Translations under genes and position numbers: made by a program
Part shown: positions 1-64,000 of the stretch, piece after piece
How the letters are laid out: each line of letters starts with the position of its first letter
Position numbering within the stretch: position 1 is the stretch's first letter
Source: Roseomonas sp.
GTDB lineage: Bacteria > Pseudomonadota > Alphaproteobacteria > Acetobacterales > Acetobacteraceae
Assembly: GCA_020249775.1 (NCBI GenBank)
Contig: JADCFA010000009.1
Coordinates: 124,001 to 188,000 of the forward strand
Reading direction: 5' to 3'
DNA length: 64,000 nucleotides
Notes under the pieces: generated by a model
Told to the model about the DNA's origin: nothing
Databases searched by the model: none
What the model saw: the letters and a program-made list of their open reading frames with translations, nothing else

Positions 1-2
1 CC

Positions 3-1250
3 GAAGCCGCGCGGCGCATCGCCGCGGGGTCCCTGACTGCCTCTGCCCTGGCTGAGGCCTGCCTTGCCCGTATTACAGAACTCGAGCCCGAGGTGCGCGC
101 CTTTGCCTGGCTTGACCCGGCGCTGGTGCGGCGCGCTGCGGCGGCCTTGGACAAGGGCGGGCCACCCGCGCCGCTCAAGGGTATTCCTTTTGGCGTCAAG
201 GATGTGCTGGATACCGCCGATATGCCTTCGCAATATGGCTCGCCGATTTGGGCGGGGCATAGGCCGCGGAGTGATTCGGCCGCCGTTGCCATGGCGCGGG
301 CGGCGGGGTCGCTGATCATCGGCAAGACGGTGACGACGGAATTCGCCACGCGCCATCCGGGGGCGACGACCAACCCGGCGAATAGGCACCATACGCCCGG
401 CGGGTCTTCATCCGGTTCGGCGGCGGGTGTGGCGGCGGGGTTTTTTCCGCTCGCCTTCGGCACACAAACCGGCGGCAGCATCATCCGCCCGGCGGCGTTT
501 TGCGGCATAGTCGGCTTCAAGCCGAGTTTCGGTGCCATCCATCGTGGCGGCATGAAGGTGATGAGCGAAAGCCATGACACGATCGGCGTCATGGCGCGCA
601 GTGTGGCCGATTGCGCGCTTTCCATGGGCGCGATGACAGGGCGTGATTACGGCAACCCCGAAGCCAAACTGCCCCGCGCGCCGCGCCTTGCCTTCACGCT
701 CGGCCCGCCCGCCGCCAAGGCCGCGCCGGAGACGCTTGCGCTGATGGAACGCGCCATCGCGGCGTGCAGAAAGGCCGGTGCTGAGGTGGTGGAAATCACC
801 CTGCCCGAGGTAATGACCGAAGCCTTTGAGGCGCATGAATATGTGACGAATATGGAAAGCGTTCAGTCGCTTGGCTGGGAATTGGTGGCGGCGCGGGCGC
901 AGCTTTCCGATGTGCTTAAGGAAAAACTCGATTGGGCCAAGCGTTTCCCAACCGCGCAGCTTGATGCCTGCAAGGCGGTGCAGGCCAAGGCGCGCGCGGC
1001 GCTGCCTTCAGCGATGGAAGGTTTTCATGCCGTGATCACCGCCTCGGCGGTGGGTGAGGCGCCGGCAGGGATTGGCTGGACCGGTGATCCTTCCTTCAAT
1101 TCGCTTTGGACGCTGCTGCATGGGCCCTGCGTGACGGTGCCGGCGGGGGTGGGGCCGAAGGGCTTGCCGCTTGGTGTGCAAATTGCCGGGCGCATCGGCG
1201 AAGATGCCAAGGTGCTGGCGATTGGGGAATGGGTCAGTCAGGCCCTTTAG
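3..1250 (+). CDS. Amidase signature family enzyme, 5' end cut by window
   Basis: The reading frame is open from the first bases of the window to a stop at 1248-1250 (415 residues visible), so the true start lies upstream. The amidase signature is clear: the lysine of the catalytic triad lies in GIPFGVKD, the cis-serine in GGSSSGSAAG, and the nucleophile serine in GTQTGGSIIRPA. Enzymes of this family hydrolyse amide bonds using a Ser-cisSer-Lys triad. The substrate cannot be told from sequence, and a GatA-type transamidosome role is unlikely without gatB or gatC nearby. It may belong with genes to the left of the window. Confidence 0.9.
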   Translation, partial: EAARRIAAGSLTASALAEACLARITELEPEVRAFAWLDPALVRRAAAALDKGGPPAPLKGIPFGVKDVLDTADMPSQYGSPIWAGHRPRSDSAAVAMARAAGSLIIGKTVTTEFATRHPGATTNPANRHHTPGGSSSGSAAGVAAGFFPLAFGTQTGGSIIRPAAFCGIVGFKPSFGAIHRGGMKVMSESHDTIGVMARSVADCALSMGAMTGRDYGNPEAKLPRAPRLAFTLGPPAAKAAPETLALMERAIAACRKAGAEVVEITLPEVMTEAFEAHEYVTNMESVQSLGWELVAARAQLSDVLKEKLDWAKRFPTAQLDACKAVQAKARAALPSAMEGFHAVITASAVGEAPAGIGWTGDPSFNSLWTLLHGPCVTVPAGVGPKGLPLGVQIAGRIGEDAKVLAIGEWVSQAL

Positions 1251-1346
1251 GGCGTTTTCCGCTCGCCTTCGTTCATGGGACACGCATAGCAGCGTTCCTT
1301 CATATTCTCTTAATCGGGAATTGGTTCCGCTTGGCTTTGCCTTGCT

Positions 1347-2678
1347 TCAATGCAACTTCACCTGCGGCTGCCCGCGATCCGCCACCAGCCCGACCAGCGT
1401 TTTCCAAAGCACCGGCGCATGCCCATGCAGCGCGGTCTGGTGCATCTTATAGAGCGACCGATACATCATCCGCGCGAAATAGCCTTCAATGAACATGCTG
1501 CGCCCGACCAGGAAGCCCATCAGGCTGCCGACGGTTGAGTATTTGCCGAGCGAGACCAGCGACCCGAAATCGCGATAGGCGAAGGGCTCAATTTCAAGGC
1601 CGCGCAGTTTGCGATCAATCTGGCGATAAAGATGATTGGCCTGTTGATGCGCGGCCTGCGCGCGCGGTGGCAGATTACCCTTGCCATCGGGCCGCGGGCA
1701 GGCGGCGCAATCGCCGAGCGCGAAAATATCAGGATCGCGCGTGGTTTGCAGCGTGGGCAGTACGACCAGTTGATCATTGGGCGTGGTCTCCAGCCCGCCG
1801 ATATTGCGCAGCACCGGCGGGCCCTTGACGCCAGCGGCCCAGACCACAAGCTCGCCCGGAATGAAATCGCCATCGGCCAGCACTACGCCATCGGCGCGCA
1901 CCTCAGCCACGCGGCGGCCGGCCAGGACTTCAACGCCCAAATCCTCAAGCAGTTTCATGGTGGCGGCGGAAATGCGTTCAGGCAAAGCAGGCAGGATGCG
2001 CGGTGCCGCTTCAATCAATCGGATGCGGACATCGCGCGCCGGGTCAATCCTGTCCAGGCCATAGGCGACCACCGCCCGCAAGGTGCGATGCAATTCGGCG
2101 GCCAATTCCGTGCCAGTGGCCCCCGCGCCGATGATGGCGACATGAAGCTGGCCCGGGCGCACCGGTTCGGCTTGGCTATTGGCGCGCAGGCACGCATTGA
2201 CCAGGCGGCGATGAAAGCGGCTGGCTTGCGCCACGTTTTCGAGCGGCACGGCGTGTTCTGCCGCACCGGGCGTACCGAAATCATTGGTGACGCTGCCGAT
2301 GCAAATCACCAGCGTATCATAGGGCACGCGGCTGGGGGGCGTGACCTGGCGGCCTTCATCATCGAAAGTGGCGCCGACCAGAACCTCGCGCGCTTGCCGA
2401 TCAATGCCGGTCATGGGGCCGAAGCGGTAGGTGAAGTGGTGGTTATGCGCCTGCCTCAGGTAATGCAGCTCATGGCGGTCCCGATCAAGGCTGCCGGCGG
2501 CAACGGCATGCAGCAATGGCTTCCAAAGATGGGTGCGGGCGCGTTCCACCAGCGTGACCTCAGCCGCGCCGCTGCGCGCATAGCGATGGCCAAGCCTGGT
2601 CACCAGTTCCAGCCCCGCCGCGCCGCCGCCCACCACGACGATTCGATGGGCCGCTTTATCGGTTTGGCTGGCGTTCAT
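1347..2678 (-). CDS. Type II NADH:quinone oxidoreductase-like flavoprotein
   Basis: A 443-residue two-dinucleotide-fold flavoprotein. The FAD-binding GGGAAG is at residues 17-22 and the NAD(P)H-binding GAGATG at about 184-189. A second FAD contact, ALGDCA, follows, then a C-terminal hydrophobic and amphipathic region of the kind that anchors NDH-2 enzymes to the membrane. The family oxidises NADH and reduces quinone without pumping protons. The start at 2676-2678 was chosen because the Rossmann motif begins about 12 residues later. The same frame stays open far upstream, but that part is antisense to glcD. Sulfide:quinone reductase is less likely because its redox cysteines are not apparent. 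Confidence 0.85.
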   Translation of the reverse strand: MNASQTDKAAHRIVVVGGGAAGLELVTRLGHRYARSGAAEVTLVERARTHLWKPLLHAVAAGSLDRDRHELHYLRQAHNHHFTYRFGPMTGIDRQAREVLVGATFDDEGRQVTPPSRVPYDTLVICIGSVTNDFGTPGAAEHAVPLENVAQASRFHRRLVNACLRANSQAEPVRPGQLHVAIIGAGATGTELAAELHRTLRAVVAYGLDRIDPARDVRIRLIEAAPRILPALPERISAATMKLLEDLGVEVLAGRRVAEVRADGVVLADGDFIPGELVVWAAGVKGPPVLRNIGGLETTPNDQLVVLPTLQTTRDPDIFALGDCAACPRPDGKGNLPPRAQAAHQQANHLYRQIDRKLRGLEIEPFAYRDFGSLVSLGKYSTVGSLMGFLVGRSMFIEGYFARMMYRSLYKMHQTALHGHAPVLWKTLVGLVADRGQPQVKLH

Positions 2679-2712
2679 GCTGATCGCTCCGCTATTTGGT
2701 GCCCGCATCGGG

Positions 2713-2732
2713 GGGTGGGGGCGGAGCCCCCG
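2713..2732. repeat. GC-rich palindrome in an intergenic region
   Basis: A 6-bp stem (GGGGGC at 2717-2722 and GCCCCC at 2726-2731) closes a GGA loop between the divergent NADH dehydrogenase and glcD genes. It resembles other short G/C palindromes in this window (13756-13771, 25252-25270, 27116-27170). No T-run follows, so it is unlikely to be an intrinsic terminator. Confidence 0.4.
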
Positions 2733-2798
2733 TTTCGGCCTCAACCCTTGCCCTATAACCACCTTATGCGCATCTTCCCACCAGTAAAGGAAGCCGCC

Positions 2799-4247
2799 GT
2801 GATCGCCCTGCCCGCGCCCAAGCCTGAAATCCTTGCCCGTCGTGGCGAAATCATCGCCGCGCTGCGCGCCCTGGTGCCCGGCGATGGCGTGATCGCAGAG
2901 GGCATTCGCCTGAAACCTTACGAGACGGATGGGCTGGCCGCTTATCGCCAAATGCCGCTCGCGGTGGTGCTGCCTTCCTCGACCGAACAGGTCGCTGCCG
3001 TGCTGCGCTATTGCCATGAACAGGGCATTCGCGTGGTGCCACGCGGCGCCGGGACCAGCCTCTCCGGCGGTGCGCTGCCTTTGGCGGATGCGGTGGTGGT
3101 TGGCCTTATGCGGCTCAACGCGATCCATGAGATCAATTATGCGGATCGCTACGCGGTGGTGGGTGCCGGGGTCACGAATATCGGCATCACCAAAGCGGTG
3201 GAGGCTGAGGGGTTTTTCTATGCGCCCGATCCTTCGTCCCAATTGGCCTGCATGATCGGCGGCAATGTCATGATGAATTCGGGCGGCGCGCATTGCCTGA
3301 AATATGGCGTGACGGCGAATAATCTGCTCGGCGTGAAATTCGTGACGATTGAAGGCGATGTGCTCGATATTGGCGGTACCTATCTGGATGCGGCCGGCTA
3401 TGATTGGCTTGGGCTGATCACCGGCAGTGAAGGCCAATTGGGGATTGTGACGGAAGTGACGGTGCGCATCCTGCGCAGCGCAGAAGGCGCGCGCGCCATG
3501 CTGGCCGCCTTCAATTCGATTGAAATCGCGGGTGCCGCGGTGGATGCCATTATCGGCAGCGGCATTATTCCGGTGGCGCTGGAATTCATGGACAAGCCCT
3601 GCATCCATGCCTGTGAGGCTTTCGCCCATGCCGGCTATCCGCTGGATGCCGAGGCCATGCTGATCATTGAAGTTGAAGGCAGCATTGCGGAACAGGATGC
3701 GCTTTTGGCGCGCATAAAAGATATTTGCGCGCGCTTTGACCCGATCAGCCTGAAGGTCGCGGAGACCGCCGAACAAAGCCTGGCCATTTGGAAGGGCCGC
3801 AAGGGCGCCTTTGGCGCCGTGGGGCGCATCAGCCCCGATTATCTTTGTATGGATGGCACCATCCCGACCAGCGAATTGCCGCGCGTGTTGAAGCGCATTG
3901 GGGAAATGAGCGACCAATACGGCCTGAAGGTCGCCAACGTGTTCCATGCCGGCGATGGCAATCTGCATCCGCTCATCATGTTTGACGCCAATGACGCGGA
4001 TAGTTTCCGCCGCGCCGAGGCTTTTGGCGCCGATATTCTGAAGCTTTGCGTTGAAGTCGGCGGCTGCCTGACCGGTGAGCATGGCGTTGGCGTCGAAAAA
4101 CGCGATCTGATGGGTGTGCAGTTCCGGGCGCATGAATTGGCGCAGCAGCGCGCCATCAAAAGCGCCTTTGATCCCGCCTGGCTGCTGAACCCGGCCAAGG
4201 TATTCCCCTTGGAAGGCGCGCTTGCGCCTGCGCTGGCCGCCGAATGA
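2799..4247 (+). CDS. glcD: FAD-linked glycolate oxidase subunit GlcD
   Basis: A flavoprotein of the FAD-binding type 4 (VAO/PCMH) fold. The N-terminal half holds the FAD domain with PRGAGTSLSGGA and NSGGAHCLKYG. The C-terminal half holds the FAD-oxidase cap, including the GDGNLHP and GEHGVGVEK motifs typical of GlcD and D-lactate dehydrogenases. GlcD oxidises glycolate or a related 2-hydroxy acid to the 2-oxo acid. A GTG at 2799 preceded by AAGGA at good spacing is preferred. An ATG at 2766 in the same frame has no Shine-Dalgarno sequence and would add 11 residues. The stop overlaps the glcE start (ATGA), so the two are probably translationally coupled. Confidence 0.9.
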   Translation: MIALPAPKPEILARRGEIIAALRALVPGDGVIAEGIRLKPYETDGLAAYRQMPLAVVLPSSTEQVAAVLRYCHEQGIRVVPRGAGTSLSGGALPLADAVVVGLMRLNAIHEINYADRYAVVGAGVTNIGITKAVEAEGFFYAPDPSSQLACMIGGNVMMNSGGAHCLKYGVTANNLLGVKFVTIEGDVLDIGGTYLDAAGYDWLGLITGSEGQLGIVTEVTVRILRSAEGARAMLAAFNSIEIAGAAVDAIIGSGIIPVALEFMDKPCIHACEAFAHAGYPLDAEAMLIIEVEGSIAEQDALLARIKDICARFDPISLKVAETAEQSLAIWKGRKGAFGAVGRISPDYLCMDGTIPTSELPRVLKRIGEMSDQYGLKVANVFHAGDGNLHPLIMFDANDADSFRRAEAFGADILKLCVEVGGCLTGEHGVGVEKRDLMGVQFRAHELAQQRAIKSAFDPAWLLNPAKVFPLEGALAPALAAE

Positions 4248-5416
4248 CGGCGATGATCGCGCCGGCGAATGAGGCCGGCATCATCGCCGCGGTGCAGGCA
4301 GCGCGCGCAGCGCATGAGCCGCTGGCCATTGAAGGCCAGGGATCAAAGCGCGGCATGCTGCGTCCGGTCCAGGCGGCGCGCAGCCTTTCGACGCGCGGGC
4401 TGACCGGCGTGACGCTCTATCGTCCGGCGGAACTCATCATTAGCGCGCGCGCCGGCACGCCATTGGCTGAAATTGAGACCGTGCTGGCGGAAAAGGGCCA
4501 GCAGTTGATTGCTGAATCGCCCTATTTCAATGGTGTTTTTCGCACCAGTGCACCGCCCAGCCTTGGCGGCGTGGTGGCGGCCAATCTGTCCGGCCCGCGC
4601 CGCATCACATGGGGGGCAACGCGCGATCATGTGATGGGGCTTTGCTTCATCAATGGCGCGGGTGAGGCGATCCGTTCCGGTGGCCGTGTGTTGAAGAACG
4701 TCACCGGCCTTGATTTGTGCAAGCTGCTATCGGGGTCTTACGGCACGCTTGGCGTGATCACGGAGGTGACGCTGAAGGTGCTGCCCGCGCCGGAGACCAG
4801 CGCGACATTGCTGATTGAAACGCCCGATCTTACGAGCGCGGTGGCCGCGCTTTCCGCTGGTCTTGGTAGCCCCTTTGGTGTTTCGGCCGCCGCCGCCTTG
4901 CCGCACAAGGATCACGTGATGGCGGCGCTCAGGCTTGAGGATTTCGCGGCATCAGTCAGCTATCGCATTGAAAAGCTGCGCGGCACGCTGGATGGTTTTG
5001 GCGCGCACCGCGTGATGAAAGATGGCGAAAGCCACGCCTTCTGGCGCGGTGTGCGGGAAGTGGAACCGCTTCAGGCCGCGGCGGAGGATGCGATCTGGCG
5101 CGTTTCAGTGCGCCCTTCTGCCGGGCCGCCTGTCGCCGCTGTGGCCTTGGCGCTGGGGGGGCGGGTCATGCTGGATTGGGGCGGCGGCCTGGTCTGGATT
5201 GCGGCCAGCCCCAGCATTGCCAATCACGCCGCGATCAGCGGCGCTGCGCGCAGTCAGGGCGGCGCGGCGATGCTGTTCCGCGCGCCGGAAGCCTTGCGGC
5301 TGGCCGTGCCGGTATTGCCCGAAGAAGCCGCGCCGCTCGCCAGGATTGGCGCGCGCGTGAAGGAAGCGCTGGATCCGGGCGGCTTGTTCAACCCAGGCCA
5401 TTTGCGTGCCGCGTGA
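4244..5416 (+). CDS. glcE: Glycolate oxidase FAD-binding subunit GlcE
   Basis: A 390-residue protein with the same FAD-binding type 4 fold as GlcD but shorter and without the GDGNLHP/GEHGVG cap motifs, as is typical for GlcE. FAD-site segments seen are SLGGVVAANLSGPRR and the central GGRVLKNVTGLDLCKL, followed by GSYGTLGVITEVTLK. It overlaps glcD by four bases. The usual third gene, glcF (Fe-S subunit), is absent: the next gene downstream is hisE on the opposite strand, nine bases away. Confidence 0.9.
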   Translation: MTAMIAPANEAGIIAAVQAARAAHEPLAIEGQGSKRGMLRPVQAARSLSTRGLTGVTLYRPAELIISARAGTPLAEIETVLAEKGQQLIAESPYFNGVFRTSAPPSLGGVVAANLSGPRRITWGATRDHVMGLCFINGAGEAIRSGGRVLKNVTGLDLCKLLSGSYGTLGVITEVTLKVLPAPETSATLLIETPDLTSAVAALSAGLGSPFGVSAAAALPHKDHVMAALRLEDFAASVSYRIEKLRGTLDGFGAHRVMKDGESHAFWRGVREVEPLQAAAEDAIWRVSVRPSAGPPVAAVALALGGRVMLDWGGGLVWIAASPSIANHAAISGAARSQGGAAMLFRAPEALRLAVPVLPEEAAPLARIGARVKEALDPGGLFNPGHLRAA

Positions 5417-5425
5417 TGCGCGACC

Positions 5426-6013
5426 TTACGGCAGTTTGGAGGTGCCGGCGGCGCGAATAATGCCAGCCGGCCGTGCGGCCTTTTCGGCAATGCCGCTAAT
5501 GCCCTGGCGGCGCGCCAATTCCGCCCAAACTTCAGCCGGCCTAATACCCGCATCCACCCAAACCACCATCAGGTGATACAGCACATCGGCTGATTCCAGC
5601 ACTGTCGCGGCGCGATTGCCGATGGTCGCTTCAATCACGCATTCCACCGCCTCTTCGCCGAATTTCTGTGCAACCTTGGCGGTGCCGCGCGCCATTAGCC
5701 TGGCGGAATGAGAGGATGCGACATCGCCCGCAAGTCGGCGCTGTTCCACTGTTTGCCAAAGCCGATCAAGGATCATGGCATCCGCGCCGGCTGGCGAAAG
5801 GCTGAGCGGTTCAAGCACCCGCGCTTCCACCTTGCGGATACGCTTGGGCAATTTGGCGCCCTTCAGCTTGAGCCCACCGGGCAGCGGCAGCGCTGCCTTC
5901 TTCTTTCCGCCCTTGGTGAGCTTCTGCTTGGCGCCCGGCTTTTTCTTCGCCTTGCCGGCGGGCTTGGTCTTACTTGCCGCCTTCACCTTGGCGGGCTTTG
6001 TCGCCTTTGCCAT
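5426..6013 (-). CDS. hisE: Phosphoribosyl-ATP pyrophosphatase with Lys-rich N-terminal extension
   Basis: Residues about 80-175 match HisE, the second histidine biosynthesis step (PR-ATP to PR-AMP). The MazG-like helical core contains [13 protein letters not shown], with the metal-binding acidic residues, and [13 protein letters not shown]. Residues 1 to about 60 are an unusual lysine/alanine/proline tract that looks disordered and basic, where HisE proteins are normally about 100-110 residues. Its ATG directly abuts the hisF stop. A shorter start is possible, for example the methionine of [11 protein letters not shown], but the continuous frame and tight junction with hisF favour the long form. 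Confidence 0.85.
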
Positions 6014-6796
6014 TCAAGCGGCCTCCTGCACGGAAGGGACAGGGCGGATAGGCAGACCCGCAGCCGCGAGCGCGGCCTTGGCCTCGGCAATCCGAAACAC
6101 CCCGTAATGGAAAACACTGGCGGCAAGCAGGCCTGTCGCGCCAGCCCGCGCGCCTTCAACGAAATGGCGCAATTCACCAACACCGCCGGAGGCAACAATC
6201 GGCAGCCGTGTGGCGGCGCGCACCGCCGCGGTCAGTTCAAGGTCAAAGCCTTGCTTGGTGCCATCGCGGTCCATGGAGGTCAGCAGGATTTCGCCCGCGC
6301 CCAAGGCTTCGATCTGCTTCGCCCAGGCAATCGCATCCATGCCGGTGCCGCGCCGCCCGCCATGGGTGAAAACCTCCCACCCGCCGCCGGTATCGCGCCG
6401 ACGCGCATCAATCGCGACCACGATGGCCTGGCTGCCAAAAGCCTCGGCCGCGCGGCGCACCAGATCAGGGTCAGCAACCGCGGCCGAATTGATGGAAACC
6501 TTGTCAGCGCCGGCGAGCAAAAGCCGGCGCGCATCTTCCACGCTGCGCACGCCGCCACCAACGGTTAAAGGGATAAAAACCTCGGCCGCCGTACGGGAAA
6601 CCACATCCAGAATCGTATCGCGGTTTTCGGCTGAGGCGGTGATGTCGAGGAAGGTGATCTCATCCGCACCTTCGCGGTCGTAATTGCGCGCCTGTTCCAC
6701 CGGGTCCCCGGCATCGCGCAGTTCCACGAAGTTCACGCCCTTGACGACGCGACCATCCTTAACATCCAGGCAGGGAATGACACGAAGGGCGAGCAA
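6014..6796 (-). CDS. hisF: Imidazole glycerol phosphate synthase cyclase subunit HisF
   Basis: A 260-residue (beta/alpha)8 barrel with all HisF hallmarks: [16 protein letters not shown] near the N-terminus (catalytic Asp), [25 protein letters not shown] (second catalytic Asp) and ASGGVGE near the C-terminus. It cyclises PRFAR with ammonia from HisH to IGP and AICAR. Translation probably starts at a TTG (6794-6796) preceded by GAGG at suitable distance. No ATG in this frame would keep the conserved N-terminus. It is co-transcribed with hisE at zero spacing; the other his genes would lie elsewhere. Confidence 0.95.
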
Positions 6797-6940
6797 GGGT
6801 CCTCAATGGGGTTTTGTGGTTGGCTGCGATCGGCAAGCGGGCCGGCGCCTGCTTTTCGCGCGATGCGCCGGAATGATCCCTCGGTCAAGCCCCGCCTTGC
6901 GAGCCTTGCAGGCTGGCGCTGGCGGCGCCACATTCCAGGC

Positions 6941-7531
6941 ATGGCCAGAAGGGGTAAATCCACCGCCGGCAAGGGCGGCAATTATCTGACCGGGCATTTG
7001 CTGATTGCGATGCCGGGCATGGAAGATCCGCGCTTTGCCCATAGCGTGGTGTGCCTGTGCAACCATTCCGCTGAAGGGGCCATGGGGCTGATGGTTAATC
7101 GCCCGATCGAAGGGCTGCCCTTTGACAAATTATTGACCCAGCTTGGGCTGAAGCCCGTGCCTTCCCAGCGCCAGATAAGGCTGGTGTCCGGCGGCCCGGT
7201 GGAAGCCGGGCGCGGCTTTGTGCTGCATACGGATGATTGGTCCGCGGAAGGCAGCCTGCCCTTTGGCGCGGGCCTCGCCTTGACCGCGAGTGTGGATATC
7301 CTGAGCGCCATCGCAAGCGGCGGCGGCCCGCGTGAAGGCCTGCTTGCGCTTGGCTATGCGGGTTGGGCACCCGGCCAATTGGAAGAGGAAATCCAGCGCA
7401 ATTCCTGGTTGAGCGTCCCAGCGGATGAGGCGCTGCTGTTCCATGAGGATGCCAGCACGGCCTGGCAGGCCGCGCTCGCGAAATTGAAGGTCAATCCGGG
7501 CTGGCTGTCTTCCGCCGCCGGGCATGCTTAG
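6941..7531 (+). CDS. YqgE/AlgH family protein
   Basis: A 196-residue UPF0301 (YqgE/AlgH) protein. Typical segments are [20 protein letters not shown] at the start, the [17 protein letters not shown] region, SGGPVE, and the closing [14 protein letters not shown] with NSW. The function of the family is not established, although AlgH was first linked to alginate regulation in Pseudomonas. The ATG at 6941 is preferred because the conserved family sequence begins soon after it. The frame is open further upstream, but that part does not resemble the family. It is divergent from hisF. Confidence 0.9.
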
Positions 7532-7542
7532 GGCGCAGCAAG

Positions 7543-7884
7543 ATGCATATGTCCGCCATTCCCTTCGACACCACCGATTGGGCGAAGATTGAACCAACAC
7601 GCCATGCCGGCGTTACGGGAGAAGCACTCTGGCGCACGCGCCATGTTGGCCCAGCGGAAAACCAGATCCGCGTGCGCATGGTGGAATACTCACCAGGCTA
7701 TGTCGCGGATCATTGGTGCCAGAAGGGCCATGTGCTGCTGGTGCTGGAAGGCGAATTGGAAACCACGCTGGCGGATGGGCGCGTCTTCGTGCTGAAGCCC
7801 GGCATGTCCTATCAGGTGGCTGATGGGGCCGAGGCGCATATGTCGCGCACCACAACGGGGGCCCGGCTGTTCATTGTGGATTGA
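7543..7884 (+). CDS. DHCW-motif cupin fold protein
   Basis: A 113-residue single-domain cupin with the line VADHWCQKGHVLLVLEGELE, which resembles the small family named for a Asp-His-Cys-Trp-type motif. Cupin strands with conserved glycines (LKPGMSYQVADG) follow. Members are thought to bind a metal through the motif residues, but no reaction is established. It follows the AlgH-like gene by 11 bases and is probably co-transcribed. A second ATG two codons in (7549) is an equally good start. Confidence 0.75.
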   Translation: MHMSAIPFDTTDWAKIEPTRHAGVTGEALWRTRHVGPAENQIRVRMVEYSPGYVADHWCQKGHVLLVLEGELETTLADGRVFVLKPGMSYQVADGAEAHMSRTTTGARLFIVD

Positions 7885-8489
7885 TGGGCGCGCGGTGCTT
7901 TGAGGCACGCGGGATCATTTGCCGCTTCGGAAAATGTAGAGCAACAAACATTTAATAGATTACCGAAATTCGCGTCTTTTTGAGGTAAGCAGACACCTCA
8001 GTTTGCTTCTTAATCTGCCGCCCATGAATCGCTACAAAACGGAACCGGGCCAATATAATGGGCCGCGCTTGCCGAACACGGACCCAAAAGCGGCTTGAGA
8101 TGCGTTTGCGATTAGCATTTCTACGCAGCCGAGCCATCTCCGCAGGGCGCTCACTTGAGATCAGGGTTTGTAGATGGCTCTCTATGCTGGTCTGAGAAAC
8201 CACCCGGCAGCGTCGTTTATTTCGGTGACCCGTGCAACTCTGGAAAACGCGGGAGCAATGAGCTTTCCAATGATCTTCTCCGGCAACCTCTTTCGAGAAA
8301 AAAGGATAGCAGCAGGCGGCGATTTGGTCATCTTGAGGTCGTTGCAGTCGTGTGTCTCCGGACCGGCTCATGATGATGGGACAAGATCTTTGTGTTGCGA
8401 CGACCGGTTGAGGTAGCGAAGGAGATAGTGTCAGCATTCTGACGCTCGGCTATGTCTGCGCGTTTTTCGCCCCTTAATGGCAAACGCCA
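7885..8489. other. Gene-free, AT-richer stretch
   Basis: About 600 bases between the cupin gene and the convergent MFS gene with visibly lower GC than its surroundings. The longest frame (minus strand, 7952-8437) has no recognisable domain and unusual codon use. No frame shows an IS, tRNA or known RNA motif that I can recognise. It may be decayed foreign DNA. Confidence 0.4.
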
Positions 8490-9668
8490 TCAGCAAGCGC
8501 GGGGCTGCGCCAAATCCCGCCGGAACCAGACATAAAGCGCCAGCGCTACGCCCAGTGCAGCCACCGCGAAAAATACCGGCGCCGTCGCGCTGCCTGTCAT
8601 ATCACGCAGCCACCCAGCAAAGGCCGGACATCCCGTGCAGCCGGCATAGAACCAGACGAAGTACACGCCCAAACCGCGCGCGCGGCGTTCCGGCGCCACA
8701 GCCTCGGCGGCCAGCGCAGAAAAAACGGTGATCGGTAGCGCGTAGCAGAAGCCATGCAGCAGGCCGAGAAATGGCGCCCAGGAAACATCCGCGATCGGCA
8801 GGGCGAGTGCTGCCAGCATGGCAAGCAGGCTCGCGCTAATGGTCATCGGCCCTGCCACACCCGCACGGCGTGCAAGCCAGGCGCCTGCCGGTACCGCCAG
8901 CATATTGGACCATGAAATCAGGGAGGTTGCGAAATTCGCCTCCGCCAGGCCAAGCCCGCGCGCCATCAGCATCGGCGGCGCAAAGCTCACCAACACCATA
9001 TAGGCGCCATTCACCAGCGCCCAGCAGGCGCCGGCGAGGCACATGCGGCGAAACTCCGCCTGCGTCAGCGCGCTGCTGGTGCTGGCGCTGACAGGCAGCG
9101 CGCGCGGTTCCGGCCCGCGGGCCAGCGCAACTGCGATGAAGGCAATACCGGCGGCAAAGGCTGCGACCTGATAGGGAAATTGCCAGCCATGATCAGGCAC
9201 AAAGCCGGGGAGCGCCGCCTGCGCCGCGGCAATGCCGAGCGGCCAGCCCAGCACATAAACCGCCATGGCAGGGAAAAGGTCTCGGCCAATGAAACGGTCC
9301 TGCACCATTTTCGTCAGCAGCAAGATCACCAGCAGCGTGCCGAGGCCCATCAACAACCGCCCCGCGACCAACAGCGCCACCTGATCCGCGCTGGTGGAAA
9401 CGACCGCCCCCAGGATCAGCAGCAAAATCCCCAGCAGCACGCCGCGCCTATCGCCCAGGCGCCGCGCCACCAAGCCCAAAGGATAAGCCAGGAAAAGCCC
9501 TGGCAGCCAGAACAGACCAACCAGCGTGCCAAAGCCCGCCCAATCCAAAGCGAAGGCTTCCACCAAGGCAGGGCCAGCCGCGCCGGGTGCCTGGAACATC
9601 GCGCCGAGCGCTGCGCGCAGGATAAACACGGCAACAAGAAAGGCAGCGGCGGTTTTCAAAAAACCCAT
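8490..9668 (-). CDS. Major facilitator superfamily transporter
   Basis: A 392-residue hydrophobic protein with about twelve predicted membrane helices and the MFS loop 2-3 signature in the form GLVARRLGDRRGVLLG. The substrate is unknown; its size and glycine/alanine-rich helices fit a drug or metabolite exporter of the CynX/YbfB-like type. The ATG at 9666-9668 directly precedes the first helix. It overlaps the 3' end of the DUF3293 gene by 13 bases, so the three genes rlmI-like, DUF3293 and MFS read as one operon. Confidence 0.85.
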   Translation of the reverse strand: MGFLKTAAAFLVAVFILRAALGAMFQAPGAAGPALVEAFALDWAGFGTLVGLFWLPGLFLAYPLGLVARRLGDRRGVLLGILLLILGAVVSTSADQVALLVAGRLLMGLGTLLVILLLTKMVQDRFIGRDLFPAMAVYVLGWPLGIAAAQAALPGFVPDHGWQFPYQVAAFAAGIAFIAVALARGPEPRALPVSASTSSALTQAEFRRMCLAGACWALVNGAYMVLVSFAPPMLMARGLGLAEANFATSLISWSNMLAVPAGAWLARRAGVAGPMTISASLLAMLAALALPIADVSWAPFLGLLHGFCYALPITVFSALAAEAVAPERRARGLGVYFVWFYAGCTGCPAFAGWLRDMTGSATAPVFFAVAALGVALALYVWFRRDLAQPRAC

Positions 9669-10045
9669 AGCAGCTGCGCCTTCGCCCCGCGCCGCAGCGC
9701 GACCATCGCGTTTTGCCGAAACAATCGCGCAAGGCGCTTGCCGCGCGCAGCACAGATGCCGATGAAGCAATGCGCTTCCCACCAGCGCTTGGCGCCGCCC
9801 CTGCCTTCAACATGGGGCAACCGCCGCAACCGCTCACGCAACACGGCATGGCGCCGCGCATTCCAGCCTGCCGGCATGCGCCGGCTGAAGGGATTGCCGG
9901 CGGCGATGAATACACCTTCCTGCACGCGCCAGCATCGTAGAAGCGCATCCAAAGCCGGTGCGCGTTGCCCGATGCGCGCGACATGCTCGCCCGCAAAATA
10001 GCAGGAAGCGCGATAGTCGCGTTCAAGCCTTGCTTTTCGCTTCAT
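9656..10045 (-). CDS. DUF3293 domain protein
   Basis: A 129-residue protein matching the general DUF3293 pattern: an N-terminal DYRASCYF strand, the core FIAAGNPFSRRMPAGWNARRH in which AxNPxS and N-x2-R are the recognisable family features, and a C-terminal segment with WWEAHCFIGI. The function is unknown. Its start overlaps the stop of the upstream methyltransferase (ATGA at 10042-10045) and its end overlaps the MFS start, indicating translational coupling on both sides. Confidence 0.65.
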   Translation of the reverse strand: MKRKARLERDYRASCYFAGEHVARIGQRAPALDALLRCWRVQEGVFIAAGNPFSRRMPAGWNARRHAVLRERLRRLPHVEGRGGAKRWWEAHCFIGICAARGKRLARLFRQNAMVALRRGAKAQLLWVF

Positions 10046-11232
10046 CTGAGCTGCATCAGGATGCCCTTGAGGTAAGCGCTTTCCGGCAACATGGGATGCA
10101 GCGGGTGATCCGGACCTGCGCCGCCCATATGCAGGATGCGCGCCTCCCGCCCGGCGCGCTGCACGCCCCAGGCGACCGCATCGGCAAATTCACCCGGCGC
10201 GACATGGTGGCTGCAGGACGCGATGAAGAAAAACCCTGATTTTTCCACCAAGCTCGCGCCAAGTCGCGCCAACTTGCCATAGGCGCGCAGCGCCGCCGGT
10301 TGGTCCTTGCGCGCCTTGGCGAAGGCGGGCGGGTCCGTGATCACCACGCCAAAACGCTTGCCCGCGCCGACCATGCGTTCCAAGGCTTCCAAAGCCTCGG
10401 CTTTTTGTGTTTCCACCCGATCAGCGACTCCATTGCGCTGCGCCGCTTCACGGGCCAATGCCAGCGCCGCTTCGCTCCGGTCCAGCAGCGTGACATGCGC
10501 CGCACCTGCCACGGCGGCGGAAACACCAAAGCCGCCCGTGTGGCAGAAGGCGTCCAATACCGTGGCATCCTTGGCAAGGCGGGCAACGCGGGCACGGTGC
10601 TCGCGCTGATCGAAGAACCAACCGGTTTTCTGCCCGCCGAGTGGATCAACCGCAAAACTCAGACCGCTTTCTTCCACCGAGATCATGCCGGCCTCGCCGT
10701 GTAGCAGTTTGGTTTCCTCGGCCAGGCCTTCCAGCGCGCGCACGGCGCTGTCATTGCGCGCAATCACCATGCGGGGTGCGATCAGGGCGTGCAGTGCTTC
10801 CAGGATCAGCGGTGTCGCGGCTTCCATGCCGGCAGAATTGGCCTGGATCGTCACTGCATCGCCGTAGCGGTCAATCACCAATCCTGGCAGGCCATCGGCT
10901 TCGGCATGGATCAGGCGATAATGCGGGCGGTCAAACAGCTTGTCGCGCAGGCTTAGCGCTTCCTGCAGGCGCTTCCGGAACCAAGCAAGATCGGAAGCGG
11001 CATCGGGGTTGCGGTCCAACTTGCGCGCGGCAATCAGCGAATGCGGGTTGAAATGCCAAACGCCATGCTTGACGCCATCATCGCCTTCAAGCCGCACCAC
11101 ACTGCCTGGCGGCAACGCCTTTGCCACCGGCGTCATGGCGATTTCATTGGAAAAGGCCCAAGGGTGGCCGGATTTCACGCGGCGGTCTCGGCCAGGGAGC
11201 AAGCGGATCAGGGGCGGCGGGGCGATATTCAT
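10042..11232 (-). CDS. rlmI: Class I rRNA methyltransferase, RlmI-like (PUA + SAM domains)
   Basis: A 396-residue protein with an N-terminal PUA-type RNA-binding domain (GRDRRVKSGHPWAFSNEI), a middle domain and a C-terminal Rossmann methyltransferase domain. SAM motif I reads LDAFCHTGGFGVSAA. Motif IV reads DPPAFAKARKDQ and motif VI SCSHHV carries the cysteine used by 5-methylcytosine RNA enzymes. RlmI methylates C1962 of 23S rRNA; the assignment to this exact position is by family only. It is the first gene of the operon with DUF3293 and the MFS transporter. Confidence 0.85.
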   Translation of the reverse strand: MNIAPPPLIRLLPGRDRRVKSGHPWAFSNEIAMTPVAKALPPGSVVRLEGDDGVKHGVWHFNPHSLIAARKLDRNPDAASDLAWFRKRLQEALSLRDKLFDRPHYRLIHAEADGLPGLVIDRYGDAVTIQANSAGMEAATPLILEALHALIAPRMVIARNDSAVRALEGLAEETKLLHGEAGMISVEESGLSFAVDPLGGQKTGWFFDQREHRARVARLAKDATVLDAFCHTGGFGVSAAVAGAAHVTLLDRSEAALALAREAAQRNGVADRVETQKAEALEALERMVGAGKRFGVVITDPPAFAKARKDQPAALRAYGKLARLGASLVEKSGFFFIASCSHHVAPGEFADAVAWGVQRAGREARILHMGGAGPDHPLHPMLPESAYLKGILMQLR

Positions 11233-11274
11233 GGGCAGACCATGGCGCGCGGCGGCACTTCCCGCAATGCGCGA

Positions 11275-12150
11275 TCAGCCGCGCACCGCCAGCACCACGC
11301 CGGACAATACCAAGGTCAGTGCCAGGATTTCGCGCAAGCCAAAGGGCTCATTCAGGAACAGCGCCGCGCCCAGAACGCCCACAACAGGCGTGATGACCGT
11401 GCCAAGCGATGCAAGTGACGCCGGCAACATCTTCAGCGCCGCGAACCAGGAAAGATAGCAAAGCCCCAGCGCGAAAACGCCGCCATAGATCAGCAGCGCC
11501 ACACCCAGCGTTGAAACATGGCTGAAATCGAGTGGGTCAAAAATGGCCGCCGCGATGAAAAGCGGTGCGACACCAATGCCCACCTGCCAGGCAACCGAAC
11601 TTGATGGCGGCAGGCCAAGCGGCATGCGCTTCGTGAGCACCGTCCCCAAGGCAAAAAGCACGGCCGAACCCAGGCCCAAGGCGACTCCCGGCAGCTTCGC
11701 CAAGCCAAGATCAAGCCCCTTGCCCAGCACCAGATAAACCAAGCCCGATAGCGCCAGCACCAGCGCCAGAATGCGGGCCAGACTTGGTCTTTCCCCCAAT
11801 ATAAGCCAGGCGAAAAGCGCAGCCCAGACAGGCATGGTGTAGCAGATGATGGTCGCTTCCGATGCGGCCAGCCACAGCAGCGAAAAGCTCGCGAGCCCCA
11901 TCCAGGCCGTGACATTCAACAGCGAAATCAGCGTAAGTCGGCCCCAAATCGCGCGCGGCACCACAAGGCTTTGCCTTTGCACGAGCACAACAATCAATAG
12001 CACAATAAAGCCAAGCCCGCCGCCAATCGCGCGGGTTGTCAGCGGCGGCAATTCCGCCAGCAGCACCTTCATCGCCGGCCAATTCATCCCCCAGCCGACG
12101 GTCGTGATCACCAGCAGGAGCAAGCCGCGCTGGTAGGCGGCAGGATTCAA
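11275..12150 (-). CDS. EamA/DMT superfamily transporter
   Basis: About 291 residues with ten predicted membrane helices in two EamA repeats (first repeat starting GLLLLVITTVGWGMNWPAMK, second with VALGLGSAVLFALGTVLTKR). The family contains exporters of amino acids and other metabolites. The start is probably TTG at 12148-12150, because no ATG keeps the first helix. That TTG shares two bases with the TGA stop of the upstream aldolase gene (TTGA), so translation is likely coupled to it. Confidence 0.85.
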   Translation of the reverse strand: MNPAAYQRGLLLLVITTVGWGMNWPAMKVLLAELPPLTTRAIGGGLGFIVLLIVVLVQRQSLVVPRAIWGRLTLISLLNVTAWMGLASFSLLWLAASEATIICYTMPVWAALFAWLILGERPSLARILALVLALSGLVYLVLGKGLDLGLAKLPGVALGLGSAVLFALGTVLTKRMPLGLPPSSSVAWQVGIGVAPLFIAAAIFDPLDFSHVSTLGVALLIYGGVFALGLCYLSWFAALKMLPASLASLGTVITPVVGVLGAALFLNEPFGLREILALTLVLSGVVLAVRG

Positions 12151-12932
12151 TGCATGAAATCCGGCTCTTCACGCGTCAGGATACGCTTGATGCTTTCCAG
12201 ATGCAGCCTGGCACTTTCGCGATCCCCCTCGCGCATTTGCGCATAGGTGCGCGCGGCCATTTCGGCCGGCACCGGCTTCAGCTTGCGCCCCGTGCCCATC
12301 GCAAGGCGCTGCGCTTCCGCCGCACGTTCCAGGTAGTAAAGATCATCCCAGGCTTCGGCGATGCTGGCCCCCACCACCATGACGCCGTGGTTTTTCATGA
12401 AGACGATATCGGCATCACCGATGGAAGCGGCGATACGATCCCCCTCACTCTCATCCAAGGCGAGGCCGTTGTAATCTTCATCCACCAAAGTGCGGCCATA
12501 GAACTTCAGCGCGCTTTGCCCGGCCCAGACCAAGGGCGGGCCTTCCAGCATGGCAAGGGCGGTGGCGTTTGGCATATGCGTGTGAAACGCTGCCTTGGCG
12601 CGAGGCTTGTTCAGGTGCATGCGCGCATGGATGTAGAAGGCGGTCGCTTCCGGCACGCCGTCGCCCGCCACCACATTGCCCTTGAAATCGCAGACCAGCA
12701 GGCGAGAGGCGGTGATTTCTGAAAAGGCCCAGCCATAGGGGTTCACCAGAAACAGATCATCGCGCCCCGGCACCACGAAGGAGAAGTGGTTGCAAATCCC
12801 CTCATGCAGGCCAAGCCGTGCCGCCATACGAAAACAGGCCGCCAGATCCACCCGCGCGGCGCGCACGGCTTCCGCATCCAATTCGGAATTGCGCAGAATG
12901 GCAGGGCTGGAGGGTTCAAGCGCATGGGCCAT
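12147..12932 (-). CDS. Class II aldolase/adducin family protein
   Basis: A 261-residue class II aldolase. Zinc-ligand histidines lie in AAFHTHMPNAT (H117, H119) and KNHGVMVVG (H182), with the N-terminal CNHFSFV segment binding the phosphate or carboxylate end. Family members cleave or epimerise sugar phosphates or decarboxylate related acids, and the substrate cannot be read from sequence. The ATG at 12930-12932 has GGGAG at good distance. It is followed immediately by the DMT transporter with overlapping stop and start. Confidence 0.85.
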   Translation of the reverse strand: MAHALEPSSPAILRNSELDAEAVRAARVDLAACFRMAARLGLHEGICNHFSFVVPGRDDLFLVNPYGWAFSEITASRLLVCDFKGNVVAGDGVPEATAFYIHARMHLNKPRAKAAFHTHMPNATALAMLEGPPLVWAGQSALKFYGRTLVDEDYNGLALDESEGDRIAASIGDADIVFMKNHGVMVVGASIAEAWDDLYYLERAAEAQRLAMGTGRKLKPVPAEMAARTYAQMREGDRESARLHLESIKRILTREEPDFMH

Positions 12933-12976
12933 GAGGTTTCTCCCGGGGGCAGGCATGGGTTAGGATTGGCGGTAAG

Positions 12977-13753
12977 ATGCACATGGGGGCCAGGAAGATG
13001 CAACGCCGCGCGCTATTAGCGAGCCTCTGCCTACCGGCGCCTGCCTTGGCCCAAGCCTCGCCTTTGAAGGTTCTGGGGACGGGCGCGGTGGCGGCATCGG
13101 TCCGTGACATCGTCACATCCTTCACTAACCGCACCGGGCGCGTGGTGGATATTCAAACCGCCAATGCCGGCGTGGTCGCGCGCCGGCTGCTGGAAGGGGA
13201 GGCCGCCGATCTGGTGCTGAATAGTGCGGCGCAAATCGCGGCGCTCGCGGCTGCCGGGCTGGTGGAAGCCGCCAGCGTCCGCGAATTGGGCCGTATGCTG
13301 ATTGGGGTTGCGGTGCGCGCAGGCGCGGCGCGACCTGATATCGGCACGGAAGCCGCGCTGCGGTTGGCGATCCTGGCGGCCCCAATCATTGCCCATTCCG
13401 ACCCTGCCGCGGGGGCCACCGCCGGCACCCATGCGGCGCGGCTCATCGAAAGGCTGGGCCTGGCCGAGGCCATGCGCGGGCGCGTGCTGGTCTTTCCGGG
13501 TGGCGGGGCGGCGGTGGGCGCGGTAGCGGAAGGCCGCGCAGCGCTGGCCATCTCCCAGATCAGCGAAATCATCGCCGTGCCGGGGGCGGTGCTGGTCGGG
13601 CCGCTGCCGGATACGGCGCAGCTAGTCACGCCCTATCAGGGCGCCATCGCCACCCGCGCGGTGGATGCTGAAGGCGCGGGCGCCTTGCTGGCTGCGCTGA
13701 CAGGCCCCGAGGGGCAGGCGCGCTTCCGCGCGGCCGGCTTCGCGGTGGGCTGA
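12977..13753 (+). CDS. Periplasmic binding protein, ModA-like
   Basis: About 250-258 residues with a signal peptide (MQRRALLASLCLPAPALAQA; cleavage after ALA) and a type II periplasmic binding fold resembling ModA. Examples are LKVLGTGAVAAS, ADLVLNSAAQI and a closing FRAAGFAVG as in many ModA-type proteins. Two starts are possible, 12977 and 12998, and the second begins exactly at the signal peptide. No permease or ATPase gene follows, so it is a solitary binding protein and its ligand is uncertain. Confidence 0.75.
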   Translation: MHMGARKMQRRALLASLCLPAPALAQASPLKVLGTGAVAASVRDIVTSFTNRTGRVVDIQTANAGVVARRLLEGEAADLVLNSAAQIAALAAAGLVEAASVRELGRMLIGVAVRAGAARPDIGTEAALRLAILAAPIIAHSDPAAGATAGTHAARLIERLGLAEAMRGRVLVFPGGGAAVGAVAEGRAALAISQISEIIAVPGAVLVGPLPDTAQLVTPYQGAIATRAVDAEGAGALLAALTGPEGQARFRAAGFAVG

Positions 13754-13755
13754 CA

Positions 13756-13771
13756 CCCCCTGGACAGGGGG
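13756..13771 (+). terminator. Hairpin after the ModA-like gene
   Basis: CCCCCTG at 13756-13762 pairs with CAGGGGG at 13765-13771 just after the stop of the binding-protein gene. It is followed by CGTTTCGCG, so the T-tract is poor. It may be a weak terminator or one of the dispersed palindromes. Confidence 0.4.
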
Positions 13772-13822
13772 CGTTTCGCGCGCCAAAGGCAGGGCGAACC
13801 TAACCCGGGAAAGTAGCGGAAC

Positions 13823-15067
13823 ATGAGCGGCACAAATCAGCGCATTGATGGCAAGCGGCTTTGGGATTCTCTGATGGCGATGGCGGAGATTGGCGCCACC
13901 CCCAAGGGCGGCGTGAAGCGCCTGACGCTCACCGATGTGGACAAGGCCGGGCGGGATCGGTTTCGCGGCTGGTGTGAGGCGCTTGGCCTGACGGTGCGCG
14001 TTGATTCCATCGGCAATATGTTCGCCCGCCGCGAAGGCCGTGATCCGAAGCGCCTGCCCGTGCTGCTCGGCAGCCATCTCGATAGCCAGCCCACCGGCGG
14101 CAAGTTTGACGGCGCGCTTGGCGTGATTGCCGGGCTTGAGGTGATGCGGAGCCTGAATGACCTCAACATCGTGACCGAAGCGCCGATTGAATTGGTGAAT
14201 TGGACGGATGAGGAAGGCAGCCGCTTCGGCCATTCGCTGATGGGCAGCGGCGTTTGGGCCGGCATCTATACGCAGGAAAAAGCCTATGGCCTGCGCGATG
14301 TGGATGGCGTGAGTGTTGGCGATGCGCTTGATGCCATCGGCTATAAGGGCCCGCATAAGGCCGCGCCCTTTCCGGCGGATGCCTATTTCGAATTGCATAT
14401 CGAACAGGGCCCGATCCTGGAACGCGAGGGCAAGCAGATTGGTATCGTGACCGGCGCGCAGGCGCAGGTCTGGTATGACGCGGTGATCATCGGGCAGGAT
14501 AGCCACGCCGGCACCACGCCGCCTTCCGCACGGCGCGATGCGCTGGTCGCCGCCGCGCGCGTCATTGAGCGTGTGGATGCGCTGATGCGCGCACGGGGTG
14601 AGGATGGCCGCGGCACTGTCGGCTTTCTGCAAGTGCTGCCCGCCAGCCGTAATGTGGTGCCGGGCGAAGTGCGCTTCAGCGTGGAATTCCGCCACCCATC
14701 GGATGCGCAAATCCAGGGCCTCGCCGAAAGCTTTCCGGAAGAAGCGCGTAAGCTGGTAGAGGCCAATGGCTGCAAGCTGGAATTGACCGAGCTGTTCCGC
14801 ATCCCGGCACAACCTTTTGATCCTTCCTGCGTTGACCTGGTGCGCCAGGCCACCAAGCGCCTTGGCTTGCCTTCGCGCGAAATCATCTCGGGCGCGGGGC
14901 ATGATGCGGTTTATGTCGCGCGTTCTGTGCCGACCGCGATGATCTTCACGCCCTGCAAGGATGGGCTTTCACATAATGAAGCCGAAAGCATCATGCCGGA
15001 GGAGGCTGAGGCCGGCTGTCAGGTGTTGTTTGAAGCGGTGGTGGCGCGGGCCAATCGGGCCTTGTGA
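13823..15067 (+). CDS. Zn-dependent M20 amidohydrolase (N-carbamoyl-L-amino acid hydrolase/allantoate amidohydrolase type)
   Basis: A 414-residue M20 metalloenzyme of the HyuC/AllC branch. Metal ligands are visible in GSHLDSQPTGGKFDGALG (His and Asp), NWTDEEGSRF (Glu pair), ELHIEQGPILE (His) and the C-terminal SGAGHDAVYVA and SHNEAESI (last His). These enzymes remove N-carbamoyl or ureido groups from amino acids and related compounds; the exact substrate is not determinable. The start has GGAA a few bases upstream. A pyrimidine or purine degradation context is not visible in the neighbours. Confidence 0.9.
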   Translation: MSGTNQRIDGKRLWDSLMAMAEIGATPKGGVKRLTLTDVDKAGRDRFRGWCEALGLTVRVDSIGNMFARREGRDPKRLPVLLGSHLDSQPTGGKFDGALGVIAGLEVMRSLNDLNIVTEAPIELVNWTDEEGSRFGHSLMGSGVWAGIYTQEKAYGLRDVDGVSVGDALDAIGYKGPHKAAPFPADAYFELHIEQGPILEREGKQIGIVTGAQAQVWYDAVIIGQDSHAGTTPPSARRDALVAAARVIERVDALMRARGEDGRGTVGFLQVLPASRNVVPGEVRFSVEFRHPSDAQIQGLAESFPEEARKLVEANGCKLELTELFRIPAQPFDPSCVDLVRQATKRLGLPSREIISGAGHDAVYVARSVPTAMIFTPCKDGLSHNEAESIMPEEAEAGCQVLFEAVVARANRAL

Positions 15068-15235
15068 GGGGCGCTTTTTTCTTCGCCTAAGTGAACGGCA
15101 ATGCGCGGCCTGATGGCAGCGCCCGGCATGGACACTTGACTCAAACTTCCTCTGGTGCGGAGGCTAGCGCGGGCGTCACAGCACGCCTGGCTGCCAGCAT
15201 CCCAGCGACAGCCTCAGGAAATGAGGAAACGCATC

Positions 15236-16414
15236 ATGTCCTTCCCCATGCCGCAGCGGCGGAGCCTGGCCGCGCTGGCACTGCTTGCTGCTGCCACACT
15301 GGTCTCCGCGCCAAGCCTCGCCCAATCACCCCCGGTGCAGACCTGTCAGCTTGGCGAATTCACGCTGGAAAGCGGCGCCAAGGTGCCGAATTTCCGTATG
15401 ACCTATATCACCCATGGCACGCTGAACGCGGATAAAAGCAACGCGATTCTGTCCATCCATGGGCTGCGCGGGGATCGGAATACGCAAACCGTTTGGGCGG
15501 GGCCGGGCAGGGCGCTGGATACGGATCGCTATTTTGTCATTCAGCCCGACACCATGGGCGTCGCTTCGCTTGATCCCAATGCCACGACATCGCCAACGCG
15601 TTCGGGGATGAATATGGCATTCCCGCGCTTCACCATGCGCGACATGGTGAAGGCCGAACACCGGATGCTCACGGAATGTCTTGGCATCCGCAGATTGGTG
15701 GCAGTGACAGGCACTTCCATGGGCGGCATTGCTTCCATGCAATGGGCGGTGAGCTTTCCCGATTTCATGGAAGCGGTGATCCCGCTTGTGCCTCAGGCGC
15801 ATGTGAACCGGCAGGGTAATTTCATCTGGGAAGCCGCGCGCCAGACCATCATGCTGGATCCGAAATGGCGCGATGGCGCTTATCCGGCGGATGACCCGCC
15901 GAAGCGCGGCACCGGGATTGGCATGTTGATCCAGAATGCTTTCGGCATCAGCGCCGGCGGGTTTGAGGAAATGTTCGCCACCGCCGATCAGGTGCGCGGC
16001 TTTTATCGCCAATCCGCCGAACAGATCGGCAATACCACCCAGGCGCGGGATTGGATTTATCGTACCTGGGCCATTGAAAGCCACGATATCGCACAAACTC
16101 CGGGCTTCAATGGTGATCTTATCGCGGCGGCGCGTTCCATCAAGGCGCGGCTTTTGTTGATCCCAAACTGCTTTGATCAATTGCTGCCGCCTGGGGAAAG
16201 CGGTGTGATGACGGTGGCCGGCCATGCGCCCAATGCGAAGATTGTGGATGTTGATGATTTGGGCGGCCATGGTGGTACGCGTGCGCCGCGCGGCATTGCC
16301 ACCATCACCAGCGAAATCCGCGATTTGCTGCAACGGATTTCTGATGGTCGCCCAGGCTTCTCCGGCCCGCAGTATCCGCGCCATTGGTCTCGGCCGGATC
16401 GCTGCCCAGGCTGA
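15236..16414 (+). CDS. Secreted alpha/beta hydrolase of the MetX (homoserine acetyltransferase)-like family
   Basis: A 392-residue protein with an N-terminal signal peptide (RRSLAALALLAAATLVSAPS then AQS) followed by a MetX-like alpha/beta-hydrolase domain. Seen are ILSIHGLRGD (oxyanion region), VTGTSMGGIASMQWA with the nucleophile serine, and a late DDLGGHGG with the catalytic histidine. Cytoplasmic MetX transfers acetyl to homoserine; a secreted version is more likely an esterase or hydrolase. The ATG at 15236 is chosen for the GAGGAAA upstream. It faces the VIT1 gene across a bidirectional terminator. Confidence 0.8.
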   Translation: MSFPMPQRRSLAALALLAAATLVSAPSLAQSPPVQTCQLGEFTLESGAKVPNFRMTYITHGTLNADKSNAILSIHGLRGDRNTQTVWAGPGRALDTDRYFVIQPDTMGVASLDPNATTSPTRSGMNMAFPRFTMRDMVKAEHRMLTECLGIRRLVAVTGTSMGGIASMQWAVSFPDFMEAVIPLVPQAHVNRQGNFIWEAARQTIMLDPKWRDGAYPADDPPKRGTGIGMLIQNAFGISAGGFEEMFATADQVRGFYRQSAEQIGNTTQARDWIYRTWAIESHDIAQTPGFNGDLIAAARSIKARLLLIPNCFDQLLPPGESGVMTVAGHAPNAKIVDVDDLGGHGGTRAPRGIATITSEIRDLLQRISDGRPGFSGPQYPRHWSRPDRCPG

Positions 16415-16457
16415 AGCATGGCGCGCGTTTTCGTTTTGAATTGGCGGTAATTCAATG

Positions 16458-16484
16458 CCCGATCAGATGTTTCATCTGATCGGG
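16458..16484. terminator. Bidirectional intrinsic terminator-like hairpin
   Basis: A perfect 12-bp stem (CCCGATCAGATG and its complement) closes a TTT loop between two convergent genes, the MetX-like hydrolase and the VIT1 transporter. The T-tracts on both sides are weak, but position and stem strength support termination of both transcripts. Confidence 0.7.
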
Positions 16485-16493
16485 TCGTCTCTG

Positions 16494-17249
16494 TCAGCCG
16501 CCGACCAGCTTCGCCACCATATAGGCAACACTCGCAGCCAGCCCGCCGATGAATAGCGTCTGCACCGCGCCGCGTGTCGCGGGCAGGCCGGTTGCTTTTG
16601 CCTTCAGCCAGCCGAAGCCCGCGAGCGCCACGCCGGTAATGCAGGCGGAAATCACCAAGGCCTGTTGCGTGCTGTCGAGCAGCATATAGGGCGAAAGCGG
16701 CAATAACCCGCCCACCACATAGGCGCCGCCGATGGTGACTGCCGACCGCGCCGCGCGGTCAGGCTGCGGTTCCTTCAAATCCAATTCGAAGCGCATCATG
16801 AAATCCACCCAGCGGCGCTTATCGGCGCAGATGCTGTCCACCGCCATGCGCAAAGCATCACCGCGCACGCCATAGCGATGCAGGATGGCGGCCACTTCCC
16901 AGCGTTCGCGATCCGCGTAGATTTCGGTTTCTTCTTCTTCGCGCCGGCGTTCGGCGGCGAAATGTTCGGCATCGGTGCGCGCGGCCAGATACCCGCCAAG
17001 CCCCATGGCGATGCAGCCCGCGGCAATTTCAGCAAGGCCCGCAGTGACGATCAAAGGGTTGGCCGCGATGGCGCCTGAAAGCCCGGCCGCCAAAGCGAAG
17101 GGCACGGTCAGGCCATCGGCAGTGCCGATCACCAGATCACGCACCACCTCATTCTGCGTGAAATGGCGTTCCTCATGCGGCGGACCTGGCGGCATGGGCC
17201 AAAGCCCGTCGCGGCTTGGCGCTTCGGATTCGGGGGGCTGCGTACTCAT
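16494..17249 (-). CDS. VIT1/CCC1 family iron/manganese transporter
   Basis: A 251-residue membrane protein of the VIT1/CCC1 family. The first helices read VVRDLVIGTADGLTVPFALAAGLSGA and are followed by AGLAEIAAGCIAMGLGGYLAART. A charged, glutamate-rich cytoplasmic loop (AAERRREEEETEIYADRE) corresponds to the metal-binding domain, then three C-terminal helices. The family moves Fe2+ or Mn2+ out of the cytosol. It lies 33 bases downstream of the P1B-type ATPase on the same strand, so the two probably form a metal-detoxification unit. Confidence 0.9.
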   Translation of the reverse strand: MSTQPPESEAPSRDGLWPMPPGPPHEERHFTQNEVVRDLVIGTADGLTVPFALAAGLSGAIAANPLIVTAGLAEIAAGCIAMGLGGYLAARTDAEHFAAERRREEEETEIYADRERWEVAAILHRYGVRGDALRMAVDSICADKRRWVDFMMRFELDLKEPQPDRAARSAVTIGGAYVVGGLLPLSPYMLLDSTQQALVISACITGVALAGFGWLKAKATGLPATRGAVQTLFIGGLAASVAYMVAKLVGG

Positions 17250-17282
17250 CTCACAACAGGCTTTAGCGCAGAAACGAGTGGT

Positions 17283-19580
17283 TTAGCGAGGGGAATGCGC
17301 GGCATCTGCCTCAGGCCCTGTCAGGCCAGCCAAGGCTTCCTCCTCCGCCGTCAGATGAAGCGCGAGCAAAGCCTCCAAGGCGAATAGGGTGCGCCGGAGC
17401 GCTGGTGCCACTTCGGCAAAGCCCCCCGGTGCTTCGGCAAGCGGTAGCAGGGTGGAAAAGCGATCCGCCAGCCCCTCGATTTCGGTATGCATGCGCAGCA
17501 AGACGCCAAGCGGGTCCTGCCCACCAAGCCGCGCGGCGGCTTCCGGGTAAAGCGCGCTTTCCTCGGCGGCCTGATGCGGCAGCAATTCATCGCGGAGCCG
17601 CCGTTCAAGTCCGCGCAATGCGGCAAGCTGCGCGGGGCCTTCATGCAGCGTCTCACCCGCGCCGCGCAACGCCTCGGCCAAATCGCGCAGCCCCGCATGT
17701 TCGGCAACGCGCTCCGTTAGCCCGGCCTCATGCGTAAGCCGCGCTGCGGCGCCATCATTGCCGGGCAGCAGGGCGCGGAGTGCATAAAGTATGGCCGCGA
17801 CATCAATCGCTTCCTGCAACAGCGCACCAGCAAGCGGGCTCAGCCAACCAAAGGCAGCGGCGACCATGGCAATCAAGGACAATCCCATGCCCAGCAGAAT
17901 GGCTTGCAGCGCAATGCGCCGCGCGCGGCGGGCAATGGCAATCGCTTCCGCCGCGCGGTCCAGCCGATCCGCGAGCAAAACAACATCGCCCGCTTCGGCA
18001 GCGGCGGCGGTGCCATGCGCGCCCATGGCAATGCCGACATCAGCGGCGGCCAATACCGGCGCGTCATTCACGCCATCGCCCACCATGGCGACCGGGCCAT
18101 TGGCGGCCTCGGCCTTGAGCGCGATCAGCTTCCCTTCCGGGTCGCGGTCCGCCAGCATGGCATCCAGGCGAAGCGCAGCGGCGATGGGTGTTGCGGCGGC
18201 GGCGCGGTCCCCGGTCACCATCAGAATGCGCGCAACGCCAAGCTGGCGCAGCGCCCGCACCGCACGGGGCGCTTCTTCGCGGAGCCCATCCGCCATAATG
18301 AAGGCCGCCGCCGCGCGCCCTTCTACCGCCAACCAGCCGACCGAACCGGCGGCACTCACCAAGGCCGCCGCGAAAAGCCCGTTTTCCGGTCCCATGCCCT
18401 GGCCGATCAGAAAGCCCTCGCTGCCCAGCGTCAGCGCCTTGCCCTCCACCAGGCCGGAAAGCCCGCCGCCAGGGGTTTCCTCCACGCTTTCGGGCACGGG
18501 CAGATCAAAGCCACGCGCGCGGGCGGCGGCGACCAGCGCGACAGAAACCGGGTGGGTGGAAGCCTGCGCCAAGGCGGCCCCGAGGCGGAGCGCCGCATCG
18601 CGGCCAAGGGCGGGGTCGGCCTCGATCCCCGAAAGCCTAGGCCGACCGGGTGTGAGGGTGCCGGTCTTATCAAAAATCACGGTGCGAATGCGCGCAAGCC
18701 GTTCGAGTGCGGCGCCGCCCTTCACCACAATGCCCCGCCGCGCCGCGCGACCAATGCCTGCGACCAGCGCAATGGGAGCGGCGAGAATAAGCGGGCAGGG
18801 GGTCGCCACCACCAGCACCGCCAGCGCGCGACGCGGATCGCCGGAGATCAACCAAGCGGCGCCGGCGACACAACAGGTCAGGATAATGAAGGCAATGGCC
18901 CATTGATCAGCAAGCCGCACCAGTGGCGCGCGGGATTGCGCCGCAGCCTGGGTCAGCCGGATGATGGCGGCATAGGTGCTGGCCGCTGCCCCCGCGCTTG
19001 CGCGCATGCGAAAGGCGCCGCCGGCATTCACGGCACCGCTGCGCAGCCTTGCACCTTGGGCCAGCGCAACGGGCAGGGGTTCGCCGGTCAGCATGCTTTC
19101 ATCAAGCGTCGCGCCGGCATCTTCCAGCGCGCCATCGGCGGGCACGGTTTCTCCTGGGCGGACCAGCAGCAGATCACCGGGCGTGATGGCATCCAAGGTG
19201 ATTTCGCTGATTTCGCCATTGCTGATGCGCGCCGCACCGCGCGGGGCGCGCGCCAGAAGATCGGTCAGCGCCCCTTGCGCGCGGCCCTCGGCCCAGGATT
19301 CCAAGGCCTCGCCACCCGCGACCATCAGGGCGATCACCGCAGCGGCGGCGGCTTCATCCAAGGCCAGGGCGCCAAGGATGGAGAAAAGCGCAATCACATC
19401 CACGCCAAGCCGCCCACCCAGAAGCGAGCGCAGCACGCCAAGGGCGACATGCAGCGCCACCGGCAGGGAAGCCGCAGCCCAGGCGATGGTGGCGTAGGCG
19501 GTATTGCCCGAAAGATGCAGCACTATGCCGCCGCCAAGCCCGGCCAGGACCCAAGCCAGCAGCAGCCGCGCGCTATTCAC
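17283..19580 (-). CDS. P1B-5-type (Nia-like) metal ATPase with C-terminal hemerythrin domain
   Basis: About 765 residues. An actuator TGEP motif is followed by a membrane TPCP motif (residues about 260-263), the phosphorylation motif DKTGTLT (about 304), MVTGD, and GDGVNDAP. The last helix pair carries QEAID (about 589-593). Residues about 612-765 form a hemerythrin-like four-helix domain with spaced His and His-x3-Glu residues (about H628, H669/E673, H698, H742/E746). There is no N-terminal heavy-metal-associated domain. TPC plus QE-x2-D plus a hemerythrin tail is the pattern described for P1B-5 ATPases such as Nia of Sinorhizobium (Ni and Fe export). A GTG at 19578-19580 overlapping the rodA stop is the best start. 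Confidence 0.85.
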   Translation of the reverse strand: MNSARLLLAWVLAGLGGGIVLHLSGNTAYATIAWAAASLPVALHVALGVLRSLLGGRLGVDVIALFSILGALALDEAAAAAVIALMVAGGEALESWAEGRAQGALTDLLARAPRGAARISNGEISEITLDAITPGDLLLVRPGETVPADGALEDAGATLDESMLTGEPLPVALAQGARLRSGAVNAGGAFRMRASAGAAASTYAAIIRLTQAAAQSRAPLVRLADQWAIAFIILTCCVAGAAWLISGDPRRALAVLVVATPCPLILAAPIALVAGIGRAARRGIVVKGGAALERLARIRTVIFDKTGTLTPGRPRLSGIEADPALGRDAALRLGAALAQASTHPVSVALVAAARARGFDLPVPESVEETPGGGLSGLVEGKALTLGSEGFLIGQGMGPENGLFAAALVSAAGSVGWLAVEGRAAAAFIMADGLREEAPRAVRALRQLGVARILMVTGDRAAAATPIAAALRLDAMLADRDPEGKLIALKAEAANGPVAMVGDGVNDAPVLAAADVGIAMGAHGTAAAAEAGDVVLLADRLDRAAEAIAIARRARRIALQAILLGMGLSLIAMVAAAFGWLSPLAGALLQEAIDVAAILYALRALLPGNDGAAARLTHEAGLTERVAEHAGLRDLAEALRGAGETLHEGPAQLAALRGLERRLRDELLPHQAAEESALYPEAAARLGGQDPLGVLLRMHTEIEGLADRFSTLLPLAEAPGGFAEVAPALRRTLFALEALLALHLTAEEEALAGLTGPEADAAHSPR

Positions 19581-20718
19581 GCATCGGCCCCAATTCGGCG
19601 TCTCGATGCACATAGGCTGAAAGCAATAGCCCGAAGCCAATCATTACCGTCAGCATGGCCGAACCGCCATGGCTGATCAGCGGCAGCGGCACGCCGCCCA
19701 CCGGAATGGCGCCAGTGACCATGGCGACATTCACAAAGACATACAGGAAGAAATTGGTGCCAAGCCCAATCGCGAGCAGCCGACCGAATTGATGGCGCGA
19801 CCGGAAGGCGACGATGTAGCAGAAGACCACCACGGAAAGCAGCATAAAGAGGGTAGCGATGGCGCCGGTAAAGCCGAATTCCTCGGCGATCAGGGTGAAG
19901 ATGAAATCCGTCTGCTTTTCCGGCAGGAAATTCAAATGCCCCTGCGTGCCTTGCAGGAAGCCCTTGCCCCACATCCCGCCCGAACCGAGCGCGATCTTGG
20001 ATTGGATGATGTTGTAGCCCGCACCCAGCGGATCGCTTTCCGGATCGAGAAAGGTCGTGATGCGCGCGCGCTGATAATCGCGCAAATGATCATAGGCGAT
20101 GGGCGCGGCAATGGCGGCAGCCCCCGCCATCAGCGCGAATTTCCACCAGCGCATGCCGGCGGCCCAAAACACGGCAGCACCAATCATGGCGGTGATCAGC
20201 GCGGTGCCTAGATTGGGCTGCTTCAGGATCAAACCGACCGGCACCAGCACCATCAAGGCCGGCGGGATCAGGAAAAGCGGATTGCCCATGCGTTCCCAGG
20301 AAGCGCGGTGAAACCAGGCCGCCAAGCCCAAGGCCAGCATGATTTTCATCAGTTCGGATGGCTGCAATTGCACCGGCCCGATATCGAGCCAACGCTGCGC
20401 GCCCTTGCCGACATTGCCATGGAACAGCACCAACACCAGCAAGCCGAGTGCAAAAATATACCCAACCCAGGCGAAGCGCAGGATGATCCTGATATCAATG
20501 AAGGCGATGCTTAGCATGATCACCAGACAGAACCCAAAACGCAGCGCGTGCTTCTGCGCATAGGCATCCGCATTGCCGCTGCCCGCGGTCCACAGCGCCA
20601 CATAGCCAATGGCGGCAATGCCGCCCAGCAACAGCACGAAAAGCCAGGGCACGCGCCAGAGCTTGGAAACCAGGCCAGCGCCGCGACTTTCCGTGAGCAG
20701 CCGGCGTTCGAAAATCAT
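19573..20718 (-). CDS. rodA: Rod-shape peptidoglycan polymerase RodA
   Basis: A 381-residue SEDS family protein with about ten membrane helices. Typical segments are GKGAQRWLDIGPVQLQPSELMKI and IIQSKIALGSGGMWGKGF, and the catalytic-loop region includes the PEKQTDFIFTLIAEEFG stretch. RodA polymerises lipid II glycan strands for lateral wall growth with PBP2. Its ATG overlaps the mrdA stop (ATGA), and its stop overlaps the start of the P-type ATPase by eight bases. Confidence 0.95.
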   Translation of the reverse strand: MIFERRLLTESRGAGLVSKLWRVPWLFVLLLGGIAAIGYVALWTAGSGNADAYAQKHALRFGFCLVIMLSIAFIDIRIILRFAWVGYIFALGLLVLVLFHGNVGKGAQRWLDIGPVQLQPSELMKIMLALGLAAWFHRASWERMGNPLFLIPPALMVLVPVGLILKQPNLGTALITAMIGAAVFWAAGMRWWKFALMAGAAAIAAPIAYDHLRDYQRARITTFLDPESDPLGAGYNIIQSKIALGSGGMWGKGFLQGTQGHLNFLPEKQTDFIFTLIAEEFGFTGAIATLFMLLSVVVFCYIVAFRSRHQFGRLLAIGLGTNFFLYVFVNVAMVTGAIPVGGVPLPLISHGGSAMLTVMIGFGLLLSAYVHRDAELGPMRE

Positions 20719-22622
20719 CGGCCAAGCTCCGCCACGCGCGGATCACGCGGTGCGGGCGTGATGGGCAGGCGCTGGAAGGCTTCCACCAGAATATCGCGCG
20801 CCAAGGGGGCGGCGGCGCCCGAGCCACTGGTGCCGTGTTCCACAATTACCGAAAGGGCGAAGACCGGGTTTTCATAAGGCGCGTAAGCGACGAATAACGC
20901 ATGCGGGCGCCATTCGCGTGGCAGGCTGGCGACATTGAAGCCCCTTTCGCGCTGTTCGCGCGTGACGCGCCTGACCTGCGTGGTGCCGGTCTTGCCGGCC
21001 ATAATGCCGTATTGGCCGGGCAGACGCGCTGCGCCCGCTGTGCCGCCGCCATTCACCACCGCCCACATTGATTCGCGCACCACGCGCAAATCGACTTCCG
21101 GGATGCCGAGCGATGGCCAATCCTCGGGCTTGCCGCCGCGCAGCGGTTGGCCGGCAATGGCGCGCGTCAGATGCGGTTGCACGGCGCGGCCTGTGGCAAG
21201 CCGCGCGGTCATGACCGCGAGGGAAAGTGGCGTCAGCTGATAAAAGCCCTGGCCGATGCCGTGCACGATGGTATCGCCAATATTCCACGCATGGCCCTGC
21301 GCCTGCCGCCAGGCGCGGGTTGGCACCAGGCCGCGGCGCGTGCCGGGCAATTCAATGTCCAGATCAACGCCAAGCCCAAAGCGATGCGACATGGCGGCGA
21401 TCTTATCCATGCCGGTGCGGCGTGCCATTTCGTAGAAATAGACATCGCAGCTCAGTGAAATGGCGGTGCGCATATTCATCCCGCCATGGCCGCTTTGCTT
21501 GTGGCAATGAAAGCGCGTATCGCCGAAATCGAAATGGCCGGGGCAATGGACAATATCGCCCGGCCGGCAAACCTTGGCTTCCAGCGCGGCCAAAGCGACC
21601 ACCATCTTGAAGGTGGACCCGGGCGCATAAAGCCCATTGGTCGCCTTGTTGATCAGCGGCGTGGAACGCGATGCGGTCCATTGCCGCCATTGCGCCGCAC
21701 TCACGCCGGAATTGAAAATATTGGGATCGAAGGAAGGCTTGGTTGCCATGGCGAGAACCTCACCATTGCGCGCATCCAACAGCACAGCCGTTGTGCCTTC
21801 ATCAATCTTGTCGCGGATGGCCTTTTGCAGCCCGGTATCCACGGAAATCTGCACATCCTGGCCGGGAATACCCTCACGCCGGCCCAATTCGCGGATCACG
21901 CGGCCAAGCGCATTGACTTCGACTTGTATTGCGCCGGCGCGGCCGCGCAGCACACGGTCATGGAAGCGTTCAAGCCCGGCGCGGCCCACGCGCATGCCGG
22001 GCAGATTGACGATACCTTCTTCACCCGCTTCCTGTTCGGTGGGGGTGCCGACATAGCCAAGCACATGCGCCAGATGTTCGGTTTCGGGATAGATGCGCGT
22101 GGTGCCCATATCCACTGAAACGCCGGGCAGGTCGGGCGCATTCACCTCAATCGCCGCCATTTCCTCCCAGCTCAGGAATTCGCGCAGGATGACGGGTACG
22201 AAGCGGCGATTGCGGCGAATATCGCGTTCGATCCTCGCCTTTTCATGATCCTGCAAGGGTACGATGCGGGAGAAGGTTTCGATGGTGGCGGTGACATCGG
22301 CGGTCTGTTCCGCGACCAGCAAAGCGCGCCAATTCAGCCGATTGCCCGCCACAACTTCACCGCGCCGATCCAGAATACGCCCGCGCGGTGGGGCGAAAAG
22401 CCTGGCGCTGACACGGTTTTCTTCGGCGAGTGTCGCATAGCGCCGCCCTTCTTCAATCTGCAGCCGATAAAGCCGATGTCCCAAAAAGCCGAGCGCACCC
22501 AATTGCACCGCACCAAGAAAGGCAGCGCGGCGCGTAAAAATGCTGCGCCGGCGTTCTTCTTCCCGCTTGATATTCGTATTGGCGCCAAAGCCGGAAGTGC
22601 GCCGCCCGGGCCAGAACTTCAT
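20715..22622 (-). CDS. mrdA: Penicillin-binding protein 2 (transpeptidase)
   Basis: A 635-residue class B PBP with a single N-terminal membrane helix (about residues 33-50), a dimerisation domain, and a transpeptidase domain. The active-site motifs are STFK at 336-339, SCD at 391-393 and KTG at 544-546. It crosslinks peptidoglycan in the elongasome with RodA and MreBCD. It overlaps mreD upstream and rodA downstream by ATGA junctions. Confidence 0.95.
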   Translation of the reverse strand: MKFWPGRRTSGFGANTNIKREEERRRSIFTRRAAFLGAVQLGALGFLGHRLYRLQIEEGRRYATLAEENRVSARLFAPPRGRILDRRGEVVAGNRLNWRALLVAEQTADVTATIETFSRIVPLQDHEKARIERDIRRNRRFVPVILREFLSWEEMAAIEVNAPDLPGVSVDMGTTRIYPETEHLAHVLGYVGTPTEQEAGEEGIVNLPGMRVGRAGLERFHDRVLRGRAGAIQVEVNALGRVIRELGRREGIPGQDVQISVDTGLQKAIRDKIDEGTTAVLLDARNGEVLAMATKPSFDPNIFNSGVSAAQWRQWTASRSTPLINKATNGLYAPGSTFKMVVALAALEAKVCRPGDIVHCPGHFDFGDTRFHCHKQSGHGGMNMRTAISLSCDVYFYEMARRTGMDKIAAMSHRFGLGVDLDIELPGTRRGLVPTRAWRQAQGHAWNIGDTIVHGIGQGFYQLTPLSLAVMTARLATGRAVQPHLTRAIAGQPLRGGKPEDWPSLGIPEVDLRVVRESMWAVVNGGGTAGAARLPGQYGIMAGKTGTTQVRRVTREQRERGFNVASLPREWRPHALFVAYAPYENPVFALSVIVEHGTSGSGAAAPLARDILVEAFQRLPITPAPRDPRVAELGR

Positions 22623-23182
22623 GGCGCATTCTCCGCCCGGCGCATGGCTTCATGCGCGCGCGACAGGATAATGGCGATGGGCGGGTAAAGCCCTGCGGTC
22701 AGCAACAGCGTCTGGAAAATAGGCGGCCAGGGCGGCAAGGTCAGCAACAAAAGAGCAGTGAACCCCCAGGCAAGCAGCGTCGCGCCCAAGGCGCCCAGGC
22801 AAAAGCACAGCCACACCAGGAAGAAGCCTTGCCGCGCCAGCCAGAAGCGAAGCCGCATGGCAGCGCCATGCAGCGCAAGCAACGCGATGATATGCACGCC
22901 AAGCGGCGCCATGGTTAGCAGATCCAGCAACAACCCCAGAGTGAACACCATGGGCGGCGCCATGCCCGCCGGGCGAAACACGGTCCAGAAAGCGACAGAG
23001 GGCATGGCGAGCGCAAAGGCCAGCGCCGGCAGGCCGGTGGGTGTCGCCGAGAGGATCAGCACCACCACCGTGGACAGCAACGGAAACGCCAGGCGCAGCA
23101 GCGCTTCAAGCCGCCGCGCCAAATCCTGTGGCGGTTCCGGGCGCCCGGGGGGCGGCGCGCGGAGTTTTGGTGCAAGGCTCAT
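22619..23182 (-). CDS. mreD: Rod shape-determining protein MreD
   Basis: A 187-residue hydrophobic protein with about five membrane helices, including FTLGLLLDLLTMAPLGVHII, the segment usually conserved in MreD. It is recognised mainly by size, topology and position between mreC (nine bases upstream) and mrdA (overlapping). It is part of the membrane complex linking MreB filaments to wall synthesis. Confidence 0.85.
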   Translation of the reverse strand: MSLAPKLRAPPPGRPEPPQDLARRLEALLRLAFPLLSTVVVLILSATPTGLPALAFALAMPSVAFWTVFRPAGMAPPMVFTLGLLLDLLTMAPLGVHIIALLALHGAAMRLRFWLARQGFFLVWLCFCLGALGATLLAWGFTALLLLTLPPWPPIFQTLLLTAGLYPPIAIILSRAHEAMRRAENAP

Positions 23183-23191
23183 GGCTGGGCT

Positions 23192-24058
23192 TCAACGCCG
23201 CGACGGGCGCGGTTCCGGGCGCGCCACCGCTTCCGGCGGCAGAATGCCCGAAAGCCCAAAATCAAACAGCCGCACCATTTCCAAATGATCAAGCCGCGCG
23301 AAAAGCTCAACTTCCAAAGACCCCTGCGCGTTGCGCCGCACCACGCCAACCGGCAGGCCGGCCGGGAAGGCATTGGCCTGGGCGCTGGTCACCACGCGTT
23401 CACCTTCCTGCGGAATGACGCCTTCCGGCCAATGCGCCAAACGCGGCCGCGCGCCATTGGTGCCGGCCATCACCGCGCGCGCGCGGCTGGCTTCCAGCGT
23501 CACTGGCACGCGGCTGTTCATATCAGTCGCCAGCAGCACGCGCGCGGAGCGCGATCCTACCTCTGTGACCCGACCAACAAAGCCGCGTTCATCGAGCGCC
23601 ACTTGCCCCTTGCGGATGGCATGCTGCGGCGGGATGGAAAGCAGCACCGCGCGGGCATAGGTGCCGCCGCCATCGGCCACCACCCTTGCGGCGTGAAAAT
23701 TGGGCGCGCCTTCCGGCATGAAGCCAAGCTGGCGGCGGAGCAGCGCATTTTCTGCCTCAAGCCCCAAGGCCGCGGCATGCCAGCGGCGCAGACGCTCATT
23801 CTCTTCACGCAGCTTGGCATTGTCGCTGCGGAGAGTCGCTAGGTGGCGGATTTCCTCAATCGCCTCTTCCACCGCGTTCACCGGCTGGGAAATCGCGCCA
23901 TAGATCGGTGCCAGCGCGTCCGAAAGCGTATTGCGCAGCCGTTCAACGAGCAGCGTATCGGCCTTGCCCAGCAGCATCACTCCAAAGGCCACGGCAATCA
24001 TGATCGGCAGCGAAAGCCGCGCCAATGCCTGCCGTAGAGGGATACTGAGCCTGATCAC
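23192..24058 (-). CDS. mreC: Rod shape-determining protein MreC
   Basis: A 288-residue protein with one N-terminal membrane helix (LPIMIAVAFGVMLLGKAD) and a coiled coil at about residues 60-110 (SDNAKLREENERLRR). The periplasmic beta-barrel domains contain GFVGRVTEVGSRSARVLLATD and DMNSRVPV. MreC scaffolds the elongasome in the periplasm. It sits between mreB (25 bases upstream) and mreD. Confidence 0.95.
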   Translation of the reverse strand: MIRLSIPLRQALARLSLPIMIAVAFGVMLLGKADTLLVERLRNTLSDALAPIYGAISQPVNAVEEAIEEIRHLATLRSDNAKLREENERLRRWHAAALGLEAENALLRRQLGFMPEGAPNFHAARVVADGGGTYARAVLLSIPPQHAIRKGQVALDERGFVGRVTEVGSRSARVLLATDMNSRVPVTLEASRARAVMAGTNGARPRLAHWPEGVIPQEGERVVTSAQANAFPAGLPVGVVRRNAQGSLEVELFARLDHLEMVRLFDFGLSGILPPEAVARPEPRPSRR

Positions 24059-24083
24059 GCAGCGTTACCTTTTACTCCCCTTA

Positions 24084-25217
<1,134 letters not shown>

Positions 25218-25251
25218 TTACCCCCCCTGGCCCTGATCCTCAAGCCGTCAT

Positions 25252-25270
25252 CCGGGGGCCTGACCCCCGG
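25252..25270. repeat. GC palindrome after leuA
   Basis: CCGGGGG at 25252-25258 and CCCCCGG at 25264-25270 enclose a five-base loop, four bases past the leuA stop. No T-run follows on the minus strand. It could help end leuA transcription, but it also matches the style of the other G/C palindromes of the window. Confidence 0.45.
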
Positions 25271-25274
25271 CGCT

Positions 25275-26855
25275 TCAGGCCCGCAGGACCGCCGGCGGTT
25301 CGGTGCGTTCGCGCTTGACCAAAAGCTTGTTCAGCGCATGCACATAGGCCCGGGCCGAGGCGACAATGGTATCCGTATCCGCCCCCTGGCCATCCACCAG
25401 CTTGCCGGCTTCTTCCAACCGCACGGTCACCCGCGCCTGGGCATCCGTGCCGCCCGTGACCGATTGCACGGCATAGAGCTTGAGGTTCACCTCATGCGGG
25501 AAGGCCTGGCGCAGCGCATTGAAGGTGGCATCCACCGCGCCATCCCCGGCCGCCACCCCTTCGCGCCTTTCGCCATCCACTTCGAGCGCAATAGAGGCCG
25601 TGGGGCGGGTATTCATCCCCGTCGCGACGGTCAGCGCCACCAGCTTCAGCCTATCATTCTGGCGCACCACCTCATCATCCACCAGCGCCACAATGTCTTC
25701 GTCGTAAACCACCTTCTTGCGGTCCGCGAGGTCCTTGAAGCGGCGGAAGGCGTCGTTCAGCTGATTGTCGCCAATCTCATACCCCATGGCCTTCAGCTTA
25801 TCGCGGAAGGCAGCGCGGCCGGAATGCTTGCCCATCACCAGCGAAGATGTGGACCAGCCGACAGATTCCGGCGTCATGATTTCATAGGTGGATTTGTCCT
25901 TCAGCACGCCATCCTGATGGATGCCCGATTCATGCGCGAAGGCATTGCGGCCCACAATCGCCTTATTGGGCTGCACATCAAAACCCGTAATCGTGGCCAG
26001 CAGCCGGCTGGTCTTCAGGATATTCTGCGTGATGATCCCATTCGAAACCGGGATCGCATCGGCGCGCGTGCGCAGCGCCATCACCACTTCTTCGATGGAC
26101 GCATTGCCCGCGCGTTCGCCAATACCATTGATGGTGGCTTCAATCTGGCGCACCCCGGCACGAATGGCGGCCAGCGTATTCGCCACCGCCAACCCCAGGT
26201 CATTATGGTTATGCGCGGAAAGGATCACCTGATCCGCCCCCGGCACCCTTTCGCGCACCATGGTGAAAATGCGCGTCATATCCTCAGGCAGCGCATAACC
26301 GACCGTATCGGGGATATTGATGGTGGTGGCCCCCGCCTTGATGGCGGCTTCCACACAGCGGCAGAGAAAATCCGGGTCCGTCCGCGTGCCATCTTCCGCC
26401 GACCATTCCACATCATCCGTATGCTGGCGGGCGAGACCCACACTACTGGTCACCAATTCCAGCACCTGTTCTGGCTCGAGCCGCAGCTTCACCCGCATAT
26501 GCAAGGGGCTGGTCGAGACAAAGGTATGGATGCGCTTGCGCGCCGCCGGCTTCACCGCCTCAGCCGCCCGCAGAATATCGGCGGGCGCCGTGCGCGACAG
26601 GCCGCAAACCACCGGCCCATCCTTGGCAAAACGCTGCGCAATGGACAGCACACTTTCAAAATCCCCGGGCGAGGCAATGGGGAAGCCCGCTTCCATCACA
26701 TCAATCCCCAACTCCGCCAGCGCTTCCGCCATGCGGAGCTTTTCCTGGAGGTTCATGGAAAAACCAGGAGACTGCTCACCATCGCGGAGCGTGGTGTCGA
26801 ACATGATGATGCGGTTATCGGCGAGCTTGCCGAAAGACGGGTGATTTATGGCCAT
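25275..26855 (-). CDS. leuA: 2-isopropylmalate synthase
   Basis: A 526-residue LeuA with the catalytic barrel and C-terminal regulatory domain. Motifs are FDTTLRDGEQSPG (residues 19-31), the metal-binding HNHNDLG at about 215-221, and the Gly-rich SIEEVVMALRTR neighbourhood. The C-terminal domain, with GGTDAQARVTVRLEE, corresponds to the leucine feedback domain. It condenses acetyl-CoA with 2-oxoisovalerate in leucine synthesis. The ATG at 26853-26855 has GAGG upstream. A candidate leader/attenuator lies in the 5' region. Confidence 0.95.
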   Translation of the reverse strand: MAINHPSFGKLADNRIIMFDTTLRDGEQSPGFSMNLQEKLRMAEALAELGIDVMEAGFPIASPGDFESVLSIAQRFAKDGPVVCGLSRTAPADILRAAEAVKPAARKRIHTFVSTSPLHMRVKLRLEPEQVLELVTSSVGLARQHTDDVEWSAEDGTRTDPDFLCRCVEAAIKAGATTINIPDTVGYALPEDMTRIFTMVRERVPGADQVILSAHNHNDLGLAVANTLAAIRAGVRQIEATINGIGERAGNASIEEVVMALRTRADAIPVSNGIITQNILKTSRLLATITGFDVQPNKAIVGRNAFAHESGIHQDGVLKDKSTYEIMTPESVGWSTSSLVMGKHSGRAAFRDKLKAMGYEIGDNQLNDAFRRFKDLADRKKVVYDEDIVALVDDEVVRQNDRLKLVALTVATGMNTRPTASIALEVDGERREGVAAGDGAVDATFNALRQAFPHEVNLKLYAVQSVTGGTDAQARVTVRLEEAGKLVDGQGADTDTIVASARAYVHALNKLLVKRERTEPPAVLRA

Positions 26856-26898
26856 GATGAGGAATTCCTCGGGCAATCAATGGGTTGCGTGGTAGGAC

Positions 26899-26970
26899 AA
26901 AAGGCTTCCCCTGAACGATGCCCGCCGCGCGCGGCAGGCTTTCACGCCCAGGGGCGGATAAGTCGAAGCC
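26899..26970 (-). promoter_or_regulatory. Candidate leuA attenuator structures
   Basis: Downstream of the Leu-rich leader frame there are competing complementarities. GGCTTC inside the Leu-codon cluster (26965-26970) can pair with AAGCC at 26937-26941. Alternatively it can pair with GAAGCC at 26903-26908, which is followed on the transcript by TTTT (26899-26902). A very strong 10-bp GC hairpin lies between them (26920-26939), and CCCCTG/CAGGGG can also pair (26949-26954 with 26908-26913). The pattern suggests transcription attenuation but the terminator is not classical. Confidence 0.4.
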
Positions 26971-27043
26971 CAAGTAGCGCGCAGGCGGGAAGGGGGGCGG
27001 AAACCCCATGATCCAGGCCGAAGCGACGCGAAACCTCACGCAT
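26942..27043 (-). CDS. Possible 33-residue leucine leader peptide
   Basis: A short frame upstream of leuA, starting MREVSRRFGL and ending LIRPWA. It holds CALLGLRLI, with four Leu and one Ile in nine residues. There is no Shine-Dalgarno sequence. A plausible promoter places the transcription start on or next to the A of its ATG, so it could be translated as a leaderless message, as known for trpL in rhizobia. The length and Leu cluster fit an attenuation leader, but such clusters can arise by chance. Confidence 0.4.
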   Translation of the reverse strand: MREVSRRFGLDHGVSAPLPACALLGLRLIRPWA

Positions 27044-27049
27044 AAATGG

Positions 27050-27079
27050 AGTTTAGGGGGGGAGGGGGTGGGAAGGCAA
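27050..27079 (-). promoter_or_regulatory. Putative promoter of the leuA leader
   Basis: Reading on the minus strand, TTGCCT (27074-27079) and TAAACT (27050-27055) are separated by 18 bases. Each matches the sigma-70-type consensus at four of six positions. The expected start site is about 27043, the first base of the leader ATG. Confidence 0.4.
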
Positions 27080-27115
27080 GGGGTTTGTGGGGGGAGGGGG
27101 AGGTCAGGGCGAGGT

Positions 27116-27170
27116 CAGGGAGGGCTTTGCCCTCCCTGAAACCCACCCACCAAAGGCCCGAGGCCTTTGG
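27116..27170. repeat. Tandem pair of perfect GC palindromes
   Basis: Two adjacent hairpins: a 10-bp stem with TTT loop (27116-27138; arms CAGGGAGGGC and its complement) and a 9-bp stem with CGA loop (27150-27170; arms CCAAAGGCC and its complement). They are separated by a C/A-rich spacer, between the leuA promoter and the AT-rich island. They look like a REP-type dispersed element and mark the left edge of the island. Confidence 0.6.
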
Positions 27171-27343
27171 AAACCGGGGGTTGGTCACCAGCGATCAAGA
27201 CGCCCGGGCTTACTCCTAGAAAGATAGACAGAGCTTCGGAGGCACGGCGAACATAGGTCTGAAAAAGTAGCTTCTTGTCATCTCATGATGTATGTCGGCT
27301 TCACGTAAGCTTTGTTGTGACAGCGAGAATAAAGGTCATAAAA

Positions 27344-29818
27344 ATGCAGGCTCCATACGAAATGACGGAAGGTCTTGAGAGGCTCAAATCAATTCTATCT
27401 GAACGTCCCTCCGATAGCGCCCACTGGAATGAAGCTCAAAATCGTTTTCAGTTCATTGATCGGCTGCTTATCGAGTGTCTGGGGTGGGAGCGGCCTGCTT
27501 TAAAGGTCGAAGAGACAATTGACGGTGGCGGCCGCGCAGATTATCTCTTAGGGATGCCATGTAAGGCAGTTCTCGAAGCTAAGAAAGAATCCAAGCTTTG
27601 GGATACTATCCCCGCGGGCCATAGTGGGCTTCTAAGAAAAATCAAACCGCTGATGACTGCGTCAAAGGCCTTCAGCGAGGTAGTCACCCAGGTTATTCCG
27701 TACTGTTCCTTGCATGGCGCGCCCATCGCAGTGGTTTGCAACGGACCACAGTTAGCGATTTTCCAGGCCATTACAATCGGTCAAAAGCCACTCGAAGGGG
27801 ACTGCTATCTCTTTGATGGTTTCTCAAAGTATATTCAAGAGTTTGTTACGCTATGGACGTTGCTGTCTCCGGAGGGCATAACCGAAAACCGCGCCAATCT
27901 TAATCTAGCAAGACACCGGAATCCCAGGCTTCCCGTTAAAGCGTCACAGTCGATATCTGAACCAAATAAATATCGCTACAGAGATCGTTTGCAGGAAGAA
28001 CTCCGTACTCTCTCCTCCCTTTTATTGGAAGAAATTGAAGATAATCCCGAATTGCGCATAAACTTTTATCGAGATTGTTACGTTCCCATTGAGGCAAACA
28101 ACCGCCACCTTCTGCTTAGTAAGCAGATTATTGATAGTCGTTATCGTCGTGTGGGAGGCGACGGCATTTCGCCAGCATCGGCGGACAGCATGAGCAAGGC
28201 TTCCGATTTGACGGCAGATTTTTCAATGGGAGCCGGCTCTCGTCCGATAGTTGTCGTGGGCGATGTTGGCGTTGGAAAAAGTTCTTTTTTTGAAAATTTA
28301 TTCCTGAACATCATTGATATTGAGAGCAATGATACTGTTTTTATAAACATCAATCTCGGCGTTAAAGCTACGTTGTCGACAGACATCAAGACTTACGTTC
28401 TCCAAAGCATCCCTGATGTACTTTCCACGTCTTATGGCATTGATATCTTTTCGATGGAGTTCGTCAATGCAATTTACTTCAAAGAAATTCAGGCTTTCGA
28501 CCGTGGTGTAGAGGGCGCGTTAAAAGACATCGACCATAGCGCTTACCAGCAGGCAAAGATCAAATTTTTAAAGGAAAAAACACTCAGGAGTGATTTGCAT
28601 CTCCACGCGTCGCTTGGGCATTTGTCACGCGGCAGGAACAAAAGGATAATTCTGGTTCTCGATAATGCCGATCAGAGGACATTTGAAGTACAACAAGAGG
28701 CATTTCTTATTGCGCAGGAGCTTGCCGCGACTAGAAATTTATTCGTCTTCATCGCACTACGCCCAAGCACATTCTTCATGTCCAAGACGACCGGCGCATT
28801 ATCTGCCTATCACAGTAAGCTTCTCACCATATCGCCTCCACCTGCCGATGAGGTGATCCAACGTAGATTGACCTTTGCTCTTCGGATTGCGGAAGGTAAA
28901 TCGGTTCCCGCATCCTTTGATGGTATTCGATTTAACCTGCAAAATATCGCGTCTTTCTTAAGGGCAACTCTGCGATCTGTCAAAAGCAACGAGGAGATAA
29001 GGCAGTTCCTTGGCAATATAACTGGTGGTAATACTCGATCAGTAATTGAGCTTATAACGAGTTTTTGCGGCAGTCCGAATGTCGACGCACGAAAGATTGT
29101 TGAGATAGAATTCGAGAAAGGGAATTATGTTGTTCCACTACATGAGTTTACAAAACACGCCCTCTTGGGTGAATTCTCATACTACAACCCCCAATCGTCG
29201 CTGTTTGCATGTAATATGTTTGATGTTAGCGAGGCCGATAGCCGGGAACATTTTTTATCAAACCTTATTGTTGGTTACGTCTCTTCCAATCTTGGGAAAC
29301 GTGATAATGATGGTTATGTAAGAGGAGAAACAATTATTCGGGAGTTGTCCCGCCTCGGCTTTATTGAAAATCAAGTAATCGGGCGTTTAGCGACACTGGC
29401 AAATAAGCGCATTTTGGAAACTCCACACTCTCACTTTCGTGAGATTGAGCTAAGAGAGGGCGAGTCAGCAGAAGCTTTAAACTACCGAGCGACGTCGATA
29501 GGCCTTTACCACATAAAGTTCTGGGTTGGATCATTCTCGTTTCTTGACGCGATGTCTATCGATACCCCAATTTTTGATGAAGCGGTCCGGGAGCTGGTTT
29601 GCAGTTTAGCGCCCTCATTCGAGATCTCTGACCGATACAAGAAAACAGTCGCATTCCGGCGCTACCTTGAAGAGAAATGGCATCAATCTAGCTTTGACAC
29701 GATCTATTATGACTTTCCTGCCATTTTATCCGCGCAGGCACACGCGTTCGACTTAGTAGCGAAAGTTGCGATGCGGCGCGGTGATACCCGTAAAGGGAGG
29801 CCCAGGCCCTACCGCTAG
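27344..29818 (+). CDS. HsdR-N-like nuclease domain fused to P-loop ATPase; candidate defence protein
   Basis: 824 residues. Residues about 25-140 look like the N-terminal PD-(D/E)xK nuclease domain of type I restriction R subunits: RFQFIDRLLIECLGW, then D66 in GGGRADYLL and E78-x-K80 in AVLEAKKE. Residues about 300-520 form a P-loop NTPase with Walker A GDVGVGKSS (306-314), Walker B IILVLDNAD (D440) and an arginine in FIALRP (473). The remaining 300 residues have no motif I recognise. There is no HsdM or HsdS nearby and no SF2 helicase motifs, so it is not a normal HsdR. The ATG at 27344 has AAAGG upstream; the frame is also open 23 residues earlier. Base composition is visibly AT-richer than all neighbours, suggesting transfer. 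The role in phage defence is inferred. Confidence 0.75.
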   Translation: MQAPYEMTEGLERLKSILSERPSDSAHWNEAQNRFQFIDRLLIECLGWERPALKVEETIDGGGRADYLLGMPCKAVLEAKKESKLWDTIPAGHSGLLRKIKPLMTASKAFSEVVTQVIPYCSLHGAPIAVVCNGPQLAIFQAITIGQKPLEGDCYLFDGFSKYIQEFVTLWTLLSPEGITENRANLNLARHRNPRLPVKASQSISEPNKYRYRDRLQEELRTLSSLLLEEIEDNPELRINFYRDCYVPIEANNRHLLLSKQIIDSRYRRVGGDGISPASADSMSKASDLTADFSMGAGSRPIVVVGDVGVGKSSFFENLFLNIIDIESNDTVFININLGVKATLSTDIKTYVLQSIPDVLSTSYGIDIFSMEFVNAIYFKEIQAFDRGVEGALKDIDHSAYQQAKIKFLKEKTLRSDLHLHASLGHLSRGRNKRIILVLDNADQRTFEVQQEAFLIAQELAATRNLFVFIALRPSTFFMSKTTGALSAYHSKLLTISPPPADEVIQRRLTFALRIAEGKSVPASFDGIRFNLQNIASFLRATLRSVKSNEEIRQFLGNITGGNTRSVIELITSFCGSPNVDARKIVEIEFEKGNYVVPLHEFTKHALLGEFSYYNPQSSLFACNMFDVSEADSREHFLSNLIVGYVSSNLGKRDNDGYVRGETIIRELSRLGFIENQVIGRLATLANKRILETPHSHFREIELREGESAEALNYRATSIGLYHIKFWVGSFSFLDAMSIDTPIFDEAVRELVCSLAPSFEISDRYKKTVAFRRYLEEKWHQSSFDTIYYDFPAILSAQAHAFDLVAKVAMRRGDTRKGRPRPYR

Positions 29819-29882
29819 CCGAGCAATGATTGTAGTACCCCAGCCATCGCGCGTTGGGATGTGCTGTCATGACCTCTTCCCC

Positions 29883-30201
29883 TCAAGCCACCGCCTGCAA
29901 CCCCTTCCGCGCCACCAGAGTCAGCAACTTCGACGAAGCCCCGCTCGGCTGTTTTTCGCCGCGTTCCCATTGGCTCACCAGCCCGGTTGTTACATTCAAA
30001 TGCAGCGCAAATACCGCCTGGGACGAATTTTTCCCGCAGGCGCAGCGCGCGGATTTCCTCGGGCGAAAGCGGCTCCAACGGCGTCAGGCAAAGCGCATCA
30101 AAATCGCGCAAGCGGCACTTGTCCATCGCCCCCGCCTCAGCCAGCCCTTGCGCCACTTCATGCACCGCCGCCAGCGCCTCGCTCCCGTATCGCTTAGGCA
30201 T
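29883..30201 (-). pseudogene. Frameshifted XRE/HigA-like helix-turn-helix gene
   Basis: The N-terminal part (MPKRYGSEALAAVHEVAQGL to SPEEIRALRLRE) reads in one frame. The continuation NSSQAVFALHLNVTTGLVSQ and WERGEKQPSG to LQAVA reads in another frame and ends at 29883. Together they form a normal putative antitoxin-type HTH protein of about 105 residues. The break falls in a run of five A in GGAAAAATTC near 30020, where four would restore the frame. It is either a true one-base insertion or a homopolymer sequencing error. No toxin gene is adjacent. Confidence 0.8.
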
Positions 30202-30245
30202 CGCACATCACCTCCGTCATCGTCCCACGCGCTATAGCCACCCCC

Positions 30246-31175
30246 TCAAGGCTGCTCAAACTCCCGCGCCACCGCAACGCGCCGCACCCTTTCGCGCACC
30301 GAAATATAAATCGCACACGCAATCAATATCGCCACCCCCACAAAGGTCCAGCGATCCGGCATTTCGTCAAAAAACCACCAGCCGGCCAGCGTCGCCATGA
30401 TCATCTCGGTATAGGCCAGCGGCGCCAGCAGCGATGCCTCGGCCATGGTATAGGCGCGCGCAATCAGGAAATGGCCCACCACCGCAATACCGGCCAGCAG
30501 CAGCAACAAGCCCCATTCCCCGGCATCCGGCGCGGCCCACAAGAAGGGCAGTGTCAGGCTCATCATCGCAGCCCCCACCAGGCTGGTGTGGAAGGTCGTC
30601 ATCAGCGGGTCTTCATCCCGCGCCAGGCGCCGCGTGATCAGCATGTAAAGCGCCATGCAGGTGCCGGATGCAAAAGCCAGCGCCATGCCTGGGTTGAATG
30701 CCTGCAAGCCGGGCCGGATGATGATCAGCGTGCCGCAAAAGCCAATCGCCACCGCCGCCCAGCGCCGAGGGCCCACCTTCTCCTGCAGCAAAAGCGGCGA
30801 AAGTGCTGTAATCAGCAAGGGCTGCACGAAGAAAATGGCTAGGCTATCGGCAATCGGCATGAAGCTGATGGCGCCGAAGAAAAACCCGGTTGACCCCACC
30901 AGAAATGCCGCCCGCGCCGCATGGAAGCCAGGCCGTTCCGGCACCAGGCAGCGCGGCCCAAAGGCCCGCCAGGCAAAAGGCAGGATGAAAACCGCGCCAA
31001 AGAACATCCGCGCCCAGACAATTTGCAGAATGGGTATGCCGCCCTGGCCCAGGAATTTGGCGCAAACATCCAATAGCGGCAGCACCCCCATGGCCACCAC
31101 CATCAGCGCCACACCGCGCAGCGTTGAATGCCTTTCCAAGGCCCGGCCCTGTCTGGCGCCGTTTCGCGGCGCCAA
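30246..31175 (-). CDS. EamA/DMT superfamily transporter
   Basis: A 309-residue protein with ten predicted membrane helices in two EamA repeats. Examples are VWARMFFGAVFILPFAWRA and the second-repeat segment LLAPLAYTEMIMATLAGWWF, with a family-typical Pro/Glu-containing helix. The transported compound is unknown. It lies 12 bases downstream of the HpcH/HpaI aldolase gene on the same strand, so it may export or import a related metabolite. Confidence 0.85.
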   Translation of the reverse strand: MAPRNGARQGRALERHSTLRGVALMVVAMGVLPLLDVCAKFLGQGGIPILQIVWARMFFGAVFILPFAWRAFGPRCLVPERPGFHAARAAFLVGSTGFFFGAISFMPIADSLAIFFVQPLLITALSPLLLQEKVGPRRWAAVAIGFCGTLIIIRPGLQAFNPGMALAFASGTCMALYMLITRRLARDEDPLMTTFHTSLVGAAMMSLTLPFLWAAPDAGEWGLLLLLAGIAVVGHFLIARAYTMAEASLLAPLAYTEMIMATLAGWWFFDEMPDRWTFVGVAILIACAIYISVRERVRRVAVAREFEQP

Positions 31176-31187
31176 ACCGCGCCCCTT

Positions 31188-31937
31188 TCAGCGCTTGATG
31201 CCGGCGATCGCGTTCTGAATGCCCGTGCTGGCCCAGGGGCCCCAAGGCATGGTGAAGAACTTGAACCCCTTATCCACGAAGAAATTCGGCTCCATGCCGG
31301 GCGGGATGAAATACATGCCAGCGGCAATGCGATGCTTCGCCGCGGTCGCCGCAATCTTGTCGAGCGCACGCTGATACGTGTCGCAGGCATAATCCAGCGG
31401 CACATCCAATTCGATGGAAAGATCGGAAGGCCCAATCAGCAGCACATCCACGCCGGGGACGGAGGCGATGGCGTCCAGATTTTCCAGCGCCTGCCTGGTT
31501 TCAATCATGGGTACAATGACAAGCTCCTTGTTCACCGTATCCAGATAGTCGCGGTATTTGGGGAATTCGCCCCATTCACCGCGCACGCCCGCATTGCTGC
31601 GATTGCCAAGCGGGTAGTAGCGGCAGGAACGCACCATCGCCTCGGCCTCGGCGCGGGTATTGATCATCGGGGCGATGATGCCGCGTGCACCGGCATCCAA
31701 TGCAAAGCAGATCTGATCCGCCTGATTAGCCGCAACCCGAACCAACGGTGCTGCCTTTTTGCCGCGCATCGCCTGGATGGAAGGGGCAAGTTGCTTGATC
31801 TCATAGGGGGAGTGCTGCGTATCGAACAGGATGAAATCAAACCCGGCATCCGCGAGTACCGAAACATCAATATTCGGCCCCGCCGTGGTGCCGATTGCGG
31901 TTTTGCCTGCCGTGATGGTTTGCTTGATGGCGTTCAT
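31188..31937 (-). CDS. HpcH/HpaI family aldolase
   Basis: A 249-residue class II (metal-dependent) pyruvate aldolase fold. Catalytic His42 lies in FDTQHSPYE, metal ligands are Glu146 in VPMIETRQA and Asp172 in IGPSDLS, and there is a central GIIAPMINT. Family enzymes split 2-keto-3-deoxy acids or 4-hydroxy-2-keto acids to pyruvate and an aldehyde. The specific substrate is not predictable. An A/G-rich GGAGGAG lies upstream of the ATG. Confidence 0.9.
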   Translation of the reverse strand: MNAIKQTITAGKTAIGTTAGPNIDVSVLADAGFDFILFDTQHSPYEIKQLAPSIQAMRGKKAAPLVRVAANQADQICFALDAGARGIIAPMINTRAEAEAMVRSCRYYPLGNRSNAGVRGEWGEFPKYRDYLDTVNKELVIVPMIETRQALENLDAIASVPGVDVLLIGPSDLSIELDVPLDYACDTYQRALDKIAATAAKHRIAAGMYFIPPGMEPNFFVDKGFKFFTMPWGPWASTGIQNAIAGIKR

Positions 31938-32145
31938 GTGAACTTGTCTCCTCCTTAGGGTATGGCGCGATCACGCGCCCACCCTACCGCATCCCCAGCA
32001 ATCCAGGGAAGGAACCCGCCTTCCATGGCGCCGTCGGGCTCTGGCTGCCAGCCGAAATCGGCCCGGCGCTGGGTGCGCAGCGCAGCGCCGCCATGCGTTC
32101 GGCCTCGGCCGCCGGCTTTTTCGCCAGGTCAGCTTGCCTGCACCG
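31938..32145. other. Gene-free stretch beside a pseudogene
   Basis: No frame here resembles a known family on either strand. The base composition is like the flanks, and one minus-strand frame has coding-like codon use without recognisable homology. Together with the livF remnant it makes about 500 bases of decayed DNA. Confidence 0.4.
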
Positions 32146-32340
32146 CTACTCACCAATTGGGCCGAGAAAGCCAATGCATCGCCCGGGATGGCCGATGCGG
32201 ATAACATCAGCCCGGTCAGATAGCGCCAGCGCAAATTTCAGATGATGATCCACAATGATCATCCCGATTTCATGCCGCAGCAGACCAAGGCTTTCGAATA
32301 GCTTTTCAATGATGGCCGGCGCGAGGCGTTCAAAAGGCTG
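32146..32340 (-). pseudogene. Remnant of a LivF-type ABC ATPase
   Basis: A minus-strand frame reads PFERLAPAIIEKLFESLGLL and continues MIIVDHHLKFALALSDRAD, ending at a stop at 32146-32148. This matches the region from just after Walker B through the H-loop of branched-chain amino acid transporter ATPases. The Walker A, signature and most of the Walker B parts are missing, and an in-frame stop lies just upstream. It is a 3' fragment of a lost gene. Confidence 0.65.
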
Positions 32341-32452
32341 CCAAGGGTCTCATCGGCGCGCCTCATGGCGTTTGATTTTTCCCTTTGTCCCACCTTGCGG
32401 CCGCTGCCCCAAGACGATTAGGCTGAAAGGCAATAACCGGTAGGAGAATAAT

Positions 32453-33274
32453 ATGACCACGACAGACCGCCGTTCGCTTTTGGCCCTTGCAGCCACCTTG
32501 ACCGCTGGCGCAGCATTACCGGCGGCGGCAAGGCCGCTGGATCAGATCCTGTCTTCCCGCCGGCTGCGCGCGGGCATCAACCCCACCTTGCCGCCTTTCG
32601 GCACTTTCAACGAACGCAACCAGATTGACGGGTTCGATGCCGATATCGCGCGCGAAATTGCGCGGCGTATGAATGTGGAGCTTGAAATCGTCCAGGTCGG
32701 CAGCCCGGACCGCATTCCCTTCCTGCAATCCGATCGCATAGATATTGTGCTCGGCGCCATTACCCGCACAATCGAACGCGCGCTGGTGATTGACTATACG
32801 CAACCTCTGCATACGCAATCCATGGTGGTACTGACCAAGTCCTCCGGTACTGCGGTGCCTATCGAAAAGCCGGCGGACCTCAATAATCGCCAGGTGCGTA
32901 TGGTCCAAGTGCGCGGCACGGTGGGTGTGCCTTGGCTACAGGCGAATGCGGCACAGGCCCAGGTAACGCTGCTTGACAATTACCCCGATTGCTTCCGTGC
33001 GCTGGCGCAGGGCCGCGCGGATGCCATGGTGGATGTTGCGGAATCGGTCGTTATCCCGATGCGCAATTTCCAGGGCGTGCCGTGGAAAATCCTGGATGAG
33101 GTGCTGGCCAGTTTCTGGGTGGGCATTGGCGTGCAGAAGGGCAATACCGCGCTACGTGATGTGTTGAATGTCGTCCTGTTCGAATTGCATCGGACCAATT
33201 TCGTCAACCAGACTTGGGAGAAGTGGTTCGGCGTGCCGATGACAACACGCATTCCCTTCAACCCGATGTTCTGA
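32453..33274 (+). CDS. Amino acid ABC transporter substrate-binding protein
   Basis: A 273-residue SBP_bac_3 protein with a signal peptide (RRSLLALAATLTAGAALPAA, cleavage near AAA-RPL). The two-lobe domain contains LRAGINPTLPPFGTFNERNQ, GFDADIAREIARRMN and, later, DAMVDVAES. It captures a polar amino acid or related compound in the periplasm. One base separates its stop from the first permease gene. The ATPase of the system is probably the gene at 38417. Confidence 0.9.
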   Translation: MTTTDRRSLLALAATLTAGAALPAAARPLDQILSSRRLRAGINPTLPPFGTFNERNQIDGFDADIAREIARRMNVELEIVQVGSPDRIPFLQSDRIDIVLGAITRTIERALVIDYTQPLHTQSMVVLTKSSGTAVPIEKPADLNNRQVRMVQVRGTVGVPWLQANAAQAQVTLLDNYPDCFRALAQGRADAMVDVAESVVIPMRNFQGVPWKILDEVLASFWVGIGVQKGNTALRDVLNVVLFELHRTNFVNQTWEKWFGVPMTTRIPFNPMF

Positions 33275-33275
33275 C

Positions 33276-33944
33276 ATGTCCCTGCAATACGGGCAGGTTC
33301 TGCATTATCTGCCCGATTTCCTGCTTGGCGCAGCCATGGCGCTTTGGATCGCAGCCCTGGCTTTCGCGGGCGGGCTGCTGATCGGGCTCATGGGGGCAGC
33401 GGTACTGACGCAGGGCCCGCTTTGGATGCGCGTGCTGGTGCTGGGTTATGTGCGTTTCTTCACCTATACGCCGCAGCTTGTGCAGATCTTTTTCCTGTTC
33501 TTCGCGTTGCCGGAATTCGGCATCATCCTCTCGCCAATCACGGCCGTGTTGATCGGCATGACACTGAATGCAGGCGCCTATCTGACAGAGATTGAGCGCG
33601 CGGGCTTCGCCTCGGTACCGCTGGCAGAATTGGATGCGGCGGAAACGCTCGGCTTTTCCCGCACGCAAACCGTTTGGTATGTGATTGCGCCTCATGTCGT
33701 GCGCACGCTTTATCCAGCGCTGTCCAATCACTACATCATCATGACGCTGGGAACTTCCATGGCAGCAATCTTTGGTGTGGAGGAACTGACCGGCCGCGCG
33801 CTGAATGCCAATGCCATTTCCTTCCGCTCGGTCGAAATCTTTTCCATCACCGCCGGCATTTACATTGTGCTGACCATCATTGCTTCCGTACTGCTTTGGC
33901 TGCTCGGCAGGTGGCTGTTTCGCGTCAAAGCCAGGGTTTTCTGA
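33276..33944 (+). CDS. Amino acid ABC transporter permease (1)
   Basis: A 222-residue HisM/GlnP-type permease with about five helices and the EAA-like loop ELDAAETLGFSRTQTVWYVI followed by APH. It forms the channel with the next permease. It has tight spacing to the binding protein (one base) and to the second permease (three bases). Confidence 0.9.
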   Translation: MSLQYGQVLHYLPDFLLGAAMALWIAALAFAGGLLIGLMGAAVLTQGPLWMRVLVLGYVRFFTYTPQLVQIFFLFFALPEFGIILSPITAVLIGMTLNAGAYLTEIERAGFASVPLAELDAAETLGFSRTQTVWYVIAPHVVRTLYPALSNHYIIMTLGTSMAAIFGVEELTGRALNANAISFRSVEIFSITAGIYIVLTIIASVLLWLLGRWLFRVKARVF

Positions 33945-33947
33945 ATC

Positions 33948-34658
33948 ATGTCCGCCTGGCAGATTTTGGCAAATGAGGCGCCGCGCTTCTTCACGTGGTG
34001 GAATATGCTTTTCCTTGGGCAGGCGCTGCTGAATACGCTGATCGCTTCGGTCATTGGCTGCGCGCTTGGCTATGCGCTGGGCTTCATGCTCGCGACGCTG
34101 CGGCTGCCGCAGGTGATGCCCTTCGCCACCATGCGCGCAGCCGCCATATTGTGGGTGGAAACCTTCCGCCGCATTCCCTTTCTTGTGCTTTTACTGCTGG
34201 TCTTCTTTCTGGGCCAGGCGCTGCGGCTGGAAGCGCCACTTTGGCTGGTGGCCATCACAGCGGTTGCCATCCGCATGAGCGCGCTTGCGGCTGAGAATGT
34301 CCGCGCGGGCTATGACAGCGTGCGCCCGCAGCAATGGGAAGCTGCGCTGACCATGAACCTGACTGCACTGACCGCACTGCGCCGCGTGGTACTGCCGCAA
34401 TCCTGGCGCGTGATCCTGCCGCCTTCGATTGTTCATGTGCTCAGCATGGTGAAGGAAACCTCATTGGTATCTCAGATTGGCTTCATTGAAATCACCTTCG
34501 CTGCCAAGATGCTGACGCAGCGCGGCTTCAGCGCCATGATCACCTATGGCACGGCACTGATACTTTATTTCTGCGTATCCTGGGCTTTGGCGTCCTTGGC
34601 GCGCGCAGCAGAACGGCGGCTCACCAGCCGCCCAGCGCTTACAATCCCGACGCCTTGA
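33948..34658 (+). CDS. Amino acid ABC transporter permease (2)
   Basis: A 236-residue permease of the same family. The EAA-loop region is SVRPQQWEAALTMNLTALTA followed by LRRVVLPQSWR, and RRIPFLVLLLLVFFLG lies earlier. Its 3' end overlaps the convergent DapA-family gene by 20 bases. It is the partner of the permease just upstream. Confidence 0.9.
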   Translation: MSAWQILANEAPRFFTWWNMLFLGQALLNTLIASVIGCALGYALGFMLATLRLPQVMPFATMRAAAILWVETFRRIPFLVLLLLVFFLGQALRLEAPLWLVAITAVAIRMSALAAENVRAGYDSVRPQQWEAALTMNLTALTALRRVVLPQSWRVILPPSIVHVLSMVKETSLVSQIGFIEITFAAKMLTQRGFSAMITYGTALILYFCVSWALASLARAAERRLTSRPALTIPTP

Positions 34659-35562
34659 GTGCCGCGGTCAGTGCTGCCGCATCCGCGGCATCCACGGGCG
34701 GTTGCGGCGGGCGCAGGGTTGCATCAGCGATGATACCCATCTCTCGCAGGCACCATTTCAGCCGCGCGGTTGCGCGCCCGCCCGGCGGTGCGCCATAGAT
34801 CGCCTCGGCCAAAGGTTCCAATTTTTCATGCAATGCGCGTGCTGCGGGTAGATCATTCGCGCGCACTGCCGCGTCCAGGGCAACGATTTCATTGGGCAGC
34901 AGGTCCGCCAATGAAACAAGACTGCCATCGCTGCCATGCACCATGCAGGCCAATAGATGCTCATCACCACTGGCGCAAACCGCGACATCTGGGCGCAGGC
35001 GTTTCACCTGCCGGCGCAGCGCGTCATAGCCATCCACTTCCCAGCCGCCTTCCTTGATGCCGACGATCGTTTCAATCTTCAGCAGCTCAGCCATTGTCTC
35101 CGGCGTGAAGCCCATGCGCCCGGCGGCGTGATGCGCCTGGAATAGAAACAATGGTACGCCCGGCACGGCATCCGCGATGATGCGATGATGCAGCACTGCC
35201 ATGGCCGTAGTATGCGCCAGCGCGAAGGCATTGGGCAGAAAAACCATGATGGCATCGGCCCCTGCGGCATGAGCTTCGCGCGCTTCCTCCGCCGCTTCCA
35301 GGGAGGCTTCCGCGTTCACACCCGCCACGATCAGCCGCGTAGCATCCAAAGTTGCGCGCGTTATTTCCACAGCGCGGCGCTTTTCAGCGCGGGTGATGAC
35401 GTAATTTTCCCCTGCATGCCCATTGATCAGGACACCGCGAATGCCAGGGCGCATAACACAATGCGCTGTATGGGCGGCATAGCCATCCCAATCCGGCGCA
35501 AAATCCGCGCGCATCGGCAATACGGTGGATGGGTAGATGCCGTGAAAGCGGGTATTGCTCAT
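34639..35562 (-). CDS. DapA-family aldolase/deaminase, lacking the usual catalytic Tyr
   Basis: A 307-residue (beta/alpha)8 lyase of the dihydrodipicolinate synthase family. The Schiff-base lysine is K170 in VGIKEGG, but the usual Tyr of the YNxP segment is replaced: the sequence reads LFLFQAHHAAG (F141, Q142). The GxxGE loop reads NGHAGEN. In the hydroxyproline pathway a DapA-family enzyme deaminates pyrroline-4-hydroxy-2-carboxylate, and the neighbouring dehydrogenase genes make such a role possible. Its start overlaps the stop of the oxidoreductase gene upstream (ATGA). Confidence 0.85.
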   Translation of the reverse strand: MSNTRFHGIYPSTVLPMRADFAPDWDGYAAHTAHCVMRPGIRGVLINGHAGENYVITRAEKRRAVEITRATLDATRLIVAGVNAEASLEAAEEAREAHAAGADAIMVFLPNAFALAHTTAMAVLHHRIIADAVPGVPLFLFQAHHAAGRMGFTPETMAELLKIETIVGIKEGGWEVDGYDALRRQVKRLRPDVAVCASGDEHLLACMVHGSDGSLVSLADLLPNEIVALDAAVRANDLPAARALHEKLEPLAEAIYGAPPGGRATARLKWCLREMGIIADATLRPPQPPVDAADAAALTAALKASGL

Positions 35563-36671
35563 GCGGAATTGCTCCCTTGGTGAAGAAGCCGGTCAATCGG
35601 GAAAAGCGGCAGTTCCGGCGCCTCGCCCAAAATCGCCTGCGCCAGGATGCGGCCCATATAGGGGCCGCTTGTGTAGCCTGAATGCACGCTGCCGATGATC
35701 CAGGCATCGTCAATGCCGGGGATAGGGCCAATGGCGGGCAGCGCATCTGCCGTTTCCGCTTCCAGCCCAAGCCAGGACCGCACGACGCGCGCCTGCCGCA
35801 ACGCCGGCACAGTATGCGCCGCGAGCCGCACATTACCGAGAAAATTTTCTGACCGTACAGCGAGACCGCCCCGCGCACGATCCCCAATGCCCTGCCATCC
35901 GCCACCAATCAGCACAGTGCCATTGGCATATTGCTTGAGGCTCAATAGGCCGGATGCAACACCAAGCACAGTACGCATCACCTGCGGCATGCGTTCAGTC
36001 ACCACAAGCTGATTGATCAGGACCTTGATTGGCAGCGTCACGCCTAGCCAGGCCAACATGTCCTGAAGCCATACGCCGCCCGCCAGTACCACGCGTTGCG
36101 CTGCAACAGCACCCGCAGACGTGTTCAGCAAAAAGCGGCCAGCAATAGCGCGCACTGGCGTTGCTTCCATCAACGTCACGCCGGCTTCCTGCAAGGCGGC
36201 GCGAAAGGCGCGCCCGGTCAGATAGGCCGAGGCAAAGCCATCAATCGGGCAATGCCCGGCAAGCTTTACTCCATCCGCAAGCCCGGGTTCAATCACTTGG
36301 GCAGCGCGGCCATCAATCAAGTCAATCGGCGCGCCGGCTTCGCGGCGGATGCGCGCGCGTTCCTGAAGCATCGCGGCTTCTGCATCCGTGAAGGCGACGG
36401 ATAATCCCGGGCAGGCTGTCGCCAGCACATCCCCGCCAGCGCACCAGGCGGGCATGGCCATCCACATTTCATGCGCGCGGAGCGCATAAGGGATGAGCGC
36501 CGCGCGAGTCATTTGCATCGTCAGCGTGCCGGCATTCACGCCTGATGCCTCGCGGCAAATCTCACCACGATCGAGCAGTACAACACGCATGCCGCCGCGC
36601 GCGAGGAAAAGGGCCGTGGCGCAGCCCATGATCCCCGCGCCAATTACAGCCGCATCAAAGCGCGTCTTCAT
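35559..36671 (-). CDS. FAD-dependent amino acid dehydrogenase, HcnC/DAO-like subunit
   Basis: A 370-residue DAO-fold flavoprotein. FAD-binding GAGIMG lies near the N-terminus (AAVIGAGIMGCATALFLA), NAGTLTMQ is the flavin-contact segment, and the closing IIGSVHSGYTSGPYMG is typical of the family. It likely forms the catalytic subunit of a three-part membrane-linked D-amino acid (for example D-hydroxyproline) or opine-type dehydrogenase with the two genes upstream. The ATG at 36669-36671 overlaps the stop of the HcnB-like gene. Confidence 0.85.
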   Translation of the reverse strand: MKTRFDAAVIGAGIMGCATALFLARGGMRVVLLDRGEICREASGVNAGTLTMQMTRAALIPYALRAHEMWMAMPAWCAGGDVLATACPGLSVAFTDAEAAMLQERARIRREAGAPIDLIDGRAAQVIEPGLADGVKLAGHCPIDGFASAYLTGRAFRAALQEAGVTLMEATPVRAIAGRFLLNTSAGAVAAQRVVLAGGVWLQDMLAWLGVTLPIKVLINQLVVTERMPQVMRTVLGVASGLLSLKQYANGTVLIGGGWQGIGDRARGGLAVRSENFLGNVRLAAHTVPALRQARVVRSWLGLEAETADALPAIGPIPGIDDAWIIGSVHSGYTSGPYMGRILAQAILGEAPELPLFPIDRLLHQGSNSA

Positions 36672-38071
36672 ATCGGTGCGGGCGCTGGCACTGGAATATC
36701 GGCGTAGTCGAAATCGCCAAGAATGGAGGCCATCGGCACTGGCCGCAGCGGGAGGCGACCGGTGGCGAAACCCAGCTCTGCCAAGCCCACACCGCGCGCA
36801 GAGGCAAGCAGCGCACCCGCGGCCTCTCCGCACATGCGTCCCTGGCAAGGGCCCATGCCGCAACGGGTAAAGTGCTTGAGCTGGTTGATCGTATTGGCAC
36901 CTGCCGCGGCGGCTTTTTCGATTTCGTCGCGAGTGATACCTTCACAGCGGCAGATGATTGTCTCCGCAGGAATGGCTTCGATCATCGCCGGGCGCAGCGC
37001 CATCATGCGCGCCATAGCGGCACCTGTGCGGCGTGCGCGCGCCAGCGCCGCGTCTTCCTTCGGCGCGTATGCCAAACTGAAGCCAAGGTCCTGTAAGGCC
37101 GTGCGCGCCGCAAGGCGCCCAGCGGCCGGCGCCGCCGCCGCACCGCGCACACCCGCGCCATCACCGGCGGCATATAAGAAAGGCACGCTAGTGCGTTGTG
37201 CGGCATCCAGCACGGGCACCCAGCCACCATCCTCTGGCCGATGCGCATGGCGCGCGCGATAGGTGCGGCTTGCTTCCGTGGCCGGCACCAGCCCATGACC
37301 GATGCAGAGCGCATCAGCTTGAAAGACGCGTTTGCCCACACGCACAGCCGAAAGAACCTTGTCGCCTTCAGCTGCCGTCACCTGTGCGCCCGCCAGCACT
37401 GGCACGCGCCCCGCGAGCAGCTTGGTGCGCCAGGCCACACCGCGCGCCAATAAATCGGGCCGCGCGCCCAGTGCTGGCAGTGCGCGCAGCCATTCGCCTG
37501 GTGTTGCCGCATCAATCACAGCGGCAATGGACCCGCCGCCCGCCAGCAGCTTCGCCGCTACCGCATAAAGCAGCGGCCCAATACCCGCGACCACCACCCG
37601 CTGGCCTGGCAATACGCCCTGAGCTTTCAGCAGAATGGTGGCGGCAGCCAAGCCAATCACGCCCGGCATCGTCCAGCCTGGAAAGGGAATGATCCGTTCA
37701 TGCGTGCCACAGCAGAGAATCAGCGCGCGCGCCTCGACCGTGAAAGGCACGCCATCCGCGCCGAGCGCCGAAAGGCTGAAGGGTGCATCAGGCTCCCCTT
37801 CCGCTACCAACGGCCCGCCACCCAAGCCCCAGACACGGCAGCCGGCACGAATTTCGGCGCCGCTTGCGGCCAGCGCGGCACGCAGCGCATCGCCTTCCTG
37901 CCGGTCACGATCCGGCTTCATGGCAAAGCCCACTGGCGGTGCGCGATAGACCTGCCCGCCCGGTACGGGCGATTCCTCCAAAAGCACAACGCGCGCAGCG
38001 CTGTGCGCGGCTTCGGTTGCCGCTGCCATGCCGGCCGGGCCGCCGCCCAATACTGCAACATCGAAGATCAT
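36668..38071 (-). CDS. FAD/NAD(P)-binding HcnB-like subunit with BFD-type Fe-S domain
   Basis: A 467-residue disulfide-reductase-fold protein. GGGPAGMAAA lies near the N-terminus and a second Rossmann fold around VVVAGIGPLLYAV. The C-terminal BFD-like cluster site has CRCEGITRDEI and CGMGPCQGRMCG (Cys-x-Cys ... Cys-x4-Cys). This is the electron-transfer subunit of HcnABC/OoxA/hydroxyproline dehydrogenase-type enzymes. It overlaps the 2Fe-2S gene upstream and the HcnC-like gene downstream, both ATGA. Confidence 0.85.
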   Translation of the reverse strand: MIFDVAVLGGGPAGMAAATEAAHSAARVVLLEESPVPGGQVYRAPPVGFAMKPDRDRQEGDALRAALAASGAEIRAGCRVWGLGGGPLVAEGEPDAPFSLSALGADGVPFTVEARALILCCGTHERIIPFPGWTMPGVIGLAAATILLKAQGVLPGQRVVVAGIGPLLYAVAAKLLAGGGSIAAVIDAATPGEWLRALPALGARPDLLARGVAWRTKLLAGRVPVLAGAQVTAAEGDKVLSAVRVGKRVFQADALCIGHGLVPATEASRTYRARHAHRPEDGGWVPVLDAAQRTSVPFLYAAGDGAGVRGAAAAPAAGRLAARTALQDLGFSLAYAPKEDAALARARRTGAAMARMMALRPAMIEAIPAETIICRCEGITRDEIEKAAAAGANTINQLKHFTRCGMGPCQGRMCGEAAGALLASARGVGLAELGFATGRLPLRPVPMASILGDFDYADIPVPAPAPI

Positions 38072-38340
38072 GCGGCTGAGACCTCCTGCCCCGCCACAAT
38101 AGGCGTAAGGCAGGCCTGTACCAGCCGCCCATCCACGCGCAGCAGACATTGCTGGCACACCCCCATCAAGCAGAAGGCTGTGCGCGGGCGCGCGGGATCT
38201 TCACCTTCACCAAAGCGCCAGTGGCCGGCGGCGATCAGCGCAGCCGCTAGGCTTTCCCCCGGATGGGCCATCATGGGAACGCCTTCCACCATGATGCTGA
38301 CAGGCGCGGAACGCGCAACATTGCGGATGCGTAGATTCAT
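38068..38340 (-). CDS. Small (2Fe-2S) HcnA-like subunit
   Basis: A 90-residue ferredoxin-fold protein with four cysteines (57, 62, 65, 77) in FCLMGVCQQCLLRVDG and VQACLT, the plant-type 2Fe-2S pattern. It is the first gene of a fully overlapping four-gene set: 2Fe-2S, HcnB-like, HcnC-like and DapA-like. It corresponds to the N-terminal domain of the fused dehydrogenase at 45178. Confidence 0.9.
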   Translation of the reverse strand: MNLRIRNVARSAPVSIMVEGVPMMAHPGESLAAALIAAGHWRFGEGEDPARPRTAFCLMGVCQQCLLRVDGRLVQACLTPIVAGQEVSAA

Positions 38341-38416
38341 GCAAGCGATAATAGGTCAGCGCGGGCCGCGCGCAACTGTGGCATCGGCTTGACGCGCTGG
38401 ATGAAAAGCTTTGACT

Positions 38417-39190
38417 ATGGATGCCCGACGAAAACCAGGGCGATCAGGTTTGGCATTCCTTTCCATTCAAGGGCTGACAGTTTCCTATGGCGGCAAGGCC
38501 GATGTGCTGCGCGATGTCTCGCTTGAGGTGGAACGCGGAGAGGTCATCGGGTTGATCGGCCCATCGGGCTCCGGCAAATCCACCATTCTGCGCACGCTAG
38601 TTGGGCTGCTGAAGCCGCGCGCTGGCACGGTGACGCTGGATGGCACGCCGGTGGATTACTCAAGCCGCGCAAGCCTGCGGGGCGCACGCGATCGCTTCGC
38701 TATCGTCTTTCAGCAATACAATCTGTTCCAGAACATGACGGCGCTGCGCAATGTCGCCATCGCGCCGACGCTTGTAAAAAAACGCGCCAGGAAGGAGGTG
38801 GAGGATGAGGCGCGCGCGCTACTCGCCCGCGTTGGCCTGGCCGAGAAGGTGAATGCCTATCCGGATGAGCTTTCCGGAGGCCAACAGCAGCGCGTCGCCA
38901 TCGCGCGCGCTTTGGCGTTGAAGCCTGATATTCTTCTGCTGGATGAGGTAACTGCCGCGCTGGATCCCGAATTGGTGGGAGAAGTGCTGGATACCATCCG
39001 CGCGCTGCAGCGCGATGGTATGACAATGCTGATCGTGAGTCATGAGATGGCCTTCATCCGGGAGGTGGCGAGCCGGGTTATCTTCCTCGATCAGGGGTCC
39101 ATCATCGAAACAGGTCCGCCGGCGGCAATATTCGACCATCCGCGCAGTCCACGCTTGAAGGAATTCACATCGCGCATCCTGCGCCATTGA
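38417..39190 (+). CDS. Amino acid ABC transporter ATP-binding protein (GlnQ/HisP type)
   Basis: About 257 residues with Walker A GPSGSGKST, Q-loop FQQYNLFQNMTALRN, signature LSGGQQQRVAIARALA, Walker B ILLLDEVTAALD and H-loop IVSHEMAFIREVA. This is a polar amino acid ATPase. It most likely powers the permeases at 33276-34658, from which it is separated by the catabolic genes on the other strand. The permease at 42634 has no ATPase of its own and may share it. An ATG at 38417 is preferred to an upstream TTG. Confidence 0.9.
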   Translation: MDARRKPGRSGLAFLSIQGLTVSYGGKADVLRDVSLEVERGEVIGLIGPSGSGKSTILRTLVGLLKPRAGTVTLDGTPVDYSSRASLRGARDRFAIVFQQYNLFQNMTALRNVAIAPTLVKKRARKEVEDEARALLARVGLAEKVNAYPDELSGGQQQRVAIARALALKPDILLLDEVTAALDPELVGEVLDTIRALQRDGMTMLIVSHEMAFIREVASRVIFLDQGSIIETGPPAAIFDHPRSPRLKEFTSRILRH

Positions 39191-39277
39191 TGCCCAAGGA
39201 CCGATCATGGATCTGTGTACCGCATTACCGTTATTGTCATCCGATAGGTCCATCGGTTGTATGAGAAGGAGGCCCCA

Positions 39278-40195
39278 ATGTCCTTCACCCCGCACGGGAT
39301 GCACCTGTTGAAGGGTGCCATTGATTGCCACATCCATTGCGCGCCGCATCTTTCAGGGCGATCCGTGAATGTATTCGATGCCATCAGACAGGCAGCTGCT
39401 GCCGGCATGCGTGCCATCGGCATCATGTGCAATTTCCAGAATACATCTGGCTTGGCCGCACTGGCCAATGATGAACTTGGCCATCTGGGTATTGAGGCCT
39501 TTGGTGGCCTGATCATGCAACCGACGGCCGGCGGCGTGACGTTGGAGGCAGCGCGCACCGCGATCGGCTATGGCTATGGCCCAGGAACCGGCGCGCGCTT
39601 TATTAGCCTACCGACCCATCACACGCGCCATGTTGCATTGCAGGAAGGTCGTAGTCCCAGCTTTCTGGAAACCACCTTCTTCATTCCCGAAGCCGGCCCA
39701 GTGCCCGACCCCGTGCCCGCCATCATGGAACTCTGCGCCACCAAGGATGTGGTTTTCGATTGTGGACATGTTTCCGGGCGGGAAGCTGTTGCGCTTGTTG
39801 AAGAAGCACGGGGGCGGGGTGTGACGCGCATGCGCACCCATTGCGCGGGCTATGCGCCAGAGGAAATCGCTGCCATTACGGCACTCGGCGCTTATGCTGA
39901 GTTCTCATTTTTTGGCCTGACCCATGCGACGCAGGTCGCGCTTACGCATGCAGATGACGAAAAGCACAAGATCGCAGGACAGAGTGCTATTCAGGATATC
40001 ACGCCACGCATCCGCGCCGCCGGTGATCGGGCAATCCTTTCAAGCGATGCGGGTGTATACCTGCTGCCACCGCCGGTTGAAGCATTGCGCGAATTTGTGG
40101 TGCTGGTTGAAAGCGAGGGCTTCACCGAAGCCGAGATCCGTCGCATGATCGGCGATAACCCCGCGAGGCTTTTTCGGATCGAACATCATTCATAG
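39278..40195 (+). CDS. DUF6282-type amidohydrolase-like protein
   Basis: A 305-residue protein with metal-binding-like residues of the amidohydrolase fold: DCHIHCAPH near the N-terminus, SLPTHHTRH in the middle, DCGHVSG and a late SSDAGVY. It resembles the DUF6282 family, whose reaction is not established. A perfect AAGGAGG five bases before the ATG fixes the start. It lies downstream of the amino acid ATPase in the same direction, so it may act on the imported compound. Confidence 0.75.
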   Translation: MSFTPHGMHLLKGAIDCHIHCAPHLSGRSVNVFDAIRQAAAAGMRAIGIMCNFQNTSGLAALANDELGHLGIEAFGGLIMQPTAGGVTLEAARTAIGYGYGPGTGARFISLPTHHTRHVALQEGRSPSFLETTFFIPEAGPVPDPVPAIMELCATKDVVFDCGHVSGREAVALVEEARGRGVTRMRTHCAGYAPEEIAAITALGAYAEFSFFGLTHATQVALTHADDEKHKIAGQSAIQDITPRIRAAGDRAILSSDAGVYLLPPPVEALREFVVLVESEGFTEAEIRRMIGDNPARLFRIEHHS

Positions 40196-40248
40196 CATCT
40201 GACGCGCATAAATTACGATCCAAAGCGGTGCAGATTCACAAAAGTTAT

Positions 40249-41553
40249 TCAGGCCGAACCGCACCATCTTAGCGCGCTATCCGCGGCAACCTTAATGGCG
40301 CGCAGATAATCTTCCACGTCAACCCATTCGTCATGCCCGCCATTCTGGGTCAAGTCACCACAAAGCGGACCAAAGCCGACGGTTGGAATATTCCGCTGCA
40401 CCATGGGCACGCGAATATCGGATGAGGTATGCATGGCATTCACAAAGGGTGAAAGCCCGGTCACGCGCGAAACTGCCGCGCTTACCGCGCCAAAAAGCGG
40501 TGAATCCGCAGGCAATTCCGCGCCAGTCACGCCGGAAAGCCACTCAAGCTTGGGCGGATGATCTTTCAACCAGGCATCCTGTTGCGCGCAAGCCGCAATG
40601 CAATCGGTGATTTCCTGTTGCACCTTTTCCATCACCTCCCCCGGCGGGAAGGAAACGGCAGCACCCATGATGCAGCTTGTCGGGATACGGCTGAAGCGCG
40701 CGGCATCACCGCAGGAGATGTAGGAAACCATGATATTGGTGGCGCGGCCAACAACATCTTCAATGCCGGGGTGATGCACCCTTGCGCCGCGCGCCTGATC
40801 AAGCGCATCAAGCGCTGCCTTTACCAGCATCGCCTTATCCAAAGCATTCACGGCAAGATGGGCAAAAGCCGTATGGCCGGGTTCCTTGGTATCCGGTCCC
40901 TTGCCCGCTACGGTCACGCGAAAATAAAGCTGCCCGCTGCAAATCGCCTTGATTTCCTGCATGCCGACACCGCTTTCCGCCGGATGCACATAGATCGCCG
41001 CATCCGCGACATGGCCATGCTGCATCGCCGCCGCCACACCGCGTGCATGGCGCTTGGATGGCGTGCTTGTCGCAATGATATCGCCCTTGGGCTGCACGCC
41101 TGCCGCACGAATAACCTTGATCGCCTCTGCCATGATGGCGATGCCGGCAAGATCATCAGCCACACCCCAGCCATGAATGCGACCATCCGCGATATCCCCG
41201 GCAAAGGGATCATGCCGCCAGGTTTCGGTATTCCTGAGTGGTTCACCATCTGGATGGCCGAAGAAAATCAGGCTGGGGCCGCCGCCGCTGCCAGTAAGTC
41301 GCGCGATGATGCTGGCGCGTTCCTCTCGCGCCATGGCCTCACCTTCAGCGAATTCATGGCGCATCTGCACATCCGATGGCACATAGGAAAGGGCTTCCAC
41401 GGTGCACCCGGCGTCGCGCAGATGATCCGCGAAGCATTGCTGCACGGCCGCTTCGCCTTGGCGCTGCAAGGCGATCAGCTTGCGCAGAAAGGCGATGCTT
41501 TCCGCCCGGCGCGCCTCGGCCGCGGCGATGATTTGCTCAGAAAACCCGCTCAT
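40249..41553 (-). CDS. M20 family peptidase/deacylase (ArgE/DapE-like)
   Basis: A 434-residue M20 metallohydrolase. Seen are FFGHPDGEP (His and Asp ligands), GWGVADDLAGI (bridging Asp), YVHPAESGVG (Glu ligand), the AHLAVNALDKA dimerisation-domain segment and a late MHTSSDIR. The family removes acyl groups from amino acids or cleaves dipeptides. The substrate is unknown; in this cluster it could release an amino acid that the adjacent transporter and dehydrogenase then use. Confidence 0.8.
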   Translation of the reverse strand: MSGFSEQIIAAAEARRAESIAFLRKLIALQRQGEAAVQQCFADHLRDAGCTVEALSYVPSDVQMRHEFAEGEAMAREERASIIARLTGSGGGPSLIFFGHPDGEPLRNTETWRHDPFAGDIADGRIHGWGVADDLAGIAIMAEAIKVIRAAGVQPKGDIIATSTPSKRHARGVAAAMQHGHVADAAIYVHPAESGVGMQEIKAICSGQLYFRVTVAGKGPDTKEPGHTAFAHLAVNALDKAMLVKAALDALDQARGARVHHPGIEDVVGRATNIMVSYISCGDAARFSRIPTSCIMGAAVSFPPGEVMEKVQQEITDCIAACAQQDAWLKDHPPKLEWLSGVTGAELPADSPLFGAVSAAVSRVTGLSPFVNAMHTSSDIRVPMVQRNIPTVGFGPLCGDLTQNGGHDEWVDVEDYLRAIKVAADSALRWCGSA

Positions 41554-41600
41554 GACATACGCTCCTGCTTCAAACCACGCTGCCGCTTGGAATGTGCGCC

Positions 41601-42587
41601 TTACTCAGGCTGCACGCCAGAAATCCGCACCAATTCTCGCCATTTGTCGCGTTGGGAACGCATCAAGCTTTGGAATTCCTGCGGCGAGGAGGGGAAGGGA
41701 ATATTGCCATTGGCAGATAGGCGCTGCACCAGTGCCGGGTCCTTCAGCCCTTCATTGATCGCGGCATTCATGCGCTGCATGATTTCTGTCGGGATACCCG
41801 CGGGCCCCATCACGGCGGAAAATGACGGCAGATCGTAATCCGCCACCCCCTGTTCCTGCACCGTCGGCATATCGGGCGCCAAGGGCCAGCGGGTTGGGTT
41901 GGTGATACCAAGTGCGCGCACCTGGCCAGCCCTGACGGCGCCGATCACGCCAGAGAAACTATCAAACACCACCTGGATATTGCCTGCGATCAAGTCAGCC
42001 AGCGCTGGCGCCGCCCCACGATAGGGCACATGGGTCAATTCCGTGCCCGTGCGCAGCATGAACAGCACGCCAAGCATATGATTGGCGCCCCCTGCCCCGG
42101 CGGATCCGTAATTCAGCCTGCCCGGATGAGCCTTCGCATAAGCGATCAGTTCCTGGATATTGCGTATCGGCAAGCCCGGGTGAACACAAACAATCGCTGT
42201 TCCAATCGAAAAAGTCGCGATATGGCTGAAATCATCTACGCCTTCGTAGCCGGGCGAGCGAAACAGCAAGGGTGCGCCAAGATGGGAAGATGGGCTCGCC
42301 ATCATGATCGTATAGCCATCAGGTGCTGATTGCGCGACATGGGCGGTGCCAACCGTGCCGCCGGCACCGCTGCGATTATCCACAACGACCGGACTGCCCA
42401 GCGCCTTTTGCAAAACTTCGGCCTGCAAGCGCCCAGAGATATCACTTGCGCCACCGGGCGGGTAAGGCACCACAAGACGTATCGGCCGATTGGGCCAGGC
42501 GGCGGCCTGCGCGGAGGCGCTGCGCAGCTTCAGCAATCCGGGCAGCGCCAATGCGCTGGCAGTGAATGCACGACGTCCCACACGCAT
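41601..42587 (-). CDS. Bug/TctC family periplasmic receptor
   Basis: A 328-residue Bug protein with a signal sequence carrying paired arginines (RRAFTASALALPGLL). Bug hallmarks are WPNRPIRLVVPYPPGGASD, VVVDNRSGAGGTVGTAHVA and APDGYTIMM. Such proteins bind carboxylates or amides in the periplasm for TctAB transporters or for signalling. No tctA or tctB is present here. Confidence 0.9.
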   Translation of the reverse strand: MRVGRRAFTASALALPGLLKLRSASAQAAAWPNRPIRLVVPYPPGGASDISGRLQAEVLQKALGSPVVVDNRSGAGGTVGTAHVAQSAPDGYTIMMASPSSHLGAPLLFRSPGYEGVDDFSHIATFSIGTAIVCVHPGLPIRNIQELIAYAKAHPGRLNYGSAGAGGANHMLGVLFMLRTGTELTHVPYRGAAPALADLIAGNIQVVFDSFSGVIGAVRAGQVRALGITNPTRWPLAPDMPTVQEQGVADYDLPSFSAVMGPAGIPTEIMQRMNAAINEGLKDPALVQRLSANGNIPFPSSPQEFQSLMRSQRDKWRELVRISGVQPE

Positions 42588-42633
42588 TGCTCAATCTCCC
42601 GTCAGCTTGATCACAAATTCCATGACGCGACCT

Positions 42634-43323
42634 TCAGCGTCGGTCCGCCGCCTCTGTCCCATAGCCGCGACCATAACGTTTTTCGAGGCGCCGTTGCACG
42701 AAATCCCATGCCGTTGTCATTGCCAGATAATAAAGCGCCGCTACCATGAAAAGCTCCAGTACCAGAAAGCGTTCCTGGATCAGGATCTGCGTGCGGCGCA
42801 GCAATTCTTCCATGCTGATCACGCTTGCGACCGAAGTGGTCTTGAGCAGACCATTCACCGAATTGCCCAGTGGCGGGATGATAATGCGCAGCGCCTGCGG
42901 CCAGATCACCAGCCGAAATACCTGAAGGCGCCTGAGCCCAAGCGCCAAAGCCGCTTCGCGCTGGCCTCGCGCTACCGCAAGAATGCCGGCACGCACTGTC
43001 TCACTCAAATAGGCGGCTTCATTCAAGGCAAGGCCAAGCAGCGCCGCCTGAACCACAGAAAAGCGCAAGCCGAATAGCGGCAAGCCAGTATAGATGATCA
43101 GCAATTGCACCAGCAGCGGCGTGCCGCGAAATACCCAGCAGTAAAACGCCGCAATGCCTGACAGAAATGGGTTGCCGGAAAGCCGCATAACGGCCAGCCC
43201 GATGCCAAGCAGCAGCCCAGCCGACAGCGAAGCCGCCGTCAGCCAGAGCGTGGTGACGGCGCCCTGCAGCAGAAATGGGTTCAAAAGATAGTCAAAGAAC
43301 CCAGACCAGGACCAGATTTGCAC
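42634..43323 (-). CDS. Amino acid ABC transporter permease
   Basis: A 229-residue HisM/GlnP-type permease. EAA-loop region: GQREAALALGLRRLQVFRLV then IWPQALR. FRGTPLLVQLLIIYTGLP and LNEAAYLSE are the other conserved segments. It is paired with the binding protein 17 bases upstream. No second permease or ATPase is linked, so it probably works as a homodimer with an ATPase encoded elsewhere, perhaps 38417. Confidence 0.9.
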   Translation of the reverse strand: MQIWSWSGFFDYLLNPFLLQGAVTTLWLTAASLSAGLLLGIGLAVMRLSGNPFLSGIAAFYCWVFRGTPLLVQLLIIYTGLPLFGLRFSVVQAALLGLALNEAAYLSETVRAGILAVARGQREAALALGLRRLQVFRLVIWPQALRIIIPPLGNSVNGLLKTTSVASVISMEELLRRTQILIQERFLVLELFMVAALYYLAMTTAWDFVQRRLEKRYGRGYGTEAADRR

Positions 43324-43340
43324 GCGTGAAAATCAGGCGC

Positions 43341-44168
43341 TTATTGCGGCCCAACCACTTCAAGCCTGTCCGTATACATCGAAGCGCCATAGCGATCGAA
43401 TAGCGCCTTCAGGCTGCCATCGGCCTTCATGGCTTCCAGCGCGCCCACTACCGCATCGGCCAGCACGCGCGACCTTGTGGCAACCGCGACCGGGGTTGGG
43501 AAAAGCCCATTCAGCACGCGCGGAAAATCGCCGCGCTGATCATATTCCGCCGCCACGCCATCAATACTGGTCACCGCCTGCACCTGGCCCGCGCGCAGCG
43601 CCTGATAGGCCACGGCGAAATTGTCGAAGGTGCGGATATTCATCGGCTGCAGGCCCTTCGCCTGCAAGGATTGGCTCAATTCCCGTGTGCGGCGTTCTTC
43701 AAAGCCACCTATTTCAACACCAACTATCTTCCCCGCCAAATCATCCGTGGTGCGGATATTCTGCGGATTACCGCGTGGCGCGCTGAAGGAAATCGCCTGA
43801 TTTTCATAGCGAATCATTTGCATCATGCGCGCGCGTTCTTCCGTGTAGAAAATGCCGGTATTGATCAAATCCCAACGCCGCGCCGCCAGACCGGGGATCA
43901 TGGCGCTGAATTCGATGCGCACATATTCCGGCGTCAGGCACAGTCGGCGCGCGATTTCATTGCCGAGCTCAATCCGCATGCCGCGCAATTGCCCCTGCGC
44001 ATCCACGAATTGCAGCGGCGGAAGGGTTGGGTTGGTGGACATCACCAGCGTGCGCGACTTCACCAATTCGCCATCCGGCACCGCAGGCGTGCAGGCGGGC
44101 GCCTGAGCCATCGCCGGGGTTGCCACCAGCACCGCCATGGCGGCGAGGATTCCATATCGCAGCATCAT
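43341..44168 (-). CDS. Amino acid ABC transporter substrate-binding protein
   Basis: A 275-residue SBP_bac_3 protein with signal peptide (LAAMAVLVATPAMAQA) and the segments LVMSTNPTLPPLQFVDA, GMRIELGNEIARRLC and, later, GQVQAVTSIDG. It is upstream of the single permease on the same strand and downstream of the DapA-family gene, so these genes probably form one operon. Confidence 0.9.
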   Translation of the reverse strand: MMLRYGILAAMAVLVATPAMAQAPACTPAVPDGELVKSRTLVMSTNPTLPPLQFVDAQGQLRGMRIELGNEIARRLCLTPEYVRIEFSAMIPGLAARRWDLINTGIFYTEERARMMQMIRYENQAISFSAPRGNPQNIRTTDDLAGKIVGVEIGGFEERRTRELSQSLQAKGLQPMNIRTFDNFAVAYQALRAGQVQAVTSIDGVAAEYDQRGDFPRVLNGLFPTPVAVATRSRVLADAVVGALEAMKADGSLKALFDRYGASMYTDRLEVVGPQ

Positions 44169-44188
44169 TTTTCTCCCTGTTCAGAAAC

Positions 44189-45100
44189 TCATTCCGCAGC
44201 GCGCGCTTCGGCGCCGATCAGTCCAATGCCCTGCAATACCTGCGCCAAGGCCGGCATATCCTGTGCAGGCAATGGCAGGCGCGGCGGGCGCGGTGGGCCC
44301 ATATCCATGCCCATCAGCTTGAACCCCGCCTTGGTGCCGGAAACATAACGCGGCCCGCCCACCCAAGGCAGCAGTGGCGCCAGCTTGCGATACAGCGCCA
44401 GCGCCTTGGGCCGATCCGCCTCAAACGCTGCCGCATCGAACATGTCCGAAGAAAGCCGCGGCGCCAGATTGCTGCAAACGGCAACCCATCCAATGGCGCC
44501 AAGCCAGGCGCTTTCATAGCCAAGCACACCGGCAAAAACCTCCATCCTGTCACCACAGAGCGCCACAATATCGCGCACACGTGTCACTTCCAGCGTGCTT
44601 TCCTTGACATAGCGGCAATTCGGAATGGTCGAAATCCGCGCGAGCGTCGCGGGCAGCATATCCACATTGGATGTTGCGGGGTTGTTATAGACCATGATCG
44701 GAATGCCGATCGCATCCGCAACCGTCTTGTAATGGTGAAACAGCTCATCTTCCGTCGGCACGCAATAGAAGGGCGGGATGATCATGACGCCATCGGCGCC
44801 TTGCGATTCTGCTTCGCGCGAAAGCGCCACGACGTCGCGCGTATCCTCGGCCCCGGTGCCGATCAGCACCGGCACACGGCCACGCGCGGCGCGGATCACG
44901 GTCTCGACAATGCCCTGACGCTCTTCGCGTGAGACGGAAAGGAATTCGCCGGTGGAGCCCAACGGGATCAGGCCCTTCACCCCTTCGGTGATCTGATATT
45001 CCACCAGGCGTTCCAGCGCCTTGTAATCCACGGTGGCGCCATCGGTGCTAAAGGGCGTGATCAGCACCGTATAGGTGCCACGAAAGGGCTCTCGGGCCAT
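44189..45100 (-). CDS. DapA/NAL-family lyase or deaminase
   Basis: A 303-residue (beta/alpha)8 enzyme with an intact active site: GSTGE at 48-52, Tyr138 in VYNNP and Schiff-base Lys166 in RYVKEST. Members include DHDPS, N-acetylneuraminate lyase and hydroxyproline-pathway deaminases. The start at 45098-45100 has GGAG upstream. It is divergent from the fused dehydrogenase gene (77-base gap), which pairs the same two enzyme types as the locus at 34639-38340. Confidence 0.85.
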   Translation of the reverse strand: MAREPFRGTYTVLITPFSTDGATVDYKALERLVEYQITEGVKGLIPLGSTGEFLSVSREERQGIVETVIRAARGRVPVLIGTGAEDTRDVVALSREAESQGADGVMIIPPFYCVPTEDELFHHYKTVADAIGIPIMVYNNPATSNVDMLPATLARISTIPNCRYVKESTLEVTRVRDIVALCGDRMEVFAGVLGYESAWLGAIGWVAVCSNLAPRLSSDMFDAAAFEADRPKALALYRKLAPLLPWVGGPRYVSGTKAGFKLMGMDMGPPRPPRLPLPAQDMPALAQVLQGIGLIGAEARAAE

Positions 45101-45177
45101 GAGGGAAGCTCCCGGGGGTGGACGCGGCCGCGCCGCATGCGATGATGGGAGCCGGTTTTCGGGCAAACGGCAAGAGC

Positions 45178-48075
45178 ATGCGGCTGCAACACCCCCATAT
45201 CACCCAGGCCACGGCCCCGATCAGGATCAGCTTCAACGGCAGACCGTTGGAAGCCTTGCCGGGTGAGAGCATTGCCGCCGCGCTTTCTGCTGCCGGCATT
45301 CTTGCGTTGCGCGAAACAGCCAAGGGCTCGCAGCGCGGCTTGTGGTGCGGCATGGGCGCCTGTTTTGATTGCGTGGTGACGGTGGATGGCAAGGCCGGCC
45401 AGCGCGCCTGCATGGTCAAGGTGGCCGATGGCATGGCGGTTGAAAGCGCCTTCCCTGCCGAACCCGCGCCGCTTGGTAGCGCCCCCGCCGAGATTGCCGA
45501 ACAATTCTGCGATATTTTGGTGGTGGGTGCTGGCCCAGCCGGGCTTTCCGCGGCCATCGTTGCCGCCGAAGCCGGCGCGCAAGTGGTGGTGCTGGATGAA
45601 CGTGAAACATCAGGCGGGCAATATCTTAAGCCGCTCGCCCCCAGCCACAAGCACGCCGCGCCGGATGCGCAATTTCGTCAGGGTAGCGCGCTTTTTGCGC
45701 GTGCGCGGGAAGCGGGGATTCGCTTCCATTACGGTGCGACAGTGTGGGGCGGCTTTGCGCCAGATGAGATCGCAGCACTTGTGCAAGGTGCCGCCATCAC
45801 CTTCCGCCCGCGCCGGTTGATCCTGGCCCCCGGCGCGCATGAACGCCCGGTGCCGGTGCCGGGTTGGACGCTGCCGGGTGTGATGACCACGGGCGCTTTG
45901 CAAACCCTTGCGCGCGCGCAACGCGTGAGCCCTGCGGAAAGCGCCGTGATTGCCGGTAGCGGGCCGCTCAATCTGCAACTCGCTTGCGAATTGCTTGCAG
46001 GTGGCGTGCGTGTTGCCGCCGTGGTGGAAGCGGCCCCCGCGCCTGGGCTTGGCGCCTGGCGCGATGTGCTGCGGCTCGCGCGTGCCGCGCCTGATCTGGC
46101 CTGGGATGGGCTGCGCTATTTGGCAATTCTGAAGCGCGCTGGCGTGCCGCTTTTCTGGGGCAGCGAGATTATCGCCTGTGAAGGCAGCACGCATTTTGAG
46201 GCGCTGCGCATCAGCACATCGCAGGGAGAAAAACGGATTGCCGCCGGCGTTGCCGCACTCAATCTTGGCTTTCAATCGGAAACCGGGTTGGCCCGCGCCT
46301 TGGGCTGCACGCAGCGCTTCGTCACTGAGGGGCCGGGCGCTGGCTTGGGGCGGTTGGAAACCGTTACTGATGCTGTCGGGCGCAGCAATATCACTGAGGT
46401 TTTTGCAATCGGCGATGGCGCGGCGATTGGTGGTGCGCGTATTGCCTTGGCACGCGGGCGGCTCGCGGGCCTGGCGGCGGCGCGTGATCTTGGCTTTGGC
46501 GCGGGCGATGATGCGGCCACGCGCGATGCGCTGGCGCGGGCCGAGGCATTTCAGAGCGCGCTGTGGCGCATCTACGCCGCGCCAGCCTTCGATCCCTCAC
46601 GCATCGCTGACCAAACCATTGTCTGCCGGTGCGAGGAAGTGCGCGCGGCGGAGATCCGCGCAGCCATCAAGGATGGCGCCGCATCGCTGCCCGCCATCAA
46701 GAAGGAAACGCGCGCCGGCATGGGCCGCTGCCAGGGGCGCATGTGTGGCGCGACTCTGGCGCGCATGGCGGGTATTGCTGCGCAGGAAGCGGATTTCGCC
46801 GCGCCGCGTGCGCCCATCAAGCCCATACCAGTGGCGCTGCTCAGGCTTGAAGTGCCGGAATGGGGCGAAACGCCGGTGATCACCGCACCCGCGCCCATCA
46901 CCTGGCAGACCGGTGCTGCCACTGCGCCGCAAAGCACGCGGCAATGTGATGTTGTGGTGATTGGTGGTGGCGTTGTTGGCCTTTCCACTGCGCTTTATCT
47001 GGCGCGCGAAGGCGTGGACGTATTGGTGGCAGAACGTGGAGAGCCCGGCCTTGCCGCCAGCACCGCCAATGCCGGCAGCCTGCATGTGCAGCTTCTTTCC
47101 TATGATTTCGGCGATAAGGCGGAAGCGCTTGGCACCGCGGGACCTGCCGTGGCGACCCTGCCACTTGGGCCGCGCTCCATCGCGCTGTGGCGAGAGATTG
47201 CGCGCGACGCCGGTGAGCCTTGCGGCATTCGGACCGAAGGCGGCTTGATGCTCGCGGAAACGCCGGAGGAATTGGCGTGGCTGCGTGGCAAGGTTGCGGT
47301 GGAACGCAGTGCCGGCATTGAAAACCATGTGATTGGTGCGAATGAATTGCGCGATCTGGCACCCTATCTGGCGCATCGCTTTGTCGGCGCGGCGTTTTGC
47401 CCCGCCGAAGGCCAGATTGATCCCTTGCGTGGCACGGCAGCCCTTTTGCAATTGGCTAGGCATGCGGGGGCACGGGTGGAAAGTGGCCTGGAAGTACGGG
47501 CCATTACGCGTGAAGGCAGTGGCTATCTGGTCAGCACCGCGCAGGGGCCTATTCGTGCAGGGCGCGTTGTGGTCGCTTCCGGCCCATGGTCTGGCCATAT
47601 CGCGGCGCTGGCGGGTGTGAAACTGCCAGTGGGCGGCCTGGTGCAACAGGTCATCGCAACCGAAGCCATGGCGCCGATCATTCCGCACCTTGTGGCCCAT
47701 GCCGGGCGGCATCTTTCACTGAAGCAAGGCCCGCATGGGCATTTGCTGATCGGTGGCGGTTGGCCTGGCGCGCATGATCCGCTCAGCGGTGCCACACGCA
47801 ATCTTCGTGCCAATATTCAAGGAAATCTCTGGATCGCGGGGCATGTCGTGCCGGCTGTCGAGGGCCTGCATGTGCTCCGCAGTTGGACCGGGATGAATGT
47901 GCATATTGATCGCGCGCCGATCCTGGGTGAGGTGCCGGGCATGCCGGGCTTCTTTGCCGCGGTGACATCCAATGGCTATACGCTCGGGCCCATTGCCGGG
48001 CGCATCACAGCGGATGCGGTGCTGGGCTTGCAGCAGCCTGACCCGGCGTTTTCGGCGGCAAGGTTTGAAGACTAA
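45178..48075 (+). CDS. Three-domain fused dehydrogenase: 2Fe-2S + HcnB-like + HcnC/DAO-like
   Basis: About 965 residues joining three subunits that are normally separate. Residues 1-90 are a 2Fe-2S domain (C57, C62, C65, C78). Residues about 110-550 are an FAD/NAD disulfide-reductase domain (GAGPAG at 117-122) ending in a BFD-type site (C483, C485, C518, C523). Residues about 588-965 are a DAO-type FAD domain (GGGVVG at 596-601, NAGSLHVQ). The order equals that of the split genes at 38340-35559. It probably oxidises a D-amino acid, hydroxyproline-like or opine-like substrate and passes electrons to the quinone pool. The start is uncertain: 45178 is closest to the domain, but the frame is open from 45118. 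Confidence 0.85.
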   Translation: MRLQHPHITQATAPIRISFNGRPLEALPGESIAAALSAAGILALRETAKGSQRGLWCGMGACFDCVVTVDGKAGQRACMVKVADGMAVESAFPAEPAPLGSAPAEIAEQFCDILVVGAGPAGLSAAIVAAEAGAQVVVLDERETSGGQYLKPLAPSHKHAAPDAQFRQGSALFARAREAGIRFHYGATVWGGFAPDEIAALVQGAAITFRPRRLILAPGAHERPVPVPGWTLPGVMTTGALQTLARAQRVSPAESAVIAGSGPLNLQLACELLAGGVRVAAVVEAAPAPGLGAWRDVLRLARAAPDLAWDGLRYLAILKRAGVPLFWGSEIIACEGSTHFEALRISTSQGEKRIAAGVAALNLGFQSETGLARALGCTQRFVTEGPGAGLGRLETVTDAVGRSNITEVFAIGDGAAIGGARIALARGRLAGLAAARDLGFGAGDDAATRDALARAEAFQSALWRIYAAPAFDPSRIADQTIVCRCEEVRAAEIRAAIKDGAASLPAIKKETRAGMGRCQGRMCGATLARMAGIAAQEADFAAPRAPIKPIPVALLRLEVPEWGETPVITAPAPITWQTGAATAPQSTRQCDVVVIGGGVVGLSTALYLAREGVDVLVAERGEPGLAASTANAGSLHVQLLSYDFGDKAEALGTAGPAVATLPLGPRSIALWREIARDAGEPCGIRTEGGLMLAETPEELAWLRGKVAVERSAGIENHVIGANELRDLAPYLAHRFVGAAFCPAEGQIDPLRGTAALLQLARHAGARVESGLEVRAITREGSGYLVSTAQGPIRAGRVVVASGPWSGHIAALAGVKLPVGGLVQQVIATEAMAPIIPHLVAHAGRHLSLKQGPHGHLLIGGGWPGAHDPLSGATRNLRANIQGNLWIAGHVVPAVEGLHVLRSWTGMNVHIDRAPILGEVPGMPGFFAAVTSNGYTLGPIAGRITADAVLGLQQPDPAFSAARFED

Positions 48076-48176
48076 TAATTCGACAGGCTTGAGCGTTTTC
48101 AATAAAGATTAGGCATTGGAAAGCCTCAGCAAGGGCTGCCATCACGATCATGCAGTCGCAAATCTGCCGAGCGCCT

Positions 48177-49032
48177 AGCAGGCTGCTGAAATTCGGACCC
48201 TTATCTCTGAATTTATGGTTGGCTGTCGTCGCATTTGGATGAGGTTGCATTGCATGGCAATGATGCGGTGTTTGGTTCCCTGTTCAGCTATGGTGATCTT
48301 CAAAAGCGGGTGCGCCCTGCCCATCCGCTGCGCGTTATTCGCGGCCTGATAAATAGCGCGCTGACTGATCTTTCTTCAGCCTTCGACGCGCTCTATTCGC
48401 CATTCGGTCGGGACTCCATCCCGCCGGAGCGACTGATCCGCGCCCTGCTTTTCCGCCGGTTCGTCGGCCTTTGCCTTGAGGACCCGGTGTGGGATGCCGC
48501 GACCTTCAGCAAAAACCGCGACCATCTATTTGCAGGCGATGTAGCCTTGAAGTCCCTGGCCGCATTACTGGCGCAGCCGAAGGTGAAGATTCTGCTTTCA
48601 AGCGAATATTTCTCGTTTGATGACACGCTGCTGGAAGCCTCGGCCAGCACCAAGAGATTCCGGCCAAAGGGCGGCTCTGGCCCGCCACCCGGCACTGGCA
48701 GCAACGGGGAGCAAAACTTCCACGGCCAGAAGCGCAGCAACGAGACCCACGCCTCAACCACCGACCGCGATGCAAGGCTTTATCGCAAAGGACGCGGCAC
48801 GGAAGCCAAACTGGCCTTCATGGGGCATGGGCTGATGGAAAGCGGCAACTGCCCGATCATCGGCGCTGTTGCCACCCATGCTTCCGGCGCGGCATGACGC
48901 CTGGGGTCCGTTACGAATGTGCTGCTGAGGCCAAACAATCACTGAAAATGGCCATCTTCAGACGGCGCCACCGCTGATGGCGGGCTGCAACGTCAAAAAC
49001 TATCGCGCATGACAGTTTTTCAGCAGCCTGCT
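48177..49032 (+). mobile_element. Internally deleted IS5-like insertion sequence with intact ends
   Basis: A perfect 15-bp inverted repeat bounds the element: AGCAGGCTGCTGAAA at 48177-48191 and its complement at 49018-49032. The 856-bp span holds one broken transposase gene. No clear target duplication is visible in the flanks. It sits between the fused dehydrogenase and a small secreted protein gene. Confidence 0.85.
48235..48897 (+). pseudogene. Broken IS transposase
   Basis: The frame carries typical IS5-group segments: FSYGDLQKRVRPAHPLRVIR, SIPPERLIRALL, DPVWDAATFSKNRDHL, LLAQPKVKILLSSEYFS, KRSNETHASTTDRDARLYRK and AKLAFMGHGLMES. About two dozen residues expected between the RALL and RRFVGL parts are missing in frame. 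The C-terminal catalytic part after HASGAA is lost, with only tail-like DNA before the right end. It is almost certainly inactive. Confidence 0.85.
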
Positions 49033-49042
49033 CGGGTGCCCT

Positions 49043-49504
49043 TCAGTAACCCGGCGCGCAATGCAGCAGGGTAAAGCCAGCCGAGGTGATCACCAGGTCA
49101 ATCTTGTCCGGCGTGGTCCAGCCGATATCCTGCTCCCCACTGCGCTGATGCTGATCATCGAACTCCGGCGGCCCGAAGCGCGCGATCAGCCTTTGGCGCA
49201 GCACATCGCCTTGCGCCGCAGTACCACGGCCTGAAACGCAGGCCAGGCCGCCGGTTTTGATATCGAAGCCGAAGGCAATGTTCATGCGCAGCCCCTCCAC
49301 GCTGAAGGTGCCACGCGCACGATATTCCACCCGCGCATCCATCATGCGCCGTTCCGCCGCCGGCAGGCTGCGCACCGCGCGGCGTGATGCGGTTACCGCC
49401 TGCGCCTCCGTCATGCCCCAGCGCGTATATTCCCAGGCCGCGTCAGCGGTTGCGGCAAACACCAGCAGCATCAGGGCGATCAGGCCATGGCGGGCCAGTT
49501 TCAT
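49043..49504 (-). CDS. Small secreted protein of unknown function
   Basis: 153 residues with a signal peptide (GLIALMLLVFAATADA, cleavage before AWEY). The mature part is about 130 residues with two cysteines and no motif I recognise. WGMTEAQAV near the N-terminus and RFGPPE in the middle recall small periplasmic proteins found in many proteobacteria. It is monocistronic as far as can be seen, next to the right end of the insertion sequence. Confidence 0.65.
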   Translation of the reverse strand: MKLARHGLIALMLLVFAATADAAWEYTRWGMTEAQAVTASRRAVRSLPAAERRMMDARVEYRARGTFSVEGLRMNIAFGFDIKTGGLACVSGRGTAAQGDVLRQRLIARFGPPEFDDQHQRSGEQDIGWTTPDKIDLVITSAGFTLLHCAPGY

Positions 49505-49616
49505 GCGGTATTTCCGGGCAGCGCCCGACCTCTGACTTTTCTTGCCTGCCTATAGCGCGAAATGCATGATTTGGCGCGCGTTGCAGCGAGCGGTTTGATT
49601 ATGCGCTTGGCGACGC

Positions 49617-50594
49617 TCACGGCCAAACAGGCACGCCCTCCAGCCCAGCCGTTTCCGGCAGGCCGCAGATCAGATTCGCATTCTGGACCGCCTGGCCTGC
49701 TGCCCCCTTGCCGAGATTATCCACCACGCCCATCGCAATCACCAAGTTTCGCTCTGGGTCTGTTGCGTAGCTGACTAACGAAAGGTTCGACCCGGTCGCC
49801 CATTTGGTCTGCGGTGGCTTATCGGTCACGCGCACGAAAGCCCGCCCGTCGTAGAAGCGCCGCGCCGCGTCCAGGCATTGGTCCGTGGTAGTGCGACCGC
49901 GGCAGTAGATGGTCGCGAGTATGCCGCGGGTCATCGGCACCAAGTGCGGCGTAAATACCAGCCCGGCCGAGCTGCTGTCGCTTAGCCGCTCAATCGTTTT
50001 GGCCATCTCGGGCATGTGCGTGTGCTTCAGCAGACCATAGGGCACCAAATTCTCGTTGATCTCGGCAAAGCCGAACTTTGTGTCGCCGCCGCCCCGACCA
50101 GCACCGGAGATGCCGGTCTTGGCATCAATCACGATGTTGCCCGGTTCGATCAACTTATTGGCCAGCAATGGCGCGAGTGCTGTCAGCGCTGCCGCTGGAA
50201 AACACCCGGGATTGGCAATACGGGTCTGACCCGTAATCTGCGCCGGCCAGACATCAGCCAAGCCATAAGTCCAACCCTGAACGTAGCGATGGTCACCGCC
50301 GATATCGACGATCTTCACGCCCTTGGGGACACGCGCCAGTGCCTCGGCGGAACTGCCCGTGGGCAGTGATGCAAACAAAACATCGAGCTTCGGGAGCATC
50401 GCCGGGTCCCATTTCTCGATCACCATTTCGGCCAGCTTGGCTGGTACACCGGGGAAGCGATCCCCCAAGCGGCTGCCGGCGCTGCCCTCACCTGCGGCGT
50501 AGACCAATTCGAACGCCGGGTGGTTTGCGACTAGGCGCATCGCTTCGCCTCCGCCAAAGCCGCTGATACCGACAATACCAATGCGAATGCTCAT
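49617..50594 (-). CDS. argC: N-acetyl-gamma-glutamyl-phosphate reductase
   Basis: A 325-residue ArgC with NADP-binding GISGFGGGEA near the N-terminus, catalytic Cys131 in ANPGCFPAA, the middle KTGISGAGRGGGD segment and HLVPMTRGILATIY. It reduces N-acetylglutamyl phosphate in arginine synthesis. Its ATG overlaps the stop of the GNAT gene (ATGA), and the pair lies behind an arginine-rich leader and terminator. argJ is in this window but 5.6 kb away and on the other strand. It could be a second ArgC copy or serve a different acetylated intermediate. Confidence 0.9.
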   Translation of the reverse strand: MSIRIGIVGISGFGGGEAMRLVANHPAFELVYAAGEGSAGSRLGDRFPGVPAKLAEMVIEKWDPAMLPKLDVLFASLPTGSSAEALARVPKGVKIVDIGGDHRYVQGWTYGLADVWPAQITGQTRIANPGCFPAAALTALAPLLANKLIEPGNIVIDAKTGISGAGRGGGDTKFGFAEINENLVPYGLLKHTHMPEMAKTIERLSDSSSAGLVFTPHLVPMTRGILATIYCRGRTTTDQCLDAARRFYDGRAFVRVTDKPPQTKWATGSNLSLVSYATDPERNLVIAMGVVDNLGKGAAGQAVQNANLICGLPETAGLEGVPVWP

Positions 50595-51139
50595 GATGGT
50601 TTCCTGGTGCTGGAGTGCTCGTTGCCTGCGGCGTCGAGGCGCTTGCTCATGTATACAGTCGCTCCGAACTGCGGGTGCTCTTCCTCGCGATCAACCCGAT
50701 AGCCGAGCCTGTCGTAGAGTCGGATATTCTCGGCAAATCGCGCGTTGGTGTAGAGCCGCATCTCGCTCAGGTTGAGAGAGCGGGCGACTTCCTCAGCATG
50801 CGCCATCAGCGCGCTGCCATGGCCACAGCCCTGATGGGTGGGTACCACCGCGACGTTGACGATCAGCAGGTGGTCAGCCTTAGGCGCCATTTCGATCAGC
50901 GCCACGGCTTCGCCGTCCACACGCAGCAGGTCTATCAGGTGGTCGCGCACTCCCGCCTCGTAGTCGGCGGTCATCGGTCGCGGCTCCCGCCCGAGGATGG
51001 GCACCCACTTCGCGTAGGCCGCGCGGGCGAGGCAGCGGATGATCGTCACATCAGCGGTGGTGGCGCGCCGCAGCGTTTTCTGCCCGGCATCCTTGGATAT
51101 TTGTGGCGGATTGGGGTGGTCGGTCTTGCAATTCTGCAT
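50591..51139 (-). CDS. GNAT family N-acetyltransferase
   Basis: A 182-residue GNAT protein. Acetyl-CoA-binding motif A reads VVPTHQGCGHGSALM. The N-terminal AAYAKWVPILGREPRPM and the C-terminal ENIRLYDRLGY complete the fold. The acceptor is unknown. Because it precedes argC in an operon with an Arg-rich leader, N-acetylation of glutamate or a related amine is a possibility. The ATG at 51137-51139 has AGGA at proper distance; an upstream TTG falls in the terminator T-run and is rejected. Confidence 0.8.
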   Translation of the reverse strand: MQNCKTDHPNPPQISKDAGQKTLRRATTADVTIIRCLARAAYAKWVPILGREPRPMTADYEAGVRDHLIDLLRVDGEAVALIEMAPKADHLLIVNVAVVPTHQGCGHGSALMAHAEEVARSLNLSEMRLYTNARFAENIRLYDRLGYRVDREEEHPQFGATVYMSKRLDAAGNEHSSTRKPS

Positions 51140-51161
51140 GAGATATTCCTGCGAGTTGGGC

Positions 51162-51197
51162 AAAGAAAAACCCCCGAAGCCAGGGGCTGCGGGGGTT
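51162..51197 (-). terminator. Intrinsic terminator in the leader of GNAT-argC
   Basis: On the minus strand an 8-bp stem AACCCCCG/CGGGGGTT (51190-51197 with 51169-51176) encloses an inner AGCC/GGCT pair and is followed by TTTTTCTTT. It lies only about 23 bases before the GNAT start codon, so transcription of the operon must read through it. This is the expected terminator of an attenuator. Confidence 0.8.
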
Positions 51198-51234
51198 CAA
51201 AGATGCGGGCTGATGCCGCCTCAGGGTTGGACCG

Positions 51235-51345
51235 CTACAGGGCGGACCTCACCTTGGGAGGGGCGTGTCTGCACGCAGCTACAGAAGCCGCCGCTGAGAA
51301 GCAGCGACGGCGTCGGTTAGCGATGCGGCGGCAGGGATCGTCCAT
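51235..51345 (-). CDS. Possible 36-residue arginine-rich leader peptide
   Basis: A short frame beginning MDDPCRRIANRRRRC and ending VRSAL. Six of residues 6-14 are Arg, encoded CGC CGC then CGA CGC CGT CGC. There is no Shine-Dalgarno sequence; the proposed promoter puts the start site at its ATG, so a leaderless message is likely. A 10-bp hairpin (51302-51311 with 51287-51296; arms GCCGTCGCTG and CAGCGGCGGC) covers Arg codons 12-14, so a ribosome stalled there would open it. The strong terminator follows. Together these give the layout of a classical amino-acid attenuator. Confidence 0.5.
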   Translation of the reverse strand: MDDPCRRIANRRRRCFSAAASVAACRHAPPKVRSAL

Positions 51346-51352
51346 GCATTAG

Positions 51353-51382
51353 AAGCTAGTGGTTCACCTAAAAGCCTGTCAA
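51353..51382 (-). promoter_or_regulatory. Putative promoter of the GNAT-argC leader
   Basis: A perfect -35 TTGACA (51377-51382 read on the minus strand) and TAGCTT (51353-51358) are 18 bases apart. The predicted start site coincides with the ATG of the Arg-rich leader. The -35 lies inside one arm of a large inverted repeat. Confidence 0.5.
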
Positions 51383-51446
51383 CGCGTATTTGTAGCGGCG
51401 CCGCTATTTGGCTTAAAATACGCTAAAATCGCCCGTGACAGGCTTT
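51371..51446. repeat. Nested palindrome of 76 bases
   Basis: Three concentric inverted repeats: AAAGCCTGTCA/TGACAGGCTTT at the ends (51371-51381 and 51436-51446), GCGTATTT/AAATACGC inside (51384-51391 and 51416-51423), and a perfect 12-bp palindrome AGCGGCGCCGCT (51394-51405). It overlaps the -35 of the GNAT-argC promoter. It may be an operator, a recombination site or a miniature element. Confidence 0.6.
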
Positions 51447-51496
51447 GCATTGCTTAGCCTGCATGGCCTGCGCCGATATGTCGGGCTTACAGCCGA

Positions 51497-52138
51497 CTAA
51501 TTCCGCGTCTGGTCTGGCACCGTTTCGTTAGGCGAGGGCCGGGCCTTCAAGAATTCTTCCATGCTTTCACAATGGAGCGCGAGGCGGTGAAGCTTCGGAT
51601 ACTTGTCCGCCGGAAACATATCGGGCACGCGTATTTTCATGTAGCCGAGCAGGCAGCCGGTGGTGATGTCGGCCTGCGTCATCTTTCCGTCAAAGAACCA
51701 AGGCGCGCCGCAGTCATGCTCCAGTTTGTCGAGCGCGGCCGAAATCTGCTGCATCATCCGCCTTTCGAAGTCACGGTTGATGTGCTTGTCGCTGTGGAAC
51801 AGCCGCTCGAAGGACAGAGCAACGCTCTTGTCCATCAACCCATGCGCCAGCACTACCGCCTGCAGCACCTTGCGCCGCTCAGGCCCATGCGGTGGCGTCA
51901 GCGCGCGGGCTGGTCCCGCCATCTCATCCAAGTGGTCGATGATGGCGGAGGAGTCGATCAGCACCTCACCCGATTCCAGAATCAGCGAAGGCACGCGTAC
52001 CAGCGGATTAATCTTTCGCATCTCGTCCATGTCGCGGAACACCGAGATCGGATTGCGCGTGTAAGGCATGCGGTAGTGATTGAGAGTCACCGCCACACGC
52101 CGCGCAAAGGGAGAGTCGAACTGGCCAACGAGGATCAT
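51497..52138 (-). CDS. Glutathione S-transferase family protein
   Basis: A 213-residue GST with an N-terminal thioredoxin-like domain (GQFDSPFARRVAVTL; SPFARR holds the likely catalytic Ser), the glutathione-contact segment RVPSLILESGEVLIDSSAI and an all-helical C-terminal domain with MTQADITTGCLLGY (N-capping Asp). The substrate is unknown. It is separated from the divergent-looking GNAT leader region by about 50 bases. Confidence 0.85.
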   Translation of the reverse strand: MILVGQFDSPFARRVAVTLNHYRMPYTRNPISVFRDMDEMRKINPLVRVPSLILESGEVLIDSSAIIDHLDEMAGPARALTPPHGPERRKVLQAVVLAHGLMDKSVALSFERLFHSDKHINRDFERRMMQQISAALDKLEHDCGAPWFFDGKMTQADITTGCLLGYMKIRVPDMFPADKYPKLHRLALHCESMEEFLKARPSPNETVPDQTRN

Positions 52139-52329
52139 GCGCAGTTCGTAGCGGGATCATGAAAGCCGCTCAAGCGTCTTCTCAAGGCCGATGCACGGCA
52201 GGAACTTGACGGGCTCCTGGCCGAGGTCGAGGCCGATAAGGGCGCGTCGGCATGAGGAGGTCCCTGCTCCAGAAGCGCTGACCTAAAGCTTTATATGAGC
52301 CGGATGGAGTTACTGGACCAGCAAATGCC
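52139..52329. other. Intergenic stretch with a possible gene remnant
   Basis: On the plus strand a short frame ends RLLKADARQELDGLLAEVEA before a stop near 52255. It looks like the C-terminal tail of a lost gene, but no family could be named. Nothing else is recognised here. Confidence 0.3.
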
Positions 52330-55059
52330 TCAAACCCGCCCGTGACAAGCCTTGAACTTCTTCCCGCTCCCACACGGGCAAGGCGCATTGCGCGGTGTGC
52401 GGCCCCAGGTGCTCGGGTCATTCGGGTCCACTGCTTCCGGCAGGGAACGCGCTGACGCCGTGCCGATGGGTGCGGTGACGGGTGGGCCACCCACCTCCAT
52501 CATCTCGGCCCCCGCCAAAGCCGGGTCTGGATGGCGCATGTCAAACACGCCAATGCCTTCCGGCGCGGGCGGCGGCGCATCGGGGCGGATTTCAATGCGC
52601 AGCAACAGGCTGGTCACGCGTTCGCGTAGATTTTCCAGCATGGAATTGAACAGGCGGAAGGCTTCGCTTTTGTATTCATTCAGCGGGTCACGCTGGCCAT
52701 AGGCACGCAGCCCAATGCCCTGGCGCAAATGATCCAGTGACAGCAAATGTTCCTTCCAGGATTGATCGAAAATCTGCAGCAGCAGGGATTTTTCGATCTG
52801 GCGCATGATCTCCGGCCCCACATTGGCCGCACGAGACGCATAAGCCTGCGCCGCCGCCTGCATCAGGCGTTCGCGTACCGCATCATCATCAATGCCTTCT
52901 TCGCGCGCCCAATCCGCCACCGGCAGATCAAGGTTCAGGATTTCCTTGACGTCACGATCAAGCTTTTCCAGGTCCCATTGCTCGGGATAGGCGTTTTCGG
53001 GAATGGCGCGCGCGACGATATCGGCAATGGTTTCCTCACGCATTTCCGTGATGGTTTCAGCTACTTCATTCGCCATCATGAAGGCGCGGCGCTGGGCATA
53101 AACCTCCCGGCGCTGGTCATTCATCACGTCATCATATTTCAGCAGGTTCTTGCGGATATCGAAGTTGCGCGCTTCCACCTTTTTCTGCGCGCGTTCCAGG
53201 GCCTTGTTGATCCAGGGATGGACAATCGCCTCCCCTTCCTTCAGGCCAAGCTTTTGCAGCATGCCGCCCATGCGGTCAGACCCGAAGATGCGCATCAGAT
53301 CATCTTCCAAGGAAAGGAAGAAGCGTGAGGCGCCAGGGTCCCCCTGGCGGCCGGAACGGCCGCGAAGCTGATTGTCAATGCGCCGGCTTTCATGGCGTTC
53401 CGTGCCAATCACGAAAAGCCCGCCGGCGGCGCGTACGATGGGCCGTGCCTCATCCACCTCGGCCTTGTGGCGCGCCAGGGCCGTTTCAAATTCCGGCCCT
53501 TCGGAAGCATTGGCTTCCTGCCGCGCCAGCATTTCCAGATTACCGCCCAACTGAATGTCTGTGCCGCGGCCCGCCATATTGGTTGCAATCGTCACCGCGC
53601 CGGCACGGCCCGCCTGCGCCACAATCTCCGCTTCCTGTTCATGGTAGCGCGCATTCAGCACCTGATGCGGAATGTTCTTCTTCTTGAGCAGCGTTGAAAT
53701 CAGTTCAGATTTCTCAATGCTCGTGGTGCCCACCAGGCAGGGCTGACCACGCCCGCGCGCTTCCTCGATCAGCTTCGCAACCGCCTCATATTTTTCTTCG
53801 GCGCTGCGATAGACCTCATCATCCTGATCAAGGCGCGCGACGGGCACATTGGTCGGGATTTCCACCACATCCAGCTTATAGATTTCGGCGAATTCATCCG
53901 CTTCCGTCGCTGCCGTGCCAGTCATACCGGCCAGCTTGGGGTAAAGCCGGAAATAATTCTGGAAGGTGATGGAAGCGAGCGTCTGATTCTCCGGCTGAAC
54001 CGTCACATGTTCCTTGGCTTCCAAAGCCTGATGCAGGCCATCGGAATAGCGCCTTCCTTCCATCATGCGGCCGGTGAATTCATCAATAATGATGATCTTG
54101 TCCTGCCGGACGATATATTCGACATCGCGCGCAAACAGCGTGTGCGCCCGCAGCGCCTGATTCACATGGTGCACGAGTGACACGTTTTCCGTGTCATACA
54201 TATTGCCTTCCGTGAGCAGGCCGTATTGGCGCAGCAATTCTTCCACCCTTTCGCCACCCAATTCGGTCAGGCTGACGGTGCGCTGCTTTTCGTCCTTCTC
54301 AAAGGTGTCCTTGTCCTTCACCAGCTCCTTCATCACCTCATCGGTACGGCGGTAAAGGTCGGAAGTGTCATCGGTTGGCCCGCTGATGATCAGCGGCGTG
54401 CGCGCCTCATCCACCAGAATGCTGTCAACTTCATCCACGATGGCATAGGCGAAATCGCGCTGGACCATATCTTCCAGCCGATACTTCATATTATCGCGCA
54501 GATAATCAAAGCCGTATTCATTGTTGGTGCCGTAGGTGACATCGCAGGCATAGGCCGCCTGACGCTGGTCATCCGTGAGCCCATGCACAATCACGCCGAC
54601 AGTCAGCCCCAAAAAGCCATAGATGCGCCCCATCCATTCGGCATCGCGCTTCGCGAGGTAATCATTCACCGTCACCACATGCACGCCCTTCGCGGGCAGC
54701 GCATTCAGGTAAACCGGCAGGGTCGCGACCAGCGTCTTGCCTTCGCCGGTCTTCATTTCGGCGATCTTGCCTTCATGCAGCACCATGCCGCCGATCATCT
54801 GCACATCGAAGTGGCGCAGGCCCAGCACGCGGCGGGACGCTTCGCGCACGGTCGCGAAGGCTTCCGGCAGCAGCGCATCCAGGGTCTCGCCCTTGGCCAG
54901 TCTTTCGCGGAATAGCGCGGTCTGGCCCGCCAGCGCCTCATCGGAAAGCGCCTGCATGCGCGGTTCCAGCGCATTGATCGCGGGGACGCGGGATTGATAG
55001 CGCTTCAGGGCGCGGTCGTTGGAGGTGCCGAAAATAGCGGCTGCAAGGCGGGCAAACAT
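52330..55059 (-). CDS. secA: Preprotein translocase ATPase SecA
   Basis: 909 residues, canonical for alphaproteobacteria. Walker A GEGKT is at 105-109, the DEAD-type motif is [17 protein letters not shown], helicase motif VI is [13 protein letters not shown], and a C-terminal zinc site has C894, C896, C905 and H906 ([13 protein letters not shown]). SecA drives protein export through SecYEG. The ATG at 55057-55059 gives the normal [11 protein letters not shown] start; the frame is open 20 residues upstream without similarity. Confidence 0.97.
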
Positions 55060-55236
55060 CTGGCGCGTCAATCTCTGGCGGGCTCGCGCCCGTTCCTGGC
55101 GCCGGGGCGCCTTAAGCATGTTTCGGATTGGCGGCAGAGATAGGCTCCCCCGGGGGGCGGGTCAACGCTTGCGCCTTGTGGGGAAGGGGCGCATCGGTCA
55201 TGTTCCGGGCCGATCACCGATTTGGGACCAGCCCCT

Positions 55237-56172
55237 ATGCGCCATTCGCGCGGCCCTGCCGCCTCTGCCCCCCTTCGCGCCACCCTGGCGCTATTGCTGG
55301 GGGTCACCCTTGCCCAGCCTGGCCTGGCCCAGCCCGCCCCAGCGGCCACGCCAACTGACCCCGTGGTGGCCAAGGTGGATGGGGAGGAGATTCGCTTCTC
55401 AGACCTTGCCAATGCCGCCCAAGAATTGCCCGAGGAATTGCGCGGCGCGCCGCCGCAAATGCTCTATCCCCTGCTGCTGGATCAAATGATCGCCGGCCGC
55501 GCCGTGGCCGCCGCCGCCCGTCGCGCGGGTTTGGACAAGGATGAGGCAGTGCGTGCCCGCATCCGCCGCGCCGAAGAACAGGAATTGCAGCAGGCCTATC
55601 TGTCCCGCGAATTGGCCGGGCGTGTGACGGAAGAACGCATCCGCGCCGCTTATGATGCCGAAATCCGCGCCCGCCCGGCGGAAGAAGAAATCCGCGCCCG
55701 GCATATTCTGGTGCCAACCGAAACCGAAGCCCGCGAAGCCTTGGCCGAAATCCGCGCAGGGGCGGATTTCAACGCCGTGGCGCAGCGCCGTTCCGCCGGG
55801 CCGGGCGCGCGGGAAGGTGGTGATCTTGGCTTCTTCAAGCGCGGGGATATGGTGCCGGAATTCGCTGAAGCCGCCTTCGCGTTGCCGGCGGGGCAGACAA
55901 GTGCCGCACCGGTGCGCAGCCCCTTTGGCTGGCACATTATCCGCGTGGATGAACGCCGTGCCTCAGCGCCGCCCAGCTTCGAAGAAGCGCGCGAAGCCCT
56001 TCGTCAGCGTCTGTTCGAAGCTGAAATCAACACGCTGGTGGAACGTGCGCGCGCTACCGCGAAGATCGAGCGTTTCAACCTGGATGGCTCAACCCCGCGC
56101 GCGATTGATGCGGCGGAACCGCCCACCCCAGCCGCCCCGGCGGGCCGCCCCGCCGCCCCCACCCGTCGTTGA
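55237..56172 (+). CDS. Parvulin-type peptidyl-prolyl isomerase, periplasmic
   Basis: A 311-residue protein with signal peptide (ATLALLLGVTLAQPGLAQ), an N-terminal SurA/PrsA-like helical region, and a parvulin domain at about residues 150-245: IRARHILVPTETEAREALAE, GGDLGFFKRGDMVPEFAEAA and SPFGWHIIRVDE. A Pro/Ala-rich tail follows. It likely helps fold exported proteins. The ATG at 55237 is preferred over an upstream TTG. It is divergent from secA and 15 bases before argJ, so it may be co-transcribed with argJ. Confidence 0.9.
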   Translation: MRHSRGPAASAPLRATLALLLGVTLAQPGLAQPAPAATPTDPVVAKVDGEEIRFSDLANAAQELPEELRGAPPQMLYPLLLDQMIAGRAVAAAARRAGLDKDEAVRARIRRAEEQELQQAYLSRELAGRVTEERIRAAYDAEIRARPAEEEIRARHILVPTETEAREALAEIRAGADFNAVAQRRSAGPGAREGGDLGFFKRGDMVPEFAEAAFALPAGQTSAAPVRSPFGWHIIRVDERRASAPPSFEEAREALRQRLFEAEINTLVERARATAKIERFNLDGSTPRAIDAAEPPTPAAPAGRPAAPTRR

Positions 56173-56187
56173 AGTGAGAGAAGCACC

Positions 56188-57426
56188 ATGGCCGGACATG
56201 ATATCCCCACCTCACCGCTTGCCCTTCCGCTGCCGGCAATGCCGGCGGTGCCGGGGGTGCGCGTGGCGTCAGGGCGCGCCGCGATTCGCTACAAGGATCG
56301 CGATGATGTGACCGTGATGGCCTTTCCGGCCGGGACCACGGTGGCGGGGGTTTTCACCCGCAATCGCTGCCCCGGCGCGCCGGTGGATTGGTGCCGCGGC
56401 GCTTTGCCCGGCGGCAAGGCGCGGGGCCTGGTGGTGACCGCGGGCAATTCCAACGTCTTTACCGGCCGCGCCGGGCGCCAAACCTGTGAGGAAACCGCCA
56501 AGGCCGCCGCCGCGATTCTGGGCTGCAAGCCCAAGGAAATCTTCCTGGCTTCCACTGGCGTGATTGGCGAAAAACTGCCGACCGAAAAGCTGATCGCTGC
56601 CCTGCCGCGCATTTTCGACACGGCGGCGGAGCGTGATTGGCAGGGCGCGGCCAAGGCCATCATGACCACGGATACCTTCCCGAAAGGCGCCATCCGCAAG
56701 GCGCGTATCGGTGATACAGAGGTCACCATCGCCGGCATCGCCAAGGGCAGCGGCATGATCGCGCCTGATATGGCGACGATGCTGTCCTTCCTGGCAACGG
56801 ACGCGAAAATCCCCGCTGCTGCCTTGCAGGCGCTGCTGAAAAAGGGTGTTGATCGTTCCTTCAATTGCGTGACGGTGGATTCTGATACCTCCACTTCCGA
56901 CACGGTGATGGTGTTTGCGACCGGCACGGCCAAGCATCCGCGCGTGCCGGCGGAAGGCGGCGCGGTACTGAAGGATTTCGCGCGCGCCTTGAATGAAGTG
57001 CTGATGGAATTGGCGCTGATGGTCGCACGCGATGGTGAAGGCGCGCAGAAGCTGATCCAGATCAACGTGACCGGCGCCACCACGGCGCGTTCGGCGCATC
57101 GTATTGCCATGTCCATCGCCAATTCGCCCTTGGTGAAAACGGCGATTGCCGGGGAAGATGCCAATTGGGGACGCATTGTCATGGCCGTCGGCAAGGCGGG
57201 CGAACCTGCTGATCGCGATAAGCTTTCGGTCAATGTCGGCGGCGTCTGGATGGCGCGCAATGGCGGCGTGGTGGATGGTTATGACGAAGCGCCCGTTGTC
57301 GCGCATATGAAGGGGCGCGAAGTGGAAATCACCGTGGATATCGGCCTTGGCAAGGGCAAAGCCACAGTTTGGACCTGTGACCTGACGCATGGCTATATTG
57401 ACATCAATGGCAGTTACCGGAGCTGA
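56188..57426 (+). CDS. argJ: Bifunctional ornithine acetyltransferase / N-acetylglutamate synthase
   Basis: 412 residues. The autocatalytic cleavage site and nucleophile Thr197 lie in APDMATMLS, preceded by KGSGMIAPDM. Other family segments are GVFTRNRCPGAPV, NSNVFTGRAG and DEDANWGRI-like GEDANWGRIVMA near the C-terminus. ArgJ recycles the acetyl group from acetylornithine to glutamate in the cyclic arginine pathway. It is followed 17 bases later by the GNAT-MutT fusion. Confidence 0.97.
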   Translation: MAGHDIPTSPLALPLPAMPAVPGVRVASGRAAIRYKDRDDVTVMAFPAGTTVAGVFTRNRCPGAPVDWCRGALPGGKARGLVVTAGNSNVFTGRAGRQTCEETAKAAAAILGCKPKEIFLASTGVIGEKLPTEKLIAALPRIFDTAAERDWQGAAKAIMTTDTFPKGAIRKARIGDTEVTIAGIAKGSGMIAPDMATMLSFLATDAKIPAAALQALLKKGVDRSFNCVTVDSDTSTSDTVMVFATGTAKHPRVPAEGGAVLKDFARALNEVLMELALMVARDGEGAQKLIQINVTGATTARSAHRIAMSIANSPLVKTAIAGEDANWGRIVMAVGKAGEPADRDKLSVNVGGVWMARNGGVVDGYDEAPVVAHMKGREVEITVDIGLGKGKATVWTCDLTHGYIDINGSYRS

Positions 57427-57443
57427 CGCGCCGCAGCGCTGCC

Positions 57444-58436
57444 ATGGAAGATAGCTTTGCGCCACTAACGACAGAGCGCTTGCGGCTGCGGCCCTTGCTT
57501 GCGGATGATGCGGCAGCCTTGCATCGGCTGGTGAATGATTGGGAAGTGGCGAAAACCCTCGCGCGTGTGCCCTTCCCCTATCCGCGCGATTTGGCGGATG
57601 AATGGATAGCTTCCACCCGCGCGCAAATCGCCGCCGGCACCGCCTGGCATTTGGCGGTGACGCGTGAGGAAAATGGCACGGAAGCGCTGCTTGGCTGTGT
57701 TGGCCTGACGCTTGATGCGAAGAACCCGCGAGAAGCGGAGCTCGGCTATTGGATCGGCCGGCGCCATTGGGGCCAGGGGCTTGGACCGGAAGCGGCGGGG
57801 CGGCTCGCGCATTGGGCGCTCGCTAATCTGGAGATTGATCGGCTGGTGGCATCGGCGCTGGTGGATAATGAACGCTCGGCAGCCGTGTTGCGGCGGATTG
57901 GCTTCAAGGAAAGCGGCGCGGGCAGCCAGGAATTCATCTCGCGCGGTGGCCTCATGCCCGTCAGGCTGTTCAGCGCCACGCGCATGGATATCGCCGTGGA
58001 AACCCAACCGCCGGTGGAAGCCGCGCCTGCCTCTGGCAAGCCGACGTTATTGGTGGCGGCGGTGGCGCTGATCGATTCGGAAAGCCGCGTGCTGCTGGCG
58101 CGCCGACCGGAAGGCAAGCCATTGGCGGGCTTGTGGGAGTTTCCGGGCGGCAAGGTGGCGCCGGGTGAGACGCCGGAAGAAGCGCTGATCCGCGAATTGC
58201 GCGAGGAATTGGGCATTGATGTCAGCGCCGCCTGCCTTGGCCCCTTTACCTTTGCCTCCCACACCTATGAGAAATTCCACCTGCTGATGCCGCTTTATTT
58301 GTGCCGCCGCTGGCAGGGGCAGGTGACAGCCATGGAAGGCCAGGCGCTGGCCTGGGTGCGCCCGGCGCGGCTTGGTGATTACGCCATGCCGCCCGCCGAT
58401 ATCCCCCTGGTTGCCATGTTGCGCGATTTCCTTTGA
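57444..58436 (+). CDS. Fusion of GNAT acetyltransferase and MutT-type Nudix hydrolase
   Basis: 330 residues. Residues 1-180 are a RimJ-type GNAT domain (LTTERLRLRPLLADDAAAL, LGYWIGRRHWGQGLGPEAAG). Residues about 198-330 are a MutT-like Nudix domain with a perfect Nudix box starting GGKVAPGETPEEA and continuing LIRELREELGI. Proline/alanine-rich residues 187-199 link them. MutT removes oxidised dGTP from the nucleotide pool. In related alphaproteobacteria the two functions commonly follow argJ as separate genes, so fusion here is notable. There is no internal stop or start signal at the junction. Confidence 0.85.
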   Translation: MEDSFAPLTTERLRLRPLLADDAAALHRLVNDWEVAKTLARVPFPYPRDLADEWIASTRAQIAAGTAWHLAVTREENGTEALLGCVGLTLDAKNPREAELGYWIGRRHWGQGLGPEAAGRLAHWALANLEIDRLVASALVDNERSAAVLRRIGFKESGAGSQEFISRGGLMPVRLFSATRMDIAVETQPPVEAAPASGKPTLLVAAVALIDSESRVLLARRPEGKPLAGLWEFPGGKVAPGETPEEALIRELREELGIDVSAACLGPFTFASHTYEKFHLLMPLYLCRRWQGQVTAMEGQALAWVRPARLGDYAMPPADIPLVAMLRDFL

Positions 58437-58464
58437 GCTTAGTTTGCCACTCCAGGAGAGACCC

Positions 58465-59232
58465 ATGCCGAACCCGACCGCCTGCCTGCTGATCATCGGC
58501 AATGAGGTGCTTTCGGGCCGCACGCGCGATGCCAATCTGCAATTCCTGGCAACACGGCTGGGTGAGATCGGCATTCCCATGAAGGAAGTGCGCGTGATCC
58601 CCGATGTGCCGGAAGTGATCATCAATACGGTCAATGAAGTGCGCGCGAAATTCGATCATGTTTTCACGACCGGCGGCATTGGCCCGACCCATGATGACAT
58701 CACCAGCGAATGTGTCGCGCGCGCCTTTGGCGTTCCCTGGGAACCGCACCCCGAAGCCTGGCATGCTTTGGAATCCTATTACGCGCGGCAGAACCCGCCC
58801 GGAGATTTCAACGCCGCGCGGCAACGCATGGCGACCATGCCGCGCGGCGCGATTTTGATCGAAAATTCGGTTTCCATCGCGCCTGGCTATACGATCGGCA
58901 ATGTGCATGTGATGGCGGGTGTGCCGCGTATCATGCAATCCATGTTCGAAGCCCTTGCCCCGCGTTTGCAAGGCGGCCCGCCCATCCTGTCGCGTAGCGT
59001 GCATGCGCATGGCGTGGTGGAAGGCGCGATTGCGGAAGGGCTTTCCGCCATTCAACAGCGCTATGCTGATTTGGATCTTGGTTCCTACCCCTATTACCGC
59101 CAGGGCGGTGGCGGCGGAGTTGCCGTGGTGGCGAAGGGCACCGATCTGGCAGCGATTGAAGCTGCCGTGCAGCAAGTTTTTGCGCTGATGCAAAAATGCG
59201 GCGGCGCGCCGGCGATGGGGGAGCCGAATTGA
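58465..59232 (+). CDS. CinA-N/MoaB-like molybdopterin-binding domain protein
   Basis: A 255-residue protein with the MoCF-binding fold: LLIIGNEVLSGRTRDAN, the VIPDVPEVI segment and FTTGGIGPTHDDIT with the conserved substrate-binding loop. It lacks the C-terminal deamidase domain of full CinA. Stand-alone versions are common in alphaproteobacteria; the function is not settled. AGGAG eight bases upstream of the ATG fixes the start. It ends directly beside an IS5 remnant. Confidence 0.85.
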   Translation: MPNPTACLLIIGNEVLSGRTRDANLQFLATRLGEIGIPMKEVRVIPDVPEVIINTVNEVRAKFDHVFTTGGIGPTHDDITSECVARAFGVPWEPHPEAWHALESYYARQNPPGDFNAARQRMATMPRGAILIENSVSIAPGYTIGNVHVMAGVPRIMQSMFEALAPRLQGGPPILSRSVHAHGVVEGAIAEGLSAIQQRYADLDLGSYPYYRQGGGGGVAVVAKGTDLAAIEAAVQQVFALMQKCGGAPAMGEPN

Positions 59233-59235
59233 GTC

Positions 59236-59578
59236 GCGATCATCTCAGCATTTTGTCGTCTCGTCTGGAACTGCCTTATTGCCAAGGTCAATGCCCACGA
59301 ATTTTCATATCGCCGTGCTGTCGTAAAGATATCCTCGGCCTGCAGGCGACAGATATTGAGCCATAGTGGGAGGAAGCAGGCCCGGAGCATCCGCTCAATA
59401 CCAATGAGCAGGTGACCTCTCTCCCCGAGAGATAATGAGGCTTAATCAGCGCGTAGAGCGACATCCAAGGGATCGCAATGCCTATTGCACCAAGGAAGCG
59501 TCCTCGCCGTGTCTTTTGGTGATAGATATCAAATTCAATGCTGGAAAAGTACTTCTGCCACAAGGAGACTGAGGTCAA
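59236..59578 (-). pseudogene. IS5-family transposase remnant
   Basis: Three consecutive pieces in different minus-strand frames reconstruct an IS5 N-terminus. These are KTRRGRFLGAIGIAIPWMSL with ALIKPHYL, then GIERMLRACFLPLWLNICRL, then GIDLGNKAVPDETTKC. At least two frameshifts and loss of the catalytic C-terminal half make it dead. It lies between the CinA-N gene stop and the ABC exporter stop, and the local DNA is less GC-rich than the flanks. Confidence 0.8.
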
Positions 59579-59605
59579 TGCTCAATTCGCCGATAAGCAG
59601 CAGAA

Positions 59606-61423
59606 TCAGAATAAGGGCGATTTGTCAGGCGGTGCTGTCAAATCAGAGGTTCCCCGCATCTGAGCACGCCTTTCACCATCCATAAACTGCAGCGCCGCCA
59701 ACCGCGCATAAAGCCCGCCTTCGGCCAGCAGCGCCTCATGCGAGCCCACGGCGATGATGCGGCCCTGATCCATCACCACAATCCTGTTCGCACGCCGCAC
59801 TGTGGCCAGCCGATGCGCCACCGTAATGCTCGTGCGCCCTTGGCACAGCCGCGCCAATGCCTGTTGCACCGCGAATTCGCTTTCCGCATCCAAAGCGCTG
59901 GTCGCCTCATCCAACAGTAGCACCGCAGGGTCACGCAAAATGGCGCGCGCAATGGCGATCCTTTGGCGCTGCCCGCCCGAAAGGGTCACACCGCGCGTGC
60001 CAAGCTCGGTCGCGTAGCCATCCGGCAGGGCCGCGATGAATTCCGCTGCCGCCGCTGCCTCCGCCGCCGCTGCCACTTCCGTATCGGTGGCGTCAGGCCG
60101 GCCGAGGCGGATGTTTTCGGCGACGCTCGCGCTGAAAATCACCGGCTCCTGCGGCACCAGCCCGAGGCGAGACCGCAGCGCGCGCGGATCAAGCCGCGTT
60201 ATCTCTGCCCCGTCCAGCAAAATGCGCCCGGCGCTTGGGTCATAAAAGCGCAGCAGCAGCGACAAAACCGAAGTCTTGCCCGCGCCTGAAGGGCCAACCA
60301 GCGCAATCGCCTCACCCGGTTCCACCACCAGGCTGAAATCACTGAGCGCGGCAATATCGGGGCGTGTCGGATAGCGTAGCGCGACATTTTCAAACACCAC
60401 ACGGCCTTGTGCCGGCGGCAGGGGAAGTGGGTGCGCGGGGCGCGCAATGGCAGGTTCAATCGCCAGCACTTCGCCAAGCCGATCCGCCGCTGCCGCCGCG
60501 CGTTGGATTTCCCCCCATAATTCGCTGACCGTGGCACCGGATGAGGCCATCAGCACGGCGTAAAAGACAAAGGCGGATAATTCGCCGCCCGAAATCCGCC
60601 CTTCAATCACATCGCGCCCACCCACCCAAAGGCTGAAGGTGATGGCGCCGAAGCCAAGCAGAATTACCGCGAGGATCAGCAGGCTGCGCGAGAATACGCG
60701 CCGGAGCGCCGCGCGCACCGCCGCTTCCGATCCCACCGCAAACCGCGCCCGCGCGCGATCTTCCTGCGTGAAAGCCTGAATGGCACGAATGCCGCCCAGC
60801 GTTTCTTCCGCCTGCGCGGCCAGATCGCCGATCCTTTCCTGTGCGGCCTTGGAAAGGCGCCTTTCGCGCCGGCCGAAAAACACCAGCGGCAGCACAACCA
60901 AGGGCAGGATCAGCGCAATCAAGCCCGCGAGTTTCGCGCTGGTCAGCACCAGCATCACAAAGGCGCCGGCGCCGGTAATGGCCTGGCGTACGCCCATGGA
61001 AATGGCGGAACCGATCAGGGATTGCAGCAAGGCGATATCCGCCGTCAGGCGCGACATCACATCGCCAATGCGCGCGGTCTCAAAGTAACTGGCGGAAAGC
61101 CCGGTGACATGGTCAAAAAAACGCTGGCGCAAATCCGCCGCCACGCGTTCGCCCAGCCAGGAAACCAGGTAAAAGCGCGTCGTGGTCGTGATGGCCAGCG
61201 CCGTGATCAACCCGCCCATCACCAGTGCGGCACGATCCAAGGCGCCGGGCCCGCCAGCGAAGCCGTCATCAATCAGGTGCTTGAGACCCTGGCCAAGCGC
61301 GAGCGTCAGCCCCGCCGCCAGCAACAGCGCCGCAATCGCGGCCAACACGCGCGGCAGATAGGGCTTCAGCAGCGGCAGCAGCAGGCCCAGGGCTGCGAGG
61401 CTGGCGCGCGGGGCGGGCGTCAC
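59606..61423 (-). CDS. MsbA-like ABC exporter (fused membrane and ATPase domains)
   Basis: 605 residues. Six N-terminal membrane helices are followed by an ATPase domain with Walker A GPSGAGKTS, Q-loop PQEPVIFSASVAENI, signature LSGGQRQRIAIARAIL, Walker B VLLLDEATSALDAESE and H-loop VAHRLATVR. Homodimeric exporters of this group move lipids, lipopolysaccharide or drugs. The substrate is unknown. The SDR gene lies upstream on the same strand, 13 bases away. Confidence 0.9.
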   Translation of the reverse strand: MTPAPRASLAALGLLLPLLKPYLPRVLAAIAALLLAAGLTLALGQGLKHLIDDGFAGGPGALDRAALVMGGLITALAITTTTRFYLVSWLGERVAADLRQRFFDHVTGLSASYFETARIGDVMSRLTADIALLQSLIGSAISMGVRQAITGAGAFVMLVLTSAKLAGLIALILPLVVLPLVFFGRRERRLSKAAQERIGDLAAQAEETLGGIRAIQAFTQEDRARARFAVGSEAAVRAALRRVFSRSLLILAVILLGFGAITFSLWVGGRDVIEGRISGGELSAFVFYAVLMASSGATVSELWGEIQRAAAAADRLGEVLAIEPAIARPAHPLPLPPAQGRVVFENVALRYPTRPDIAALSDFSLVVEPGEAIALVGPSGAGKTSVLSLLLRFYDPSAGRILLDGAEITRLDPRALRSRLGLVPQEPVIFSASVAENIRLGRPDATDTEVAAAAEAAAAAEFIAALPDGYATELGTRGVTLSGGQRQRIAIARAILRDPAVLLLDEATSALDAESEFAVQQALARLCQGRTSITVAHRLATVRRANRIVVMDQGRIIAVGSHEALLAEGGLYARLAALQFMDGERRAQMRGTSDLTAPPDKSPLF

Positions 61424-61436
61424 GCGTCAGAACATC

Positions 61437-62204
61437 TCAAACGTGTTGGCCACCATTGATGTGGATCTCCGCCCCATTCACATAGGAAGACGCATCGGTG
61501 CAGAGAAAATAGATCGCCTGCGCCACTTCTTCGGGCCGGCCCAGCCGGCGCATCGGGATTTGTTCCTGCACGATCTTTTCGGTGCCGGGGGAAAGGATGG
61601 AGGTATCAATCTCCCCCGGTGAAATCGCATTCACCCGCACGCCGCGCGGGGCGAAATCGGCCGCCATTTCACGCGTAAGCGCCGCCAGCGCGGCCTTTGA
61701 AGTTGAATAGGCGGCGCCCGCAAAAGGATGCACGCGCCCGCCGGCGATGGAGGTAACATTCACCACCGAACCATTGGCGCGCGCCAATTCATCAACCAAG
61801 CCGCGCGCGAGCAGGATGGGGGCAAAGAAATTCACCTGAAATACCCGCTGCCAGCCATCGGCCGGCATGGCGAGTGTGCCAAGCCGCGCCCCGCCTTCGC
61901 CCTTTGGCGAAATCGCGGCGTTATTCACCAGCGCATGCAGCATGCCGCCATCAGGCGCCAGGCGCGCGCGGATTTCCGGGATCATCGCCTCCGTCGCTGC
62001 GGGGTCGCCAAGATCGAGTTGGATGTGATCCTCAGGCCCCATTTCCCAGGGGCATTGTTCCGGAAAGGGCTGGCGCGACACGGTAATCACGCGCCAACCG
62101 GCGGCGGAAAAGCGCTTCACCGTGGCATGCCCAATCCCGCGTGAGGCACCTGTCAGCAGCAGCACCCGGCGCGGTCCATTCGGCTTGCTTCGTTTTTCCA
62201 TCAT
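61437..62204 (-). CDS. Short-chain dehydrogenase/reductase
   Basis: A 255-residue SDR with the cofactor motif TGASRGIGHA, NNAAIS and the catalytic Tyr-x3-Lys in YSTSKAALAAL, plus a C-terminal SPGEID and YVNGAEIHINGGQ. The reaction is unknown. Start chosen at 62202-62204 with GGAG upstream; a neighbouring ATG one codon later is equally possible. Confidence 0.9.
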   Translation of the reverse strand: MMEKRSKPNGPRRVLLLTGASRGIGHATVKRFSAAGWRVITVSRQPFPEQCPWEMGPEDHIQLDLGDPAATEAMIPEIRARLAPDGGMLHALVNNAAISPKGEGGARLGTLAMPADGWQRVFQVNFFAPILLARGLVDELARANGSVVNVTSIAGGRVHPFAGAAYSTSKAALAALTREMAADFAPRGVRVNAISPGEIDTSILSPGTEKIVQEQIPMRRLGRPEEVAQAIYFLCTDASSYVNGAEIHINGGQHV

Positions 62205-62274
62205 GGCACTGAAACTCCGGCCATTGGCCAAGGGCTCATGTTTATAGGCGAGGCTGCCGCTTTGGGGAACCGGG

Positions 62275-62317
62275 CCAAAACGGAAGCGGCCCGCCTACCG
62301 GGTGGCAGGCGGGCCGC
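62275..62317 (-). terminator. Intrinsic terminator after the small unknown gene
   Basis: An 11-bp perfect stem (GCGGCCCGCCT at 62286-62296 and its complement at 62307-62317) with a 10-base loop, followed on the minus strand by TTCCGTTTTGG. It lies just past the stop at 62338. Confidence 0.65.
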
Positions 62318-62337
62318 AGAGGGGGAGGATGCGGTGG

Positions 62338-62661
62338 TCAGGCCGCGTGCCGATCAGGCTTGGTCAGCGCGCGGCTGGCAGCGGTGGCCCAAGCTGGGGC
62401 GGCGCGCAGCAAGCGGTCCAGCGCGGCTTCCGGCAGGGTTTCGGCGTATTCCAACGCGGTCACGGCTTCGGGGTCCCAATGGCGCAGAATCTCGGCGACC
62501 GCTCGGGTGGCGTCAGAAGCGGGAAGGTGCAATCCAGCAGCGCGGCGGGCCGCGGTCAGGATGCGGGCGGCAGCGTCCAGGCGGGCGCGTTCAACTGGGC
62601 AGGAATCGGCCAGATCCGAAAGCACACGCTCAAGCCCTAGGGCATTACTGGAAATGCTCAT
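62338..62661 (-). CDS. Hypothetical helical protein
   Basis: 107 residues starting MSISSNALGLERVL, with AAGG/AAGGGG-type ribosome-binding sequence six bases before the ATG. It is rich in Ala, Arg and Leu, probably all helical, without signal peptide or membrane segment. No family recognised. A terminator directly after its stop and clear ribosome-binding sequence support it as a real gene. Confidence 0.6.
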   Translation of the reverse strand: MSISSNALGLERVLSDLADSCPVERARLDAAARILTAARRAAGLHLPASDATRAVAEILRHWDPEAVTALEYAETLPEAALDRLLRAAPAWATAASRALTKPDRHAA

Positions 62662-62780
62662 GTCAGTCCCCTTTGCGAATCGCTTTGCGCCGCCCTCCCC
62701 GGAGCGCTTGATGCTTAAATGGTAAGCAAAGATGGCGATATCAAGGCTTGCGCTGCCGCAAATGGCCAAAATTTCACCCG

Positions 62781-63764
62781 CTATTCCGGCTCAATCCCCG
62801 CTGCCTTGATCTGGCGCGCCCAGGTTTCGATCTGGCTGCGGATGAAGGCGCCGAATTCCTCGGGGGTTGAGGTAACACGCTCAATCCCAAGCACCGCCAA
62901 CCGATCGGCAGTTTCTTGTCTTTCCCATACCTTACGCATGGCGGCGTTCCAGGCGGTGACGATTTCGGGCGGCATACGCGCCGGCCCAACGGCCCCCATC
63001 CAGGATAGCAGTTCAAAGCCGGGCAGGCCCGCTTCGGCGAGCGTCGGCTCATTCGGCAAAAGCGGGGTGCGCGTGGCGGAAGTAATGCCAAGGGAGCGCA
63101 GCTTGCCTTCCTGCAAGAAGCCCCGCGACGCCGCGACATCCACGATAATGCCGGTGACGCGCCCCGCGATAACATCCGTCATGGCCGGCGGGGTGGAACG
63201 ATAGGGCACATGCTCCATCTGGATATTGCCGATGGAAGTCAGCATGGCGCCACCGACAACGCCTGTTGTATTGCCCGAAGCATAGGTCAGTTTGCCGGGC
63301 TGAGACCGCGCCAGGGCCAGGAATTCCTGGAGATTGCGCACCGGCACCTGGTCATTCACCGCAAACACGAAAATATAGGTCCCCATGCGCCCGATTGGCG
63401 TGAAATCATTGATCGCGTCATAGGTTGGGCGCTTCATCAGCGCCGGTGTCGCACCATGCGGGCTATTGGTGGTGATCATGACCGTATGGCCATCCGGCGC
63501 GGCGCGGGCGGTGGCGACAGCGGCGATGGCGCCATTGGCGCCGGGGCGGTTATCCACCACCACCTGCGAACCCCATTCCTGCTCCAGAAGGCTCGCCAGC
63601 AGCCGGGCGACCGAATCCGTCCCCGACCCGGCGGCGAAGGGAATGATCAGCGTGACAGGCCGGGATGGCTTCCAGGCGGCTTGGGCGCCGGCCGCGAAGG
63701 GCAGGGCAGCGCCGGCGGCGATCAGGGCGCGGCGGGAAAGCGGCAGATGGGCTGACTTCGGCAT
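62781..63764 (-). CDS. Bug/TctC family periplasmic receptor (orphan)
   Basis: A 327-residue Bug protein with a signal peptide carrying paired arginines (SRRALIAAGAALPFAAGAQA). Family segments: WKPSRPVTLIIPFAAGSGTD, VVVDNRPGANGAIAAVA, APDGHTVMI. No tctA/tctB is adjacent. It is the second Bug receptor of the window and differs clearly from that at 41601. Confidence 0.9.
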   Translation of the reverse strand: MPKSAHLPLSRRALIAAGAALPFAAGAQAAWKPSRPVTLIIPFAAGSGTDSVARLLASLLEQEWGSQVVVDNRPGANGAIAAVATARAAPDGHTVMITTNSPHGATPALMKRPTYDAINDFTPIGRMGTYIFVFAVNDQVPVRNLQEFLALARSQPGKLTYASGNTTGVVGGAMLTSIGNIQMEHVPYRSTPPAMTDVIAGRVTGIIVDVAASRGFLQEGKLRSLGITSATRTPLLPNEPTLAEAGLPGFELLSWMGAVGPARMPPEIVTAWNAAMRKVWERQETADRLAVLGIERVTSTPEEFGAFIRSQIETWARQIKAAGIEPE

Positions 63765-63874
63765 GACGTTCTTCCTTTCTTTGGCCGCGTCATAGGCGGC
63801 AAGCCGGCTTGGTGTCTACCGGATCAAGGCCCGAAGCCTTGACGGTTTCACGCCGGGGCCGATAGCGTCTTCTG

Positions 63875-64000
63875 ATGGTACTCAAGGTTGTGATGAACTG
63901 GCCCGTTACCTCACTGCATGGATGGGGGGTTTATGGGCTTAATCTCGCTTTGTCCTGGGCGTCGAATTCCGAAATTGCACATGCCACGACGAAGGAAATC
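63875..64000 (+). CDS. Glycosyltransferase, 3' end cut by window
   Basis: The frame begins at an ATG and stays open to the window end (42 residues), reading MVLKVVMNWPVTSLHGWGVY and GLNLALSWAS. This N-terminus resembles group 1 glycosyltransferases that start with a short beta strand and a glycine-containing WGxYG turn. Too little is present to be more specific. It is divergent from the Bug receptor gene. Confidence 0.5.
   Translation, partial: MVLKVVMNWPVTSLHGWGVYGLNLALSWASNSEIAHATTKEI

Follow-up and report, generated by a model that had tools for sequence, protein, structure and literature searches.

Can a bacterial arginine-synthesis gene be controlled by a ribosome-mediated attenuator? 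Attenuation of this type has long been known for histidine or tryptophan, and a version for an arginine gene was not found described among the literature matches listed. The question is raised by a locus in a 64,000-nucleotide stretch of Roseomonas sp. DNA (the window), where the initial annotation had proposed an arginine attenuator ahead of a GNAT acetyltransferase gene and argC. We consider it likely, with a probability of about 0.85, that this leader is a ribosome-mediated transcription attenuator which senses the supply of arginine. The switch is predicted by RNA folding models, and from the whole we infer the response to arginine.

Layout of the locus

All parts of the locus lie on the minus strand and run from position 51382 downward in the order TTGACA, leader frame, hairpin P1, hairpin P2, U-run terminator, GNAT gene and argC. 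The TTGACA promoter that had been proposed has its -35 box at 51377..51382, but its -10 box, TAGCTT (51353..51358; spacing 18), is poor and a simple promoter scan of the region did not list the pair. The same geometry is found in relatives.

The leader frame (51235..51345; ATG at 51345, TAG stop at 51237-51235) has 36 codons plus the stop and encodes MDDPCRRIANRRRRCFSAAASVAACRHAPPKVRSAL*. As described initially, it holds six Arg in nine residues, RRIANRRRR (RR-x3-RRRR). These are a pair at codons 6-7 (51325..51330), where many relatives have no RR, and the four control codons CGA CGC CGT CGC (Arg 11-14; 51304..51315). No Shine-Dalgarno sequence was seen ahead of the ATG, and the transcription start is predicted to lie at or adjoining the ATG, i.e. 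the RNA would be leaderless. Searches of the leader peptide against Pfam and NCBIfam gave no match, and PF10940, the speF leader peptide family, gave none at E up to 1 with the two leader peptides searched.

Hairpin P1 (51287..51311) pairs GCCGTCGCTG with CAGCGGCGGC over 10 bp and has Arg codons in its 5' arm. It had been said to cover the Arg codons of both groups; it spans codons 2-4 of the run of four, but the RR pair lies outside it. Region 2, GCGGCGGCUUC (51284..51294), overlaps the 3' arm of P1 and forms the 5' arm of the predicted antiterminator. The 3' arm of that antiterminator, GAACCCCCGC (51189..51198), overlaps the 5' arm of the terminator. Hairpin P2 (51205..51276) is long and irregular, and its apical loop contains the stop codon of the leader; the GCG part of GCTGCG (51274..51279), an element singled out in the initial annotation, is also the base of P2. 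The intrinsic terminator AACCCCCGCAGCCCCTGGCTTCGGGGGTTTTTCTTT (51162..51197) consists of a hairpin at 51197-51165 and a T-rich tail, and the GNAT start codon follows 22 bases past this tail, not 23 as first counted.

The GNAT gene (50591..51139; ATG at 51139, in-frame TTG upstream at 51163) matches PF00583 at 1.1e-12. Its protein reached no NCBIfam cut-off, and the closest solved chains are remotely similar at most; the gene may belong to arginine metabolism. The argC gene (49617..50594), for N-acetyl-gamma-glutamyl-phosphate reductase, scores 287.4 bits against TIGR01850 (cut-off 233.6), and its best PDB match is 1vkn (1.1e-73). With TIGR01850 above its cut-off, the gene behind the leader is an arginine-synthesis gene and its pathway matches the amino acid of the codon run.

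This argC is a second copy. The housekeeping argC of the same genome matches TIGR01851 with 392.5 bits and lies directly after rplM and rpsI (neighbours judged by eye). Since this copy is present, the leader-linked argC need not be limiting. Behind argC in the housekeeping locus (L106 3126-5750; G000:C55) there is a gamma carbonic anhydrase-like gene (by eye), and co-transcription of argC with gamma carbonic anhydrase is named in the title of PMC2914000. No ArgR (PF02863) was found in the genome by a search that was positive in 8 of 14 control genomes.

Several other features surround the leader. Upstream on the same strand is a GST gene (51497-52138), and beyond it secA (52330-55119), with its true end at 52330. 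A decayed duplicate of the 3' end of secA (KQCKACHGRF*; by eye) lies at 51454-51424 on the minus strand, upstream of the leader, and in several relatives the secA end directly precedes the leader (by eye). The GST gene may have been inserted together with the duplicated secA tail. On the plus strand, a 245-aa open frame (50615-51352) runs antisense to the leader and the GNAT gene and is probably a by-product of GC-rich coding sequence. An IS5-type transposase-like fragment was seen by eye at 48235-48897 (+).

Conservation of the leader

The initial annotation had suggested that the leader be compared in homologous loci. The upstream regions of 16 GNAT genes align from the promoter through the GNAT start, and an argC search in 119 relatives found the leader directly ahead of argC where the GNAT gene is absent. 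The leader and terminator are therefore kept both with and without the GNAT gene. High-identity Roseomonas MAGs make up most of the named relatives, which also include Roseicella sp. DB1501 and Falsiroseomonas stagni DSM 19981, whose locus (L044) has the leader, a GNAT gene and argC in that order. The sequence upstream of the leader differs among relatives, being GST or the secA end, while the leader stays.

A set of 57 distinct leaders was gathered with a pattern that demanded GCTGCG and the terminator core; these two elements are thus not independent evidence within the set. RRRR is present in 53 of the 57 leaders and RRR in 56. The start codon lies 29-33 bases past the TTGAC hexamer in every leader (55 ATG, 2 GTG), and exactly 31 bases past it in 45. 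At position -12, the first of the four Arg codons of the window's leader, the tally is CGA 44 and CGC 11; at -11 it is CGC 42, CGA 12 and CGT 1; and at -10 it is CGT 37, CGC 13 and CGA 6. One leader (L147) is out of codon register in this tally because the pattern caught another GCTGCG. Across these leaders, then, Arg is kept at the control positions through synonymous codon change. The leader frame is probably translated, as suggested indirectly by the retained Arg identity and by a start codon that is fixed relative to the -35 box.

We also counted ATG-started RRRR frames of 15-60 codons on both strands of the window. There were 6, two of which are one frame with two ATGs, and only the leader frame has a perfect 7-bp GC-rich hairpin and a T run behind it, in a count for which a stricter version of the hairpin (loops up to 9) matched none of the 6, the leader itself included.

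Next to the leader, argC comes first in 32 of the 57 cases and GNAT-argC in 15; one leader each precedes SnoaL-argC and GNAT-gene-argC, and 8 precede a GNAT gene with no argC seen. Among these 8, one contig ends inside the GNAT gene (L042) and three (L013, L130, L136) have less than 1 kb beyond it. The 32 leaders directly before argC and the 15 before GNAT-argC indicate that the switch travels with argC. GNAT-argC had been named as the target. That arrangement is real, but with 32 leaders directly before argC and argC one or two genes on in 17 more, the main target is argC. In one genome (L097) a SnoaL_2 gene (PF12680) lies between the leader (845-1037) and argC (at 1501), which shows that unrelated genes can stand behind the switch. 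Another genome (G432) has three leaders, two ahead of GNAT genes and one ahead of argC; they lie at 1030-1220 and 8476-8665 of L137 and at 3421-3611 of L138, and two sit 7.4 kb apart on one contig.

A covariance model was built from 26 leaders and used to search 397 genomes of the family. Leaders of at least 78 bits were found at 43 places in 40 genomes; at E up to 0.001 the number rose to 55 of 397, the remainder being weak. The leader-linked type of argC (E up to 1e-80) is present in 42 of the 397, and 36 of these have a strong leader too. In three of the others (G065, G254, G458) inspection of the region upstream of argC found no leader. In G068 argC begins at a contig end, G445 has weaker leaders (53 and 42 bits) on contigs other than that of argC, and the sixth is G259. 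Conversely, four genomes have a strong leader and no argC match. In G139 a contig end cuts argC, and in G134, G189 and G285 the leader is before a GNAT gene. The comparison that had been named initially as a possible refutation thus did not refute the proposal, with leader, Arg codons, hairpins and terminator kept before argC in dozens of genomes.

Across the class, 26 of 385 genomes matched the model (E up to 0.001). Apart from the genome of the window itself, scores above 100 bits came from just two genomes, both of one other family, and both of their leaders precede an argC that is 87% identical to the window's. The remaining class matches score 40 bits or less. One truncated leader at a contig end (L148) scores 59.9 bits. 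A much more divergent sequence (L149 952-1127, MARRDLRIAARRRRGLP...; 42.5 bits) before a GNAT gene looks, by eye, like a true divergent leader, and more remote members of the leader family may exist.

Hairpins, terminator and covariation

The leader RNA folds at -88.4 kcal/mol, where shuffled sequences average -70.6 (z -4.3), and the terminator hairpin averages -19.9 kcal/mol over the 57 leaders. The initial annotation was right that a U-run terminator is present. A terminator scan found 4 sites in the region vs 3.1 in shuffles, one of which (stem 51188-51169) is inside the leader terminator, so the scan by itself is no evidence. Since terminator-like sites are no commoner than in shuffles and the promoter is not listed by its scan, the case rests on conservation.

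Most leaders fit three hairpins, namely P1, P2, whose loop contains the leader stop, and the terminator. Pairing was counted on two clade alignments, A4 (clade A, 38 leaders) and A5 (clade B, 12 leaders), which omit 7 divergent leaders of the 57 (L130, L136, L142, L144, L145, L146, L147). In clade A, 94.4% of cells are paired vs 33-54% with slid arms, and in clade B 93.7%, figures that favour the counted structures because these were drawn from one sequence per alignment. By part, clade A pairing is 98.9% for P1, 98.2% for the terminator and 98.9, 94.0 and 80.7% for the parts of P2. The outer pairs of P2, counted in 54 of 57 leaders (3 have no anchor), are kept in 51-54 of 54 at three of five positions and in 39 and 13 of 54 at the remaining two. 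RNAalifold on 26 leaders recovered P2 in part only, which is due to a cross-clade alignment that is poor in P2.

For the three hairpins, clade A has 7 double-change pairs; the shuffled mean is 2.4 and 0 of 500 shuffles reach 7. Slid controls also give 4-7 such pairs, and two score higher in covariation. No covariation beyond shuffles was found in the 12 leaders of clade B. In the 38 clade A leaders, 98.2% of the cells of the antiterminator helix pair, and this form has 7 double-change pairs, reached by 1 of 500 shuffles, with slid versions again giving 4-7. The pair of the helix that varies most is C-G in 19 leaders, U-G in 13, U-A in 4, G-C in 1 and unpaired in 1, and pairing is kept in 37 of 38. 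This one pair covaries in the alignment. Covariation overall is weak, and the modest support it offers reflects how highly conserved the sequence is.

Modelling of the switch

The switch was modelled in silico, with the ribosome treated as a block on a transcript cut before the 3' arm of the terminator, and folding probabilities were computed for the 56 of 57 leaders in which region 2 is present. Positions -12 to -9 are the four Arg codons of the window's leader. With the A site at -12, -11, -10 and -9, the antiterminator exceeded 0.5 in 27, 51, 54 and 54 of 56 leaders. It did so in 0 of 56 without a ribosome and in 0 of 56 with the ribosome at the stop. The window's own leader gave 0.72, 0.98, 0.99 and 0.99 at these codons, and 0 both naked and at the stop. 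A separate run scored the longest Arg run of each leader (53 leaders; 4 of 57 could not be scored). Here the antiterminator exceeded 0.5 in 50 of 53 with the ribosome at the last Arg and in 22 of 53 at the first, and in 0 of 53 without a ribosome or at the stop.

When the RNA behind the ribosome was left free, antiterminator means were 0.28-0.53 over the four Arg codons and the next two, and at most 0.12 at other A-site codons. The peak falls on the second and third Arg, where 31 of 53 leaders exceed 0.5, and the two codons past the Arg run still average 0.28-0.40. The terminator 5' arm was sequestered in 50 of 53 cases, vs 45 of 212 when the stretch that separates the Arg codons from the terminator was shuffled.

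These models make GCGGCGGCUUC with GAACCCCCGC the likely antiterminator rather than GCUGCG:CGCAGC, the pairing proposed in the initial annotation. As the main form, that earlier pairing did not hold up. With the ribosome at the first Arg codon, it exceeded 0.5 in 19 of 57 leaders and had a mean of 0.36; at the other three codons it did so in 0, 1 and 1 of 57, with means of 0.02-0.03, and the naked mean was 0.09. It is possibly a side state. In the model, the GCGGCGGCUUC pairing is exclusive with the terminator and with the control-codon hairpin.

In full-length RNA at equilibrium with a stalled ribosome, the terminator had mean probabilities of 0.81 and 0.79 and fell below 0.5 in 10 and 11 of 57 leaders. 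A ribosome at the control codons thus favours the read-through form in truncated transcripts but, in most leaders, not at full-length equilibrium. Because the terminator dominates there, the switch would need cotranscriptional timing, with the antiterminator forming first.

Proposed mechanism

RNA polymerase would initiate at or beside the leader AUG, and a ribosome would translate the leader. With ample charged tRNA-Arg, the ribosome would reach the stop codon, P1 would re-form behind it, the terminator would form and transcription would end before the genes. If tRNA-Arg is short, the ribosome would wait at the four Arg codons, cover the 5' arm of P1 and free GCGGCGGCUUC. The freed region would then pair with GAACCCCCGC before the 3' arm of the terminator exists, with P2 stacked inside, and the polymerase would continue into the GNAT gene and argC.

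Other explanations

The most improbable alternative, already disfavoured, is that an ordinary terminator of the upstream gene adjoins a chance Arg-rich frame in GC-rich DNA. The window has 5 further short RRRR frames listed, the GST gene shares the strand of the leader, and the terminator scan did not rise above shuffles. However, the leader persists where the upstream sequence varies; its frame, codons and hairpins are kept across 57 leaders, and the codon changes contradict recent ancestry alone. Hardly more probable is a ligand-binding RNA, a riboswitch or T-box for arginine or tRNA-Arg, in which the frame would be incidental. Such an RNA would suit the long, conserved P1 and P2, and T-boxes of arginine genes are known from the account in PMC1262725. 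It would not account for Arg identity that survives synonymous change or for the fixed spacing of the start codon, and Rfam gave no match between positions 48900 and 52400 of the window (E up to 1) or in five relatives' loci (gathering score).

A leader that responds to translation stress in general, or to a drug that targets the ribosome, as in erm-type systems, is very unlikely. The GNAT protein would then be a drug acetyltransferase and argC a passenger; its weak matches do include streptothricin and puromycin acetyltransferases, and an Arg-Leu-Arg motif is described for drug-sensing leaders in PMC8632094. But in 32 of 57 cases argC comes directly behind the leader without an intervening GNAT gene. 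What is conserved is a run of Arg codons whose spelling changes, and the ribosome positions that favour the antiterminator in the model are the Arg codons and the next two. Unlikely too, though less so, is a role in trans, besides or instead of attenuation, for the terminated RNA of the leader or for the Arg-rich peptide. For rnTrpL and peTrpL of Sinorhizobium, also an alphaproteobacterium, trans roles of an attenuator RNA and its peptide are described in PMC7298713, and conservation of our leader extends past the Arg codons. P1, P2 and the antiterminator pairing explain that conservation as well. An attenuator sensitive to arginine supply is the reading we prefer.

Significance

If it is confirmed, arginine joins the list of amino acids that classical attenuation can sense, here in a bacterium without an ArgR match. 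The locus would also be a natural test system, with four Arg codons, two clades that spell them differently, and related genomes that offer the switch before argC, GNAT-argC or GNAT alone. It would also point to this GNAT family as arginine-controlled. And it would suggest how a second ArgC might be kept for times when arginine is short, with the housekeeping copy tied to rpsI. A broader reading, which we hold tentatively and at slightly less than even odds, is that the leaderless attenuator is a small transferable module, one that stands before the second argC and that a single genome carries in further, separate copies before GNAT genes. Bacteria without ArgR would then have an attenuation-controlled arginine regulon, and the GNAT family would be implicated in arginine metabolism.

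Comparison with known systems

Proteobacterial amino-acid operons with ribosome-mediated attenuators include those with his, trp, leu, ilv, thr and phe leaders. Rfam includes families of amino-acid attenuator leaders, and proteobacterial attenuators were reportedly surveyed by Vitreschak and colleagues in 2004. In fungi, the arginine attenuator peptide (the arg-2/CPA1 uORF) couples a short frame and arginine to an arginine-synthesis gene. It acts at the level of translation, through arginine-dependent arrest in eukaryotes, and has no terminator, whereas the Roseomonas leader has one. T-boxes bind tRNA directly and have no leader peptide.

T-boxes serve arginine genes in other bacteria, a likeness in that arginine genes are controlled at the RNA level; for Actinobacteria, the arginine account of the same source sees no RNA structure before arginine operons (PMC1262725). 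A large attenuator survey does not contain the word arginine in its main text (PMC2965389). Among the open-access matches listed, we recognised no arginine attenuator before bacterial arg genes, and an earlier description is possible.

The nearest leader with Arg codons, as far as its published description goes, is ORF34 of Salmonella speF, a short leader of 34 codons with two consecutive Arg codons, at which ribosome pausing in low arginine turns the gene on (PMC6386406). It differs in controlling an ornithine decarboxylase via Rho, RBS masking and RNase G (PMC6386406), and in having a Shine-Dalgarno sequence and PF10940. The trpL attenuator RNA of Sinorhizobium meliloti (rnTrpL, peTrpL), the nearest alphaproteobacterial case, begins at the leader AUG and is leaderless (PMC7298713, PMC10117765), as the Roseomonas RNA is predicted to be. 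As described there, trpL has Trp codons, a 14-residue peptide and trpE(G); the Roseomonas leader has Arg codons, a 36-residue peptide and argC.

The closest likeness is to the his, trp, leu, ilv, thr and phe attenuators, with which the Roseomonas leader shares a short frame with a run of codons for the amino acid of the pathway, a predicted antiterminator exclusive with a U-run terminator, and a pathway gene downstream. It differs from them in its amino acid, in having no Rfam match and in a long P2 whose loop contains the leader stop. Conservation and folding models together support a classical-type attenuator with an unusual amino acid, apparently leaderless, in Roseomonas-like Acetobacteraceae.
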